Source: an uncultured Pseudomonas sp. (lineage in GTDB: Bacteria; Pseudomonadota; Gammaproteobacteria; Pseudomonadales; Pseudomonadaceae). From it: a stretch of DNA of 64,000 bases. The notes under the pieces were generated by a model. The model did not search any database. It was given only the letters and a program-made list of their open reading frames with translations, and was not told the DNA's origin. Both the position numbers and the translations under genes were made by a program. Positions 1-64,000 of the stretch are shown here, piece by piece. Every line of letters starts with the position of its first letter. Within the stretch, counting starts at the first letter, position 1. The stretch is taken from positions 1 through 64,000 of the forward strand of contig NZ_CAJYDW010000004.1 of NCBI RefSeq assembly GCF_913774235.1. Reading direction: 5' to 3'.

Positions 1-310
1 TGATCATGTTGGCGGTGGAGACCCAGGTCAGCGAGGGGGTGATCACCTCGTCGCCGGGGCCGATGTCCAGCGCCAGCAGGGTCACGTGCATGGCCGCGGT
101 GGCCGAGCACAGAGCCACGGCGTGGGCGGCGCCCACCGAGGCGGCGAAGCGCTCTTCCAGGGCATTCGCCTTGGGCCCGGTGGTGATCCAACCGGAGGTG
201 AGGGCTTCACTCACGGCCGCTACTTCTTCGCTCCCGATACTGGGGCGGGAGAAGGGCAGAAAGGGTAGATCGGCGTCGAGCGTTGCAGAGCCTTGAAGCG
301 AATTTGTCAT
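1..310 (-). CDS. arnB: UDP-4-amino-4-deoxy-L-arabinose aminotransferase-like (DegT/DnrJ/EryC1/StrS family), 5' part only, runs off the left edge
   Basis: Reverse strand reads [103 protein letters not shown], which has typical ArnB N-terminal motifs. Confidence 0.8.
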
Positions 311-540
311 AACACCTTGTCCGTTGGCGAAGTTCATTCAAGTCAGCTTAGTACGCCTTCAGCGAAACGCCCGACGAGTAATCGCCGGGCACTTTCGCTG
401 ATTCTTCCGGGCCGATCAATTGACGGCAGATCGCCATGAGAAGGAGCACTAGATGGCAGGCGAGAATCTAGGGCTCGAACTTTTGAGCTGAACTTCCAGG
501 TTGCATTTGCCTGGTTTATTGATTGTTCTAGGTGATGGCT

Positions 541-1347
541 TCACGGTTTGGCAATGCCTATGTCAGGGCGTCGATTCATGATCGAGGCATAGATGACCAG
601 GGCGAGCAGGATGGAAAGGAGTACCAGGGAAGAACCCAGGGTGCCGAAGTCCAGGCCGCCATGATCTCGAGGCTTGGTAAGCACATCGCCCAAGGTGGCA
701 CCAAACGGCCGAGTCAGCACGAAGGCGACCCAGAAGATCAATACCGAAGAGAGCCGGGTTGCATAGTGCAGTATGGCCATCAGGGCGATCAGGCTGCCAA
801 TCAGCAGGGCGCCGCCGGCGAAGCCCAGGCCGGAGTCGTCGGCCAGGTAGTCACCCAGCGCCGTACCCAGGGTGTTGGAAAAGAGGATCGCGAACCAATA
901 GAACAACTCCGCCCGGCGACTGGCGATGTGGCTCACCGAAAGACTTCTTTCGCTCAGGTACCAGAGGCAGAAAATACTGGTCAGGATGGCGATGAGGATG
1001 ACCGAGCCGGTGGCGTAACCCAGGCCCAGCGTGCGATCCATGAAGTCGGACAGGGTGGTGCCGGCGATGCTGGTCGAGAGGATGACCGTCCAGTACAGCG
1101 CTGGATGGTAGCGACGCACCGAGAGTTGCCCGAGCAGGGTCGCCACGAAGAAACCGATGAGGATCAGCGAGCTCAGGGCGTAGCCGACCCCCAAGGTCAT
1201 GGACACCAGATCCCCGGCCGTCTCGCCCAGGGTGGTTGCACAGATCTTCATGACCCAGAAAGCCAGGGTGATGTGGGGAAGCTTGTTCATGGGAAGGCAT
1301 GCCAGAAAGAGGGAGCCGGACGAAGTGGCCGGCGAGGCGCGCATCAT
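541..1347 (-). CDS. COG4705-like multi-pass membrane protein
   Basis: 268-aa ORF with repeated TLG(E/D)..GD..(M/D)..LG(V/L)GYA hydrophobic repeats. Likely start at internal Met (MNKLPHITLAFWVMKI). Confidence 0.65.
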   Translation of the reverse strand: MMRASPATSSGSLFLACLPMNKLPHITLAFWVMKICATTLGETAGDLVSMTLGVGYALSSLILIGFFVATLLGQLSVRRYHPALYWTVILSTSIAGTTLSDFMDRTLGLGYATGSVILIAILTSIFCLWYLSERSLSVSHIASRRAELFYWFAILFSNTLGTALGDYLADDSGLGFAGGALLIGSLIALMAILHYATRLSSVLIFWVAFVLTRPFGATLGDVLTKPRDHGGLDFGTLGSSLVLLSILLALVIYASIMNRRPDIGIAKP

Positions 1348-1392
1348 CGCGCCTGAATTGTCAAAAAATGGTCATGCCTTCATGAAAAAAAG

Positions 1393-1644
1393 CTAACCCT
1401 GCCGTTTTTTGCGTCCGTTGCCGGTCCGGCGATCTCCTTGGGTGTCTCCCTGGAGCGGTGTCTGCTGGGTCAAGGCCTTCTTAATATCATCCACCCGGGT
1501 ACCGGTACTTCGAACCAGGGTTTCCAGCGCCGTTCTGGAAATGCCCAACCGCTTCGACCAGAAGTGCAGTTCGGAGGGCTCCCTTATATTGATCAGCAGG
1601 CAGTCCTTGTTGTCGTTTGCTTGCACTGGGCTTTCTTCTTTCAA
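1393..1644 (-). CDS. DUF3606-like small protein
   Basis: 83 aa; contains INIREPSELHFWSKRLGISRTALETLVRSTGTRVDDIKKAL, a pattern typical of DUF3606. Confidence 0.65.
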   Translation of the reverse strand: MKEESPVQANDNKDCLLINIREPSELHFWSKRLGISRTALETLVRSTGTRVDDIKKALTQQTPLQGDTQGDRRTGNGRKKRQG

Positions 1645-2110
1645 TACTCGGTCTCTTAACTAAGGCGGAAGGAGAGCGGGATTTGACATGGGATTAGTCA
1701 GTCTTTAAGGCTGGCTGGTATTCGTCGCCACTTGTTCTCGAACCCTAGATCAAGATAGATGCATTATTGCGGCGCGCGCTCGGTTGGCCATGTACCGACC
1801 GAGCGGATTTGGTCTGTCCGGTAGCCTCAGGTCACTGGGCGACTCTATTCGCGCGACGAATCCAGTCTATCTGGCTCGCGGCTTTTGCAACGGCCAGGTA
1901 AGGGAGCGACTGCCCGTTGAAACTTGGAAAGTGTCGCTGTGGTGAAACATTGAGTGACAAATAGTCTCGCTAAAGGCCGTTCAGTAGGCAGCCATGACCA
2001 GCGAGGCCTAATCCCGCTCGACCAGCCTCGCGCCCAGCGACGGCCTGGCAATTGGCTTCACCCGCTCACCCTAAGCCTCCGCTATGCAGCGCGAATGACC
2101 GTGTCGCTGG

Positions 2111-3262
2111 TTACCGCGCGGCTGCGTAGGCCTTCAAGGCCTGTTCCAGGTCCTGGATCAGCAGGGCTTCGTCCTCAAGTCCGACGGAAATCCGTACTAC
2201 GGGCTGATCGGTGGGTGAGTAGCGGCGAGCGCGTTGGAGTTCGGCCGGGTAGTAGGCGATCAGGCTGCGGGTTCCGCCCCAGCTGGCGCCAATCGGGAAG
2301 AGTTGCAGGGTGTTGAAAAAGGCCGCGAAGGCGGACTCCTGCTCCGTGGGCGTCAGGATGAGCGACAGCAGGCACCCGCAGCCTTGAAACTGTTCTCGCC
2401 AGATTCGATGGCCCGGGTCGCTTTCCAGCGCGGGAAACAGCACCTGTTCGACCATGGGCTGGGTCTCCAGCCAACGCGCCACGCTCAGCGCCTTGCGGCT
2501 CTGTTCGCGGAGCCGCAGTGGGTAGGTCTGCAGGCCTCGCTCTACCAGGAAGCAGTCTTCCGGACTGGTCGCCTGGCCGAAGACGCTTTGGGTTTCCCGC
2601 AAGGTAGCGTAATGCTCCCGGTCGTTGAGGCTGATACTGCCCATCAACAGGTCGGAGTGACCGCCCAGGTATTTGGTGACGGCCTGGATGACGAAATCGA
2701 CACCGTGGTCGAGGGCTTTGCAGAACAGCGGACTGGCCCAGGTATTGTCCATCATCGTCAGAACGCCATGGCGCCGGGCGATACGGGTGATGGCATCTAT
2801 GTCCTGCATTTCCATGGTGACCGTGCCAGGGGCTTCCAGGCAGATCATTCGGGTATTCGAACGGATCAGCGACTCGATACCGTCATCCAGGGTCGGCGGG
2901 TAGAACTCGACATCCACGCCCATCCGCTGCAACCACAGCTCGGCGAAGGCCTTCAAGGAGCCATAGCAGGAGTCGGCGATGAGCAGATGATCGCCCCCGC
3001 GGACGAAGGAGAGCACGGTGGTGATCAGGGCCGCGGCACCGGAAGGCATCAACAGGCAATGCTGGGCACCTTCGAGCTGGGCGATCTTGCTCTCCAACTG
3101 GCGTGCGGTCGGGGTACCCGTGGTGCCGTAGCTGTACCCGTCGGGCTGCCGGCGCTTGCGGTCCACGAAGTCTTCGAAGCTATCGAAGACCACCGTTGAA
3201 CCGCGCCACACCGGGGGCGAAAGGCTGGCGTAGGGATTTCCTGCGAAGTCGATGGTTTTCAT
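2111..3262 (-). CDS. Cys/Met-metabolism PLP-dependent enzyme, cystathionine beta-lyase-like
   Basis: 383 aa; PLP-binding lysine in VIQAVTKYLGGHSDLLMG, plus SYGTTGTPTARQLESKIAQLEGA. Confidence 0.85.
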   Translation of the reverse strand: MKTIDFAGNPYASLSPPVWRGSTVVFDSFEDFVDRKRRQPDGYSYGTTGTPTARQLESKIAQLEGAQHCLLMPSGAAALITTVLSFVRGGDHLLIADSCYGSLKAFAELWLQRMGVDVEFYPPTLDDGIESLIRSNTRMICLEAPGTVTMEMQDIDAITRIARRHGVLTMMDNTWASPLFCKALDHGVDFVIQAVTKYLGGHSDLLMGSISLNDREHYATLRETQSVFGQATSPEDCFLVERGLQTYPLRLREQSRKALSVARWLETQPMVEQVLFPALESDPGHRIWREQFQGCGCLLSLILTPTEQESAFAAFFNTLQLFPIGASWGGTRSLIAYYPAELQRARRYSPTDQPVVRISVGLEDEALLIQDLEQALKAYAAAR

Positions 3263-3345
3263 GGAGGGGGCCTGTCAGCGAGTCCGTGTCCGGCCCATTG
3301 TTGGCTGGACCGGAGCCAGCGGCTAGCTCTAGGATTATCAAGACG

Positions 3346-3360
3346 ATAAGCCAGGCTTAT
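3346..3360. promoter_or_regulatory. Perfect palindrome ATAAGCC-A-GGCTTAT (T-N11-A LysR-type box) between metC-like and lysR genes
   Basis: Read directly; lies 12 nt before the LysR start codon in the divergent intergenic region. Confidence 0.55.
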
Positions 3361-3371
3361 AGGTCTTCTGC

Positions 3372-4286
3372 ATGGGTGTGCGAGATATCGAGGTGTTCCG
3401 CGTAGTGATGAGCGCAGGAAGTACCAGCAAGGCAGCCCAGGTGCTGGGTGTCAGCCAGCCGGCCGTCAGCCAGTCGATTCGCAAGCTGGAAAGCAGCGCA
3501 GGGCTGCAGCTGTTTCACCGTGCCCATGGTCGTCTGATTCCGACCGAGGAAGCTCGGGCGCTGCTGATCGATGTCGACAAGCTGTTCATCGGTATGGATG
3601 CCATCGAGCATCGCATCAAGAGTCTGAAGCAGTTCGGCACCGGCCGACTGGCCATCGCGGTACATCCCTTGATGGGCAATGCGTTCATGCCGCGTGCCCT
3701 GGCTGAGTTCGATCTCGAGCAAAGGGACATCCGGGTTTCCCTGCGTGTGCAGAGTTCGCGGGAGGTGCATCAGGAGGTATCTGCCGGACTCTGCGATTTT
3801 GGCGTCATGGCCGACGAAATGCCGGCCGCCGGACTCGAACATTCCGAGTTCATGAACGAGCCGGGGGTGATCGCCTTGCCTCAGGGGCATCCGCTGACCC
3901 GGAAATCGTCCATTGCGGCCAGGGATCTGGCGGGTTGCGAGTTCATCGCCCTCAATCCGGAAGACAGCAGTCGCCGCCGCCTGGAGGTCGCCCTCGATTC
4001 GGCAGGCGTGGCCTTGAACGTAAGGGTGGAAACGGCTTACCTGCATACGATCTGCAATCTGGTGTTGAGAGGCACCGGAGTGGCCTTCATCAATCCCCTG
4101 GCGGCGCTCGATTTCGTCGACCGGGGCTTGGTGATCAGGCCTTTCGACCTGGATGTGCGGACACGAAGCCTGCTGGTGTTCCGTCCTGGAAAGCCGCTCT
4201 CGGATACGGCGCGAAAACTGCTCAAGGTCATGCGGATACAGCTCGCGAAGGACCTCGAGTTCATAAAGCAGTACCTGTCGAGATGA
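3372..4286 (+). CDS. LysR-family transcriptional regulator
   Basis: MGVRDIEVFRVVMSAGSTSKAAQVLGVSQPAVSQSIRKLE helix-turn-helix; divergent from the PLP lyase. Confidence 0.9.
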   Translation: MGVRDIEVFRVVMSAGSTSKAAQVLGVSQPAVSQSIRKLESSAGLQLFHRAHGRLIPTEEARALLIDVDKLFIGMDAIEHRIKSLKQFGTGRLAIAVHPLMGNAFMPRALAEFDLEQRDIRVSLRVQSSREVHQEVSAGLCDFGVMADEMPAAGLEHSEFMNEPGVIALPQGHPLTRKSSIAARDLAGCEFIALNPEDSSRRRLEVALDSAGVALNVRVETAYLHTICNLVLRGTGVAFINPLAALDFVDRGLVIRPFDLDVRTRSLLVFRPGKPLSDTARKLLKVMRIQLAKDLEFIKQYLSR

Positions 4287-4497
4287 ATCCGCTCGATTGG
4301 CAGGGCGTGTCGCGACAGGGATGGCTCGGCAGTGCGACTCCGGCGTACTTGGCACAGACCGGCGCTGCCTGGATGTAGCATCCGGTTACGTCCCGCTTTT
4401 TGACGATTGATTCACCCCCACCTAGCGTCAAGAGGTTGCGCATTCGTCTGACGATTGCGCGCCATCGGAATACCAACCTAGGCAATGGGAGTGTCAG

Positions 4498-5820
4498 ATG
4501 TCTTTTGCTCGTTCGGCCTTGGCCAACCGCTTGTCCGCTGTTCTTCTCGCCGCCGCGACCGCCACCCTGGCGTTGCCCCTGGCCGCCGCGCCGGGTGTCG
4601 AGGCATCGTTGTCCGCCGTACAGGGGGATGCCCGGGTGACCAAGGCCCTTGAGGCGCTGCGCGCCGACGATAGTCGGACCTTCACGGAACAGCAGCATAT
4701 TGCCCAGATTCCCGCGCCGCCGTTTAAGGAAAAGGTGCGCGCCGAGTACTACCTCAAGCGCTTCCAGGAGCTGGGTCTGAAGGACGCCAGCATCGCCCCG
4801 GAAGGCTATGTGATCGCTACCCGCAAGGGCAGTGGCCAGGGGCCGCAGCTGGTGGTGTCGGCACACCTGGATACGGTGTTTCCCGAGGGCACCGACCTGA
4901 CCCTCAAGGAAAAGGACGGCAAGACCTTCGGCCCCGGCATCGGTGATGACGCCCGCGGCCTGGCGGCGCTGCTGTCGGTGATCGACGCCCTGAACAAGAG
5001 CGGGATCGAAACGGTGGGGGATCTGGTGTTCGTCGGCACCGTGGGCGAGGAAGAGCTGGGCAACCTGCGCGGGGTGAAGGCGCTGTTCAAGGATCGCCAG
5101 GGCATCGACGGCTTCATCTCGGTGGATGGCATCGACGTGCGGCGCATCGTCAATCGCGGTACTGGCAGCCATCGCTATGAGATCACCTTCAAGGGGCCGG
5201 GTGGCCACAGCTTCGGGGAATTCGGGCGACCCAGCGCCATCCATGCCCTTGGTCGCGCCATCGCCAAGATCGCCGAGGTACGGCCGCCCAAGGAGCCCAA
5301 GACCACCTTCACCGTAGGCACGGTACAGGGTGGTACCTCGGTCAACGCCATCGCCGCCGAGGCGCGGCTGACCCTGGATATGAGATCCAACGAAGAGGCC
5401 GCGCTGCTCGCCGAAGAGAAGGAGATCCTGGCCCTGGTGCAGGATGCGGTGAAGGAAGAGAACCAGCGCTGGGAGACCGATCAGATCTCGGTCGACATCA
5501 AGCTGATCGGCGACCGTCCGGCCGGGGGCACGCCCGAGGACTCGCCCATGGTGCAAACGGCCCAGCGCTCCATCGCGGCGGTCACCGGTGGTGCCAAGGC
5601 AGCCCTCAGTGGCGGCAGTACCGATTCCAACACCGCCATGGCCCTGGGCATTCCGGCCATGACCATCAGCGGTGGCGGGGAGGGTGGTAGTGCCCATTCG
5701 CTGGCGGAGTGGTACAAGCCGGTGGATGCCTACCAGGGGCCGCAGAACGTGCTGCTGACCAGCCTGACCCTGGTCGGCGTCAATGGCGTCAGCGAGCCGG
5801 TGCTGCCGGTCAAGCGCTAG
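4498..5820 (+). CDS. M20/M25/M40-family peptidase with signal peptide
   Basis: 440 aa; LVVSAHLDTVF, GIGDDARGLAALL and GTVGEEELGNLRG metal-site motifs; N-terminal signal sequence. Confidence 0.88.
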   Translation: MSFARSALANRLSAVLLAAATATLALPLAAAPGVEASLSAVQGDARVTKALEALRADDSRTFTEQQHIAQIPAPPFKEKVRAEYYLKRFQELGLKDASIAPEGYVIATRKGSGQGPQLVVSAHLDTVFPEGTDLTLKEKDGKTFGPGIGDDARGLAALLSVIDALNKSGIETVGDLVFVGTVGEEELGNLRGVKALFKDRQGIDGFISVDGIDVRRIVNRGTGSHRYEITFKGPGGHSFGEFGRPSAIHALGRAIAKIAEVRPPKEPKTTFTVGTVQGGTSVNAIAAEARLTLDMRSNEEAALLAEEKEILALVQDAVKEENQRWETDQISVDIKLIGDRPAGGTPEDSPMVQTAQRSIAAVTGGAKAALSGGSTDSNTAMALGIPAMTISGGGEGGSAHSLAEWYKPVDAYQGPQNVLLTSLTLVGVNGVSEPVLPVKR

Positions 5821-5844
5821 CCCGGAACACGCGGGCGTCGGTCG

Positions 5845-6969
5845 CTAAGCCGGCGCCCGCACGGTCTGCCAACAGGCCAGGGCACTCGCCAGGATGGCGA
5901 GACCGGCGAGCGGATAGACCCAGGCCGGTGACAGCAGCGGCAACAGGACGCCGGCCAACAGAGGACCCAGGCCGGCGCCCACGTCGCGCCAGACGGCGTT
6001 GGCGGCCAGCGCCTGCACCCGTGCCTGGCCAGGATGACGCGCGGCCACCAGGGTCACCACCAGGGGCAGCTGCAGCGCCCGCAGGATCAGCACGCCGCCG
6101 GCGCCCAGCACCAGCCAGTGCCAGCCGAAGGCGCTCAGCGCGAGGGCCGTGAGGGCGGAAAAGGTCACCAGCATGGTCGCCGCACCGTAGCGCTCGGCGG
6201 CCCAGCCACCCAGGGGACTCAGGCTCATCTCCGAGGCGTAGCGCAGGGCCATCAGCAGCCCGGCGATCAGCACCGCGTTGCCACCGAGGGCGGCCTGGGC
6301 GAAGACCGAGAGGCCGAAGATGAACAGGCCATCCAGGGCAACGCCCTCGATGAAGGACCAGATGGCGATGCGGTCGGGCCACTGGAAACGCCGCCCTGAG
6401 CTGGCGAGTCGGTGAGGTTGCGTCGGCAGGCGGCTGGCCACCAGCAGGCCCACCAGGCAGCAGCCGGCGAGCAGGAGGAAGATCAACCGCGGACCGAAGT
6501 GCAGCGTGATCCAGGCGCCGAGGGGCAGCGCCAGCATGGGGCCGATGGCGATCAGGGCGCGGGAGGTACCCGAGCGGCGTGCGGCGCCGCCTGGCTCGGC
6601 GGTGGCCAGTACCTGGGTGGAGAGATTGAAGACCGCGAAACACAGGCCCCAGGCCAGCCGCAGCAGGATCAGCCACCAGAAGCCCGAGAGCGTCGCGTTG
6701 CCCAGGGCGCACAGCGCTGCTACCCCGGCCGCGAGCATGAGGCTGTGACGGTCGCCGAAGCGGGCATAGCCGTGGACGACGTAGCGGTAGCCGAAGATGC
6801 GCACCAGGCGATTGGCGGCGAGCAGTACGCCGGCTTCGGTCAGGCCGATACCGAAGGCCTCGGCATTCATCGGCAGGATGAGATAGAGCAGGACGTCGCT
6901 GGGCAAGCACAGCGCGAGAACGATCGCCGCCCGCCGGGAGTCGCGGTCGACGGGATGGATGCTGACCAT
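5845..6969 (-). CDS. MFS transporter
   Basis: Multi-pass ORF (ORF track 5845..7050); likely start MVSIHPVDRDSRRAAIVLALCLPSDVL. Confidence 0.75.
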   Translation of the reverse strand: MVSIHPVDRDSRRAAIVLALCLPSDVLLYLILPMNAEAFGIGLTEAGVLLAANRLVRIFGYRYVVHGYARFGDRHSLMLAAGVAALCALGNATLSGFWWLILLRLAWGLCFAVFNLSTQVLATAEPGGAARRSGTSRALIAIGPMLALPLGAWITLHFGPRLIFLLLAGCCLVGLLVASRLPTQPHRLASSGRRFQWPDRIAIWSFIEGVALDGLFIFGLSVFAQAALGGNAVLIAGLLMALRYASEMSLSPLGGWAAERYGAATMLVTFSALTALALSAFGWHWLVLGAGGVLILRALQLPLVVTLVAARHPGQARVQALAANAVWRDVGAGLGPLLAGVLLPLLSPAWVYPLAGLAILASALACWQTVRAPA

Positions 6970-7159
6970 GGGCAGGCTGTCTTGTAATAAAACTGACTTT
7001 TTATCACGAATGGCTCGACCGGCAGCCAGTCTTTTGCAAGAGGTGTCCACCAGGCGAAACGGCTGAACTAACCCGGTGTACGGGCAATCCTTTTCAGTGC
7101 GTCCTTCTCGCCGTGTTGGCCAAGTGGCCTGCGGCGCCCGTCATGAAAAGGAGTCGTCA

Positions 7160-7588
7160 GTGACCGTAGCTGCCCATCATTACCACCCTGTCCGGCCCGG
7201 CCCGCTGCACGCGCTGCTGCTGGCCGGCTCCGTCCCGCTGTTCATCGGCGGCCTGCTCAGCGATATCGCCTACTACCAGACGATGCAGATCCAGTGGGCC
7301 AACTTCGCCGCCTGGCTGATCGCCGGGGCGCTGTTGCTGTCTGGCCTGGCCCTGCTGTTCGCCCTGGGCAATCTGTTCGGCGCGCGCTTCCGCGGTCGTC
7401 GGCCGGCGGCCTATTTCCTCCTGCTGCTGCTGGCCTGGGTGCTGGGGCTGGTCAATGCCTTCGAGCATGCCAAGGACGCCTGGGCGGTGATGCCCGTCGG
7501 ACTGATCCTCTCGGTGGTGGTCTCGGTGCTGAGCCTGGTGGCCGCCTGGACCGCGCTCTCCAACCTGCGTTCGGAGGTGGTCCGATGA
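7160..7588 (+). CDS. DUF2231-like membrane protein
   Basis: GTG start VTVAAHHYHPVRPGPLHALLLAGSVPLFIGGLLSDIAYY; four TM segments. Overlaps the next gene by an ATGA junction. Confidence 0.7.
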   Translation: MTVAAHHYHPVRPGPLHALLLAGSVPLFIGGLLSDIAYYQTMQIQWANFAAWLIAGALLLSGLALLFALGNLFGARFRGRRPAAYFLLLLLAWVLGLVNAFEHAKDAWAVMPVGLILSVVVSVLSLVAAWTALSNLRSEVVR

Positions 7589-8880
7589 GCACTGCAAAAG
7601 CCTTGAGCGTCCTCGGTCTGGCCGCGCTGCTGAGCGCCTGCGGTAACGAAGGCGGCGCCGACGTCCAGGCCCGCGGCCCCGATCCCAAGCTGCCCGAACC
7701 CCAGCGTGGCCTCCTGCCGAGCATGAAGATCGCCCAGCCGGCGCCCTGGGGCGATCGCGTGCCCACGGTGCCCCAGGGCTACACCATCACCGCCATCGCC
7801 ACCGATCTGCGCATTCCGCGGCAGATGCTGGTGCTGCCCAATGGCGACATCCTGGTGGCCGAGGGCCGCGGCGGCAATGCGCCCAAGCTCAAGCCCAAGG
7901 ACGTTATCGCCGGCTATATCAAGGCCCAGGGCAACACCCAGGTGAAGGGCGGTAATCGCCTGACCCTGCTACGCGACGCCGATGGCGACGGCAAATACGA
8001 ACTCAAGACGGTGTTCGCCGAGAATCTCAACGCGCCCTACGGCCTGGCCTTCGCCAACGGCCGCATCTATGTGGCCAATCAGGACGCCCTGGTGAGTTTC
8101 CCCTACCAGGACGGCCAGACCCAGGCCAGCGGCGCGCCGGACAAGCTGGTCGATCTGCCCGCGGCGATCAACCACCACTGGACCAAGGCGCTTACCGTCA
8201 GCCCCGATGGTCGCTATCTGTACGTGGGCATCGGCTCCAACAGTAACGTCGGCGAGCGGGGTATGGACGTCGAGGTGGATCGCGCGGTGATCTGGCAGAT
8301 CGATGCCCAAAGCGGCGCCCACAAGACCTACGCCACGGGGGTGCGCAACCCCACGGCCCTGGCCATCCAGCCCGGCAGCGGTCAGCTCTGGGCCGTGGCC
8401 AACGAGCGCGACGAAATCGGCCCCGATCTGGTACCGGATTACCTGACCTCCATCCGCGAAGGCGGCTTCTACGGCTGGCCCTACAGCTACTGGGGGCAGA
8501 ACGTCGATACCCGCGCCCAGCCGCAGGACCCGGCCAAGGTGGCTGCGGCCATCAAGCCCGACTACAGCCTGGGCTCCCATGTCGCCGCCCTGGGCGTGGC
8601 CTTTTCTACCACGGCGGTGGGCGGGCAGTTCACCGATGGGGTCTTCGTCGGCGAACACGGCAGCTGGAACCGCGACAAGCCGGTGGGCTATCGCGTGGTC
8701 TTCGTGCCTTTCCAGCAGGGGCGGCCCGTCGGTGAACCCATCGACTTCGCCACCGGTTTTTACGGCGACGACGGCAAGACCCGTGGCCGACCGGTAGGCG
8801 TGGCGGTGGATCAGCGCGGTGGTGTCATCATCGCCGACGACCTGGCCAATACCGTCTGGCGGGTGACGCGCACTCAATAA
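7585..8880 (+). CDS. Sorbosone dehydrogenase / PQQ-type sugar dehydrogenase-like lipoprotein
   Basis: Lipobox LSAC near the N-terminus (MSTAKALSVLGLAALLSACGNEG), then beta-propeller motifs LVLPNGDILVAEGRG, YATGVRNPTALAIQPGSGQLWAVANERDEIG and VFVGEHGSWNRDKPVGYRVV. Confidence 0.85.
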   Translation: MSTAKALSVLGLAALLSACGNEGGADVQARGPDPKLPEPQRGLLPSMKIAQPAPWGDRVPTVPQGYTITAIATDLRIPRQMLVLPNGDILVAEGRGGNAPKLKPKDVIAGYIKAQGNTQVKGGNRLTLLRDADGDGKYELKTVFAENLNAPYGLAFANGRIYVANQDALVSFPYQDGQTQASGAPDKLVDLPAAINHHWTKALTVSPDGRYLYVGIGSNSNVGERGMDVEVDRAVIWQIDAQSGAHKTYATGVRNPTALAIQPGSGQLWAVANERDEIGPDLVPDYLTSIREGGFYGWPYSYWGQNVDTRAQPQDPAKVAAAIKPDYSLGSHVAALGVAFSTTAVGGQFTDGVFVGEHGSWNRDKPVGYRVVFVPFQQGRPVGEPIDFATGFYGDDGKTRGRPVGVAVDQRGGVIIADDLANTVWRVTRTQ

Positions 8881-8891
8881 GGTGCGAGAAA

Positions 8892-8927
8892 GATCGGCTT
8901 GCCGCGCAGTGGGGCGGCGAGCCGATC
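8892..8927. terminator. Long hairpin between convergent genes (bidirectional terminator candidate)
   Basis: GATCGGCTTGCCGC ... GCGGCGAGCCGATC inverted repeat between two convergent stop codons. Confidence 0.55.
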
Positions 8928-9234
8928 AATGCATCCGGTGCTGCAGATCACCCAGCACCACCAGGCTGCCCACCACCATCAGCACCAGGATCAGGCTGGT
9001 GAACAGCAGCAGATAGAGGTCGTGGCGGTGCGAGCGGCCCAGGCTGACATGCAGGAAGCAGCGCAGGTGCACCAGGATCTGCAGCAGGCCCAGGCCGAAG
9101 ACGAGGGCCAGGGTGGTCCCGCGCGGCCAGGTCGGGAAGAGCACCAGGCTGATGGGGATCAGGCTCAGCGTCACCGCCAGCGCCAGGCCGATCACATAGC
9201 TCGCCAGTTCGCGGCGGTAGTCGTCACGCTTCAT
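8926..9234 (-). CDS. cyoD: Cytochrome o ubiquinol oxidase subunit IV
   Basis: MKRDDYRRELASYVIGLALAVTLSLIPISLV...LVHLRCFLHV; directly downstream of cyoC. Confidence 0.88.
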   Translation of the reverse strand: MKRDDYRRELASYVIGLALAVTLSLIPISLVLFPTWPRGTTLALVFGLGLLQILVHLRCFLHVSLGRSHRHDLYLLLFTSLILVLMVVGSLVVLGDLQHRMH

Positions 9235-9860
9235 GGCAGGAGTCCTTGCAGGTAGACCACCGAAAGGATGGCCACCCAGACGATATCGAGAAAATGCCAG
9301 AACAGGCCCAGGCGCATCAGCCGGGTCTTCACTGGGGTATCCAGGCCGAATACCCGGAGTTGCACCAGCATTACCACCAGCCAGAGGCAACCGCTGGCGA
9401 CGTGGACGCCGTGCATGCCCACCAGGGCGAAGAAGGCCGAAAGAAAGGCGCTGCGCTGGGGCAGGGCGCCCTGGTCCGCCATGCCGATGAAGTCGTGCAG
9501 CTCCAGGCCGAGGAAGACCAGGCCCAGGACCAGGGTCACCAGCAGCCAGGTCACCAGGGGCGTTAGGCGACCCTCGTGGTACTTCATCGCCAGCGAGGCC
9601 AGGCCGTAGGTGAAGCTGCTGGCCAGCAGCACCAGGGTCTGCAGGGTCACGCTACCGATCTCGAAGACGTCCCCGGGGCGCGGACCGCCGGCGTTGGCGT
9701 GCTGCAGCGTCGCGTAGAGGGCGAACAGCAACGCGAACAGCAGGGCGTCGCTCATCAGGAAGATCCAGAAGCCGAACAACGAATACTCGGCCTCGGCGTG
9801 GGTGGCGTGATCGGTGGCGCCGACGTTGAGCCCGGCGTGATTCATGTCGCGCGGACTCAT
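9231..9860 (-). CDS. cyoC: Cytochrome o ubiquinol oxidase subunit III
   Basis: 209 aa; FGFWIFLMSDALLFALLFALYATL and HGVHVASG; ATGA overlaps with neighbours. Confidence 0.92.
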   Translation of the reverse strand: MSPRDMNHAGLNVGATDHATHAEAEYSLFGFWIFLMSDALLFALLFALYATLQHANAGGPRPGDVFEIGSVTLQTLVLLASSFTYGLASLAMKYHEGRLTPLVTWLLVTLVLGLVFLGLELHDFIGMADQGALPQRSAFLSAFFALVGMHGVHVASGCLWLVVMLVQLRVFGLDTPVKTRLMRLGLFWHFLDIVWVAILSVVYLQGLLP

Positions 9861-11920
9861 GGACCCATCTCCGCCAGGCCACGGTTGCCCGGCCCGGTTT
9901 CCTCGTCGCGATTGATCGCCCGCGTCGCGGCGACCCTATCCAGCCAGGCCTCGTGTTCACGCCGGATCTCGGCCGCCGAGATCAGCCGCTCGGTATCGCG
10001 CTGGAAGCTACGGGCGATCACCGCGCCCCAGGCTACTACCAGGCCGAGCACGGCCAGCCAGCCGATGTGCCAGACCAGGCCGAAGGCGCAGGCGAAGCCC
10101 GCCGCCCCGACGATGGCTGGTACGGCGCTGTTCTTTGGCAACTGGATGTCGGCATAGGTACGCGGCCGGTCATAGGCCAGGCGTTGCTCCTTGAGCCAGG
10201 TGAAGGGATCGCGGTCGTTGATCGGCAGCGGCACGGCGAAGTTGTATTCCGGCGGCGGCGCGGCCACGGCCCATTCCAGGGTGCGGCCGTTCCAGGGATC
10301 GCCCACCGGCACCCGTGCCTGGTCGCGGCGGCGGATGCTCACCACCAGCTGGATCACCAGGCTCGCCAGGGCGGCGAGCAGCAGGACCGCGCCCACTTCG
10401 GCGACCCACAGCAGCGGGGCGAAGTCGGGGTTGTGGATGGCCTGGCTGCGCCGCGGCAGCCCCGAGGCGCCCAGCACGTACAGCGGCATGAAGGCGAGGA
10501 TGAAGCCCAGGCCGAAGTTCAGGGCGGCGATGCGGCCCCAACGCTCGTCGAGGCGGAAGCCGAAGGCCTTGGGAAACCAGAAGTGGTAGCCGGCCAGCAT
10601 GCCGAACAGCATTCCCGGGATCAGCATGTTGTGGAAGTGGGCGACCAGGTAGACGGTGTTGTGTACCTGGTAGTCCACCGGTGGCGTGGCCAGGGTGATG
10701 CCGGTGAGGCCGCCGATGACGAACAGCATGATGAACATCACCGCATAGATCAGCGGCGTGGTCAGGCGGACGCGGCCACGGAACATGGTCGCCATCCAGT
10801 CGTAGATCTTCACTCCGGTGGGGATACCGATGAGCATGGTGGCGATGCCGAACACGGCGTTGATCTTCGGTGACTGGCCCATGGTGAAGAAGTGGTGCAG
10901 CCAGACGGTGAAGGACAGTACGGCGATCACCAGGGTGGCCCAGACCAGCGAGTGGTAGCCGTAGAGTCGCTTGGTGGAAAAGGTCGAGAACACCTCGGAG
11001 AAGACGCCGAAGGCCGGCAGGATGAGGATGTACACCTCCGGGTGGCCGAACAGCCAGAACAGGTTGATGTAGTTCATCAGGTTGCCGCCCTGGGTGTTGG
11101 TGAAGAAGTGGAAATCCAGGTAGCGGTCCAGGGCCAGGAGCAGGGTGGCCACGGTCAGCGGCGGCATGGCGAAGATCATCAGGATGCTGGTGCACAGCGC
11201 CGTCCAGCTGAACAGCGACATCTGGAACAGGCGCATGCCCGGCGCCCTTTCCTTGTAGAGGGTGACGGCGAAGTTGAGACCGGTGAGGGTGCTGCCCAGG
11301 GAGCTCAGGGTCAGCGCCCAGATCCAGTAGTCGGGGCCGACGCCGGGCTGGTATTCGGCGCCGGTATAGGGCGGATAGCCGCTCCAGCCCCCGGTGGAGA
11401 AGCGCCCCAGCACCAGCGAGACCATCACCAGCGCCGCGCCGGCCACCGTCAGCCAGAGGCTGATGGCATTGAGCAGCGGAAAGCGCACGTCGCGGGCGCC
11501 GATCTGCAGCGGCATGGCGAAATTGATCAGCCCGGTGAGGAAGGGCATGGCGACGAAGAACACCATGATGGTGCCGTGGGTGCTGAATAGCTGGCCGAAG
11601 TGCTCCGGAGGCAGGTAGCCCGGTGCATCGATGGCCAGGGCCTGCTGAGTGCGCATCATCACCCCCTCCACCACGCCACGACTGAACATCACCAGGGCCA
11701 GCACCACATACATGATGCCGATGCGCTTGTGGTCCAGGCTGGTGAACCACTCCTGCCAGAGATAGCGCCATTTGCCGAGCCAGGTGATCACCCCGGCGGT
11801 AGCCAGGGCGCCGAGGATGACCACGCTGGCGCCGCAGGTGGCGATCAGACTGTAGAAGGGCAGGGCGTCATAGCCCAGGCGACCGAACAGCAGGTGCCAG
11901 AGGGCCGAGGAATCAGTCAT
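9857..11920 (-). CDS. cyoB: Cytochrome o ubiquinol oxidase subunit I
   Basis: 687 aa haem-copper oxidase; WLFGHPEVYILILPAFG, HLHHFFTMG-type and VAHFHNMLIPGMLF motifs. Confidence 0.95.
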   Translation of the reverse strand: MTDSSALWHLLFGRLGYDALPFYSLIATCGASVVILGALATAGVITWLGKWRYLWQEWFTSLDHKRIGIMYVVLALVMFSRGVVEGVMMRTQQALAIDAPGYLPPEHFGQLFSTHGTIMVFFVAMPFLTGLINFAMPLQIGARDVRFPLLNAISLWLTVAGAALVMVSLVLGRFSTGGWSGYPPYTGAEYQPGVGPDYWIWALTLSSLGSTLTGLNFAVTLYKERAPGMRLFQMSLFSWTALCTSILMIFAMPPLTVATLLLALDRYLDFHFFTNTQGGNLMNYINLFWLFGHPEVYILILPAFGVFSEVFSTFSTKRLYGYHSLVWATLVIAVLSFTVWLHHFFTMGQSPKINAVFGIATMLIGIPTGVKIYDWMATMFRGRVRLTTPLIYAVMFIMLFVIGGLTGITLATPPVDYQVHNTVYLVAHFHNMLIPGMLFGMLAGYHFWFPKAFGFRLDERWGRIAALNFGLGFILAFMPLYVLGASGLPRRSQAIHNPDFAPLLWVAEVGAVLLLAALASLVIQLVVSIRRRDQARVPVGDPWNGRTLEWAVAAPPPEYNFAVPLPINDRDPFTWLKEQRLAYDRPRTYADIQLPKNSAVPAIVGAAGFACAFGLVWHIGWLAVLGLVVAWGAVIARSFQRDTERLISAAEIRREHEAWLDRVAATRAINRDEETGPGNRGLAEMGP

Positions 11921-12827
11921 GGGTGGCTCCCTGGAAGGTGGCGCAGACGGGCACCGGGTCCTGGCGATAACGCGCCAGCACCCAGGCGAAGAGGGCAGGT
12001 TGGGTCAGGCGCAGCTCGGCGGCCTGCTCCAGGGTGCCGGGGCGTGCGAGTACCTGGTAGTGGGCGCAGTCCAGCGCTGCGCGGGCCTGGGCGACGCCTT
12101 GGCTCCAGGCCTGGAAGTCCTGCGCGTCCAGCACCCGAATCGGAAAATGCTGGTTTTGGAAGCCCTCGCCGCTGTACTGGGCATTGCGGCCCTCGAATTG
12201 GCCGGGTGCCGGAATCTGCAGGAAGCGCTGGGTCTGCATGCCGGCCATGGCGTAGACCTGGCCGCCCAGGCGCGGCAGCAGCAGGGACTGCATCACCGTA
12301 TCGCTGGTGAGCTTGAGCTGCACCGGGCGCCCGGCCGGCAAGACCAGCTCGTTGACCGTGGCGATGCCCTGTTCGGGGTAGAGGAACAGCCACTTCCAGT
12401 CCAGGCCGATCACCTGGACTTCCAGGGGCTGCTCATCTGGCGTAGGCGAGCGATAGGGGTCGAGGCTGTGGGTGCGGGTCCACACCAGCACCGCGAGGAC
12501 CGCCACCACCAGCGCCGGCACGCCCCAGGCGAAGAGATCCAGCAGCCAGGAGAATTCCCAGCGCGGCCGGTAGGCGGCGCGGTCGTTACCGTGGCGATAG
12601 CGCCAGACGATCAGCGGCGTGAGCAGGATCACTGGCAGGACCACCACCAGCGTCAGGCCGACGATCCAGAGCAGCAGGTCGCGTTCGCCAGCGGCGGCGA
12701 GACCGGCCGGAGCGAGGAAGCCGTGCTGCAGGGGGGAGCAGCCACCCAGCAGGAGCAGCGGCAACAGGTAGCCGCAGCGTGGCGAGCGGCGGATACCGAT
12801 GGATGGCGATGGGCTCGCAAGGGGCAT
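11913..12827 (-). CDS. cyoA: Cytochrome o ubiquinol oxidase subunit II (lipoprotein)
   Basis: MPLASPSPSIGIRRSPRCGYLLPLLLLGGCSPL lipobox; VIGLDWKWLFLYPEQGIATVNEL; no CuA Cys pair, as expected for a quinol oxidase. Confidence 0.9.
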   Translation of the reverse strand: MPLASPSPSIGIRRSPRCGYLLPLLLLGGCSPLQHGFLAPAGLAAAGERDLLLWIVGLTLVVVLPVILLTPLIVWRYRHGNDRAAYRPRWEFSWLLDLFAWGVPALVVAVLAVLVWTRTHSLDPYRSPTPDEQPLEVQVIGLDWKWLFLYPEQGIATVNELVLPAGRPVQLKLTSDTVMQSLLLPRLGGQVYAMAGMQTQRFLQIPAPGQFEGRNAQYSGEGFQNQHFPIRVLDAQDFQAWSQGVAQARAALDCAHYQVLARPGTLEQAAELRLTQPALFAWVLARYRQDPVPVCATFQGATHD

Positions 12828-12968
12828 GGGGGCTCGGACCGTAACCAGTTGTTGCAGCCAACAGACCCCACGAAGGCGGCGGACGTTCACGGCTGGCTGG
12901 CCTTTGGCTAGCGTGGCGATCCGCCCTGCCGCCGGTCCGGCGCTCTAGCGCCAGCATCGAGAAGGATT

Positions 12969-13868
12969 TCAGCTGCGTTCGGTCTGCCACTGACCGAGCA
13001 GGATGGCGACGAATTTTTCCGCGGCGGGCGACAGCGAGGCGCCGCGGCGCGAGACCAGGCCCAGCGTCCGGGTCACCTCCGGGTCGCTGAGCGGCACGCT
13101 GACCAGGGTCGGGTGATCGGCGTCCGGCATGGCCAGGCTGGGCATGGCCGAGACGCCAAGGCCGGCTTCCACCATGCCCAGGGAGGTCGACAGGTGCTGC
13201 ACCTCATAGAACCACTTGGGGCGGATGCCGCGGGCGGAGAGAGCATGGTCGAGCAGCACCCGGTTGCCACTCAGGCGCCCCACGCCGATCAGTCGATGCT
13301 CGACCAGCTCGGCCCAGCTGACCGAACTGCGCGCGGCCAAATCGTGGTCGCGCCGGCAGGCGAGCACGAATTGCTCCTGCACCAGGGGCACGAATTCGAT
13401 ATCCGGGTGCTGGCCGCTGAGCATGTTGATGCCGAAGTCGGCCTCGCCGCGCAGCACGGCTTCCAGGCCGTCATTGGCGCTGAGATCGAGCAGGCGGATG
13501 CGGATCTTGGGATATTGCTCGTTGTACTGGCGGATCACCGACGGCAGGAAGTAGAAGGCCGCGGTGGGGATGCAGGCCAGGGTGACCTGACCGGTCTGGC
13601 GTTCGGCCAGTTCGCGGATGCTGAGGATGGAGTCCTCGAAATCGTCCAGTAGGCGGCGTGCCTTGGGCAGGAAATCCCGACCCACGCTGGTGAGGCCGAC
13701 CCGACGAGTGGTGCGTTCGAGCAGCGGCGTGCCGAGGCCGTCCTCCAGCTTCTTGATGCGCCGACTCAGGGCCGGCTGAGAAAGGTGCAGGGCATCTGCG
13801 GCCTCGTGGAAGCTGCCAAGTTCGGCGATTTTCACGAAAGATCGGATATCTTGCAGCTCATAATCCAT
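12969..13868 (-). CDS. LysR-family transcriptional regulator
   Basis: MDYELQDIRSFVKIAELGSFHEAADALHLSQPALSRRIKKLE; divergent from the isomerase gene. Confidence 0.9.
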   Translation of the reverse strand: MDYELQDIRSFVKIAELGSFHEAADALHLSQPALSRRIKKLEDGLGTPLLERTTRRVGLTSVGRDFLPKARRLLDDFEDSILSIRELAERQTGQVTLACIPTAAFYFLPSVIRQYNEQYPKIRIRLLDLSANDGLEAVLRGEADFGINMLSGQHPDIEFVPLVQEQFVLACRRDHDLAARSSVSWAELVEHRLIGVGRLSGNRVLLDHALSARGIRPKWFYEVQHLSTSLGMVEAGLGVSAMPSLAMPDADHPTLVSVPLSDPEVTRTLGLVSRRGASLSPAAEKFVAILLGQWQTERS

Positions 13869-13895
13869 GACAGGCTCCCGCCCGGGTCATTCGGT

Positions 13896-14001
13896 TATTG
13901 ATCACTTAGATGGAATAATAGTGACGATTTTTGCATTGGATAGATTTATTCGGGGCTGCCAATCTTGTTTCCAGAACATCAATAACCGCTATTGATCAAT
14001 A
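13896..14001. promoter_or_regulatory. LysR operator region: repeated TATTGATCA elements, one within palindrome TATTGATCAATA and inverted repeat ATCAATA-N5-TATTGAT
   Basis: TATTGATCA at 13896-13904 and 13990-13998; ATCAATAACCGCTATTGAT at 13978-13996. Confidence 0.6.
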
Positions 14002-14014
14002 AGAGTCAGCAGTC

Positions 14015-15094
14015 ATGCAACGTATTCCGTGCGTTCTCATGCGGGGCGGTACCTCCAAAGGCCCCTTCTTCCTTGCCAGCGACCTGCCCAGCGACCCCGC
14101 CCTGCGCGACGAGATGCTGATCGACCTGATGGGTGCCGGTCATGAACTGGAAATCGATGGTATCGGCGGCGGCAGCCCCCAGACCAGCAAGGTTGCCATC
14201 ATCAGTCCGTCCAGCCATCCCGCTGCCGATGTGGACTATCTCTTCGTCCAGGTGATGGTCGCCGAGCGGCGCGTCGACACCGCGCCCAATTGCGGCAACA
14301 TGCTCTGCGCCGTAGGTCCCTTTGCCGTGGAGCAGGGGATGGTCGCTGCCGAGGACGGCAAGACCCTGGTGCGCATCCGCAATCTCAACACCAACAGCTT
14401 CGTCGACTCCCTGGTACATACGCCCGGCGGCGTGGTGCGCTATGAAGGCGACACCGCCATCGACGGCGTACCCGGTACCGCCGCCCCGGTCCAGCTGACC
14501 TTCCTCGATGCCGTGGGCAGCAAGACCGGCAAGCTCTTCCCCACCGGCCAGGCCACCGACGTCTTCGACGGCGTGCCGGTGACCTGCATCGACATGGCCA
14601 TGCCGATGATGATCGTCGAGGCCCGCCACCTGGGCGTGACCGGCAGCGAACGGCCGGCCGAGCTGGATGCCAACGCGGCCTTGCTGGCGCGGCTGGAAGC
14701 CTTGCGCCTGCAGGCCGGCCGGGCCATGGGCCTGGGCGATGTCAGCGGCAAGGTGATTCCCAAGCCGGTACTGATCTCCCAGGCGCAGCAGGGCGGTACC
14801 CTGCAGGTGCGCTACTTCATGCCGCACAGCTGCCATCGGGCGCTGGCCATCACCGGCTCCATCGGCCTGGCCACCGCCTGCGTCACCCCGGAAACGGTGG
14901 TTACGGCGCTGCTCGGTGAGTCGGCGCGGGACCTGACCCATGTCCGCCTGGAGCATCCGAGCGGCGGTATCGACGTGGTGCTGTCGCGCGGCGGCGCGGA
15001 CGGCACTACCATCCAGGCCTCGGTCGTCCGGACCGCGCGCCGACTGTTCGCCGGCCACGTGTACGCGCCCACCGCGCGGAGGCTCGCCGGCTAG
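14015..15094 (+). CDS. PrpF-family isomerase, 4-oxalomesaconate tautomerase-like
   Basis: MQRIPCVLMRGGTSKGPFFLASDLPSDPALRDEMLIDLMG, EIDGIGGGSPQTSKVAII and NCGNMLCAVGPFA, all characteristic of the GalD/PrpF family. Confidence 0.85.
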   Translation: MQRIPCVLMRGGTSKGPFFLASDLPSDPALRDEMLIDLMGAGHELEIDGIGGGSPQTSKVAIISPSSHPAADVDYLFVQVMVAERRVDTAPNCGNMLCAVGPFAVEQGMVAAEDGKTLVRIRNLNTNSFVDSLVHTPGGVVRYEGDTAIDGVPGTAAPVQLTFLDAVGSKTGKLFPTGQATDVFDGVPVTCIDMAMPMMIVEARHLGVTGSERPAELDANAALLARLEALRLQAGRAMGLGDVSGKVIPKPVLISQAQQGGTLQVRYFMPHSCHRALAITGSIGLATACVTPETVVTALLGESARDLTHVRLEHPSGGIDVVLSRGGADGTTIQASVVRTARRLFAGHVYAPTARRLAG

Positions 15095-15153
15095 CAGACC
15101 CCACCCCCCACCCACCAGCGCATCCACACAACTTCAATAAAGGGTGATGCCTC

Positions 15154-16467
15154 ATGAAACTCGCCAAATCGCTGTACTTCCAGATCCTCTGCGCCGTGGT
15201 CCTCGGGGTGCTGGTCGGTCACTTCTGGGCGCAACAGGCCGTCGCGCTCAAGCCCCTGGGTGACGCCTTCATCAAGCTGATCAAGATGATGATCGCCCCG
15301 GTGGTGTTCTGCACCATCGTCACCGGCATCGCCGGCATGACCGACAAGAGCACCCTGGGTCGCCTGATGGGCAAGACCCTGCTGCTGTTCCTGGTGCTCA
15401 CCGTGATCAGCCTGTTCATCGGCCTCGGCGCGGTCTATCTGTTCCAGCCTGGCGTGGGCATGAACATCGACCCGGCGACCCTGAGCACCGCCAGCATCGC
15501 CCAGTACACGGCGTCGGCGGCCAAGCTCAGCGTGGTCGACTTCTTCATGCACATCATCCCGGACACCTTCATGGGGGCGTTCAACAAGGGTGAGGTGCTG
15601 CCGGTGCTGTTCATCGCCGTGCTCTGCGGCTTCGCGCTGTCCGCCATGGGCGAGCGCGGCCGGCCGGTGCTGGAGGTGCTGGAGTCGGCCTCGCAGATGG
15701 TCTTCCGCATCTTCGGCTACCTGATGCGCTTCGCCCCGGTGGGTGCCTTCGGTGCCCTGGCCTTCACCGTGGGCCAGTACGGCATCACCTCGCTGGGTTC
15801 CCTGGCCAAGCTGATCGCCACCCTCTACATCGCCTGCGCCTTCTTCGTCTTCGTGGTGCTGGGCGCGCTGTGCCGCTCGCGCGGCTTCAGCCTGTGGAAG
15901 CTGCTGCGCTACTTCCGCGAGGAATTCCTGGTGGTGCTCGGTACCTCGTCCACCGAGCCGGTGCTGCCGCGCATGCTGCAGAAGCTGGAAGGCCTGGGTT
16001 GCAAGAAGGGCGTGGTCGGCCTGGTGCTGCCCACCGGCTACTCCTTCAACCTGGACGGTACCGCCATCTATCTGTCGCTGGCCGCCGTGTTCATCGCCCA
16101 GGCCTGCAACATCGAGCTCAGCGTCGGCCAGACCCTGACCATGCTGGCGATCATGCTGCTGTCCTCCAAGGGCGCGGCAGGGGTGACCGGCAGCGGCTTC
16201 GTCGCCCTGGCCTCGACCCTCACCGTGATCCACGACATCCCCCTGGCTGGCCTGGCGCTGCTCATCGGCATCGACCGCTTCATGTCCGAAGCCCGCGCCC
16301 TCACCAGCCTGGCCAGCAACGCCGTGGCCACCGTGGTGATCTCCCTGGCCGAAGGCGCCTGCGACCGCGAGAAGCTGATGCGCGCCCTGGAAACCGGCAA
16401 GGCCGAACCCCTGGCCGTGACCGACGCGCCCGAGTGGACCGCGCCGGACGTCCGTCCCCACGCCTGA
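15154..16467 (+). CDS. dctA: C4-dicarboxylate transporter of the DctA/DAACS family
   Basis: MKLAKSLYFQILCAVVLGVLVGHFWAQ, TSSTEPVLPRM, LPTGYSFNLDGTAIYLSLA. Confidence 0.93.
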   Translation: MKLAKSLYFQILCAVVLGVLVGHFWAQQAVALKPLGDAFIKLIKMMIAPVVFCTIVTGIAGMTDKSTLGRLMGKTLLLFLVLTVISLFIGLGAVYLFQPGVGMNIDPATLSTASIAQYTASAAKLSVVDFFMHIIPDTFMGAFNKGEVLPVLFIAVLCGFALSAMGERGRPVLEVLESASQMVFRIFGYLMRFAPVGAFGALAFTVGQYGITSLGSLAKLIATLYIACAFFVFVVLGALCRSRGFSLWKLLRYFREEFLVVLGTSSTEPVLPRMLQKLEGLGCKKGVVGLVLPTGYSFNLDGTAIYLSLAAVFIAQACNIELSVGQTLTMLAIMLLSSKGAAGVTGSGFVALASTLTVIHDIPLAGLALLIGIDRFMSEARALTSLASNAVATVVISLAEGACDREKLMRALETGKAEPLAVTDAPEWTAPDVRPHA

Positions 16468-16598
16468 TCGCCACCCGCTAAGCCTGTCACCGCTGTAGCC
16501 CCACCCCCGCGCCGTCAGCTGGCCGGGGGGCGGGGTCGGCTGCGCCGCGCGCAGCCGCTCTTACGCTAAGAACACAACAAGAACTAAGGGATACGCTC

Positions 16599-17912
16599 AT
16601 GCTCGCACTCCTCGGTTTGATCATGGTGGTGACCTTCACCTACCTGATCATGAGTAAACGTCTATCGCCCATCGTGGCCCTCACCGTGGTGCCGATCGTC
16701 TTCGCCATCATCGGTGGCTTCGCCCCGACCACGGGCAAGATGATGCTCGACGGCCTGAAGATGGTGGCACCCTCGGCGGCCCTGCTGCTGTTCGCCATCC
16801 TCTTCTTCGGCCTGATGATCGACGCCGGGCTGTTCGATCCGCTGATCCGCAAGATCCTCAAGCGCGTCAACGGCGATCCGGTGAAGATCGCCATCGGCAC
16901 CGCATTGCTCTCGCTGCTGGTCGCCCTGGATGGCGACGGCACCACCACCTACATGATCACCTGCGCCGCCATGCTGCCGCTGTACAAGCGCATCGGCATG
17001 AACCCCATGGTGCTGGCGACCATCTCCATGCTCTCGCTGAGCATCATGAGCGGCATGAGTCCCTGGGGCGGCCCGGCCACCCGCGCCATCGCCGCGCTGG
17101 GGCTGGACGCCACCGCCTACTTCATTCCCATGTTGCCCACGGTGATCGGTGGGGCGGCCTGGGTGGTGTTCACCGCTTTCCTGCTCGGCCGCCGCGAACG
17201 CGGGCGCATCGGCAACGTCGCCCTGGAGAGCGGTGGCACGGCCGGCGGCAAGTGCTACATCGAGGAGATCCTCGGCGATTCGCCGACCAAGCGGCCGCGT
17301 CTGGCCTACGTCAACCTGGTACTGGTGATCGCGGTGATGACCGCCCTGGTCATGGGTGTGATGCACGCCGCCATCCTGTTCATGATCGGCTTCGTGCTGG
17401 CGCTGATGATCAACTATCCGCAGCTGGAGCTGCAGAAGGAGCGCATCCTGGCGCACTCCGGCAACGCCATGACGGTGGTGCTGCTGGTGTTCGCCGCGGG
17501 CATCTTCGCCGGCATCTTCTCCGGGACCAAGATGGTCGATGCCCTGGCCCAGACCCTGGTCAACTGGATTCCGCCGGCCTGGGGCCACTGGTTCCCGCTG
17601 GTGGTGGCCATCACCAGCATGCCGCTGACCTTCGTGCTGTCCAACGATGCCTACTACTTCGGCGTGGTGCCCATCCTGGCCAACGCCGCCGCGGCCTACG
17701 GCATCGATCCGGTGGAGATCGCCCGCGCCTCGGTACTGGGCCAGCCGGTGCACCTGATGAGTCCGCTGGTGGCCTCCACCCTGCTGCTGGTGGGCATGGT
17801 CGACCGCGACATCGGTGACTTCCAGAAGGCCACCGTCAAATGGGCGGTGCTGACGTCCCTGGTCATCACCGCCCTGGCGCTGCTCACCGGCGCCATCTCC
17901 TTCTTCGTCTGA
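16599..17912 (+). CDS. CitMHS-family citrate transporter (first paralogue)
   Basis: MLALLGLIMVVTFTYLIMSKRLSPIVALTVVPIVFAIIGGF; LSNDAYYFGVVPILAN; CitMHS architecture. Confidence 0.9.
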   Translation: MLALLGLIMVVTFTYLIMSKRLSPIVALTVVPIVFAIIGGFAPTTGKMMLDGLKMVAPSAALLLFAILFFGLMIDAGLFDPLIRKILKRVNGDPVKIAIGTALLSLLVALDGDGTTTYMITCAAMLPLYKRIGMNPMVLATISMLSLSIMSGMSPWGGPATRAIAALGLDATAYFIPMLPTVIGGAAWVVFTAFLLGRRERGRIGNVALESGGTAGGKCYIEEILGDSPTKRPRLAYVNLVLVIAVMTALVMGVMHAAILFMIGFVLALMINYPQLELQKERILAHSGNAMTVVLLVFAAGIFAGIFSGTKMVDALAQTLVNWIPPAWGHWFPLVVAITSMPLTFVLSNDAYYFGVVPILANAAAAYGIDPVEIARASVLGQPVHLMSPLVASTLLLVGMVDRDIGDFQKATVKWAVLTSLVITALALLTGAISFFV

Positions 17913-17987
17913 CCACCTGGGGAGCCGGTACGCGCCTGCGTGCCGGTTCGCCAGCGCCCTCGCTTCGACAACAACAAGAGAACGCCA

Positions 17988-19241
17988 ATGTCCCTACTTC
18001 TCAAGAGCGGCGCGGGTTGCGCCGCCCTGTGCGCCTGCGTGCCCTTCGCCGATGCCGCCGGCTTCCTCGACGACAGCAAGCTCAAGCTGCAACTGCGCAA
18101 CGTCTACTTCAACGAGAATTTCCGCGACGAACAGGGCTTGAGCGCCCGCGCCGCCGCCACGGCGAAGAGCGAACGCACCGAATGGGCCCAGGGGTTCCTG
18201 CTGGATTACCGCTCGGGCTTCACCCCGGGCACCGTCGGTTTCGGCCTGGACGCCATCGGCCTGCTCGGACTGCGTCTGGACTCCGGACGCGGCCGCAGCG
18301 GTACCGGGTTACTGCCGGTGCACAGCGATGGGCGGGCGGCGGCGGAGGCCAGTTCCTTCGGCGCTACCGCCAAGGCCCGGCTGGGCAAGACGGTGGTCAA
18401 GCACGGCACCCTGCTGCCCAAGACGCCGGTGCTGGTCTACAACGACGCCCGGCTGCTGCCCCAGACCTATCAGGGCACCCAGCTGGTCAGCGACGACATC
18501 GCCGGCCTGACCCTCACCCTGGCGCGCCTGGACAGGTTCAAGCTGCGCGATTCCACCGACAGCAAGGGTCTCTTCGCCGATGGCTACAGTGGTGGCCAGT
18601 CAGGCGATTTCAGCTACGCCGGGGCGGACTACCAGGTGAGCAAGGCCCTGAAGGTCAGTTACTTCCATGGCCAGTTGAACGACTTCTACCGCCAGGACTT
18701 CGCCGGCTTCCAGCACGACCTGCCGCTGGCGGGGGGTGTGCTGACCAGCGACCTGCGCTATTTCAAGAGTCGCGACACTGGCGCGGCCTACGCGGGAAAG
18801 ATCGACAACGCCATGCTCAGCGGCCAACTGACCTACGCCCACAGCGGTCACACGGTCGGCGCGGGACTGCAGAAACTCAATGGCGACGCCGGCCTGCCCT
18901 ACATCAGCGGTGCCACCGTCTATTCCTTCAGCAACGTCGGCATCGGCAAATTCATCGAGGAAGACGAGCAGAGCTGGCTGCTCAGCTATGCCTACGACTT
19001 CAAGTCCGTGGGCTTGCCCGGGCTGACCTTCATGACGCGCTACATCAGCGGCGATAACGGGCGTTCCGGCAGCGAAGGGCTGCACGAGTGGGAGCGCGAC
19101 GTGGAGCTGGCCTACGTGGTACCCAAGGGACCGCTCAAGGGCTTCGGCGCCAAGGTGCGCAACTATGTCTATCGCGCCGACTTCGCCCGTGGCCGGGACA
19201 GCAACCGCCTGTACCTGACCTACGATCTGGCGCTCTGGTAG
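17988..19241 (+). CDS. OprD-family outer membrane porin
   Basis: Signal peptide then GFLDDSKLKLQLRNVYFNENFRD; AQGFLLDYRSGFTPGTVGFGLDAIGLLGLRLDSG; C-terminal NRLYLTYDLALW. Confidence 0.92.
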   Translation: MSLLLKSGAGCAALCACVPFADAAGFLDDSKLKLQLRNVYFNENFRDEQGLSARAAATAKSERTEWAQGFLLDYRSGFTPGTVGFGLDAIGLLGLRLDSGRGRSGTGLLPVHSDGRAAAEASSFGATAKARLGKTVVKHGTLLPKTPVLVYNDARLLPQTYQGTQLVSDDIAGLTLTLARLDRFKLRDSTDSKGLFADGYSGGQSGDFSYAGADYQVSKALKVSYFHGQLNDFYRQDFAGFQHDLPLAGGVLTSDLRYFKSRDTGAAYAGKIDNAMLSGQLTYAHSGHTVGAGLQKLNGDAGLPYISGATVYSFSNVGIGKFIEEDEQSWLLSYAYDFKSVGLPGLTFMTRYISGDNGRSGSEGLHEWERDVELAYVVPKGPLKGFGAKVRNYVYRADFARGRDSNRLYLTYDLALW

Positions 19242-19249
19242 CCGGGGAG

Positions 19250-19274
19250 GGGAGTCGCCGCCGGGGCGACTCCC
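19250..19274. terminator. Hairpin between convergent oprD-like and 'modA-like' genes
   Basis: GGGAGTCGCC-GCCGG-GGCGACTCCC perfect 10-bp stem. Confidence 0.5.
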
Positions 19275-19280
19275 GGAGGC

Positions 19281-20066
19281 TCACTGGGCGGGGATGGGCT
19301 TGAGGCCGCTGTCCTCGATGGCCTTGGCGGCGTCCTTGGAGGCCAGGTACTTGAGCATGGCGCGAGCGGCGTCCGGATGCTGGCTGTGGCTGACCACGGC
19401 GCCGGAATAGAGGGTCATCTTCTGCGCCTGGTCGGGGATCAGGCCGACGATGTCGATGCCCTGCACGGGCTTGAGTTCGCTCAGTTGCTGGAAGCCCAGC
19501 TGGGCCTCGCCGCGGGCCACCACCTCGCCCACGGGAGTGGCGGGGATCATGCGCGCCTTGGCGTTGAAGGCCTCACCCAGCTGCAGGCGCGGAAAGAGCA
19601 CGCGGGACAGGTAGACGCCGCTGGCGCTGTCGGAATAGGCCACCGACTGGGCGCTTTCCAGGGTCTGCTTGAAGGCGTCCATGGTCGAGATATCCGGCTT
19701 GGGCGCACCCTTGCGCACCGCCAGGGCGATGAACGACTGGCCCAGGTCGACGCGACTGTCCTTCACCGCCTGGCCGTCGGCGATCAGCTTGTCCAGCGCC
19801 GAACCCACCATCAGCACCACGTCTGCCGGCTCCTTACGTGCCAGGCGATTGGGGATGGCCTGGGGCGTGTCGCCCATGGATGGCGCGGCGGCGATCTCCA
19901 GTTTCACCCCGGTGGCCTTCTCGTAGGCCGGCGCCACTTCGCGGATGGCGCCCATGATGCCGCCCGAGCTCAGGATGGTGAGGGTGGTGGGCTGCGCGGC
20001 GAGCAGGGGAGTGGTGGAGGCCAGCAGCAGGGCGCCCAGGGCGAGGGAGGGTAGACGTCGGAACAT
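19281..20066 (-). CDS. Periplasmic ModA-like (type II SBP fold) protein; candidate aconitate isomerase
   Basis: 261 aa with signal peptide (MFRRLPSLALGALLLASTTPLLAAQ); TLTILSSGGIMGAIREVAPAYEKATGVKLEIAAAPSMGDT. No modB/modC adjacent; sits beside tricarboxylate transport genes. The fold call is firm, the isomerase function is inferred. Confidence 0.75.
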   Translation of the reverse strand: MFRRLPSLALGALLLASTTPLLAAQPTTLTILSSGGIMGAIREVAPAYEKATGVKLEIAAAPSMGDTPQAIPNRLARKEPADVVLMVGSALDKLIADGQAVKDSRVDLGQSFIALAVRKGAPKPDISTMDAFKQTLESAQSVAYSDSASGVYLSRVLFPRLQLGEAFNAKARMIPATPVGEVVARGEAQLGFQQLSELKPVQGIDIVGLIPDQAQKMTLYSGAVVSHSQHPDAARAMLKYLASKDAAKAIEDSGLKPIPAQ

Positions 20067-20217
20067 GGCAGAGACTCTCGTTGGAAAAGACCGACGATAG
20101 ACCGCGCGCCCGGGCTTGGCGCATGAGTCAGGATGAAAAAAAATTTAGTTTACCGACCCAGGGGTTTTGCCTAGGGTGTGCGGTCCGCTGAACCGGGGAC
20201 GAGATCGAGAGGCAACC

Positions 20218-20895
20218 ATGACCCAGGCTTTGGTCATCGAGGACGACGAGGTGACCGCCCAGTCCATCGCCAGCGCCTTGCGCGCGCAGGACTACCAGGT
20301 GCGCTGGGAAAGCACCGGACGCGACGGCCTGGCCGCCGCCATCGCCGGCGGCCACGACATCATCACCCTCGACCGCATGCTGCCGGACTTCGACGGCCTG
20401 ACCATCGTCAGCACCCTGCGCGGCCTCGGCATCGCCACCCCGGTGCTGATGCTGAGCGCCCTGTCCGATGTCGACGAGCGGGTGCGCGGCCTGAGGTGCG
20501 GCGGCGACGACTACCTGACCAAGCCGTTTTCCCTGGTGGAGATGGTGGCGCGCCTGGAGGCCCTGCTGCGACGCCCGGTTGCCCAGTCCGCCAGTCATCA
20601 GTTGCGGGTGGGCGAGCTGACCCTGGACCTGATCGACAACACCCTGACCCGCGCCGGCGAAGCCATCGCTCTGCTGCCGACCGAATTCAAGATCCTCACC
20701 TACCTGATGCGCAACGCCGGGCAACTGGTGACCCGCACCATGCTCTTCGAGCAGGTCTGGGGCTATCACTTCGATCCGGGCACCAACATCATCGATGTCC
20801 ACATGGGCCGCCTGAGACGCAAGATCGAGCGGGCAGGGCGGCCGCTGGTGCATACGGTAAGAGGAGCCGGCTATGTCCTCGTCGTCCCGGACTAG
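20218..20895 (+). CDS. OmpR-family response regulator
   Basis: MTQALVIEDDEVTAQSIASAL receiver and C-terminal winged helix (NIIDVHMGRLRRKIERAG..VHTVRGAGYVL). Confidence 0.92.
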   Translation: MTQALVIEDDEVTAQSIASALRAQDYQVRWESTGRDGLAAAIAGGHDIITLDRMLPDFDGLTIVSTLRGLGIATPVLMLSALSDVDERVRGLRCGGDDYLTKPFSLVEMVARLEALLRRPVAQSASHQLRVGELTLDLIDNTLTRAGEAIALLPTEFKILTYLMRNAGQLVTRTMLFEQVWGYHFDPGTNIIDVHMGRLRRKIERAGRPLVHTVRGAGYVLVVPD

Positions 20896-22246
20896 GCGCT
20901 GGCGCTCGGGCAGCAGTCGCCTGCTGGCGCTCTATGCGCTGCTCTTCGTGGCCTGGGGCGCGGTCTTCACCGGGGTGCTCTATTGGCAGATCTCCGGCTA
21001 CCTGGGTGCGGTGGCGGAGCGCACCCTGCTGCAACGGGCGCACTACTACGGCAAGGTCGCGGACGCCGACCTGCTGGGCGAGCTGCAGGCCAGCGAGGTC
21101 TATTCCATGCCCGGCATCGACGCCTACGGCCTGTTCGAGGCCGATGGTCGCTATGTGGCCGGCAATCTGGTCAAGCTACTGCGCAACCTGCCGGATGACG
21201 GCCAGGTGCACTACCTGCAGCGCGGCCTCAGGACCACCGACGCCCTGGACGAGACGCGCAGCAGCCATGCCTTTCTGCAGCGCCGCGCGGACGGCCGCAT
21301 CCTGGTACTGGCCCGCGATGGCGGCTCCATCTCGGCGGTGGGCGGCATCATCGGCCAGGCGCTGTTCTGGGGCCTGTCGCTGACCCTGATCCCTGGACTG
21401 GTCGGCTGGCACCTGCTGCGGCGCCGACCGCTGCGGCGCGTCGAACGACTGCAACGCAGTCTGGAACTCATCGTCGCCGGTCACCTCGAAGAACGCCTGC
21501 CGCTGTCGCCGCGCCACGACGAACTGGACATGCTGGCCGATGCGGTCAATACCACCCTGGCCCAGCTGGAGCGCTCGATGCACGAGGTGAAGGGGGTATG
21601 CGATGGCATCGCCCATGACCTGCGCACTCCGCTGACGCGTTTGCGCGCGCGGTTGCATCAGCTCCAGCAGTTGCCCTTGGCCGAGCCCCAGGCCGAGCGT
21701 CTGGGGGAGGCGCTGGCCGAGACCGAGGCCATCATGTCGCGCTTCCAGGGCTTGCTACGCATCTCCGAGCTGGAGGATACCCGGCGGCGCATGGCCTTCG
21801 CCCCGCTGGACCTGGCCGCGCTGTTGCGCCAGGCCCATGAGTTCTACGAGCCCATGGCCCAGGAAAAGGCCCAGACCCTGACCCTGGAACTGGCCGCTGA
21901 CCTGCCGGCGGTGCAGGGCGACGCGGAGTTGCTGTTCGAGGCGCTGGTCAACCTGCTGGACAATGCCGTCAAGTTCGCCCCGGTGGGCGGCCGGGTGCGC
22001 CTGGTCGCCTACGCCGCCGGGGCTGGGCTGCGCATCGAGGTCATCGACGACGGCCCCGGCATCCCCGAGGCCGAGCGGGAGAGCGTGCTGCGCCGGCTCT
22101 ATCGCGGCGATGCCAGTCGCCAGCAGCCGGGCTATGGCCTGGGGCTGTCGCTGGTCGCCGCCATCGTGCGCTTGCATGGCTTCAGCCTGAGCATCGCAGC
22201 AGCCGAACCGACCGGCGCACGGGTGGTCATCGCCAGCGCTACCTGA
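20873..22246 (+). CDS. Sensor histidine kinase
   Basis: HAMP-like region, CDGIAHDLRTPLTRLRARL H-box, NLLDNAVKFAPVGG N-box, GYGLGLSLV G-box; overlaps the response regulator gene. Confidence 0.92.
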   Translation: MSSSSRTRRWRSGSSRLLALYALLFVAWGAVFTGVLYWQISGYLGAVAERTLLQRAHYYGKVADADLLGELQASEVYSMPGIDAYGLFEADGRYVAGNLVKLLRNLPDDGQVHYLQRGLRTTDALDETRSSHAFLQRRADGRILVLARDGGSISAVGGIIGQALFWGLSLTLIPGLVGWHLLRRRPLRRVERLQRSLELIVAGHLEERLPLSPRHDELDMLADAVNTTLAQLERSMHEVKGVCDGIAHDLRTPLTRLRARLHQLQQLPLAEPQAERLGEALAETEAIMSRFQGLLRISELEDTRRRMAFAPLDLAALLRQAHEFYEPMAQEKAQTLTLELAADLPAVQGDAELLFEALVNLLDNAVKFAPVGGRVRLVAYAAGAGLRIEVIDDGPGIPEAERESVLRRLYRGDASRQQPGYGLGLSLVAAIVRLHGFSLSIAAAEPTGARVVIASAT

Positions 22247-22347
22247 GGCACCGGCTTCCTAAATTTTTCTTCACTTTCCTTCATTTGAGCCACCGGCAGG
22301 GCTTGCCTAGGGTGGCGGCCCTTCCCGTTGAACCGGATGCGCCGCTC

Positions 22348-23517
22348 GTGAAACACCCCTTCCTCCGCCTGGGTCTTGCCGCCCTCTGCCTCGCCTGGCT
22401 CGGTCAGGCGGACGCCGCTCCCACCGCCGATGCCCTGATTCCCTCGCCACCCCAGCTCTCGGCCAAGGCCTGGGTATTGCTGGATGCCACCACCGGCCAG
22501 GTGATCGCCGAGGAGGATTCCCACCAGCACCTGCCGCCGGCCAGCCTGACCAAGTTGATGACCGTCTATGTGGCGACTCGCGACATCCAGGCCGGGCGGC
22601 TCAAGGTGGACGACAAGGTCACCGTCAGCGAGCACGCCTGGCGCACCGAAGGTTCACGGATGTTCCTCGATCCGCGCAGCCAGGTCTCGATCCACGACCT
22701 CTTGCAGGGCATCGTCATCGATTCGGGCAACGATGCCAGCGTGGCCCTGGCCGAACACATCGCTGGCAGCGAGGAGAGCTTCGCCAGCCTGATGAACGCC
22801 ACCGCCCAGCGCCTCGGCCTGCACGACAGCCATTTCATGAATCCCACCGGGTTGCCCGATCCCGAGCACTTTTCCTCGCCCTACGACATGGCGCTGCTGG
22901 CCCGCGCCATCATCCTGGACGAGTCGGCCTACTACGAGCTCTACGCCAAGAAGTACTTCACCTGGAACGGCATCCGTCAGCCGAATCGCAATCTGCTGCT
23001 CTGGCGCGACCACACCGTGGATGGCCTCAAGACCGGCCACACCGAGGCCGCGGGCTATTGCATGGTGACCTCGGCGCAGCGCGACGGGCGCCGGCTGATC
23101 ACCGCGGTGTTCGGTTCCACCTCACTGAACAACAGGGCCACCGATACGCAAAAGTTGCTCACCTATGGCTTCCGCTTCTTCGAGAACCAGACCTTCGACA
23201 AGGCCAACGTCGCCCTGGGTACGCCGGCGGTGTGGGAGGGCGAGCGCTCGACCCTACCGGTGGGGGTGAGCCAGGACGTGGTGCTGACCCGCCCCAAGGG
23301 CCAGCACGAACCGCAGCAGCGCCTGGTGCTGGACGAACCCCTGGTGGCACCCATCGCCCAGGGCGACGTGGTCGGGCGCCTGGAGCTGGTGGATGGCGAG
23401 CGTATCCTGCAGACCCGCCCGCTGGTGGCGCTGATGGCGGTGGAGCAGGGCGGCTGGTGGTCGCGCTGGCCGCAGCACCTCTATCGGCTGGTGCTGCACT
23501 GGTTGGGGCGGCTGTAG
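22348..23517 (+). CDS. D-alanyl-D-alanine carboxypeptidase (PBP5/6-type)
   Basis: PPASLTKLMTVYVA (SxxK), SGNDASVALAEH (SxN) and VDGLKTGHTEAAGYC (KTG) motifs; GTG start after signal-like N-terminus. Confidence 0.9.
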   Translation: MKHPFLRLGLAALCLAWLGQADAAPTADALIPSPPQLSAKAWVLLDATTGQVIAEEDSHQHLPPASLTKLMTVYVATRDIQAGRLKVDDKVTVSEHAWRTEGSRMFLDPRSQVSIHDLLQGIVIDSGNDASVALAEHIAGSEESFASLMNATAQRLGLHDSHFMNPTGLPDPEHFSSPYDMALLARAIILDESAYYELYAKKYFTWNGIRQPNRNLLLWRDHTVDGLKTGHTEAAGYCMVTSAQRDGRRLITAVFGSTSLNNRATDTQKLLTYGFRFFENQTFDKANVALGTPAVWEGERSTLPVGVSQDVVLTRPKGQHEPQQRLVLDEPLVAPIAQGDVVGRLELVDGERILQTRPLVALMAVEQGGWWSRWPQHLYRLVLHWLGRL

Positions 23518-23531
23518 CCTGGCTCCAGGGC

Positions 23532-24497
23532 TCAGGCCTCGACGTCCAGCTGCTCGCGCAGGAAGGCGTTCATCCGTTCCAGGGTCCAGCGCACGCTCGG
23601 CAGTACCCCGAGCATCTCGATGAAGCCGTGGATCATGCCCGGCAGCTCGTGGAATTCCACGGCGTTGCCGGCGCCGATCAGCGCCTGGGCATAGAGGCGG
23701 GCGTCGTCGCGCAGGGCGTCGCACTCGGCGCCGAAGATCAGCGCCGGCGGCAGCTTGGCGTGGGACGGCGCGAAGAGCGGCGAGACCCGCGGATCGCGGG
23801 TGTCCACGTCCTGCAGATACATCCCGGAGAAGTAATCCATCATCGGTCGCGTCAGCGGCGGTACCTGGGCGTTCTCGCGGCGCGAGGGGTGATCCCAGGC
23901 CGTGGGGGTGTTGTCGACGCCGGGATAGATCAGCACCTGGGCCCTGAGCGTGAGAGGACCCTCGCGCAGGTGCAGCGCGGCCATGGCGGCCAGGCCGCCG
24001 CCGGCGCTGTCACCGGCCACGGCCACCCGGTCGAGATCGAGGTTGAAGGCGCCGCCGGCTTCGGCCAGCCAGCGCAGGGCGGCCAGCACATCGTCGGGAC
24101 CAGCGGGCGCCGGATGCTCCGGGGCCAGCGCATAGTGCACGGCGAGCACCGCGCAGCCGGTGCCCAGGGCGATCTGGCGACACAGCGAGTCGTGGCTGTC
24201 CAGATCGCCGATCACCCAGCCGCCGCCGTGCAGATAGACCACCAGCGGCTGCGGGCGGGACCCTTCTTCGCGGGGGCGATACAGGCGCAGGGGAATCGGC
24301 CCCAGGGGCCCGGGGGCGGCCAGCTCCTGGATGCGGGCCAGGGGCGCAGGCGGCAGCCCGAGAGTGCGATTCAGCTGCACATAGGCGGCGCGCGCCTGCT
24401 CCGGGGTGAGGCTGTCCATCGGTGGCTGCGGATGGGCGGCCATTTGCGCCAGCAGGCCGGCAACCTCGGGAGTGAGGCGCGCGAAGACGTCGTGCAT
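23532..24497 (-). CDS. Alpha/beta hydrolase (HSL-type esterase/lipase)
   Basis: VVYLHGGGWVIGDLDSHD (HGGG), VAVAGDSAGGGLAAMAAL (GDSAGG). Confidence 0.9.
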   Translation of the reverse strand: MHDVFARLTPEVAGLLAQMAAHPQPPMDSLTPEQARAAYVQLNRTLGLPPAPLARIQELAAPGPLGPIPLRLYRPREEGSRPQPLVVYLHGGGWVIGDLDSHDSLCRQIALGTGCAVLAVHYALAPEHPAPAGPDDVLAALRWLAEAGGAFNLDLDRVAVAGDSAGGGLAAMAALHLREGPLTLRAQVLIYPGVDNTPTAWDHPSRRENAQVPPLTRPMMDYFSGMYLQDVDTRDPRVSPLFAPSHAKLPPALIFGAECDALRDDARLYAQALIGAGNAVEFHELPGMIHGFIEMLGVLPSVRWTLERMNAFLREQLDVEA

Positions 24498-24779
24498 GGG
24501 GATTCTCCTGATGGGCCGGAACGCCGGGACTGACGCCGGATGGCCAGCAGCCTCGGCGGTGGCGGTGGGATCGGCAATCGATCAGATGAACGATGGACCA
24601 CGCCGCGGCCCTGGGTGTCCCTGGCGCTGACAGGCCGGTGCTTGAGCCGGTGGGTTGGCTTGCACCTATCCTGCATCTGAACGATAGGCGCGCCGCTGCG
24701 GTACGGTAGACTCGGACCCATTGCCAGGCCCCACGAAGGGCCGGCGCCCTACCCAGACAATCAGAACAATGGGGGTAGC

Positions 24780-25772
24780 ATGGATCAGTCAGCCGTCGTT
24801 TCCTGCAGTGTACCCAGCGAGGTGGTCGCTCGCTTCAGCCAGGTCGTCCTGGCGCTGCAAGCCCGTCTACGTGGTGGTGCCATCACCGAATTCCATGCCC
24901 AGGCCCTGGCGCAGCTGCAGCGCCTGGTCGCCTTCGACAAGGCCTGGTGGGGCAACTCCGCGTGGCGCGACGGGGTTCCCGTGGCGCACAGCACCTTCCT
25001 GCTGGGGCTGCCCGGCAGCTATACCCGGGAATGGGATGCCCTCAAGGCCGATGACCGCCGCCTCGGCGACTTGCATCTCATACAGGGGCGCTGCCAGGTA
25101 TTCGACTGCCGGGACATGACGGCCTCGCCGAGCCTGGCCGCCCTCGGTCAGCGTCATGGCTTGGCCCATGGCCTGCGCATCGTGCTCACCGACGACCAGA
25201 CCCGCCTGGGCGTCCACCTCACGGTGTTCCGTGAGGACCCCGCCACCCCCTTCACCGCCCTGGAATGCCAACTGGTGGAATGGCTGATGCCGCACCTGCT
25301 GCATGCCGAGCGCGAGAGTTGCCTGCGCACCCTGGCGACCCTGAGGGACAGCCAGGGCCGTTTCGACGAGCTGGCGCTGGCGGTGAGCGATCGCCATGGC
25401 GTGCTGTTGTCCCTGGAGCCCGGATTCGCCGCCTTGCTGGCGACGGAGTGGGAGGGCTGGCAGGGCAATCAGTTGCCAATGCCCTGCGTTCCGCAAGAGC
25501 CCTACCAGGGCCGTACCCTGCAGCTCGAGGCCCAGCCGCTGGGCGACCTGCTGCTGCTCAAGGCGCGTCGGCGCAGCCCGGCGGAGCGCCTCAGTGCCCG
25601 CGAGCTGGAAGTCGCCCAGTGCTTCGCCCTCGGCCAGACCTACAAGGAAGTGGCCCGCACCCTGGGCATGGCACCGGCCACGGTGCGCCACCACCTGAGG
25701 CGCATCTACGAAAAACTCGGCGTCAATCGCAAGGCGCAGATCGCCCAGCAGGTCGGGACCGCCCCCGACTGA
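24780..25772 (+). CDS. LuxR-family transcriptional regulator
   Basis: C-terminal LSARELEVAQCFALGQTYKEVARTLGMAPATVRHHLRRIYEKLGVNRKAQIAQ. Confidence 0.88.
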   Translation: MDQSAVVSCSVPSEVVARFSQVVLALQARLRGGAITEFHAQALAQLQRLVAFDKAWWGNSAWRDGVPVAHSTFLLGLPGSYTREWDALKADDRRLGDLHLIQGRCQVFDCRDMTASPSLAALGQRHGLAHGLRIVLTDDQTRLGVHLTVFREDPATPFTALECQLVEWLMPHLLHAERESCLRTLATLRDSQGRFDELALAVSDRHGVLLSLEPGFAALLATEWEGWQGNQLPMPCVPQEPYQGRTLQLEAQPLGDLLLLKARRRSPAERLSARELEVAQCFALGQTYKEVARTLGMAPATVRHHLRRIYEKLGVNRKAQIAQQVGTAPD

Positions 25773-25867
25773 GTTCGACCCTTCCCTGAACGCCTCACCC
25801 GGACCGAGCGCCCAGCGCGCCCGGTGAGGCATCGCTCGTCCCCACGAAAGTTCGCAGGAGTCTCACC

Positions 25868-26803
25868 ATGTCGCGTCTGTCAGGCGTTCTACCCGCGGCC
25901 GGGGCCGTCTTGCTGGCGCTGCTCGCCGGCAGTGCGGCCCAGGCCACCGAAAATGGCATGCCGACCACGGCGGCCGGGGTGCAGGACTTCGGCGCCGGTT
26001 TCATGCCGCCCTCCACGCCCTTCGGCACCCTGGGCCTGCGCATCAGCGACTACCAGGCGCGGGTGCTCAAGGACAGCCACGGTCGCGATGACGGCAACGA
26101 CTTCGACATCAACGTCCTGGCCATCGGCCTGGCCTACCTGCGCATGACCGACCAGCAGGTACTGGGTGCGCGCTACGGCTTCGGCGCCGTCTCGGTGTTC
26201 TTCCGCATGGATGCCAGCCTGGGCATCAATGCCGGTGGCCAGCGGGTATTCAGCGACAGCGCCGAGCTGTTCCGCCCGGCGGACATCCAGCTGATCCCGC
26301 TGATCCTCGCCTGGACCCCGGCGCCCGGGGTGGGCATCAATACCCAGCTATCGATCCAGGCGCCCACCGGCGCCTACGACAAGAGTCGCCTGGTCAGCCC
26401 CGGCACCAACCACTGGACCGTCTCGCCCATTCTCAACGCCAGCTATATCAGCCCGAGCGGACTGGAGCTGTCGTCCAGCTTCCAGGTCGACATCAACGCG
26501 CGCAACCCGGCGACGGACTACCGCAGCGGGGTGGAGTATCGCCACGAATTCGCCGTCGGCCAGCATGTCGGCGACTGGACCCTGGGCCTGGGCGGCTACT
26601 ACTACCGCCAGCTCAGCGACGACGACGCCCCCGGCCTCAGCCGTGGCAATCGGGCGCGGGTGGTAGCCCTGGGCCCGGCGGTGAGCTTCTTCCAGCCCAC
26701 CTCCGGACTGCCGGCGATCTGGCTGCACGCCTACAAGGAGTTCGACGCGCGCAACCGGGCGGAGGGCTATACCGTGGCCCTCAAGCTCGGGGTGAGTTTC
26801 TAG
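25868..26803 (+). CDS. SphA/MetA-pathway-of-phenol-degradation-type outer membrane transporter
   Basis: Signal peptide, TENGMPTTAAGVQDFGAGFMPP, beta-barrel-like alternation ending in LKLGVSF. Confidence 0.7.
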   Translation: MSRLSGVLPAAGAVLLALLAGSAAQATENGMPTTAAGVQDFGAGFMPPSTPFGTLGLRISDYQARVLKDSHGRDDGNDFDINVLAIGLAYLRMTDQQVLGARYGFGAVSVFFRMDASLGINAGGQRVFSDSAELFRPADIQLIPLILAWTPAPGVGINTQLSIQAPTGAYDKSRLVSPGTNHWTVSPILNASYISPSGLELSSSFQVDINARNPATDYRSGVEYRHEFAVGQHVGDWTLGLGGYYYRQLSDDDAPGLSRGNRARVVALGPAVSFFQPTSGLPAIWLHAYKEFDARNRAEGYTVALKLGVSF

Positions 26804-26811
26804 CCGGGACG

Positions 26812-29733
26812 TCAGTTACCCATCAGATCCCGTACGCGGCGGGTGAGGCTGTCGACGGCGAAGGGCTTGGTGAGGATCTCCATGCCGGGATCGAGATGGC
26901 CGTTGCCGATGGCGGCGTTCTCCGCGTAGCCGGTGATGAACAGGGTCTTGAGCCCCGGGCGCGACTGGCGCCCCGCCTCGGCCAGCTGCCGGCCGTTCAT
27001 GCCGCCGGGCAGGCCGACGTCGCTGATCAGCAGATCGAGGTGCACGTCGGACTGCAGGATCTTCAGGCCGGTGAGGCTGTCGGCCGCTTCGATCACCGCG
27101 TAGCCGAGGTCTTCGAGGATATCCACCACCAGCATCCGTACCGTCGGCTCGTCGTCGACCACCAGCACCGTCTCGCCCTGGGCGGTGGCGGCCAGGTCCA
27201 GGCGGGTGGCCAGGTCTTCCGGGGCCACTGTCTCGCCGAGATAGCGCGGCAGATAGATGCACAGGGTGGTGCCCTGACCCACCTCTGAATAGAGCCGCAC
27301 CTGACCGCCGGACTGCAGCGCGAAGCCGTAGATCATCGACAGCCCCAGGCCGGTCCCCTGGCCGATGGGCTTGGTGGTGAAGAAGGGTTCGAATACCCGC
27401 GCCGCGACCTCGGGTGGGATGCCTACGCCGGTGTCCGTCACGCACAGGGACAGGTACTGGCCCTCCGGCAACTCCAGGGCGCGGGCGCTCTCGCGGTCCA
27501 TCCAGCGATTGGCGGTCTCGATGGTGATGCGCCCCCCTTCGGGCATGGCGTCACGGGCATTGATGCAGAGATTGAGCAGTGAATTCTCCAGTTGGCTGGG
27601 GTCCACCAGCGCGGGCCAGAGCCCCGTGGCGCCGACGGTCTCGACCTGGATACCCGGCCCCACGGTGCGCTGGATCAGTTCGGTGAGGCCGTCGATCAGC
27701 TGGTTGACGTCCACCGGCCGCGGCGCCAGGGTCTGGCGCCGGGAAAAGGCCAGCAGGCGATGGGTGAGGGCGGCGGCGCGCTTGGCTGCGCCCTGGGCAG
27801 CGGCCAGGTAGCGGTCGAGTTCGCGCAGCCGGCCCTGGGCGATGCGCGTCTCCATCAGCTCCAGCGCCCCGGAGATGCCGGCCAGCAGGTTGTTGAAGTC
27901 ATGGGCGAGGCCGCCGGTCAACTGGCCGACAGCCTCCATCTTCTGCGATTGCCGCAACTTTTCCTCGGCCTGCATCAACTCCGCGGAGCGTTCGGCGACG
28001 CGGGTTTCCAGGGTGTCGTTGAGGGCGCGCAGGGCGGCCAGGGCCTTGTCGCGTTCGGCTTCCACCGCGCGGCGTTCCTCGACGTCGATGAGCACGCCGG
28101 GACAGCGCAGCGGGTTACCGTTGGCAGCGTGCTCGACCCGGCCGTTGGCCTCCACCCAGTAGTAAAGACCGTCGGCTCGACGTACGCGGTACTGTTGGGC
28201 GTAGGGCCCCCCCTGCGCGACTACCGTCTCGATGGCCGCGGCGAGGCCGGGTTGGTCGTCCGGATGTACCGTCGCCATCACCTGGGCCAGACTCAGGCCT
28301 TCGCGACCCAGGGCCGGATCGAGCCCGAAGGAGCGGGCGAAGGCCTCGTCCACGGTGAATCTGTCGGTGGGCAGGTCCCAATGCCAGGTGCCGATGATGG
28401 CGCCGGCCGACAGCGCCAGCTGGACACGTTCGATGTTCTCCCGGGCCAGGGCTTCGCTGATGCGCAGGCGCTCTTCGGCATTGCGCCGCTCGGTCACGTC
28501 GCTGAAGAAGATGGCGATCTGACGTTCCTCAGGATCGCCGACCCGTACGGCGCGCACGTCGAACCAGCGCTCGAAGGTGTTGGCGTAGTTCTCGAAGGTG
28601 GCGGGTTCGCCGGTCTTGGCCACGTGGCCATAGGTGTCGAACCAGAACTGTTCCAGGTTGGGGGCGAATTCGGTCACCCACTTGCCGCGCAGATTGACCC
28701 CGGCCTGGCGCTCGAAGGCCGGATTGGCTTCGAGGAAGCGATAGTCGATGGGCTTGTCGTCGGCATCGAACTTGACCTGGACGATGGCGAAGGCCGAGCC
28801 GATGGTCTCGATGATGGCGCGAAAGCGTTCTTCGCTCTTGCGCAGCGCGGCCTGGGCGCTTTGCAGCGGGCTCATGTCGAGCATGGCGCCGATCATCCGC
28901 GTGGGTCGGCCGTCCTGGTCACGGATTACCCGGCCGCGGTCGTAGACCAGGGCATAGGAGCCATCCGCCCGCCGAAAACGATATTCGTCGGTCCAGACCA
29001 GGCCGTCGCCCTCGATCACCGCTGCCGCGGAGGCCTCGATGCGCGGCCGGTCGTCCGGATGGATCTGCGCCAGCCACCAGGCGACGGTAGGTTCGACGGC
29101 ATCCGGCCGGTAGCCATAGGCGGTGCCCAGGGCGTCGTTCCAGAGCACCAGGCCGCTGCGGCAATCCCAGTCCCAGATGGCGTCCTTGGTGGCCTCGGCG
29201 ACCACGCGGTAGCGCTCCTGGCTTTCCTTCAAGGCCAGGCCCGCCAGGTGCTCGACGGTGCGGTCGCGGAGGATCTTGACGAAGCCCAGGGGGTCGCCAT
29301 TGTCATCGGTGAGCGACATCATCTCGCCCGAGGCCCAGAAGCGCTGGCCGTCCTCGCGCAGATGCCAGCGTTCGTCCAGGGCGCTGCCGTCGCGCAGCGC
29401 CTTGGCCATCTCGTATTCGCCGTGACGGTTGGCGCTGTCTTCGGGCGTGAACAGGCGCGAGGAGTCCTGGCCGATCATTTCCTCGGCGCTCCAGCCGGTG
29501 ACCTGTTCAGCACCCGGATTCCAGTCGGTGATACGGCCCTGGCGGTCGCTGACCACGATGGCGAACTGGGTGGTGCTCTCCAGCACCGCGCGGCTGCGCG
29601 CCTTGGCCCGGCTGCCAGGCGAGGCGTCGGCGGAGGTTGCGCGGAGCGTCAGCTCCTGCACGGCGGCGCGCAGGCGCAGGACTTCCTCCTCGAGGGCCTC
29701 GCGGGTCAGCGCGGCCAGGGGTACCTCACTCAT
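26812..29733 (-). CDS. Multi-PAS hybrid sensor histidine kinase with receiver domain
   Basis: Several PAS/PAC repeats, GGLAHDFNNLLAGISGALELM H-box, C-terminal receiver (ETVLVVDDEPTVRMLVVDILEDLGYAVIEA). Confidence 0.9.
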   Translation of the reverse strand: MSEVPLAALTREALEEEVLRLRAAVQELTLRATSADASPGSRAKARSRAVLESTTQFAIVVSDRQGRITDWNPGAEQVTGWSAEEMIGQDSSRLFTPEDSANRHGEYEMAKALRDGSALDERWHLREDGQRFWASGEMMSLTDDNGDPLGFVKILRDRTVEHLAGLALKESQERYRVVAEATKDAIWDWDCRSGLVLWNDALGTAYGYRPDAVEPTVAWWLAQIHPDDRPRIEASAAAVIEGDGLVWTDEYRFRRADGSYALVYDRGRVIRDQDGRPTRMIGAMLDMSPLQSAQAALRKSEERFRAIIETIGSAFAIVQVKFDADDKPIDYRFLEANPAFERQAGVNLRGKWVTEFAPNLEQFWFDTYGHVAKTGEPATFENYANTFERWFDVRAVRVGDPEERQIAIFFSDVTERRNAEERLRISEALARENIERVQLALSAGAIIGTWHWDLPTDRFTVDEAFARSFGLDPALGREGLSLAQVMATVHPDDQPGLAAAIETVVAQGGPYAQQYRVRRADGLYYWVEANGRVEHAANGNPLRCPGVLIDVEERRAVEAERDKALAALRALNDTLETRVAERSAELMQAEEKLRQSQKMEAVGQLTGGLAHDFNNLLAGISGALELMETRIAQGRLRELDRYLAAAQGAAKRAAALTHRLLAFSRRQTLAPRPVDVNQLIDGLTELIQRTVGPGIQVETVGATGLWPALVDPSQLENSLLNLCINARDAMPEGGRITIETANRWMDRESARALELPEGQYLSLCVTDTGVGIPPEVAARVFEPFFTTKPIGQGTGLGLSMIYGFALQSGGQVRLYSEVGQGTTLCIYLPRYLGETVAPEDLATRLDLAATAQGETVLVVDDEPTVRMLVVDILEDLGYAVIEAADSLTGLKILQSDVHLDLLISDVGLPGGMNGRQLAEAGRQSRPGLKTLFITGYAENAAIGNGHLDPGMEILTKPFAVDSLTRRVRDLMGN

Positions 29734-30117
29734 CTCGCAGGATTTCCTCGGGGGCGTGGGTGATCTCGTTCGACCGCGAAAATGCCGGAGTGTGGCTGCG
29801 CTGGCGGCCGCGCAAGGCGCTTTGCCGTTCATCGGCAAGCGGCGAGCAACCTGCAGGGAGTCTAGCCGCCACACGCCGTGACCTTCAGCGAAACGACGGC
29901 CTGTCACGGGTTGGCGGGGTAGAGCGGGGCAAGCGAAGCGGGCTCGGTAACGCGGCTCGCGTGGTGGGCAGCGCGGCGCGGGGTAACGACTGACGGAGCT
30001 CGGCTGACGAACGGTCGGGCCCTGGAACCCGGTGGGGTGGGTGGCCTCTACGCTAGCACGCGACGCGCGTCACAGCCGTCCTTTCCTCGTCGCCTTCAAT
30101 TCAGGAGCCTCGCGCGC

Positions 30118-31458
30118 ATGGCCTCGGAACCCCTCCCTTCAGCGGCCGCCGCCGACGCACCCGCAGCGGGTCCACTCAAACGTGCCATCACCCTGCCGAT
30201 GCTGGTGTTCTTCATTCTCGGCGACGTGCTCGGCGCTGGCGTCTATGCGCTGGCAGGCACCATCGCCGGGCGGGTCGGCGGGGCCATCTGGGCGCCACTG
30301 CTGATCGCCTTGTTCTTCGCGCTGCTGACCGCTGCCTCCTATGCCGAGCTGGTCACCAAGTATCCCAAGGCGGGCGGCGCGGCGGTGTTCGCCGAGCGCG
30401 CCTTCGGCCGGCCGTGGTTGTCCTTCCTGGTGGGGTTCTCGATGCTGGCCGCGGGGGTCACCAGCGCCGCGGGGCTGGCGGTGGCCTTTGCCGGCGGTTA
30501 TCTGCAGGCGCTGGTGGCCTGGCCGAGCGCCTGGGTCTGCCTGGGCTTCCTGCTGCTGGTGGGGTTGCTCAATGCCCGCGGCATCAAGGAATCGCTGTCG
30601 GTCAATCTGCTGATGACCCTGGTGGAGCTGTCCGGCCTGGCGATCGTCATCGTCGCGGCTGGCTGGTTCGTAGTGCAGGGCCAGGGCGAGCCGGCGCGGC
30701 TGCTGGAGGTGGATGCCGCCGCGGCCCCCGCGGCCATCCTCGGGGCATCGCTGCTGGCCTTCTACTCCTTCGTCGGTTTCGAGACCTCGGCCAACCTGGC
30801 CGAAGAGGTGCAGGACGTCAGCCGTGTCTATCCGCGGGCACTGTTCGGCGCCCTGATCATCGCCGGCATCGTCTACCTGCTGGTCGGCGCCGGGGCGGCG
30901 CTGGTGCTGCCGGTCGAGCGGCTCAAGCAGTCCGGCGCGCCGCTGATGGACGTGCTGGCGGCTTCGGGCCTGGGGGTACCGACCCGGCTGTTTGCCGTCA
31001 TCGCGCTCATCGCCGTGGCCAATGGCACCTTGCTGACCCTGATCATGGCCAGCCGCCTGGCCTTCGGCATGGCCCGCGAGGGCCTGCTGCCGGCCGTGCT
31101 CGGCCGGGTGCTGCCGCGGCGGCGGACGCCTGGCGTGGCCATCCTCGCCACCACCGCCGTGGCCATCGCCCTGACCTTCACCAGTACCCTGGACGTGCTG
31201 GCCGAGACCGTGGTGCTGCTGCTCCTGGTGGTCTTCATCAGCACCAACCTGGCGGTGCTGGCCCTCAAGCGCGACCGGGTGGAACACCCGCACTTCCGGG
31301 TACCCTGGATCTTCCCGGTGCTGGCCCTGGGCTCCTGTGCGCTGCTGATCGCCCAGCAGGGCGCGGCGACCTGGCTGCGCGCGGGCCTGATGCTACTGGT
31401 GGGCGGCGTACTCTATGGCCTGACCCGGCTGGTCGGTGCCCGTACCGTGGGCTCCTGA
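30118..31458 (+). CDS. APC-family amino acid/polyamine permease
   Basis: LPMLVFFILGDVLGAGVYALAGTIAGRVGGAIWAPLLIALFFALLTAASYAEL; 12-TM-like. Confidence 0.88.
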   Translation: MASEPLPSAAAADAPAAGPLKRAITLPMLVFFILGDVLGAGVYALAGTIAGRVGGAIWAPLLIALFFALLTAASYAELVTKYPKAGGAAVFAERAFGRPWLSFLVGFSMLAAGVTSAAGLAVAFAGGYLQALVAWPSAWVCLGFLLLVGLLNARGIKESLSVNLLMTLVELSGLAIVIVAAGWFVVQGQGEPARLLEVDAAAAPAAILGASLLAFYSFVGFETSANLAEEVQDVSRVYPRALFGALIIAGIVYLLVGAGAALVLPVERLKQSGAPLMDVLAASGLGVPTRLFAVIALIAVANGTLLTLIMASRLAFGMAREGLLPAVLGRVLPRRRTPGVAILATTAVAIALTFTSTLDVLAETVVLLLLVVFISTNLAVLALKRDRVEHPHFRVPWIFPVLALGSCALLIAQQGAATWLRAGLMLLVGGVLYGLTRLVGARTVGS

Positions 31459-31463
31459 CGGAC

Positions 31464-34400
31464 TCAGGAGCCGACCAGGGCATACAGAGTCTGCATGTCG
31501 GCGGGCTTGGTCAGATGATGATCGAAGCCGGCCGCCAGGGCCTCGGCCTGGTCCTTGGCCTGGCCCCAGCCGGTCATGGCGATCAGCTTCACCGTCTGGC
31601 CCGGCACGGTCGCGCGAATCGCCCGGGCCAGTTGATAGCCGGTCAGGCCCGGCATGCCGATGTCGGAGATGACGATGTCGGCGCCATAGCCCTGGAAGGC
31701 GTCCAGGGCCTGTTGGCCGTCATAGGCGACCCGGACCTGATGGCCGTCCAGCTCCAGTAGTTCGGCGATGGTATCGGCGATATCCGGGTTATCGTCGGCG
31801 ACCAGGATGCGTCGCTTGGCGGCCAGGGGGGCAGCCGCCGCGGGCACCCCTGGCTCGGTCGCTGGCGGCGCGACGGTGATCGGCAGAATCACGGTGAAAC
31901 GGCTCCCCAGACCCAGTCCGGCGCTTTCCGCGCGGATGTCGCCGCCTTGCAGTCGCGCCAGTTCACGGGAGAGCGCCAGGCCGATGCCCAGTCCCGCCGA
32001 GCGTTCCGCCTGGCGCGGATCAAGCTGACCGAACATCTGGAACAGCGCATCCAGGCGGTCCGGAGCGATGCCGCTGCCGTTGTCGGCGATGTCCACCTGC
32101 ACCTCGTCGTCCGCCTGCCGCACGCCCAGGCTGATCCGGCCACCCACCGGCGTATAGCGGGAGGCGTTGCTCAGCAAATTGAGGAAGATCTGCTCCAGGC
32201 GGAGCGGGTCGGCATACAGCCAGACCGGCGTGGCGGGCAGGCGCAGGTCGAACGTCTGCTGCTTCTCCTGCATCAGTACCTGCACCGCATCGGCGGCCGC
32301 GTCGAGCACGGACTGCAGGGTGACGAAGGCGTGGTGCAGGATGATCCGGCCAAAGGTGATGCGCGAGATATCCAGCAGGTCGTTGAGCAGCGCGCCCATG
32401 CGTTCGACTTGCCGCTCGATGGTCTGGCAACTGCGTTGCTGCTGCTCGGGCGAGACGGTCGGCGCGGCGATCAGCGCCGCCGCATGGCGAATGGGAGCCA
32501 GGGGATTGCGCAGTTCGTGGGCCAGGACGGCGAGGAACTCGTCCTTTTGCCGATCGGTGTCGCGCAACACCTCTTCCTGGCACTTGCGCTCGCTGATGTC
32601 GAGGAACCAGACGGCCAGGTTGCCATCGAAGGGCGTCGCGTTGATCTGTAGCCAGCGACGGGTTCCTTCGGCATCCGGGCCCTGTAACTCCGCCGACCAG
32701 GCGGCTTCGCTGCCGCTGTGCTCCTGGCAGAGCTGGAGCAGACGAGGGCCGGCCCAATCCAGCCTCACCGTCGCCTCGGGCGCAAGGTCGACCGCCAGGC
32801 CCAGCGTGAGGGTGCCGATGGGGTTGAGATAGTCCCAGACGAAGGTGCCTTCGGCCTCGGGCACGGCGATGCCAAAGCACACCAGCGAACTTTCCAGGGC
32901 CACGCGCAGGCGCCGCTGCGAGCGCAGGGCCGCTTCCTGGATGCGGGCACGGTCGATCACCAGCACGGCCTTCGAAGCGCAGAGATCGGCTAGGCGCTGC
33001 TCTCGCGCCGTGGGCTCGCGCGGTTCCGGCAACTGAATCGTCAAGGCGCCGAGAGTGCCGTGCAGGGCGCTATGCAGGGGCACGGCATGCAGGGCGGCGA
33101 AGCCTTCGCCGCGACCGATGGCGGCCAGCGCGGCGAAAGCCGGCGTGGTTTCAAGGTCACGAATCACGACCCGGCGCTGGGTGCGGATAGCGATGTCGCA
33201 GGCGCTTTCCGCAGGGGTCAGGGCGGCCAGTCGCGCCCTGGTCCGGGCAGAAAGGCCTGCGGCGAAATACAGCTGCGGCCGTTGCTCGTCGGCCAGCAGC
33301 GACACGCAGCCGAAGGGGGTCTGGTGGAAGCGGCAGAGCACCTCGAGGATCGTCTCCAGCTGTTGCGGCAAGGAGGGTAGCTGCAGCAGGCGATGGTTGA
33401 GCTGTTGCAGGATTTCCAGGTCGGCTACCTGCAGTTCGAGCGCCTCCTGGCTCTGCTGCAGTTCCCGCAGGTAGTCGTCGCGCTGCTCTTCGGTCAGGCG
33501 GCGGGCATCGGCGGCGGCCAGTAGCGCCTGGCCCACCTGCTGGATTTCCAGGACATCACTGTCCGGCAGGACCGGTGTCCGTCGCTGGCCGAGCGCCAGC
33601 GCCGCCTCTTGCAGTGCCTGGACCGGACGGCTGATGCGCCGCGACAGCAGCAGGGCGACCGTCCAGGCGAAGACCACCGAGAGGATCAGGCCGCCGCCAT
33701 AGAGCGCGAAGGAACGGGTGGCCGCCGCCGAGACCTCGGTGGTGGGAATGCCCGTGGTGACCGTCCAGCCGGAGTCGGGCAGGCGCACGAAGGCCGTGTA
33801 GACGTCCCGGCCTTCGAGAGTCCGGGCTACGCCGATACCTTCGTCGCCGGGTTGCGCGAGGATCTTCGCCAAACCCGGCAGGGCCGCTTGGCCCAGGGTT
33901 TCCGCGTGCAGCGCGGTGCGGGCGATCCGCAGGCCGTGGCGGTCGAACACGGAGCCGACCCAGTGCTCAGGCAGGGCGCGGGTCAGGCGCGCCGCACGGA
34001 TACTGTCCGGGGTCATCACGGCGGTGAGCACGAAGCCCACCTGGCCGTTGCGCAGTACCGGTACCCGTACCGGAAAGGCCAGCAGGCCGGTAGGTCCCTG
34101 GGCCAGCTGCCCGACCACTGGCCGGCGCTGGGCGATCACCTCGGCGAAACTCGCCGGTTCGGCCAGGGGACCGCCCGGCGCCTGCCCCTGGGTGGACATC
34201 CGTCGCACGATCTGCCCATCGGGCGTGGCGAGCAAGATCGTCCGCCAACCCGGTACCAGCGGTAGGACCCGCCCGACCAGGGTGGCGAAATCGTCCAGGT
34301 TCCCGGCCAGCAGCAAGGGCGACTGGGCGAGCGCCTGCAGGATGGTCACGGCGCGGCGCAATTCGCTTTCGATGGTGGTGGCCGCCTGGCGGCTGGACTC

Positions 34401-34559
34401 CAGCGCTCGTTGTTCGGCTTCGTGTTGCTGATGATGCACCAGCAGCCAAAGGCCCAGCCCGGCGACCAGGGCCAGGGGAACGATCCCGGCGAAGGCGATC
34501 GCCAGCAGGCGGTTGCGCAGAGGGATCAGGCGCGCGGGGGTAGCGGTCGACGGCGACAT
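31464..34559 (-). CDS. Hybrid sensor histidine kinase (dCache/HAMP-GAF-PAS-HK-REC)
   Basis: DEFLAVLAHELRNPLAPIRHAAALI H-box, GLGIGLALSRELARLQGG, C-terminal RRILVADDNPDIADTIAELLELDGHQVRVAYDG receiver. Confidence 0.9.
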   Translation of the reverse strand: MSPSTATPARLIPLRNRLLAIAFAGIVPLALVAGLGLWLLVHHQQHEAEQRALESSRQAATTIESELRRAVTILQALAQSPLLLAGNLDDFATLVGRVLPLVPGWRTILLATPDGQIVRRMSTQGQAPGGPLAEPASFAEVIAQRRPVVGQLAQGPTGLLAFPVRVPVLRNGQVGFVLTAVMTPDSIRAARLTRALPEHWVGSVFDRHGLRIARTALHAETLGQAALPGLAKILAQPGDEGIGVARTLEGRDVYTAFVRLPDSGWTVTTGIPTTEVSAAATRSFALYGGGLILSVVFAWTVALLLSRRISRPVQALQEAALALGQRRTPVLPDSDVLEIQQVGQALLAAADARRLTEEQRDDYLRELQQSQEALELQVADLEILQQLNHRLLQLPSLPQQLETILEVLCRFHQTPFGCVSLLADEQRPQLYFAAGLSARTRARLAALTPAESACDIAIRTQRRVVIRDLETTPAFAALAAIGRGEGFAALHAVPLHSALHGTLGALTIQLPEPREPTAREQRLADLCASKAVLVIDRARIQEAALRSQRRLRVALESSLVCFGIAVPEAEGTFVWDYLNPIGTLTLGLAVDLAPEATVRLDWAGPRLLQLCQEHSGSEAAWSAELQGPDAEGTRRWLQINATPFDGNLAVWFLDISERKCQEEVLRDTDRQKDEFLAVLAHELRNPLAPIRHAAALIAAPTVSPEQQQRSCQTIERQVERMGALLNDLLDISRITFGRIILHHAFVTLQSVLDAAADAVQVLMQEKQQTFDLRLPATPVWLYADPLRLEQIFLNLLSNASRYTPVGGRISLGVRQADDEVQVDIADNGSGIAPDRLDALFQMFGQLDPRQAERSAGLGIGLALSRELARLQGGDIRAESAGLGLGSRFTVILPITVAPPATEPGVPAAAAPLAAKRRILVADDNPDIADTIAELLELDGHQVRVAYDGQQALDAFQGYGADIVISDIGMPGLTGYQLARAIRATVPGQTVKLIAMTGWGQAKDQAEALAAGFDHHLTKPADMQTLYALVGS

Positions 34560-34740
34560 GTCGGCTTCAATGGCGGAAAGGTGGGATTCTAGCCTGAGAC
34601 CGAAGGGTAGTTCGTCGAAAAACGTAGCCTTCGCGAGAGCGGTAAATACCCCTGGAGCCCGCGCCCGCTCTAGGTTGCGACTGTAAACGAAGCGCCCGTT
34701 CATCGGCGATGAATGGGCGGTTCAACGCCACTTTGGAAGG

Positions 34741-35020
34741 CGCCATGCAGGCCAGGCAGCGCAGTCGCGACGACGCGAACGCCACCCTGAAGATCACCCG
34801 CGACCCCGGGACGGTGCTGGCGGGGATCGCTCGATCACCGAGATCAACTTCCTCATCGACATCGCTGCGGAGGAACAGGGGCAGGTCGCCCGTTCGATGG
34901 ATCTCAACCTGGTGAGCCTTCGCGACCTATCGATCCAGATCTCCGCCGGTGCCCATCAGAGCACCGCGGCGGCCCACGAGGTGTCGCGCCTGGCGGCAGT
35001 TCCCGGTTTCGGCCGCCGAC
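34741..35020 (+). pseudogene. Remnant of the C-terminal signalling domain of a methyl-accepting chemotaxis protein
   Basis: Two frames read ...VLAGIARS / RSITEINFLIDIAAEEQGQVARSMDLNLVSLRDLSIQISAGAHQSTAAAHEVSRLA, an MCP tail interrupted by a frameshift with no intact ORF. Confidence 0.65.
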
Positions 35021-35156
35021 GAGTGGTACCTCCGGGAGTCCCTCGGCGTTGACGTCCGCAAGCGGGACGGTCCCGGTGGGCGCGGGCGCCAGGGTGGAAC
35101 CAAGCCCGGTCCGCTGGGCCGAACGCTGTGATCATCAGCTGCCAGATGTGCCCCTT

Positions 35157-36629
35157 ATGCAGACCACTACAAGAGCCGTTACCGGCCAGTACCAGGCGCC
35201 CACGCCCGTCACCTTCGAGCCTGCCAAGTCGCTCTACGCCGAGTTGCTGGTACCTCAGCCCAGCGCCGCCGCACGGGAGCGGGCAGGCCACTACCTCGCC
35301 GATCAGTTGCAGCTCGTGAGTCCTCTCGCGGCCGATCTGCCGGAAGACCCCGAGAGCCTGGAAGCCTGGATGCTGGAGAACACCGCCCGGGTCGGCGCCC
35401 AGTACCGCGACTACCTGGCCGCGCGCAAGGCCGGTGCCCCGCGGCGTTACTTCGGCAGCAAGGCCCAGGCGCTGTATTTTCTGCGGGGCGTCGCACCCAC
35501 CAAGCTGGTGGATGGTGCCTGGCTCTATGGCACGCTCGCCCACTGGGACGACCTGCGCTATCGCGCGGCCATCCAGATCTACCTGGAAGAGCTGGGCGAT
35601 GGCCAGCCGGACAAGAACCACGTGGTGCTCTATCGCAAGCTGCTGGCTAACCACGGCTGCGAGGACTTGTCGCCACTGAGCGACGATCACTATGTGCAGG
35701 GTGCCATCCAGCTGGCGCTGGCCCACCACGCTGATCGCTACCTGCCCGAGGTGCTCGGCTTCAATCTGGGTTACGAGCAACTGCCGCTGCACCTGTTGAT
35801 CACGGCCTACGAACTCAACGAGCTGGGCATCGACCCCTACTACTTCACCCTGCACGTAACGGTGGATAACGCCGGCACCGGCCATGCGCGCAAGGCGCTG
35901 CAGGCGGTACACGACGCCATGCCGGCCGACGGCCGCGCAGCCTTCTATCGGCGAGTGGTGCAGGGTTACTTGCTCAACGAACTCGGTGCCAGCACTACAT
36001 CGGTGATCGAAAGCTTCGATCTGGAGCAGGCGGTGATCGAGGTGCTGGCGGAAAAGAGCAGCGTCGGCCGCTACGTGCACTCCGATTACTGCCGGATTGG
36101 CGGGCGCAGCGTCAGCGACTGGCTAGGCGATCCGGCGCAGATCCCCGACTTCCTCCAAGTGATGCAGGAGCAGGGCTGGATCAAGCGTCACCAAGACCCC
36201 ACCAACAGCCGCTTCTGGCGCCTGATACAGGGCGAGCGCGCGGAGATGTTCGGCGTTTTCACCGCCTATGAGCAGCAGCTGATCCATGACTGGATCGCCG
36301 GTGACTTCATCCATAGCGGCGCCAAGCAGCGCGCCGCTGCCGAGCGCGTCGCGGTAGTGCCGCGCCGCGAGATCAGCTTTCGTGCCCGCCAGCGGCAGCA
36401 GGAACGGCTGTGTCCGGCGCTGGCGACGGAGCAGGGCATGGCGGCCAACGCCGCGAGCGCCCAGGCGAGTGACTGCGATAGGGACGAGGCGGCCCTGGAG
36501 CAACGCCTGGCCAGCCAGCCCAGTCGCGCTGCGGCCATGGCCCTGCTGGTCGAGCAGCTGTCGCCAGCCCGTCACCACAGCCGCGCCGGCCTGCTGGCGA
36601 CGCGGCTGTTCGTGGACCTGCTCGGCTAA
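35157..36629 (+). CDS. Iron-containing redox enzyme, haem-oxygenase-like fold family
   Basis: MQTTTRAVTGQYQAPTPVTFEPAKSLYAELL ... NLGYEQLPLHLLITAYELNELGIDPYYFTLHVTVDNAGTGHARKAL; conserved E/H pattern of haem-oxygenase-like diiron proteins. Confidence 0.75.
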   Translation: MQTTTRAVTGQYQAPTPVTFEPAKSLYAELLVPQPSAAARERAGHYLADQLQLVSPLAADLPEDPESLEAWMLENTARVGAQYRDYLAARKAGAPRRYFGSKAQALYFLRGVAPTKLVDGAWLYGTLAHWDDLRYRAAIQIYLEELGDGQPDKNHVVLYRKLLANHGCEDLSPLSDDHYVQGAIQLALAHHADRYLPEVLGFNLGYEQLPLHLLITAYELNELGIDPYYFTLHVTVDNAGTGHARKALQAVHDAMPADGRAAFYRRVVQGYLLNELGASTTSVIESFDLEQAVIEVLAEKSSVGRYVHSDYCRIGGRSVSDWLGDPAQIPDFLQVMQEQGWIKRHQDPTNSRFWRLIQGERAEMFGVFTAYEQQLIHDWIAGDFIHSGAKQRAAAERVAVVPRREISFRARQRQQERLCPALATEQGMAANAASAQASDCDRDEAALEQRLASQPSRAAAMALLVEQLSPARHHSRAGLLATRLFVDLLG

Positions 36630-36639
36630 GACCCAATAC

Positions 36640-36661
36640 AGGACCCGTGAGGGTCCTTTTT
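36640..36661 (+). terminator. Rho-independent terminator
   Basis: AGGACCC-GTGA-GGGTCCT-TTTTC immediately after the redox enzyme stop codon. Confidence 0.8.
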
Positions 36662-36690
36662 CATTTCGATTGCCATTCAAGGATCTGCCC

Positions 36691-37662
36691 GTGACGGCCA
36701 TGGAACATCCCGAACGTACCGCTGCCACCCCCGATCCCGCCGCGGCGCTGAAACTGCTGATCGAAACGCTGCGTGCAGCGGACTATCAGTTCATCACCCC
36801 GACCCCCGCGTCTCATGCGCGGGTCAACGCCCGTCCCGGCAATGCCTGGGCGCGGGACCTGCAAGGGATCTTCGGCTGGAGTCGGCCGTTCTCTGGCGAG
36901 CTGCTGCCGGAAGCCCTCATCGAGGCCCTGGCGGCGGCCGAGCTGCTGACCCCTGTGCCCGGCGGCTGGCGCAGCCGGGTGCGGGTATCCAGTCTGGCTG
37001 ACCAGCTGTTCGTGCATTCCGCCTATCCTACCGACGAGGCCGATGCGGTGTTCTTCGGCCCCGACACCTACCGCTATGCCAACGCCCTGGAAGCCCAGCT
37101 GCGCCATGACACCGGCGCCATCCGCCGGGCGGTGGACATCGGCAGCGGCGCCGGCCCCGGCGCCATCCTGGTCGCCCTGGCGCGGCCCGACGCCGAGGTG
37201 CTGGCGGTGGACATCAACGAGCGCGCCCTGGCCCTGACCCGGATCAACGCCGAGCTGGCCGGGGCCAGCAACGTCAAGGCGCGCTATAGCAATCTGCTGC
37301 ACGACGTGGACGGCGACTTCGATTTCATCCTCTCCAACCCGCCTTATCTGGTCGACCCGGGCGAGCGCGCCTATCGCCATGGCGGCGGTCCCCTGGGCGC
37401 CGGGCTGTCGCTGGCCATCCTCGATACCGCGCTGGAGCGCCTGGCACCGGGCGGCACCCTGTTGCTTTACACCGGGGTGGCCATGGTCGAGGGGCGCGAT
37501 CCCTTTCTGGCGGAGGTCCAGACGCGCCTGGCCGATAGCACCTTCGCCTGGCGCTATCGTGAGCTGGACCCGGACGTCTTTGGCGAAGAGCTGGAGGCGG
37601 GCGTCTACGCCCATACCGACCGGATCGCGGCGGTCATGCTGACGGTGACACGGCCGGCCTGA
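36691..37662 (+). CDS. Class I SAM-dependent methyltransferase with NPPY motif (HemK/PrmC-like)
   Basis: AVDIGSGAGPGAILVALA and DFILSNPPYLVDPGERAYRHGG; GTG at 36691 after AAGGA, or ATG at 36700. Confidence 0.85.
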   Translation: MTAMEHPERTAATPDPAAALKLLIETLRAADYQFITPTPASHARVNARPGNAWARDLQGIFGWSRPFSGELLPEALIEALAAAELLTPVPGGWRSRVRVSSLADQLFVHSAYPTDEADAVFFGPDTYRYANALEAQLRHDTGAIRRAVDIGSGAGPGAILVALARPDAEVLAVDINERALALTRINAELAGASNVKARYSNLLHDVDGDFDFILSNPPYLVDPGERAYRHGGGPLGAGLSLAILDTALERLAPGGTLLLYTGVAMVEGRDPFLAEVQTRLADSTFAWRYRELDPDVFGEELEAGVYAHTDRIAAVMLTVTRPA

Positions 37663-37720
37663 CCGCAGGCTAAACTGGCGGGCGGAATGCTTCCGCCCCG
37701 TTCGTGCCCAGGAGTCCGCC

Positions 37721-38299
37721 ATGCAATTGCTGCTGAACCAGACCTCGCCCTATGCCCGCGCCGTGCGCGTCACCGCCCTGGAAGCCGGTTTCGGCGAACG
37801 CCTGGAGCTGGTATGGAGCGACCCCTGGAACGAGGACGCGCGACTGCTGGCGGCCAACCCGGCGAACAAGGTGCCCGTGTTGATCACCGACGAGGGCATC
37901 GCCCTCAGCGAAACCCTGCTGATTTGCCTCCATTTGCACCAGTTGGCGGGTGGCGGCGCGCTGACACCCGCGCAGTTGCAACTGGCCGGCCTCGGTCAGG
38001 GCCTGATCGACGCCACCTTCGCTACCGTGATCGGGCGCAAATATGGCGGCGTCGCCCAGGATGAAAGCGTGCTCGGCGCACGGCGCCTGGCAGCCATCGA
38101 GCGATTGCTGACGCGCCTAGAAGAAACCGCCGCGCTGGACGCCGAAGACCTCGACTTCGGCCATTACCTGGCGGCCGTCGGCCTGGACTATCTGAGCTTC
38201 CGCCTGCCGGAGATCGACTGGTCCGCTCGTGTGCGACTGGTGGCCTTCCACCGGCGCCTCGTGGCGCGTCCCAGCTTTAGCGCGACGACCTTCCAGTAA
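37721..38299 (+). CDS. Glutathione S-transferase-like protein
   Basis: MQLLLNQTSPYARAVRVTALEAGFGERLELV...NPANKVPVLITDEGIALSETLLICLHL. Confidence 0.85.
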   Translation: MQLLLNQTSPYARAVRVTALEAGFGERLELVWSDPWNEDARLLAANPANKVPVLITDEGIALSETLLICLHLHQLAGGGALTPAQLQLAGLGQGLIDATFATVIGRKYGGVAQDESVLGARRLAAIERLLTRLEETAALDAEDLDFGHYLAAVGLDYLSFRLPEIDWSARVRLVAFHRRLVARPSFSATTFQ

Positions 38300-38308
38300 G
38301 ACGGAAAA

Positions 38309-38330
38309 CCCACGCGGCGGGCCGCGTGGG
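38309..38330 (-). terminator. Rho-independent terminator of the acetoin/butanediol operon
   Basis: Minus strand CCCACGCGGC-CC-GCCGCGTGGG-TTTT just after the bdh stop codon. Confidence 0.75.
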
Positions 38331-38336
38331 AAAGCC

Positions 38337-39401
38337 CTACAGCTCGATCAGGATCTTCAGTTGGGTCCCGCCCTTGTCGAGCAGCGCCTCGAAGCCCTGT
38401 TCCACCACCTCGTCCAGGGCGATATGGCGGGTGACGACCTTCTCCGCCGGTAGCTGCCCGCTGGCGATGAGCGCGGCTACCTGGGGCCACATCAGCGTCG
38501 AATAGCACCAGGAGCCGCGCAGGTCGACGTCCTTGTAGGTCAGGGTGAAGCCGTCCAGCGCCGGCGGCTTGCCCTGCATCCCCACCTGCACCACCACGCC
38601 CTGGCGGCGCACCGCTTCCAGGCACAGCCCCAGCGGGGCCTCGGCGCCGACGCATTCGAAGGCCACGTCCACGCCGACGCCACCGGCGGTGTGGGCGCGC
38701 ACCTCGCGTAGCACATCGGTGCTGCCGGGATTGAGGGTGATAAGGCCGTCCACCAGGCGATGGGCCATTTCCAGGCGGTTGTCGTTGAGATCCACCAGGA
38801 AGATGCGGGTCGCCCCGGCGGCGCGGGCGGCCAGCACCTGCAACTGGCCGATGGGTCCGGCACCGGCCACCAGCACGCTGTCGCCGGGTTTCACTCCGCC
38901 CCTGTGGGTGGCGTAGACGGTGACCGCCGTGGGCTCGATCAGCGCCGCGTGTTCGGTGCTGAGGTGGTCCGGCATGGGGATGGCGTTGTAGTCCTCCACC
39001 AGGGAGTATTCGGCCATGCCGCCCCAAGGATGCGACAGGCCGATGATCGCCAGCTGCTCGCTGAGCTGGTACTGGCCGCGGCGGCCGTAATAGTCGTCCC
39101 GCGGCGAGACCATGGGCTGGATGGACACCCGGTCACCGGGTTTCACCGCGGTCACCTGGCTGCCCACGGCTTCCACCACGCCCGAATACTCGTGGCCGAG
39201 GATCTGGGGCACCTGGCCGCCGGTGTAGCTGTGCGGCGCGGTGGGAATGAAGATCGGCCCGCCTAGGTATTCGTGCAGGTCGGTGCCGCAGATGCCGCAG
39301 AACTGGTTTTTCACCAGCACCTGGGTAGGGCCCGGCGCGCCGGGCGGCGGAATGTCTTCCACCCGGATATCGCGGGCGGCATGGAAACGAGCAGCTTTCA
39401 T
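38337..39401 (-). CDS. 2,3-butanediol dehydrogenase, zinc-type MDR
   Basis: MKAARFHAARDIRVEDIPPPGAPGPTQVLVKNQFCGICGTDLHEYLGGPIFIP; ILGHEYSGVVEAVG; located in the aco operon. Confidence 0.9.
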   Translation of the reverse strand: MKAARFHAARDIRVEDIPPPGAPGPTQVLVKNQFCGICGTDLHEYLGGPIFIPTAPHSYTGGQVPQILGHEYSGVVEAVGSQVTAVKPGDRVSIQPMVSPRDDYYGRRGQYQLSEQLAIIGLSHPWGGMAEYSLVEDYNAIPMPDHLSTEHAALIEPTAVTVYATHRGGVKPGDSVLVAGAGPIGQLQVLAARAAGATRIFLVDLNDNRLEMAHRLVDGLITLNPGSTDVLREVRAHTAGGVGVDVAFECVGAEAPLGLCLEAVRRQGVVVQVGMQGKPPALDGFTLTYKDVDLRGSWCYSTLMWPQVAALIASGQLPAEKVVTRHIALDEVVEQGFEALLDKGGTQLKILIEL

Positions 39402-39413
39402 GATGAGACTCCT

Positions 39414-40535
39414 CTAGCGTTGGCAGCGGGGCAGAAAGGCCTGGATCAGGGCATTGACCCGGTCGGCGGCTTCCATCTGCACCATATGGCCCTGGCCCTC
39501 CAGGATCTCGACCTGGACGGCCGCGGGCAGGCCATCGGCATGCTGGACCGGAATGATGGCGTCGGCCTTGCCCCAGATCAGCAGCGCTGGCATCTCGCCG
39601 CCCAGTACCTGGCGCAGCACCTGGGCCTGCTGGCCGTTGGGGAAGAGGTTGCCTGCCAGCTGGTGCAGCGCCTGATCCACGCCTTCCAGGCGCTTGTACT
39701 TGAGCAGGTCCTCCAGCAGTGGCCGGGTGACCAGGCCGGGATCGCTGAACAGCAGACTGACCGGCCCCTTGAGCTGGTTGCGGCTGGTTGCGGCGACGAA
39801 GCCTTGCAGATAGTCGCCGTTGATCTCCGCACCCAGGCCGGCGCTGCCGATCAGCACCAGGCCGGCGACCCGCTGCGGCGCCACCTGCGCCAGATGCAAG
39901 GCCACGGCGCCGCCCATGGAATGGCCGACCAGCACGGCGCGGGGGATGTCCAGATGATCCAGCAGGCCGAGCACCGCGGCGCCCAGCTCGGCAAGGTCGC
40001 CCGTGGCCAGGGTCTTGCCGGACTGCCCATGGCCGGGCAGGTCCAGGGCGATCACCCGGCGCTCGGCGGCCAGGGCCTCGTGGTTGAACAGCCAGTTGTC
40101 CAGATCGCCGGAGAAACCATGGATCAGCACCAGCGGCAGGCCGCCTTCACCGCGTTCCAGATAGCGCAGCGGCCGGCCATCGAGTTCGATGCGCTGGGCC
40201 TGGGGACCGGCCTCGGCGGCGTCTTCGCCACCGGGTACGAAGGCTTCCTGGAAGCGGGCGATCACGGCGTCGATCTCGGCCTCGCTGGCGTCGCCTTCCA
40301 CCACGATGGCCAGCAGGGCGCCCACTGCCAGGGTCTCGTCCTCTTGTGCCAGGCAGCGGCGCAGGACGCCGGAGAAGGGCGCCTCGACGCTGCTGCTGAT
40401 CTTGTCGGTCTCGACGTCGAGCACCTCATCGCCCTTGGCGATGGGGTCGCCCTCGGCCTTGAGCCAGGCGTTGACCCGACCCTCGCTCATGGACAGGCCC
40501 CACTTGGGCATGGTCAGGGTATGGATCTGGCTCAT
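39414..40535 (-). CDS. acoC: Acetoin dehydrogenase E2: lipoyl domain fused to alpha/beta hydrolase
   Basis: VLDVETDKISSSVEAPFSG lipoyl site; LVLIHGFSGDLDNWLFNHEAL; VLVGHSMGGAVALHLA. Confidence 0.92.
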   Translation of the reverse strand: MSQIHTLTMPKWGLSMSEGRVNAWLKAEGDPIAKGDEVLDVETDKISSSVEAPFSGVLRRCLAQEDETLAVGALLAIVVEGDASEAEIDAVIARFQEAFVPGGEDAAEAGPQAQRIELDGRPLRYLERGEGGLPLVLIHGFSGDLDNWLFNHEALAAERRVIALDLPGHGQSGKTLATGDLAELGAAVLGLLDHLDIPRAVLVGHSMGGAVALHLAQVAPQRVAGLVLIGSAGLGAEINGDYLQGFVAATSRNQLKGPVSLLFSDPGLVTRPLLEDLLKYKRLEGVDQALHQLAGNLFPNGQQAQVLRQVLGGEMPALLIWGKADAIIPVQHADGLPAAVQVEILEGQGHMVQMEAADRVNALIQAFLPRCQR

Positions 40536-41551
40536 GCGGCCTGTCTCCCTTGGGTGATCTTGACCACGGCGCGCTCGATCTTGGCCGCGTCGGGGATATA
40601 GAGGTCTTCCAGGGCATCGGAAAAGGGCACCGGAGTGTGCGGCGCGGTCACCAGCTGCACCGGGGCGCGCAGGTCGTCGAAGGCCTGTTCGGCGAGCAGG
40701 GCGGCGATGTCGGTGGCTACCGAGCAGCGCGGATTGGCCTCGTCGATGACCACCGCGCGGCCAGTCTTCTCCACGCTTTCCAGGATGCTGTCGCTATCCA
40801 GCGGGCTGGTGGTGCGCAGGTCGAGCACCTCGCAGGAGATGCCCTGGCGCGCCAGGTTGGCGGCGGCGTCCATGGCCAGGTGCACCATGCGGCCATAGGT
40901 GATGAGGCTGACGTCGTCGCCTTCGCGCAGGAAGCTGGCTTCGCCGAAGGGGATGGCGTAGGACTCCTCCGGCACCTCGCCCTGCATGCCGTAGAGCAGC
41001 TTGTGCTCGCAGAAGATCACCGGGTCGTTGTCGCGGATGGCCTGGATCAGCAGCCCCTTGGCGTCATAGGGGGTGGCCGGGCAGACCACCTTGAGCCCGG
41101 GGATATGGGTCCACCAGGCCGTCAGCATCTGAGAATGCTGGGCGGCGGCCCGGAGGCCGGCGCCGACCATGGTGCGCAAGACCAGGGGAGTGACCGCCTT
41201 GCCGCCGAACATGTAGCGGAATTTGGCTGCCTGGTTGAGTATCTGGTCCAGGCAGCAGCCGGCGAAGTCGACGAACATCAATTCGCACACCGGCCGGGTG
41301 CCACGGGCGGCGGCACCCACCGCCGCGCCGACATAGCCGATCTCCGACAGCGGGGTGTCCAGCACCCGCCCGGGGAACTTGTGGTAGAGACCCTTGGTGA
41401 CCCCGAGCACGCCGCCCCAGGCGTCCTGTTCGCCGGGCGCGCCGGCGCCTCCGGCGTTGTCCTCGCCCATGAGGAAGACGGTGGGATCGCGGCGCATCTC
41501 CTGTTCCAGGGCTTCGTTGATGGCTTGCTGGTAGCTGATCTTTCTGGCCAT
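40532..41551 (-). CDS. acoB: Acetoin dehydrogenase E1 beta
   Basis: MARKISYQQAINEALEQEMRRDPTVFLMGEDNAGGAGAPGEQDAWGGVLGVTKGL. Confidence 0.93.
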   Translation of the reverse strand: MARKISYQQAINEALEQEMRRDPTVFLMGEDNAGGAGAPGEQDAWGGVLGVTKGLYHKFPGRVLDTPLSEIGYVGAAVGAAARGTRPVCELMFVDFAGCCLDQILNQAAKFRYMFGGKAVTPLVLRTMVGAGLRAAAQHSQMLTAWWTHIPGLKVVCPATPYDAKGLLIQAIRDNDPVIFCEHKLLYGMQGEVPEESYAIPFGEASFLREGDDVSLITYGRMVHLAMDAAANLARQGISCEVLDLRTTSPLDSDSILESVEKTGRAVVIDEANPRCSVATDIAALLAEQAFDDLRAPVQLVTAPHTPVPFSDALEDLYIPDAAKIERAVVKITQGRQAA

Positions 41552-41576
41552 GGTGGCGCTCCTTGTTGTTTTCCGA

Positions 41577-42554
41577 TCAGGCGTAGGTGACGTAGACGTC
41601 GGTGAGCAGGTCTTCCGGGCCGGGCTTGGGATCGGCCTTGGCCTTGCGCACGGCGTCCTCGATGAGCTGTTCCACTTCCTGGTCGATGCTGTCGAGCAGG
41701 GCGGGTTGCAGCTGGCCGGAGCGCGTCACCCGCTCGCGGAATTGCATGAGGCAGTCACGCTGCTCGCGGGCCTGCTTGACCTCGTTGGGATCGCGATAGG
41801 TCTGGGCGTCGCCCTCGAAGTGGCCGAAGTAGCGGGTGAACTTCACTTCGATCAGCGAGGGGCCTTCGCCGGCTCGGGCGCGGGCCACGGCGGCCGCAGC
41901 GGCTTCATGGACGGCGAAGAAGTCGAAGCCGTCCACCGTCACCCCGGGCATGCCGAAGCCGGCGGCGCGGTCGGCGATGTGATCGCAGGCCACCGACCAG
42001 TTGGAGGCGGTGGCCTCGGCATAGCCGTTGTTCTCGGCGACGAAGATGCAGGGGAGATTCCACACCGACGCCAGGTTCATGGCCTCGAACACCGCGCCCT
42101 CGTTGGAGCCGCCATCGCCGAAGAAGGCCACGGCCACGGCGTCGCTGCCCTTGAGCTTGGCCGCCAGGGCGGCACCGGCGGCCAGGGGCGCGCCAGCCCC
42201 GACGATGCCGTTGGCGCCGAGCATGCCCTTTTCCAGGTCGGCGATGTGCATGGAGCCGCCCTTGCCCTGGCAGACCCCGGTCTTCTTGCCGTAGATCTCG
42301 GCCATCATGCCGTAGACGTCCACGCCCTTGGCGATGCAGTGGCCGTGGCCGCGGTGGGTGGAGGCGATGCTGTCCTCGTGGCCCAGGTGGGCCATGACGC
42401 CGGCGGCCGAGGCCTCTTCGCCGGCATAGAGGTGGACGAAGCCGGGGATCTCGCCGGTGGCGAATTCCACGTGCAGCCGCTCCTCGAAGGCGCGGATGGT
42501 GCGCATCACCCGGTAGGCATGGCTCAATTGGTCGACGCTTGGGGTCTCGCTCAT
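41577..42554 (-). CDS. acoA: Acetoin dehydrogenase E1 alpha (TPP)
   Basis: YRVMRTIRAFEERLHVEFATGEIPGFVHLYAGEEASAAGVMAHL; GDGGSNEGAVFEAMNLASVWNLPCIFVAENN TPP motif. Confidence 0.94.
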   Translation of the reverse strand: MSETPSVDQLSHAYRVMRTIRAFEERLHVEFATGEIPGFVHLYAGEEASAAGVMAHLGHEDSIASTHRGHGHCIAKGVDVYGMMAEIYGKKTGVCQGKGGSMHIADLEKGMLGANGIVGAGAPLAAGAALAAKLKGSDAVAVAFFGDGGSNEGAVFEAMNLASVWNLPCIFVAENNGYAEATASNWSVACDHIADRAAGFGMPGVTVDGFDFFAVHEAAAAAVARARAGEGPSLIEVKFTRYFGHFEGDAQTYRDPNEVKQAREQRDCLMQFRERVTRSGQLQPALLDSIDQEVEQLIEDAVRKAKADPKPGPEDLLTDVYVTYA

Positions 42555-42555
42555 C

Positions 42556-43605
42556 TTATTGTTCTCCAGGATTGCCGAGGGGCGACGCGGGCCGGCGGTG
42601 GACCAGCAGGCGCTGCCGCGCCGCCAGCTCCAGCACCCGCTCCACGTCGATGCTCAGGGGGCCGTCGAGGTCGAGCGTCACCTGGGGACGCGCCTCGGGC
42701 CCGAATTCGATTTCCCGCTCGCCATCCAGCGCCAGGGTGCCGGCCGCCAGCGCCAGGGTGCGCGGCTCGCCCGGCAGCAGCATGCCGCTGGCGGCGATAC
42801 CGGCCTGGGCCAGCACGCCGGGGGCGAGGGGCACTGTGAGTTGCGCCGGGGCCTCCGGCTCCAGCCGAACCCAGCCGCCATGGGGGGCACTGCGCGCGAC
42901 GGGGTGCCAGAGACCGCAGAGCGCCGAGAGGCCGATGGCCCAGGGCTCGGCGAAGGTAGTGAAGACCTCGGCCAGGTCCTCCACCTGGGTCACTGCCCGG
43001 GCGCCGAGATAGGCCTGGCGACAGACCGCCACGTCCACCAGCGCCCAGTCGCGCAGGCCGCGCTCAGGCACCTCGACGCGCAGCCGCTTGTTGCGCCGTA
43101 GCGCCAGGGCCGGATCGACCCGGCCGCTGGCCACCAGGCCGCCGGCCAGGCCCGCGCTGGTGGCCTCGCGCAATTCGGGAAAGGCGTTATTGGTGCCGGT
43201 GGACAGGGTCAGCAGCGGCAGATCGCCCACCTCGGCGGCCACCGCCTTGTGGGTGCCGTCGCCGCCGAGCACGGCGATCACCGCCGCCCCTTGGCCGAGC
43301 AGGGCGCGTGCAGCGCGGCGGGTATCGTCGACGGTCTGGGTCAGCGGCAGGTCGAGAAAGACCAGCTCCGGCCAGCGCTGCTCGCGGGCCTGGCGACTGC
43401 CACTGGCCTTGAGCACGGCAGCGGCGATGCCGGTCATGTCCGGTGGCAGCAATACCCGTTCCACCCCGGTGGCACCAAAGGCGGCCAAGAGGCGCATCAC
43501 CACCCCGGCCTTGTCGGTGCTGGAAGTGAGGGCGGCGTTACCGGTCAGGCGGCGCAGGTCGCGCCCCGAGGCGGGATTGGGCAGGATGCCGACGGTCACG
43601 GGCAT
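42556..43605 (-). CDS. acoX: AcoX-type NAD-kinase-like protein
   Basis: MPVTVGILPNPASGRDLRRLTGNAALTSSTDKAGVVMRLLAAFGATGVERVLL; VIAVLGGDGTHKAVA. Confidence 0.85.
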   Translation of the reverse strand: MPVTVGILPNPASGRDLRRLTGNAALTSSTDKAGVVMRLLAAFGATGVERVLLPPDMTGIAAAVLKASGSRQAREQRWPELVFLDLPLTQTVDDTRRAARALLGQGAAVIAVLGGDGTHKAVAAEVGDLPLLTLSTGTNNAFPELREATSAGLAGGLVASGRVDPALALRRNKRLRVEVPERGLRDWALVDVAVCRQAYLGARAVTQVEDLAEVFTTFAEPWAIGLSALCGLWHPVARSAPHGGWVRLEPEAPAQLTVPLAPGVLAQAGIAASGMLLPGEPRTLALAAGTLALDGEREIEFGPEARPQVTLDLDGPLSIDVERVLELAARQRLLVHRRPASPLGNPGEQ

Positions 43606-43615
43606 GGCGACTCTC

Positions 43616-44398
43616 CTAGAGCGAAAAGCCGCCGTCCACGGCGATGGCCTGGCCGGTGACGTGGGGCGCCTGGGCCAGGTAGACCACCAACTGGCCCATG
43701 TCGGCTTCGGTCTGGGCCTCGCCCTGGGGCAGCAGGGTGGCCTGGTGGCGGGCCCAGGACTGTTCCTCGCTTTCCCCCGGCTGGCGCCAGCGCCCGGACA
43801 GGCCGTCTTCGCCGCGCCACATGCCGGTACCGACGATGCCGGGGCAGAGGGCGTTGACGGTGATGCCCTCGCGCGCGACCTCCTTGGCCAGGGCATTGCT
43901 GAAGCCGATCACGGCGAACTTGGAGGCGCTGTAGTGGGCGAGATCGGGAAAGCCGACCTTGCCGGCGATGGAGGCGGTGTTGACGATACGGCCGAAGCCT
44001 TGGGGGCGCATGACCTCCAGTTCGGCCTTGCAGCAGAGAAAGACGCCCTTGGCGTTGATGTCCAGGACCTGGTCCCAGGTCGCCTCGTCCAGTTCGCGCA
44101 CCGAGGCGATGCTGATGACGCCAGCGTTGTTCACCGCGATGTCCAGGCGACCCCAGTCGCTCTGGCAGCGCTGCACCATGGCCTGGACGCTGGCGGCATC
44201 GCGCACGTCCACGGCAATGGCCAGGGCGCGTCGCCCGATGGCCGCCACGGCGGCGGCGCCCCCTTGCGCCAGTTCCAGGGTCAGGTCGGCCACGGCGACA
44301 TCGGCGCCGGCCTCGGCCAGGGCAGTGACGATGCCGAGGCCGATGCCACGTCCGCCGCCCGTCACCAGGGCGGTCTTGCCAAGCAGGGGTGCGCTCAT
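43616..44398 (-). CDS. SDR-family oxidoreductase at the head of the aco operon (candidate acetoin/butanediol reductase)
   Basis: KTALVTGGGRGIGLGIVTALAEAGADVAVADL; NNAGVISIAS; YSASKFAVIGFSNALAKEVAREGITVNALCPG. Confidence 0.88.
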   Translation of the reverse strand: MSAPLLGKTALVTGGGRGIGLGIVTALAEAGADVAVADLTLELAQGGAAAVAAIGRRALAIAVDVRDAASVQAMVQRCQSDWGRLDIAVNNAGVISIASVRELDEATWDQVLDINAKGVFLCCKAELEVMRPQGFGRIVNTASIAGKVGFPDLAHYSASKFAVIGFSNALAKEVAREGITVNALCPGIVGTGMWRGEDGLSGRWRQPGESEEQSWARHQATLLPQGEAQTEADMGQLVVYLAQAPHVTGQAIAVDGGFSL

Positions 44399-44444
44399 GG
44401 GTCTGGCCCTCTTGTCGTTGTCGTGGGAGCGTCGCAGAGCCCTG

Positions 44445-44460
44445 AGCAAGGCCGGTGCCA
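44445..44460 (-). promoter_or_regulatory. Sigma-54 promoter TGGCAC-N5-TTGCT for the aco operon
   Basis: Plus strand AGCAA-GGCCG-GTGCCA; exact -24/-12 spacing, 47 nt upstream of the first gene and facing it, with a sigma-54 activator gene divergent. Confidence 0.85.
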
Positions 44461-44580
44461 GCTCGGCCTGAAATGCCTGCAGGCCAGGCCCAGCGTGGGT
44501 TTCGGGGGGTGGCTGAGGTCTTCCTCGGCGCCTTCGCGGGAGTCACGACGTCTCAGGACGGCGGCCGGCCGGCGAGACCG

Positions 44581-44597
44581 TGAGACGATTCGTCTCA
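44581..44597. promoter_or_regulatory. Candidate AcoR upstream activating sequence TGAGACG-ATT-CGTCTCA
   Basis: Perfect 7-bp inverted repeat ~129 bp upstream of the -24 element; an extra CGTCTCA half-site at 44549-44555. Confidence 0.65.
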
Positions 44598-44699
44598 ACC
44601 GGCGACGGACTTGAAGCCAGGGCCGGTGGGGCGCTAAATGGAGGGCAGAACAATGACCGGCCTTCCATGCCATGACCGGACCTCAGGGAGAGACGCCCC

Positions 44700-46577
44700 A
44701 TGTTGTCTACCCAGGCCAGATACCACGCTCGCGCCGTCGACCAGGCGCTGCGTGCACCTTTGCGCAGCGCCAGCCCGCCTGGGCGCATCCTCGCGTCCTG
44801 GCGGCGTTCCTTCGAGCAGCACCATCTCGATCCGGGCTGCCTGCAAGGCCCACGCATCCTCTCGCGCTATGAACTGCGCCAGCACCAGCAGGCCGCCGAG
44901 GACTTCCTGCGCGTGGCCGATGGCGAACTGGGTGCCCTGCATGCGCGGGTCGAGGCGGCCGACTACTGCGTGCTGCTGGCCGACGCCCAGGGCCAGACCC
45001 TCGACTATCGGGTAAGCGAGCGTCTCGGCGACGACTGCCGCCGCGCGGGCCTCTACCTGGGCACCTGCTGGTCCGAGCAGGAGGAGGGCACCTGTGGCGT
45101 GGCCGCGGTGCTCACCGACCAGGCGCCGGTCACGGTGCACAAGGCCGATCACTTCCGCGCGGCCTTCGCCCACCTCACCTGCACCGCCGCCCCGGTGTTC
45201 GCCCCGAATGGCGAGTTGCTCGGGGTACTGGATGTCTCGGCGCCGCGCTCGCCGGACGACCGCCGCAGCCAGCTGCTGATCCAGCAATTCACCCGCGACA
45301 GCGCCCAGCGCATCGAGAACGCCTATTTCATGCACAGCGCCCGCGGCGACTGGGTACTCTGCGGCCACGCTCAGGCCAGCTACCTGGATACCCAGCCGGA
45401 GTTCCTGCTGGCCTGGGATCAGAGCGGCCGCCTGACCGGCTTGAATCGCCCGGCCCGGCAACTCTGCCTGAGCCAGCTCGGCTATCTTCCACAGCGGCTC
45501 GACGAGCTGTTCGGCCGCGCTGCCGCCGCGCGGCTCGGCGAGGATGACGGCGAACCCCTGCGCCTGGGCGAGACGAGCTTCCATGCCCGGGTACGGGCGC
45601 CGCGCCAGTGCCCGACGACGATCATCCCCCTGGTACGGACGGCTACCGAGCCCGAGCAGGAGCCGCGCGTCACCCGCGCCCTGGAAACCGCCCAGCGTCT
45701 GTATCGCCATGGCCTGCCGATCCTGGTCACCGGCGAAACCGGCACCGGCAAGGAGGTGTTCGCCCGCACCCTGCACCAGGGCGGCGATCGCGCGGCCAGG
45801 CCCTTCGTCGCTCTCAACTGTGCAGCCCTGCCGGAGAGCCTGATCGAGAGCGAACTCTTCGGCCATGCCCCCGGTGCCTTCACCGGCGCCCAGCGCCAGG
45901 GACGCGATGGCCTGATCGTGGCGGCCGATGGTGGCACCCTGTTCCTCGACGAGATCGGCGACATGCCCCTGCTCCTGCAGACCCGTCTGTTGCGGGTGCT
46001 GGCCGAAGGCGAAGTATTGCCGGTGGGCAGCGCCCAGCCGCGGCGGGTGGACGTGCGGCTGGTCTGCGCCACCCACCGGGATCTCGACGCCAGGGTCGCG
46101 GCTGGACTGTTTCGCGAAGACCTGCTCTATCGGCTCAATGGCGCCGTCTTCGGCTTGCCGCCGCTACGCGAGCGGGCCGACCGCCTGGCCTTGGCGCAGC
46201 GGCTGCTGGCGGAGGAAAGCGGCGACCGCCCTGCGCCGGAACTGGCGCCCCAGGTGCAGGAGGCCATCCTCGCCTATGACTGGCCAGGCAACGTGCGGGA
46301 GCTGCGCAATGCGCTACGTTATGCCTGTGCCCTCTGCGACGGCGGTCTCATTACCCTCGACCACCTGCCGGCCAGCGTGCAGAGGGGTTCGCCGCAGACC
46401 CTGGAGCCCAGCCCATCGGTCGACAGTCCCGAGCGCCGGGCCATCCTCGCGGCCCTGGTCCGCCATCGCTGGAAGGCCATCCCTGCCGCGCGAGCGCTGG
46501 GTATCTCCCGGGCGACGCTCTATCGGCGGCTCAAGCTGCACGGCATCGCCATGCCGCATCGGCAGCCCGAGGCCTGA
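44700..46577 (+). CDS. acoR: Sigma-54-dependent transcriptional activator of acetoin catabolism
   Basis: GAF region, VTGETGTGKEVFARTLHQ Walker A, ESELFGHAPGAFTGAQRQG (GAFTGA), C-terminal Fis-type HTH (RAILAALVRHRWKAIPAARALGISRATLYRRLKLHGI). Confidence 0.93.
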   Translation: MLSTQARYHARAVDQALRAPLRSASPPGRILASWRRSFEQHHLDPGCLQGPRILSRYELRQHQQAAEDFLRVADGELGALHARVEAADYCVLLADAQGQTLDYRVSERLGDDCRRAGLYLGTCWSEQEEGTCGVAAVLTDQAPVTVHKADHFRAAFAHLTCTAAPVFAPNGELLGVLDVSAPRSPDDRRSQLLIQQFTRDSAQRIENAYFMHSARGDWVLCGHAQASYLDTQPEFLLAWDQSGRLTGLNRPARQLCLSQLGYLPQRLDELFGRAAAARLGEDDGEPLRLGETSFHARVRAPRQCPTTIIPLVRTATEPEQEPRVTRALETAQRLYRHGLPILVTGETGTGKEVFARTLHQGGDRAARPFVALNCAALPESLIESELFGHAPGAFTGAQRQGRDGLIVAADGGTLFLDEIGDMPLLLQTRLLRVLAEGEVLPVGSAQPRRVDVRLVCATHRDLDARVAAGLFREDLLYRLNGAVFGLPPLRERADRLALAQRLLAEESGDRPAPELAPQVQEAILAYDWPGNVRELRNALRYACALCDGGLITLDHLPASVQRGSPQTLEPSPSVDSPERRAILAALVRHRWKAIPAARALGISRATLYRRLKLHGIAMPHRQPEA

Positions 46578-46738
46578 GGTCTGCCGCAGTAGGGTGCATC
46601 GAGCGCTTCACGACGGCAGCTCTACGGCGGATGGAGATCGACCGGCATCCGCCCAAGGCGGCTGCTTCGGGCAATCTGCAGGGCCCGATCAGGCCGAGCG
46701 GGGCGAACTTCTGCGGTACGGCAGAACCAGCCAAAGGC

Positions 46739-47197
46739 TCAATGACGGGGCCTAGCCCTGTCCAGGCTGCCGAACTCGGGGCTCACGATGAGCAGGGAGG
46801 CAAGATCGCCATGGCCGCGCAGGGTGGCTGCAAGGCCCAGGGCGAGCGTTTTTCCGGTGCACAGCAGCACCGTCGGGGCCATTTCCTCCAGCAAGGCCGC
46901 CAGCTCAGGCCAGACCGCCGAACCAAGTTCCAGTCTGGGCAGCAGCGGCAGTCCCTCTGCCAGCATGACCTGGGCATGGCCGTACATGTCGGCATTGGTG
47001 AGCCTGGCGTCCTGCTCCGGCCCCGACACCAGCAGGATGCGGCGATGACCGAGCGTGAGCAGGTGGCGGGTGGCCCGCGCTATGCGCTGGCCGCGGCCCC
47101 GGGCCGCCAGGCAGCGGACGGCTTCGGCGCTGGGGCTCAGGTGTCGCAAGGGGGCGGGTAGGGCGCTGAACAGGTGGACGGCGGGGCGGGTATCCAT
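46739..47197 (-). pseudogene. N-terminally truncated LacI/PBP-type regulator remnant
   Basis: ATRHLLTLGHRRILLVSGPEQDARLTNADMYGHAQVMLAEGLPLLPRLELG resembles a LacI effector domain; no HTH found upstream in any frame. Confidence 0.45.
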
Positions 47198-47402
47198 CGA
47201 GTGGCCTCTGCCGCGGCGTTGGGCGGTCAAGAGGTCCAGCGTGCCAGCGGTCGATGGCAGCTTCGTGACACCGTCTAGCGACAGCTACCAGCCGGCGCTC
47301 CCGGACATCCCTCGGCAGGTGAAAGGCCCCATACAGAGGCTTGCGTTCCCCAGCGCGACGGCTAGCCTGAAAAGGTGACGTTCCTTCGTCGGGAGCCTGC
47401 GC

Positions 47403-47684
47403 ATGGACAGATTGCACGAACGTTTGGCCAAACTCGATCCGCCCGTCCGCCACCAGTTGGATCGCTGCAGCGACGGCCTCCTGGTTACCCTCATCGAGCC
47501 GGATCACAACGCCCGGGTGTCGCGGCTGATCAGGGCCGATGACCTGCACGAGGTCGAGCGGATCAATCTGATCCTGCTGCACGCCATCAACGAATTGCGC
47601 CGCAAGGGCGCCCAGGTGCCCCTCGACAAGGACACCGTGCTGGTGACGCGCCTGCCGCGCGATGACGTTCTCTCGGCCAGCTGA
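47403..47684 (+). CDS. Hypothetical protein, 93 aa
   Basis: ORF with plausible start, no family recognised with confidence; convergent with the downstream operon. Confidence 0.5.
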   Translation: MDRLHERLAKLDPPVRHQLDRCSDGLLVTLIEPDHNARVSRLIRADDLHEVERINLILLHAINELRRKGAQVPLDKDTVLVTRLPRDDVLSAS

Positions 47685-47693
47685 GCGCCAGGC

Positions 47694-48008
47694 TCAGTCC
47701 TCCAGCTCCAGATCCAGCAGCGCCGCGCCCAGGCCCTTGCCGTGGGCGTCCAGCGCCAGCGAGCGGGTGACGCCGCCGCGCAGGGCGCCCGGCAGCACGA
47801 AGTTCAGCGCGCCCAGGGCGGGCAATTCGTAGCGGCGCACGGGCGCGGCGTCGGTGGGGCGGCTGTCGGCGAACCAGGCGGCGACCCGTTCCGCGGTGAG
47901 CGCCTGGCGCAGGCGCTCGAAGTCTTCGCGGCGATAGGCGATCACCGCCATGTTCGAAATGTCCCCCTTGTCGCCGGTACGGACGTGGGCGATCTCGCGC
48001 AGTTTCAT
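47694..48008 (-). CDS. Small AtuA-associated protein
   Basis: MKLREIAHVRTGDKGDISNMAVIAYRREDFERLRQAL; ATGA overlap with the DUF1446 gene. Confidence 0.75.
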   Translation of the reverse strand: MKLREIAHVRTGDKGDISNMAVIAYRREDFERLRQALTAERVAAWFADSRPTDAAPVRRYELPALGALNFVLPGALRGGVTRSLALDAHGKGLGAALLDLELED

Positions 48009-49357
48009 GGCAGCGTCTCCAACTCCAGGGTAGGGGTGACGGCCGCACGCGGCCACAGCAGCGAAGCCACGGCGATGACCTCGCGGACCGCCTTGGTGGC
48101 GCCGCCACCGCCGGCTGGGCCATTGGTGTAGAGGGTTTCCACCTCGTTGCCGATCTGCACCGCCGCCGCCCGGCTGGCGCAGCGACCGACGACGCGCAGC
48201 CGCACCTCCCAGGGTTCGCCGCTGGCGCGCGCGGCCAGGGTCGCGCCGTGCAGGGCGTCGCAGCCGATCAGTTCGCAGCGCAGTTCTTCCACCGGTACGC
48301 CGCAGAGTTGCAGGCGTTCGCGCACCACGTCAGCCGCCAGCCGGGCCCGGCCCACGGCGCCAGGGCCGGCATAGGAGATCTGGCCTTCGCCGTGCCAGCC
48401 GTCGCGATAACCCACCGAGACCTTGAGCTGCTCGGGGCGCGCCCCGCCCCGGGCACCGCTGACCGCGACCCGGTCGGGCGCGGACTGCTGCAGGGCGACA
48501 CCGGAAAAGTCGGCGGTGACGTCCGGCGTCAGATAGGCCGCCGGATCGTGGACCTCATAGAGCAGCTGTTCGGTGCAGGTCGCCGGGGTCACGCAACCGC
48601 CGGAGCCGGCCACCTTGGTGATCGTGGCATGGCCATCGGCGTCGACCTCGGCCAGGGGAAAGCCCAGGCGCGCAAGGTCAGGCACGTCCTTGTAGCCGGG
48701 ATCGGCGAAGTAGCCGCCGGTGACCTGGCCAGCGCATTCCAGCAGGTGGCCGACCAGGGTGCCGCGTCCACGCCGCTCCCAGTCATCCGCCGCCCAGCCG
48801 AATTCATGTACCAGGGGCGCCAGGAACAGCGAGGGATCGGCCACCCGCCCGGTGACGATGACATCGGCGTCCGCTGCCAGTGCCTGGACGATGCCTTCCA
48901 CCCCCAGGTAGGCATTGGCCGAGATCACCCGATCGCCCAGCTCGGCCAGGGTCTGGCCGTTGTCCAGCCGGGCGTCGGCGGGCAACTGCGCCAGCACGTC
49001 GTCGCCAGCCACGGCAGCGATCTTCAGCCCGGCTACGCCTAGCTCCCGCGCCAGGGCCGCGACCTTGCGCGCCGCGGCGGAGGGATGGGCGGCGCCCATG
49101 TTGGTGATCACCCGCAGGCGCGGTCGGCCGGCCTGGCGCAGCAGCGGCAGGATGCGGCGCATCCTGGCTTCCAGCAGCGGATCGAAACCGGCCTCGGGAT
49201 CGGCCAGCCGCGCCTGTTGCGCCAGGGCGATGGTACGTTCGGCCAGGCATTCGAAGACCAGGTAGTCGAGCCGGCCGTGCTCGGCCAGCTCCACGGCGGG
49301 TTCGATGCGATCGCCGGAATAGCCGGCGCCGCAGCCGATGCGAAGAAGACGGCTCAT
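48005..49357 (-). CDS. DUF1446 / acyclic terpene utilisation AtuA-family protein
   Basis: MSRLLRIGCGAGYSGDRIEPAVELAEHGRLDYLVFECLAERTIALAQ; DVIVTGRVADPSLFLAPLVHEFGW. Confidence 0.85.
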   Translation of the reverse strand: MSRLLRIGCGAGYSGDRIEPAVELAEHGRLDYLVFECLAERTIALAQQARLADPEAGFDPLLEARMRRILPLLRQAGRPRLRVITNMGAAHPSAAARKVAALARELGVAGLKIAAVAGDDVLAQLPADARLDNGQTLAELGDRVISANAYLGVEGIVQALAADADVIVTGRVADPSLFLAPLVHEFGWAADDWERRGRGTLVGHLLECAGQVTGGYFADPGYKDVPDLARLGFPLAEVDADGHATITKVAGSGGCVTPATCTEQLLYEVHDPAAYLTPDVTADFSGVALQQSAPDRVAVSGARGGARPEQLKVSVGYRDGWHGEGQISYAGPGAVGRARLAADVVRERLQLCGVPVEELRCELIGCDALHGATLAARASGEPWEVRLRVVGRCASRAAAVQIGNEVETLYTNGPAGGGGATKAVREVIAVASLLWPRAAVTPTLELETLP

Positions 49358-50668
49358 CTAGAAGACTCCCAGGAGCAGGGCGGTCAGGGTCATCAGCACC
49401 GAGGCCGCGAACAGGAAGGGGATTGTGAAGCGTTGGTGATCGGCCAGGTCCAGCTTGCACAGGCCTACCAGCAGGAAGGTCGCCGGGGTCAGGGGGCTGA
49501 CCGGGAAACCGGTGGTGTGCACCCCGAGCAGCGAGGCCTGAGCCACCTGCACCGGATCGACGCCGAGGTTGCGGCCGACCTCGGCGATCACCGGCATGAC
49601 GCCGAAGTAGAAGGAATCCGGATCGAACAGCAGGCTCAGCGGCATGGACAGGAAGCCCACCACCGCCGGGATCAGCTGGCCATGTCCGGCCGGGATGCCG
49701 GCCACCGCCACCTGGGCCATGGCCTTGAGCATGCCGCTGCCCTGCATGATGCCGGTGAAGACGCCAGCGGCGAACAGGATGCTGGCCATGGTCAGGGCGG
49801 TCTTGGCGTGGGCGTCGATGCGCGCCTTCTGGGCGTCCACCGAGGGGTAGTTCAGGCAGAGCGCGGCCACGGTGCCGAGCATGAACATCACCACCGGATC
49901 GACCCAGCCGGCGATCATCACGCCCATCACCACCAGGGTCAGCAGCAGGTTGATCCAGAAGCGCTGCGGACGACGCAGGGCGCGCTCGGCCTCGCTGAGC
50001 ACCCGCTCCGGCGCGGCGCCGGCACCACCGTCCGCCAGCCAGGGCGCCTGGCCGGCCAGGGTCAGGCGCTTTTCTTCACGACGACCGAGCCACCAGGCAC
50101 TGGCGAAGACGAAGGCCAGGCCCACCAGTTGCACCGGGATCAGCGGCTGGAAGAGGTCGGCCACCGGTACGTGCAGCGCGGCGGACGAGCGCAGCACCGG
50201 CCCGGTCCAGGGCAGGAAGTTGACCCCGGCGGCCATGGCGGCCACGCAGGCGAGGATGCGCCGGTCCAGGCCCAGGCGGGTGTAGAGCGGCAGCATGGCC
50301 GGGATGGTCACCAGGAAGGTCACCGCGCCGGAGCCGTCCAGGTGCACCAGCAGGGCGAGCAGGGCGCTGCCGCAGACGATGCGCGTCGGCCGGGTGCCGA
50401 CGGTGCGCAGGATACGGTCGATGATGGGATCGAGCATCCCGGCGTCGGTCATGATGCCGAAGAACAGGATGGCGAAGACGAACATGCCGATCACCGGGGC
50501 GACGCCCTTGATGCCGGCGATGATGAAGGCGCTGGTGCCCAGGCCGAAGCCACCGATCAGCGCCGCGGCGATGGGGATGACGATCAGGGCGACCAGGGGC
50601 GAGACGCGTTTGCTCATGACCGCGACGAGCAACGCGAGAATGGTGACGACACCGAGCAGGGCGAGCAT
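49358..50668 (-). CDS. CitMHS-family transporter (second paralogue)
   Basis: MLALLGVVTILALLVAVMSKRVSPLVALIVIPIAAALIGGFG; MPLSLLFDPDSFYFGVMPVIAEVGR. Confidence 0.9.
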   Translation of the reverse strand: MLALLGVVTILALLVAVMSKRVSPLVALIVIPIAAALIGGFGLGTSAFIIAGIKGVAPVIGMFVFAILFFGIMTDAGMLDPIIDRILRTVGTRPTRIVCGSALLALLVHLDGSGAVTFLVTIPAMLPLYTRLGLDRRILACVAAMAAGVNFLPWTGPVLRSSAALHVPVADLFQPLIPVQLVGLAFVFASAWWLGRREEKRLTLAGQAPWLADGGAGAAPERVLSEAERALRRPQRFWINLLLTLVVMGVMIAGWVDPVVMFMLGTVAALCLNYPSVDAQKARIDAHAKTALTMASILFAAGVFTGIMQGSGMLKAMAQVAVAGIPAGHGQLIPAVVGFLSMPLSLLFDPDSFYFGVMPVIAEVGRNLGVDPVQVAQASLLGVHTTGFPVSPLTPATFLLVGLCKLDLADHQRFTIPFLFAASVLMTLTALLLGVF

Positions 50669-50796
50669 GGCGGACTCCTTGGACCGTGGCGCGGCAGGCG
50701 GGCGCACGGGAGGTTTTGTTGTTGTGGGTCCAGTATTCGAAGACGTCCGAGGTCCTGTAAATTGGAATCTTCCGAAGCAGCGTTCAGAAAAACAAA

Positions 50797-51678
50797 ATGA
50801 AGAATCTGCTCCAGCATGTGCAGGCCTTTCTCGCCGTGGCCCGCCAGGGCTCCTTCGCCCGGGCGGCGGAGGAATTGCACCTGTCACCCCCGGCGCTCAC
50901 CGTGCAGATCCAGCAACTCGAAGCCTGGCTGGAGGTGCAGCTGCTGGAGCGCACCCCGCGGCGGGTCCAGCTGACCACTGCCGGGGAAGAACTGCGCGGC
51001 CCCCTGGAGCGCATCCTGGTGGACCTGGGCGATGTCCAGACCCACGCCCGGGACCTGGCCGGCCTGCGCCGCGGGCGGATCACCCTGGCGGCCCTGCCGT
51101 CGTTTTTCATGGGGCCCTTTCCCGAATTGCTGAAGACCTTCCAGGCCCGTCATCCGGCCATCGAGGTGCTCCTGCAGGACGTGGTGGCCGGCCGGGTCGA
51201 GGCGCTGGTCAGGGAAGGGCAGGTGGACCTGGGCATCGGCGTCCGCCCGCGGGCCGTGGGTCTAGACTTCCAGCCGCTGTATGTCGATCACCTGCAGCTG
51301 TTCGTCCCCCGCGACCATCCCTGGGCGGCCCGCACCCAGATCACCCTGGGCGAACTCGACGCCGTGCCCCTGCTGCTCACCGGGCGTGACAGCAGCGTGC
51401 GCGAGTGCCTGGACTTCGCCTTCGCCGCGGCTGGTCTGCGCCTGGTGGCGGCCCTGGAGGCCAACTACATGAGCACCCTGCTGGCCTTGGTGGCAGCCGG
51501 TCAGGGCCTGGCCCTGCTGCCGGAATCGGCCGGTGGCGAGGCCCCGGTGGTGGCCCTGCCGGTCCGCGGCGAGAGCCTGGCCCGGCCGGTGGGCATCCTG
51601 ACGCCCACCGGCCGCAGCCTGACCCCGGCGGCCCAGGCATTCGTCGCCTTGCTTCGGGAGCGGCTGCAGGCAGGCTAG
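50797..51678 (+). CDS. LysR-family regulator divergent from CitMHS-2
   Basis: MKNLLQHVQAFLAVARQGSFARAAEELHLSPPALTVQIQQLE. Confidence 0.9.
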   Translation: MKNLLQHVQAFLAVARQGSFARAAEELHLSPPALTVQIQQLEAWLEVQLLERTPRRVQLTTAGEELRGPLERILVDLGDVQTHARDLAGLRRGRITLAALPSFFMGPFPELLKTFQARHPAIEVLLQDVVAGRVEALVREGQVDLGIGVRPRAVGLDFQPLYVDHLQLFVPRDHPWAARTQITLGELDAVPLLLTGRDSSVRECLDFAFAAAGLRLVAALEANYMSTLLALVAAGQGLALLPESAGGEAPVVALPVRGESLARPVGILTPTGRSLTPAAQAFVALLRERLQAG

Positions 51679-52586
51679 TACTCGAAGGGCTGGCCCAGCT
51701 CCTGTTGCAGCCAGTCGAGAAAGCGGCGTACCCGGGCGTAGCGCGAGTGCGCCCGGGGAAACACCAGGTGGTGAGCGGCCACCGGCAGGTCGTCATCCTG
51801 GGGCAGTACCCGTACCAGATCGCCCCGGACCAGATAGTCCGCCGCCAGTACCGTGCTCTCCAGGGCGAAGCCCAGGCCATGGCGAGCGGCTTCCAGGGTC
51901 ATGTAGGAGCGATCGAAACTCAGGGTGTAGGGTCGCTCCGGCAGCGCCAGGCCCTGCTGGGCGAACCAGTTGGGCCACTTCATCAGGGTGGCCTCGGATA
52001 GGATCAGCTCGCTGTGCAGCAGATCCGCCGGCGATTGGACCGGACGTTTTTCCAGCAACTGCGGCGCGGCCAGGACCGCCAGGCGTTCGCGCTGCAGGGT
52101 GCGGATCTCCAGGTTCGGCCAGTTGGGCAGGCCGTGGCGGATGTCTATGTCGACCTTGTCGCGGCTGAAATGCAGGGATTCGTAGGAACAGGAAAGATTG
52201 ATCTGCAGGTCGGGATGACTCTGGCGGAACTGTTCCAGCCGTGGCATCAGCCAGAGCAGGCCGAAGCTCGGCGCTGAGTGCAGGCGCAGGCATTCCAGGC
52301 CGGCATCGCTGGCCGCGCGATCCGTGGCCATGGCCAGCCGATGCAGCACCTCGCTGACCTCTTCCAGGTATTGCTCCCCGGCAGGGGTCAGGGTCATGCC
52401 GCGGGCACCGCGGACGAAGAGGGCACGCCCCACCAGGGCTTCCAGCTTGGCCAACTGATGGCTGACCGCCGATGGCGTCAGCGCCAGTTGCTCGGCGGCC
52501 CGGGCGACGTTGGCGAAGCGGGCGGTCTGCTCGAAGGCTTGAAGGGCCTTCAGGGGTGGCAGGGAAAGCGTCTTGCCGGAATCCAT
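51675..52586 (-). CDS. LysR-family (GcvA-like) regulator
   Basis: LSLPPLKALQAFEQTARFANVARAAEQLALTPSAVSHQLAKLE; divergent from the SDR-MFS-transketolase operon. Confidence 0.9.
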   Translation of the reverse strand: MDSGKTLSLPPLKALQAFEQTARFANVARAAEQLALTPSAVSHQLAKLEALVGRALFVRGARGMTLTPAGEQYLEEVSEVLHRLAMATDRAASDAGLECLRLHSAPSFGLLWLMPRLEQFRQSHPDLQINLSCSYESLHFSRDKVDIDIRHGLPNWPNLEIRTLQRERLAVLAAPQLLEKRPVQSPADLLHSELILSEATLMKWPNWFAQQGLALPERPYTLSFDRSYMTLEAARHGLGFALESTVLAADYLVRGDLVRVLPQDDDLPVAAHHLVFPRAHSRYARVRRFLDWLQQELGQPFEY

Positions 52587-52657
52587 GGGGCGCAGCTCCT
52601 GTGGCCAGTTCGAGTCTGATTGTCGAGAGACCTGGCCCGGCTGCCAAGCCGCAGGCA

Positions 52658-52693
52658 TGAATTTAATTCAGCACGGTCTGACGCAGGCTGCGT
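52658..52693. promoter_or_regulatory. Paired palindromes TGAATTTAATTCA and ACGCAGGCTGCGT in the LysR/SDR intergenic region
   Basis: Two perfect 13-bp dyads, centres 23 bp apart. Confidence 0.45.
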
Positions 52694-52765
52694 TGCTGGG
52701 GGCCTGGGGCAGGGGCACTCTGGTCCTCAGCGACAGCCCTCCACAACAACAAGAAGGATAGCGTC

Positions 52766-53530
52766 ATGCCCCTTAATTCCCTGCTGCTGCAAGACAAGAT
52801 CGCCCTCGTCACCGGCGCCGCCTCCGCGCGCGGCATCGGTCGGGCCACGGCCCAGGCCTTCGCCGCCCAGGGCGCGCGGGTCATCATCCTCGACCTCGAT
52901 GCCAGCGCGGCGCGGGATGCCGCTGCCAGCCTCGGCGAAGGTCACCTGGGCCTGGCGGCCAACGTGGCCGACGAAGCCCAGGTCAGGGCCGCGGTCGACC
53001 AGGCGCTCGCCCACTACGGTCGCCTCGATGTGCTGGTCAACAATGCCGGCATCACCCAGCCGGTAAAGACCCTGGAAATCGGCCGCGCCGACTACGACCG
53101 CATCCTCGACGTCAACCTGCGCGGCACCCTGCTGATGTCCCAGGCGGTGATCCCGGCCATGCGCGAGCAGGGCGGTGGCAGCATCGTCTGCCTGTCCTCG
53201 GTGTCCGCCCAGCGCGGCGGCGGCATCTTTGGCGGTCCGCACTACAGTGCCGCCAAGGCCGGGGTGTTGGGCCTGACCAAGGCCATGGCGCGGGAATTCG
53301 GGCCGGACGGCATCCGCGTGAATGCCCTGACCCCCGGTCTGATCCAGACCGATATCACCGGCGGGCTGATGCACGATGAGCGCCGCCAGTCGATCATCGA
53401 CGGCATCCCGCTGGGTCGTCTCGGCGAGCCCAGGGACGTGGCCAATGCCGCGCTGTTCCTGGCCAGCGATCTCTCCAGCTACCTGACCGGCGTCACCCTG
53501 GACGTCAACGGCGGCATGCTGATCCACTGA
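52766..53530 (+). CDS. SDR-family oxidoreductase
   Basis: KIALVTGAASARGIGRATAQAFAAQG; VLVNNAGITQPVKTLE; YSAAKAGVLGLTKAMAREFGPDGIRVNALTPG. Confidence 0.9.
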   Translation: MPLNSLLLQDKIALVTGAASARGIGRATAQAFAAQGARVIILDLDASAARDAAASLGEGHLGLAANVADEAQVRAAVDQALAHYGRLDVLVNNAGITQPVKTLEIGRADYDRILDVNLRGTLLMSQAVIPAMREQGGGSIVCLSSVSAQRGGGIFGGPHYSAAKAGVLGLTKAMAREFGPDGIRVNALTPGLIQTDITGGLMHDERRQSIIDGIPLGRLGEPRDVANAALFLASDLSSYLTGVTLDVNGGMLIH

Positions 53531-53607
53531 TCGTCCCTCGTTCTCAACGCTCTGCATCGACAAGGGCGCCCGCGGCTGCGGCGCCCATAACAACAAGAGA
53601 TCAGACC

Positions 53608-54906
53608 ATGACTACGCTCACCCTGGCAGCGGCCACCTCGGCGCGCGCCAACGCCTATCGCAAGACCGCCTGGCGGCTGATGCCCTTCCTGATGCTGTGC
53701 TACTTCTGCGCCTATCTGGACCGGGTCAACGTCGGCTTCGCCAAGCTGCAGATGATGAACGACCTGGCCCTGAGCGAAGCCGTTTATGGCCTCGGCGCCG
53801 GCATGTTCTTCATCGGCTATTTCCTTTGCGAGGTACCCAGCAACATCATCCTGCACAAGGTCGGCGCCCGCCGCTGGATCGCCCGCATCATGATCACCTG
53901 GGGCATCCTTTCCGGGATGTTCGCCTTCGTCGAGACGGCCTGGCAGTTCTACCTGCTGCGCTTCCTGCTCGGCGTGGCCGAGGCCGGCCTGGCGCCGGGC
54001 CTGCTGCTCTATCTCACCTATTGGTTTCCTTCCTACCGCCGCGCCCGCATGACGGTGCTCTGGTTCGTCGCCATTCCGCTGTCGGGGATGATCGGCGGGC
54101 CACTGTCGGGCTGGATCATGAATCAGTTCGCCGGCGTCCACGGCTGGGCCGGCTGGCAGTGGATGTTCGTCATCGAAGCCATCCCCACGGTAGTGGTGGG
54201 GCTGATGGTGCTCGGCTATCTCAAGGACGGCGTGCACCAGGCAACCTGGCTGGACGACGAGGAAAAGGCGCTGATCCAGAAGGAACTGGCCGAGGACAAC
54301 CAGCACAAGACCGAGCACGCCAGCGTGCGTGACTTCATCCGTGATCGCCGGCTGTGGCTGCTGGCCGCCATCTACTTCTGCGTGGTCATGGGCCAGTACG
54401 CCATCACCTTCTGGCTGCCGACCCTGGTGCGCAATTCGGGGGTGGCCGATCCACTACACATCGGCCTGCTCACCAGCCTGCCCTATATGTGTGCCATCGT
54501 CGCCATGCTGCTGGCCGGGCGCAGCGGCGACCGGCACCGCGAGCGCCGCTGGCACCTGGTGATTCCCATGCTGCTGGGTGCTTGTGGCCTCAGCCTCGCG
54601 GCGGTCTTCGGCCACAACGTCACCCTGTCGATCCTCAGCCTGTGCTTGGCCGCGGCCGGCATCCTGTCGGCGTCCTCGCTGTTCTGGATGCTGCCCACCA
54701 CGCTGCTGGGCGGGGTCACCGCCGCTGCCGGCATCGCCGCGGTGAACAGCTTCGCCAACCTGGCCGGCTTCTGCTCGCCCTACCTGATCGGCTGGATCAC
54801 CACCAGCACCGGCTCCAGCGCCATCGGCATGTTTCTCATCACCGGGGTGCTGGTGATCGGCGCCACGCTGGTCCTGCGCATTCCCGCCGCCCTGGTCAAT
54901 CGCTAA
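53608..54906 (+). CDS. MFS transporter, anion:cation symporter-like
   Basis: LMPFLMLCYFCAYLDRVNVGFAKLQMMNDLALSEAVYGLGAGMFFIGYFLCEVPSNIILHKVGARRWIARIM. Confidence 0.9.
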   Translation: MTTLTLAAATSARANAYRKTAWRLMPFLMLCYFCAYLDRVNVGFAKLQMMNDLALSEAVYGLGAGMFFIGYFLCEVPSNIILHKVGARRWIARIMITWGILSGMFAFVETAWQFYLLRFLLGVAEAGLAPGLLLYLTYWFPSYRRARMTVLWFVAIPLSGMIGGPLSGWIMNQFAGVHGWAGWQWMFVIEAIPTVVVGLMVLGYLKDGVHQATWLDDEEKALIQKELAEDNQHKTEHASVRDFIRDRRLWLLAAIYFCVVMGQYAITFWLPTLVRNSGVADPLHIGLLTSLPYMCAIVAMLLAGRSGDRHRERRWHLVIPMLLGACGLSLAAVFGHNVTLSILSLCLAAAGILSASSLFWMLPTTLLGGVTAAAGIAAVNSFANLAGFCSPYLIGWITTSTGSSAIGMFLITGVLVIGATLVLRIPAALVNR

Positions 54907-54920
54907 TCGAGGTACAGATC

Positions 54921-55769
54921 ATGACCGCTTCTTCGCCACAGCTCGCCACTCTCTCGCTGGCCGAGCGCGCCCACAACATCCGCCGCCATGCCCTGCGCAT
55001 GGGCCAGATCCAGGGTCAAGGTTATGTCGGCCAGGCCCTGGGCGTCGCCGACGTCCTGGCTGTCGCCTACTTCCATGCCCTGAGCTATCAGCCGCAGGAG
55101 CCCGAATGGGAAGGGCGCGACCGTTTCTACCTGTCCATCGGTCACTACGCCATCGCCCTCTATGCCGCGCTGATCGAGGCCAGGATCGTGCCGCAGGAAG
55201 AGCTGGAGACCTATGGCTGCGACGACAGCCGCCTGCCCATGTCGGGCATGGCCGCCTACACCCCCGGCATGGAGATCACCGGCGGCTCCCTCGGCCAAGG
55301 CCTGGGCATCGCCGTGGGCGCCTGCCTCGGGCTCAAGCGCAAGCAATCGAAATCCTTCGTCTACAACCTGCTGTCCGATGGCGAACTCAACGAGGGTTCA
55401 ACCTGGGAGGCGGCCATGTCGGCCTCCCACTGGCAGCTGGACAACCTCATCGCCCTGGTGGACGTGAACAACCAGCAGGCCGACGGCCATTGCCGCGAGA
55501 TCCTGGCGTTCGAGCCCCTGGCCGAGCGCTGGCAGGCCTTCGGCTGGTTCGTCCAACGCGTCGATGGCAACGACCGCGCGGCGCTGGTCGCCGCCTTCGA
55601 CCGGGCTCGCCAGCACCCCGGCCAGCAGCCCCGGATCATTCTCTGCGATACCCGCATGGGCAAGGGCGTGCCCTTCCTGGAAACTCGCGACAAGACTCAC
55701 TTCATCCGCGTCGAGGCGCACGAATGGGCCCTGGCCCTCGATGCCCTGGATGCCGGGAGGGACTTCTGA
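54921..55769 (+). CDS. Transketolase N-terminal (TPP) subunit
   Basis: HALRMGQIQGQGYVGQALGVADVLAVAYFHAL; LLSDGELNEGSTWEAAMSASHWQLDNLIALVDVNNQQADG. Confidence 0.92.
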   Translation: MTASSPQLATLSLAERAHNIRRHALRMGQIQGQGYVGQALGVADVLAVAYFHALSYQPQEPEWEGRDRFYLSIGHYAIALYAALIEARIVPQEELETYGCDDSRLPMSGMAAYTPGMEITGGSLGQGLGIAVGACLGLKRKQSKSFVYNLLSDGELNEGSTWEAAMSASHWQLDNLIALVDVNNQQADGHCREILAFEPLAERWQAFGWFVQRVDGNDRAALVAAFDRARQHPGQQPRIILCDTRMGKGVPFLETRDKTHFIRVEAHEWALALDALDAGRDF

Positions 55770-56764
55770 TGACTACCACCGCCACCAAGCCACGCCTGAC
55801 CACCTCGGCGATGATCGCCAGCATCGCCGCCGAAGGCCAGCCGACGCGAGCGGCTCCCTTCGGTCACGCCCTGGCGGCCCTGGCCGAACAGCGCCAGGAC
55901 ATCGTCGGCCTCACCGCGGACCTCGCCAAGTACACCGACCTGCACATCTTCGCCAAGGCCTATCCCGAGCGCTTCTACCAGATGGGCATGGCCGAGCAAC
56001 TGCTGATGAGCGCCGCCGCCGGTATGGCCCGCGAAGGCTGCGTGCCCTTCGCCACCACCTATGCGGTATTCGCCTCGCGCCGCGCCTACGACTTCATCTG
56101 CATGGCCATCGCCGAGGAGAATCTCAACGTCAAGATCGTCTGCGGCCTGCCCGGGTTGACCACCGGCTACGGCCCCAGCCACCAGGCCACCGACGACCTG
56201 GCGATCTTTCGCGCCATGCCCAACCTCATGGTGATCGACCCCTGCGATGCCCTGGAGATCGAGCAGGCGGTGCCGGCCATCGCCGCTCACCAGGGTCCGG
56301 TCTACATGCGCCTGCTGCGCGGCAACGTGCCCCTGGTACTGGATCGCTACGACTACCGGTTCCAGCTCGGCAAGGCCCAGGTGGTGCGCCCCGGGCGCGA
56401 CGTGCTGGTGGTGTCCACCGGGCTGATGACCATGCGCGCCCTGGAGGCCGCCGAGGCCTTGGCCGCGGATGGCGTGGACGTCTCGGTGCTGCACGTGCCG
56501 ACCATCAAGCCGCTGGACGAAGCGACCCTCCTGGCAGAAGCCCGCAAGCCGGGTCGCCTGGTGGTGGCGGCGGAGAATCATTCGCTGATCGGTGGCCTGG
56601 GGGAGGCCGTCGCGACCACCCTGCTGCGCAACGGCGTGACGCCCACCTTCCGCCAGATCGCGCTGCCCGACGCCTTCCTCGACGCCGGGGCGCTGCCGAC
56701 CCTGCACGACCGCTACGGCATCTCCACCAGCGCGGTCTGCCAGCAGATCAAGGGCTGGTTGTAG
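55769..56764 (+). CDS. Transketolase C-terminal (pyrimidine-binding) subunit
   Basis: FGHALAALAEQRQDIVGLTADLAKYTDLHIFAKAYPERFYQMGMAEQLLMSAAAGMAREGCVPFATTYAVFASRRAYDFI; TGATG junction with upstream subunit. Confidence 0.92.
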   Translation: MTTTATKPRLTTSAMIASIAAEGQPTRAAPFGHALAALAEQRQDIVGLTADLAKYTDLHIFAKAYPERFYQMGMAEQLLMSAAAGMAREGCVPFATTYAVFASRRAYDFICMAIAEENLNVKIVCGLPGLTTGYGPSHQATDDLAIFRAMPNLMVIDPCDALEIEQAVPAIAAHQGPVYMRLLRGNVPLVLDRYDYRFQLGKAQVVRPGRDVLVVSTGLMTMRALEAAEALAADGVDVSVLHVPTIKPLDEATLLAEARKPGRLVVAAENHSLIGGLGEAVATTLLRNGVTPTFRQIALPDAFLDAGALPTLHDRYGISTSAVCQQIKGWL

Positions 56765-56899
56765 GGCCGGGAGAGGGCGCCTGGATACCCTCGGGATCGC
56801 ACCGACGGGGCCAGGCGCCGCCAGGGCGATTCGAGGACTCGACGCCGCCCGCCCATCCGGGCAAGGTGGGCAGCTGTCTCTCACCGCCCGCTGGCCGCC

Positions 56900-57808
56900 A
56901 TGTCCGATACCGATGAACTCACCCTGCGCAAGCTGGAGATCTTCCTGGCCTTCATGCGCAGCCGCAATCTGGCGCGGGCCGCCGCCGAGCTGGGCACCAG
57001 CCATGTCAGCGTGCACCGCGCCATCCATTCGCTGGAGAACGCCCTGCGCTGTCCGCTGTTCAAGCACGAGGGCCGCACCCTCACGCCGCTGGACGGCGCC
57101 TTCGTGCTGGAGGCGCGCGCCGAGCGACTTATGCAGGACCTGGCGGAGACGGTGCGGCTCACCCGCCAGGCGGCGGGTTTCTCGGCCGATCGCTTTCGCC
57201 TGGGGGCGCTCTATTCGCTGACGGTCAAGACCGTGCCCCAGTTGATCATGGGTCTCAAGCTCAGGCGCAGCGAACTCAACATCGACCTGGTGCTCGGCTC
57301 CAACGCCGACCTCGCCGAGCAACTGCACGACTTCAAGCTGGACGCCATGCTGGTGGCCCTGGACGACGCCGTGGTGGATGCCGATTGCGAAAGCGTCGAG
57401 CTGTTCAGTGACGACATCTTTCTTGCCGCGCCCAGTGATTCGCCCTTCGCCGACCAGGCCGAGGTGGATCTGCGCGACCTGGCCGGGGTGCCCTTCGTGA
57501 CGCTCACCCAGGGCTTCGCCACCTTTCGCGACGGCCGCCAGGTGTTCGCCCAGGCCGGCTTCGAGCCGGAGGTGATCATGCAGGTCAACGACATCTTCTC
57601 GCTGATGAGCATGGTCAGCTCCGGGGTGGGCTATGCGCTGCTGCCCGGGCGGGTCGAGGCGGTCTACCAGAACCGCCTCAAGCTGCTGCCCCTGGCCCCA
57701 CGCTACCGGCTGCAGCAGCGGATCGGTGCAGTGTTCCTGCGCAGCCGCGAGCGCGATCCCAATCTGCTGGCCTTCGTCGCCGAGTGCCGGATGTACGCGC
57801 GAAACTAA
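56900..57808 (+). CDS. mdcR: Malonate utilisation LysR regulator
   Basis: ELTLRKLEIFLAFMRSRNLARAAAELGTSHVSVHRAIHSLENALRCPLFKHEGRTLTPL; located at the end of the mad/mdc cluster. Confidence 0.88.
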   Translation: MSDTDELTLRKLEIFLAFMRSRNLARAAAELGTSHVSVHRAIHSLENALRCPLFKHEGRTLTPLDGAFVLEARAERLMQDLAETVRLTRQAAGFSADRFRLGALYSLTVKTVPQLIMGLKLRRSELNIDLVLGSNADLAEQLHDFKLDAMLVALDDAVVDADCESVELFSDDIFLAAPSDSPFADQAEVDLRDLAGVPFVTLTQGFATFRDGRQVFAQAGFEPEVIMQVNDIFSLMSMVSSGVGYALLPGRVEAVYQNRLKLLPLAPRYRLQQRIGAVFLRSRERDPNLLAFVAECRMYARN

Positions 57809-58569
57809 CCCATTAGCGCTCGCACGCAGAAGTACAACAACGACGGCCCCAGCAGGCAGCCCAGGCCGGTGTGAAAAGTGGCGGTGAGGGCGCCATAGGG
57901 CACCAGTCGGCGGTCGGTGGCGGCGAGCCCCGCGGTGACGCCGCTGACGGTGCCGGCCAGGCCGCCGAAGACCATCGCCGAGCGCGGGTTGTCCAGCGCC
58001 AGCAGTCGCGCCGACGCGGGCGTCGCCACCATGACGATGATGGCCTTGATCAGGCCGGTGGCGATGGACAGCGCCATGACGTCGGAACTGGCGCCCAGAG
58101 CGGCGCCGGTCACCGGGCCGACGATGTAGGTCACCGCGCCCGCGCCTATGGTGGTCATGCTCACCGCGTCGCGATAGCCGAAGGCCCAGGCCACGGCGGC
58201 ACCGACGATGAAGGGCAGCACGGTGCCCAGCAGCAGGGAGACCGCGCCGATCAACCCGGCCTTGCGCGCCTCGGTGGCCTGGACCTCGAAGGCGGTGGCG
58301 ACGATGGCGAAGTCGCGCAGCATGGCGCCGCCCATCAGGCCGATACCGGAGAACAGCGCGAGGTCGGCCAGGCCTTTCTGGCCGCCGGTGACGGTCCCGC
58401 CGACCCAGGCCAGTACCAGGCCGATGACGATGGCGATGGCCGAGCCGTGCACCCGGCCAAAGGTCAGTCGGCGCGAAAGGATCACCGAGATCCACATGAT
58501 CAGGCCGATCAGCGCGAAGGCGGCGACCAGGCCGTTGTGTTGCAGGGCTTTGGAGACGATGTCGTTCAT
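57805..58569 (-). CDS. madM: Malonate transporter subunit MadM
   Basis: MNDIVSKALQHNGLVAAFALIGLIMWISVILSRRLTFGRVHGSAIAIVIGL. Confidence 0.92.
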   Translation of the reverse strand: MNDIVSKALQHNGLVAAFALIGLIMWISVILSRRLTFGRVHGSAIAIVIGLVLAWVGGTVTGGQKGLADLALFSGIGLMGGAMLRDFAIVATAFEVQATEARKAGLIGAVSLLLGTVLPFIVGAAVAWAFGYRDAVSMTTIGAGAVTYIVGPVTGAALGASSDVMALSIATGLIKAIIVMVATPASARLLALDNPRSAMVFGGLAGTVSGVTAGLAATDRRLVPYGALTATFHTGLGCLLGPSLLYFCVRALMG

Positions 58570-58570
58570 C

Positions 58571-59005
58571 CTAGCGACCTCCGGCCGGTGCGGTTTGGGC
58601 GACCGCTGGCGCGGGTGCCACGGCGGCATCCGGCAAGGGCGGTAGCGGTTCGCCGCGATGGCTGCGGCTGATCAGGGCGATGGTCACCCCGCAGATCCCC
58701 ACGGCGCCCACCGCCGCCAACACTGCCACAGGTCCGCCATGCAGGGCGGTGACCACGTTCTGCTGGGCGGCCATGGCCACCACCACCGGGATGTACAGCG
58801 CGCCCCAGAAGCCGACGCCGAATTCGCATTCCTTGCTCATGCCGCCATGGCGCTCCATGTAGAGCCGGGCGCAGATCAGCAGGAGCATGGCGATGCCCAC
58901 CCCGCCGACATTGGATTTGACCCCGAGCAGAACGCCCAGGAAGTCGCCGATGATGACGCCTGCGAGCATGCAGACGGCCAGGAGCGCTACACCGTAGATG
59001 ATCAT
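58571..59005 (-). CDS. madL: Malonate transporter subunit MadL
   Basis: MIIYGVALLAVCMLAGVIIGDFLGVLLGVKSNVGGVGIAMLLLICARLYMERHG. Confidence 0.92.
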   Translation of the reverse strand: MIIYGVALLAVCMLAGVIIGDFLGVLLGVKSNVGGVGIAMLLLICARLYMERHGGMSKECEFGVGFWGALYIPVVVAMAAQQNVVTALHGGPVAVLAAVGAVGICGVTIALISRSHRGEPLPPLPDAAVAPAPAVAQTAPAGGR

Positions 59006-59065
59006 TGTTATTGTCCTCGGTTGTGCTTGGGTGGGGTAAAGCCTGGGGCAACGCTCCCGCTCTTG

Positions 59066-59100
59066 CCCCCTCTCCCTTGGGGAGAGGGCTGGGGTGAGGG
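59066..59100. repeat. REP-like palindromic element copy 1
   Basis: CCCCCTCTCCCTTGGGGAGAGGGCTGGGGTGAGGG; familiar bacterial intergenic palindrome family. Confidence 0.75.
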
Positions 59101-59177
59101 CGCGCTGTTCGAAATCTCCGTCTGTCCTCTGTTGTTCTTGGGGCGGAATAAAACAAAAGCACCGCGTTCCGCTATTA

Positions 59178-59213
59178 CCCCCTCTCCCTCAGGGAGAGGG
59201 TTGGGGTGAGGGG
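59178..59213. repeat. REP-like palindromic element copy 2
   Basis: CCCCCTCTCCCTCAGGGAGAGGGTTGGGGTGAGGGG, same orientation as copy 1, 112 bp away. Confidence 0.75.
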
Positions 59214-59232
59214 ACCGCCTAAAGGGAAAAGC

Positions 59233-60168
59233 TCAGTCCAGTCGCGCCGCCTCCTCGCGCCGTAGCGCGTCCAGGGTGTCGGGGTGGGTATCCTGCCAGG
59301 CCAGGACGCCGCTGGCGGGCAACACGCGCCTGGCCAATTGGGTGAGCACGCTGCCCGGGGCCAGCTCGATGGCCAGGCGCACGCCGCGCTCGCGGGCGGC
59401 TTCCAGGGTGGCGTGCCATTCGATGGGCCGCGCCATGTTGAAGGCCAGGTCATCACGCAGTCGCTCGGCGTGCACCAGCCGCCGCGCTGAAGTACCACTC
59501 AGATAAGCCAGTCGCGGCGCGCGCATTTCGACGCCGGCGAACGCCTGATTCAACTCCTGGGCGGCCTCCGCCAGGAGCGGGCAGTGGGAGGGCACGCTCA
59601 TGGCCAGCCGTTTGGCCGCCGCGGCGCCTGCGGCCTTGGCGGCATCGGCCAGTACGGCCAGGCCGGCATCGCTGCCCGCCACCACGTATTGCTGTTCGGC
59701 ATTGGCGTTGGCCAGATACAGCGGCGCTGCAGGTCGGTGGTGATCGGCGACCAGCCGTTCCACCGCGCCGCGCCCCAGACCGAGCACCGCCAGCATGCCG
59801 TAGCCGCGGGGGTAGGCCGCCTGCATCAGCTCGCCACGCCGCGCCACCAGGCGCAGGGCGTCGGCGAAGTCCAGGGCCTCGGCCACGACCGCCGCGGCAT
59901 AGGCCCCGATGGATAGCCCGGCCACCAGCTGTGGCGCCGGGCCACGACTCAACAACGGCCGCGCGGTGGCGACGCCGGCGATCAGCAGGCAGAGCTGCAC
60001 GGCGCGGGTGTGTTCCAGTGCCTTGGCGGTATCCAGGCCCAGGGGATCGCTTTCCAGCACCTCGGCCGCTTCTTCCAGCGTCCGCCGGACCTCGGCGTCG
60101 TCGGGCAGGTCGTGCAGCATCCCTGGACGCTGGGCGCCCTGGCCGGGGAACTGGAAGAGGGTACTCAT
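59233..60168 (-). CDS. mdcH: Malonate decarboxylase epsilon subunit (malonyl-CoA:ACP transacylase)
   Basis: MSTLFQFPGQGAQRPGMLHDLPDD; VAGLSIGAYAAAVVAEALDF. Confidence 0.92.
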   Translation of the reverse strand: MSTLFQFPGQGAQRPGMLHDLPDDAEVRRTLEEAAEVLESDPLGLDTAKALEHTRAVQLCLLIAGVATARPLLSRGPAPQLVAGLSIGAYAAAVVAEALDFADALRLVARRGELMQAAYPRGYGMLAVLGLGRGAVERLVADHHRPAAPLYLANANAEQQYVVAGSDAGLAVLADAAKAAGAAAAKRLAMSVPSHCPLLAEAAQELNQAFAGVEMRAPRLAYLSGTSARRLVHAERLRDDLAFNMARPIEWHATLEAARERGVRLAIELAPGSVLTQLARRVLPASGVLAWQDTHPDTLDALRREEAARLD

Positions 60169-60827
60169 GCGGCCTGCTCCCGCCGCCAGGGATCGGCTAC
60201 CAGACAGGGACCGGCAGCGGTCTTGAGCAGCACGCGTGGGGCGTCTCCGGCCCAATCGGCCAGGGCAACGCCGCCGAGCGGAGTTTCCAGCAGGATGTCC
60301 AGACGACAAAGCGCTTGCCCCTGCAGGGACGTCAGCAAGGCCCGGGCCTGGTCGCGCGGCAGCGGGGTTGCGCAGCGGATCAGCAGATCCAGATCGCTCC
60401 CGGCGTGCAGCGCCGGCCAACCGGAGGCCAGTTCGTAACCCGCGGCGCCGGTAGGCCCCCAGGGCAGGCCCAGATCATCCAGTCGGGTTTGCAGGCGGGC
60501 TAGGGTGTCGAGGGCGGGTAAATCTCGACAACCGTCCGTGATCCGCAGATCCTCGGGAGAGCGCCGCTGCAGTACGGCAGCAGGCTCCAGCCAGGCCGCC
60601 AACCGCTCGGCGCGGGTGCCACCGCGCAGGCCGACCGGAATGCGGCCAGCCTCGGGTGCCGCACGGCGGACCACTACGGGCAGGCCGGCCCGGGCGACCC
60701 TATTGGCCCAGGTGGGGGCTTGCGCGGGCAGGGCGTCCGGGGTCAGGCCCCAGACGAGGTCGTGGGGGCGGGTTTGAGCACCAGCGCAGCCCAACGGGTC
60801 CATCCGCCCGCTCATCACGCCTTCCAT
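60165..60827 (-). CDS. mdcG: Malonate decarboxylase holo-ACP synthase
   Basis: HDLVWGLTPDALPAQAPTWANRVARAGLPVVVRRA; GSDLDLLIRC nucleotidyltransferase motif. Confidence 0.88.
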   Translation of the reverse strand: MEGVMSGRMDPLGCAGAQTRPHDLVWGLTPDALPAQAPTWANRVARAGLPVVVRRAAPEAGRIPVGLRGGTRAERLAAWLEPAAVLQRRSPEDLRITDGCRDLPALDTLARLQTRLDDLGLPWGPTGAAGYELASGWPALHAGSDLDLLIRCATPLPRDQARALLTSLQGQALCRLDILLETPLGGVALADWAGDAPRVLLKTAAGPCLVADPWRREQAA

Positions 60828-61630
60828 CCCGCCCGCAGGCGTTCGCGTACTTCCCGAGAGGCGGCACGATTGGCGCCGTCCAGCCGCAGCCTGAGATCGG
60901 TGGTACCGCTGGCCAGCACATCCGCCTGGGCCTCGGCCAGGGCCTGGCGTACCTGCTGCAGATCTTCGACCGAGGGCTGGTCGGGCTGGGCCACCTCCAG
61001 CTGGCGCCAGAGCAGGCCCAGGGAGGCATAGCTGTCCAGGTCGTAGGCCATGGGCGGAATATCGGCCGCCAGGCGTTCCAAGTCCTCGACGCTGCGCAGG
61101 GTGACGCGGGCGGCCGAGGCCTTGCCCATGGCATGCACCTGCACCTGGGGATCACGCAGGGCCAGCAGGCGATTGGCCTGGTAGCCGTGGGCGAGAAAGC
61201 CGCCGGACATGGCCTTGCCCACCAGCAGCCCCAGCACCGGATGCCCGGCCAGGCGCGCCTCGGCGTAGGCCCCGGCGGCCCCGGCCAGGGCCTGATGGAT
61301 GCCATAGGCTTCCTCGCGGCGCCCATAGGCCTGGCTGGGGACATCCACCAGGGCAATCAGGGTGCGTTTGACCGCCGCGTCACGATCTTCGGCGATGGCC
61401 GTCTGGATGGCCCGGGCCAGGCCCCAGCCTTCCAGTAGACCCACCTCGCCCTGGCGAGCGCGGGGAAAGGGATTGCCGGCGTCCGGCACCACCGCCAGCC
61501 AGCGCGCGGGGCGTCCGGCCAGTTCGAGGTCGGCGACGCGCAGTGAGGCGGGCAGGCCGCTGACGGCCTCGCCCTGGCCGGCCAGGGCCTGGAACCAAGT
61601 CAGGCCGCGTTGCGAAGGCTGGGTGCTCAT
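60815..61630 (-). CDS. mdcE: Malonate decarboxylase gamma subunit
   Basis: LIALVDVPSQAYGRREEAYGIHQALAGAAGAYAEARLAGHPVLGLLVGKAMSGGFLAHG. Confidence 0.92.
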   Translation of the reverse strand: MSTQPSQRGLTWFQALAGQGEAVSGLPASLRVADLELAGRPARWLAVVPDAGNPFPRARQGEVGLLEGWGLARAIQTAIAEDRDAAVKRTLIALVDVPSQAYGRREEAYGIHQALAGAAGAYAEARLAGHPVLGLLVGKAMSGGFLAHGYQANRLLALRDPQVQVHAMGKASAARVTLRSVEDLERLAADIPPMAYDLDSYASLGLLWRQLEVAQPDQPSVEDLQQVRQALAEAQADVLASGTTDLRLRLDGANRAASREVRERLRAGWKA

Positions 61631-62493
61631 GGCTGGTCTCCGGCATAGAGGTGGCGGACCGCGGCGGCGTCCGCCTGGGGGCGGGTGTCGAGATCGGCGA
61701 GGCGCGTCAGGTAGTGTTCGGCCTGCTGGCTGCGCAAGGCGCCGGCAACATCCTGGCTACAGCCCTGACGGATGGCAGTGATAACGGCGGCGCTGTCATC
61801 GGCAACGAATACATCGGCGAGCCCGGTGGCAACCCGCTGCTCACCGCCGGTCAGGCTCCAGATGAAGGGGCGGTCGCGGGAGTCGTATTCCTCGATGCCG
61901 GCTTCCTGCTCGATCACCTGGGGGCCGTTGAGGCCCAGGCGGGCCTCGCGGGTGACGATCAACTGGCTGCACAGCCCGGCGGCGATGGACATGCCGCCAA
62001 AGCAGCCGACGCTGCCGGCGATGACGCCGATCACCGGCTGGTGTGAGCGCAGTGCGACGATGGCCGCCTGGATCTCGGCGATGGCGGCCAGGCCCAGGTT
62101 GGCTTCCTGCAGGCGCACGCCGCCGGTTTCCAGCAGCAGCACGGCGCGTGTGGGGGTGCCGGCGAGGTTGTCTTCCAGGGCCAGCTCCAGCGCTCCGGCG
62201 ATCTTGGCGCCGCCCACTTCGCCCAGGCTGCCGCCCTGGAAGGCGCCTTCGATGGCGCAGACCACCGCCGGCTGGCCGTCGATCAGCCCCTTGGCCACTA
62301 CCACGCCGTCATCGGCCTGGCAGACTATGCCCTGCCTGGGCAGCCAGGGCGACATCAGCCGCTCGAAGGGACCGACCAGCTCGCGAAAGCTGCCGGCATC
62401 CAGCACCGTGCGCGCCCGTTCACGGGCACCGAGTTCGACGAAGCTGCGGCTGTGCAGCAATTCCTGGACATCGGGAAGGGGGGCTTCATGCAT
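61627..62493 (-). CDS. mdcD: Malonate decarboxylase beta subunit
   Basis: FVELGARERARTVLDAGSFRELVGPFERLMSPWLPRQGIVCQADDGVVVAKGLIDGQPAVVCAIEG. Confidence 0.92.
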   Translation of the reverse strand: MHEAPLPDVQELLHSRSFVELGARERARTVLDAGSFRELVGPFERLMSPWLPRQGIVCQADDGVVVAKGLIDGQPAVVCAIEGAFQGGSLGEVGGAKIAGALELALEDNLAGTPTRAVLLLETGGVRLQEANLGLAAIAEIQAAIVALRSHQPVIGVIAGSVGCFGGMSIAAGLCSQLIVTREARLGLNGPQVIEQEAGIEEYDSRDRPFIWSLTGGEQRVATGLADVFVADDSAAVITAIRQGCSQDVAGALRSQQAEHYLTRLADLDTRPQADAAAVRHLYAGDQP

Positions 62494-62800
62494 GGGTGCT
62501 GTCCTCAAGGTCGAGGGTTTCCAGACCCTGCTCCAGGCGCAGGCGCACCACGCCCGGGGTGGCGCCGAAGTCATGGATGTCCAGGGTCAGGGCCGGCAGG
62601 TCTTCGCGCGCGGCGAACAGCCGGTCGAAGAGGGCGCGCCAGCGCGGTTCGCTGCCGTTGACCGAGGTGTTCACCCTGAGGGTGAAGTCGGCGTTGGCGG
62701 GTTCGAGCAGGACCTCCAGGTCCCCCGAGCCGACGCAGCCCACCAGGGCACGGCCCTGGCGGCGCTCGCTGGCCGGATAGCGGCAGGTGAAATGTTCCAT
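62486..62800 (-). CDS. mdcC: Malonate decarboxylase acyl carrier protein (delta)
   Basis: [62 protein letters not shown]. Confidence 0.9.
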   Translation of the reverse strand: MEHFTCRYPASERRQGRALVGCVGSGDLEVLLEPANADFTLRVNTSVNGSEPRWRALFDRLFAAREDLPALTLDIHDFGATPGVVRLRLEQGLETLDLEDSTHA

Positions 62801-63657
62801 CAGAGGTCTCCAGGGAGCCGTGGCTCCAGGCGATCGACGAGAAGGGTGGCGGCCAGCAGGTCGGCGGCGCCCCCGGGCGAGGCGTTGGCGGCCAGCAACT
62901 GGCGATCCAGCAACAACAGCTGGCGCCGGCCGGCGAGACTGGCGCTGCCACCGGCGTCCAGCACCGCCTGGGCGCCCTGTTGCATGGTCGCCAGGGCTAC
63001 GGGGCCGCCACGGTGCAGCACACAGGTATCGTCCAGCCGGGTCATGATCGCCAGCAGGGCATCCAGGCGGGCGTTCTGCTCGCCGGCACCGGCCTGGCGG
63101 CTGGCGCGCAGTTGCGGCAGGCCGCGCTGGTGGATGGCAGGAAAACCCGCGGCGGCCTCGCCCCGGGCACCGCTGACGCCATAGCACTGGGCGACGCGCT
63201 GACCATGGCTGGGCGCGGTCTTGGGTGCAGCGGGATCGGGCAGGCTGGCCAGGTGGCCGGCCGCCAGGCAGAGCGCCTCAGCCGAGGTCGGCTGCCCATG
63301 CACGGCCGCCGTTACCAGCAGGCCCAGGGCCCAGATGGCGCCGCGATGAGTGTTGACGCCACCGGTGATTCTCAGCATCTCGGCTTCGCCGTCCCGCCCC
63401 AGGCGACCGATCAGGCGGCGCAAGTCGGCGGCGGGCAGTCCCAGCTCCGCCGCTTCGGCCATGGCCTGGAAGCAGGGCCGCAGCGCCTGGGCCGAGGCCA
63501 GCATCAGCCCCAGGCTGAGATCGCGATGGGCACCCTGGCCGCGACGATCCACCAGGGCCGGCTTGGGCGAGAGTTCGGCTTCGTCCACCAGGGCGGCCAC
63601 GGCCAGCTCGGCCAGGCGCTCGGCGGGGGATGAGGTAAGGCGAGCGAGCGCGCGCAT
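62800..63657 (-). CDS. mdcB: Triphosphoribosyl-dephospho-CoA synthase
   Basis: [53 protein letters not shown]. Confidence 0.92.
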
Positions 63658-64000
63658 CACCAGCTCCTGAACTTGGCCGGGGGTTGATAGAGGCCGCCGG
63701 ACCACTCCACTAGCTCCCCGATGCTCTTGGCGGCGAGCAATTCGCGACTGGCATCGGTGCGGCGGATGCCGAGATCCTCGGGCAGGGCCACCAGGCCTTC
63801 CTGGCGCAGCCGCCGGGCTTCGGCCGGATCGCTGCGCAGGCCGATGGCGGTGACTCCGGCCACCGCGGCGATCATCGCCCGGCGCTCTTCCAGGGAGCGG
63901 GCCCGGTAGAGATAGGCGATGCCTTCCTCGGTGAGCAGATGGGTGACGTCATCGCCATAGACCATGATGGGCGCCAGCGGCATGCCGCTCTTGCGCGCCA
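63657..64000 (-). CDS. mdcA: Malonate decarboxylase alpha subunit, 3' part only (runs off right edge)
   Basis: [53 protein letters not shown]. Confidence 0.9.

Follow-up and report, generated by a model that had tools for sequence, protein, structure and literature searches.

A predicted periplasmic aconitate isomerase with a ModA-like fold in an uncultured Pseudomonas sp., and its relatives

Among the closest described systems is the aconitate isomerase Ais of Pseudomonas sp. WU-0701, which was reportedly traced by Yuhara et al. (FEBS J, 2015) to a 786-bp gene with an N-terminal signal peptide, and whose product is said to share 90% with a P. psychrotolerans and 74% with an X. albilineans protein, each of which carries the annotation of a molybdenum binding protein. 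The enzyme, the identification of its gene and its high efficiency are cited as published in three papers (PMC13188880, PMC11495376, PMC8871043); one of these gives a kcat/Km of 800 per s per mM and an efficiency ∼1,200 times that of TbrA, which matters for bioproduction (PMC13188880), and a further paper cites Klinman and Rose for the 1,3-allylic shift of an aconitate isomerase from P. putida (PMC5690661). Further aconitate isomerases, TarA/TbrA (B. velezensis, B. thuringiensis), belong to the PrpF superfamily, and tarA is divergent from a LysR regulator gene (tarR-tarA) and adjoins a carrier gene (PMC11495376). TarA/TbrA catalyze the same reaction as Ais but have an unrelated fold, are cytosolic and carry no signal peptide, and the carrier TarB is of the MFS type.

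The gene examined here lies at 19281–20066 on the minus strand of the window (the whole stretch of 64,000 nucleotides of an uncultured Pseudomonas sp. that was analyzed). It is an ATG-to-stop ORF of 786 bp including the stop codon, encoding 261 aa, and 9 more genomes from this genus conserve it at 88–96%, which excludes a chance ORF. The encoded protein starts with MFRRLPSLALGALLLASTTPLLAAQPTTLTILSSGG, and its N-terminus, MFRRLPSLALGALLLASTTPLLAA followed by QP, was read by eye from the sequence as a typical Sec signal peptide of approximately residues 1–24 (19995–20066, minus strand). The AlphaFold2 pLDDT was <50 over the first residues, and a hydrophobic N-terminus was present in 105 of 113 relatives. 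SBP_bac_11 (PF13531) matched the protein with an E-value of 2.3e-43 in Pfam, PF01547 matched weakly, and the mature protein was modeled confidently (mean pLDDT 91.4). When the model was compared to the PDB with Foldseek, ModA-type binding proteins were closest, followed lower down by the carboxylate/phosphate binders PEB3 and AcfC; a sequence search for an Ais structure returned no solved structure of a relative beyond ModA-level similarity. The original prediction of a 786-bp ORF for a ModA-like protein with a signal peptide and no adjoining modB/modC was thereby borne out by the ORF call, the N-terminal reading, the PF13531 match and the absence of ModB within 6 kb.

The protein shares 89–96% with proteins of the clade of P. 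oryzihabitans, the species under which NCBI places P. psychrotolerans, and 72–73% with those of X. albilineans and of GPE 39, a strain related to it, and all of these group together in the tree. Set against the figures reported for WU-0701 Ais, it has the same length, and in a comparison of percentages it would fall in the same clade at similar identities. We therefore consider it very probable, judging from sequence, that the product of 19281–20066 is an aconitate isomerase (EC 5.3.3.7) acting in the periplasm and an ortholog of the WU-0701 enzyme. This reading follows from clade membership, from failed ModA criteria and a true ModA encoded elsewhere, from linkage to symporter genes and from the analogous role of a sister clade, as detailed below. 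With high confidence, the predicted enzyme would be a known kind of enzyme found in a further member, and there is good evidence that it would belong to a larger, unrecognized isomerase family.

The resemblance to ModA was examined at several levels. The best NCBIfam matches were ModA models below their cut-offs (TIGR01256, 31.4 vs. 62.5 bits; PRK10677, 32.3 vs. 253 bits); other binding-protein models matched as well, all far below cut-off, and no NCBIfam model fitted the family better or its relatives as a group. A long branch separates the family from ModA in the tree, and a true modE-modA-modB locus sits on another contig of the same genome. ModB was encoded within 6 kb of the isomerase gene in 0 of 111 relatives, the nearest case being Aquitalea magnusonii (L048), where a modABC set with its own ModA lies 6.3 kb off and provides a natural control. 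The oxyanion ligands of molybdate in ModA, which we take to be Ser12, Ser39, Ala125, Val152 and Tyr170 (E. coli numbering), were compared at Ser12, Ser39 and Tyr170, Ala125 and Val152 having no confident mapping: Ser12 is replaced by Gly36 and Tyr170 by Gln194, while Ser39 is kept as Ser63. A conserved insertion of 5 residues (GDTPQ region) follows Ser63, the second ModA ligand serine, and S34, R74, S111, S145, S149, Q193, Q194, E197 and T218 make up a signature that hardly varies within the family and that three ModA sequences lack. Thus, the type II periplasmic binding protein fold is shared with ModA, whereas the missing ModBC, the sub-cut-off scores, the replaced ligand positions and the insertion set the family apart. 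That the protein is nevertheless a ModA molybdate binder working with a distant ModBC would accord with the ModA-type structures found closest in the PDB, with the hhalign probability of 97.7% to E. coli ModA and with older annotations that name relatives ModA; given the score of 31.4 bits, the genome's own modA next to modE and modB, the lack of ModB near any of the 111 relatives and the Gly36 and Gln194 replacements, this is extremely improbable, and a ModA function was rejected. The original prediction had named conserved molybdate ligands together with measurable molybdate binding as an argument against an isomerase; of the three ligand positions compared, two are replaced. Its central claim of an aconitate isomerase misnamed ModA is strongly supported, with catalysis itself predicted.

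The neighborhood in the window was annotated by Pfam and NCBIfam profiles, which confirmed the PrpF-like, DctA, CitMHS and OprD neighbors originally proposed. A LysR-type regulator gene (12969–13868, minus strand) is divergent from a gene for a PrpF-superfamily isomerase (14015–15094, plus strand; NF033377, named 4-oxalomesaconate tautomerase in NCBIfam, 520 bits vs. cut-off 440), which is followed on the plus strand by genes for a DctA-type dicarboxylate symporter (15154–16467; NF002461, 594 vs. 513 bits), a CitMHS citrate:proton symporter (16599–17912; TIGR00784, 643 vs. 260 bits) and an OprD-family outer-membrane porin (17988–19241; PF03573, 462 bits). Since the isomerase gene converges on oprD, it lies outside the oprD operon. 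On its other side, an intergenic region of 151 bp (20067–20217), as read from the layout, probably holds both divergent promoters and leads to the plus-strand genes of an OmpR-family response regulator (20218–20895; best models all below cut-off) and its partner sensor histidine kinase (20873–22246; profile search). A TctDE identity of this two-component system was rejected (TctD, 138.7 bits vs. cut-off 337); a tricarboxylate is a candidate for the signal that it senses. Members of the P. oryzihabitans clade share the order LysR-PrpF-DctA-CitMHS-(OprD)-Ais-RR-HK, which for the most part also holds in Pseudomonas further removed. CitMHS, DctA and PrpF are constant across the P. oryzihabitans clade, CitMHS being conserved at 97–98%, and oprD is absent from 4 of 8 close genomes with the window counted (L011, L012, L014, L015), where CitMHS then adjoins the isomerase gene, so that the porin is an accessory, variable part of the cluster.

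In the proposed mechanism, the enzyme would have arisen from a binding protein with the ModA/type II fold. Trans-aconitate would cross the outer membrane, the protein would close on it and a 1,3-allylic proton shift in the periplasm would yield cis-aconitate, with R74, S34, S63, S149, Q193, Q194, E197 and T218 as candidate pocket residues; cis-aconitate or citrate-like acids would then enter through inner-membrane symporters (CitMHS here, probably taking up cis-aconitate/citrate; TcuC in other lineages) and feed the TCA cycle. Catalysis, periplasmic location and in vivo direction are all predicted from the sequence. Trans-aconitate inhibits aconitase (PMC13188880), and isomerization outside the cytoplasm, which would keep the inhibitor out, would for that reason protect the cell. 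The three-step route through OprD, Ais and CitMHS that had been suggested is supported in part: the symporter step fits a gene constant in the clade; the porin step is weak, with oprD absent from half of the close genomes and the isomerase gene forming a separate, convergent transcription unit.

The two-component system, divergent at a distance of only 151 bp, and the linkage to tricarboxylate carriers would also be expected of a non-catalytic periplasmic protein that binds a tricarboxylate and presents it to an adjacent sensor kinase or carrier, as the periplasmic binding protein BctC does in Bordetella. Such a role is very improbable, as the two-component system is conserved in part of the Pseudomonas clade only, the partner carriers CitMHS, TcuC and DctA need no binding protein, and the signal-less sister clade described below keeps the same residues; lacking a signal peptide, its members cannot act as periplasmic receptors.

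With the aconitate isomerase reading retained for 19281–20066, the PrpF-type neighbor at 14015–15094 was considered in its own right. Its product matches PF04303 (PrpF domain), which the PF13531 protein encoded at 19281–20066 does not, and it keeps the TSK and NCGN motifs, corresponding to the PrpF catalytic K73/C107. That it shares a superfamily with TarA/TbrA, the cytosolic aconitate isomerases, had been left out of the original prediction. Like tarA, the gene is divergent from a LysR gene and adjoins a carrier gene. By this analogy, its product may be a second, cytosolic, TarA-like aconitate isomerase, and a single substrate may be served by two unrelated isomerases encoded in the window. 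A gallate-pathway role of the PrpF-type protein was rejected: profile searches of the 99.96%-complete genome found neither gallate dioxygenase (GalA) nor LigK over cut-off, and the only LigB match reads as a DODA-type dioxygenase. The same absences bear on whether the protein encoded at 19281–20066 isomerizes another tricarboxylate, e.g. 4-oxalomesaconate or a methylaconitate, as the oxalomesaconate pathways around the cytosolic sister clade and the NCBIfam name of the PrpF-type neighbor might suggest. Moreover, a plant tricarboxylate taken up from outside matches both a location in the periplasm and the citrate/tricarballylate carriers, and the protein is closely akin to the aconitate isomerase that was reportedly purified; a different substrate is therefore highly unlikely, and aconitate remains the favored one.

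Gene contexts were surveyed for 111 relatives from alpha-, beta- and gammaproteobacteria. In 33 of these, a gene for a TcuC-type citrate/tricarballylate:proton symporter (NF011656, 734 bits vs. cut-off 445) lies within 1 kb of the isomerase gene, the 33 loci being phylogenetically non-independent, with at least six lineages showing the linkage. They come from Sphingomonas, Azospirillum, Nitrospirillum, Aquitalea, Burkholderia, Paraburkholderia, Pantoea, Cronobacter, Franconibacter and Pseudomonas. As the window's own genome has one NF011656 gene over cut-off in 5.1 Mb, chance linkage would be expected at well under one locus. Neighboring LysR proteins fell into two groups by identity to that of the window (12969–13868), 46 loci at ≥42% and 13 at ≤32% with none between, and LysR genes near the isomerase gene in other clades reached 42–53%. 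Some loci are flanked by ATP-citrate-lyase-like, aconitase-family or TRAP-carrier genes. Counting against the isomerase reading, no tricarboxylate gene adjoins the isomerase gene in the Xanthomonas, Bradyrhizobium and chromosomal Pantoea loci. Taken by sequence, the relatives appear to form a whole misannotated branch of isomerases built on a binding-protein fold.

Family-level search scores were bimodal among 179 genomes, with ∼42 of the periplasmic type and most others scoring like a cytosolic clade. The low-scoring group contains proteins that have no signal peptide, carry the same pocket signature and form one clade (12/12, support 0.946; L121:4992–5681 on the minus strand, L112, L113, L119, L122 and L143–L149). 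Their genes are located in operons for protocatechuate 4,5-cleavage or gallate, where in proteobacterial genomes they adjoin genes for an OMA hydratase-like amidohydrolase, LigK (417 vs. 304.5 bits) and a PDC-hydrolase-like amidohydrolase; neighbors of this kind also accompany members in Acidovorax carolinensis, in a Burkholderia multivorans gallate operon, in Arthrobacter keyseri and in Pseudarthrobacter Sphe3. No PF04303 (PrpF-family) protein was found in genomes G119 and G652, the PrpF proteins of G236 and G561 are of the 2-methylcitrate type only, and G642 has an OMA-type PrpF elsewhere besides the sister-clade operon. OMA hydratase and CHA aldolase are thus co-encoded with the sister-clade protein where a PrpF-type tautomerase is missing. 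The simplest reading of these gene sets is that the sister clade would be a non-orthologous 4-oxalomesaconate (OMA) tautomerase filling the missing step. Its predicted 1,3-allylic isomerization of a tricarboxylate would be that of the OMA tautomerases LigU/GalD of the PrpF superfamily, which differ in fold and are not homologous. The Comamonas operon pmdUKEFDABC reportedly starts with pmdU, which is said to have been proposed as the tautomerase gene, and PmdU of Comamonas E6 may, we presume, be a sister-clade protein; the order in G236 (sister-clade protein, PcaK-like, LigJ, LigK, LigI) matches that of the Comamonas operon, gene order alone being compared.

On the plasmid of Pseudarthrobacter phenanthrenivorans Sphe3 (L144), the sister-clade gene at 6001–6699 is pcaT. 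The published figure of that cluster lists the pathway enzymes without a tautomerase and labels the gene 'pcaT, ABC-type molybdate transport system' (PMC8431788). If the above reading is true, the cytosolic branch would fill an unfilled step in the catabolism of lignin-derived aromatics, with a gene now called a molybdate transporter in Sphe3 (pcaT, PMC8431788). Taken together, it seems rather likely that an offshoot of ModA-like proteins gave rise to allylic isomerases of tricarboxylates, with a periplasmic aconitate isomerase branch and a cytosolic OMA tautomerase branch that would parallel the unrelated PrpF superfamily, in which both activities likewise arose. For trans-aconitate users that have no TarA, such as Pantoea, the aconitate isomerase still to be assigned could be that of the periplasmic branch.

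A family member is encoded in each of 13 genomes of the genus, that of the window among them, and is of the close type in 10. A genus-spread sample of the class gave matches in 3 of 369 genomes, 2 of them of the cytosolic type, in a search whose first-look filter may lose some matches; the periplasmic type is accordingly patchy. It was present in 43 of the 61 sampled Pantoea genomes (G680–G743). In recent work on the use of trans-aconitate, genomes were queried with PrpF-type TarA only and TbrA was called the only sequence available; growth on trans-aconitate was reported there for Pantoea agglomerans and Serratia marcescens strains that lack a TarA homologue (PMC11495376). As the ModA-like family is absent from such surveys, has no NCBIfam model and is found in so many Pantoea genomes, the missing gene is suggested directly, and the periplasmic type is a candidate for it in Pantoea agglomerans.

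Three further contexts were recorded. In G002, a genome from the window's genus, the gene of a diverged relative (44%; L115:4962–5843, minus strand) lies ∼1.9 kb from a moeA-like gene (7704–8900, plus strand), which counts against the isomerase reading and may be due to chance or to a molybdenum link in that subclade. A relative of 57–59% on a Pseudomonas plasmid (L090) adjoins genes for an ABC-2 exporter and a WsaF-like glycosyltransferase and not carbon-acid genes; an ABC partner for it was rejected, as the adjoining ABC genes encode an ABC-2 polysaccharide exporter with the WsaF glycosyltransferase. In two Paraburkholderia loci (L093, L100), the isomerase gene occurs together with genes for TcuC, DctA and LysR and an ATP-citrate-lyase-like gene pair, a set that suggests a citrate or aconitate cleavage module.
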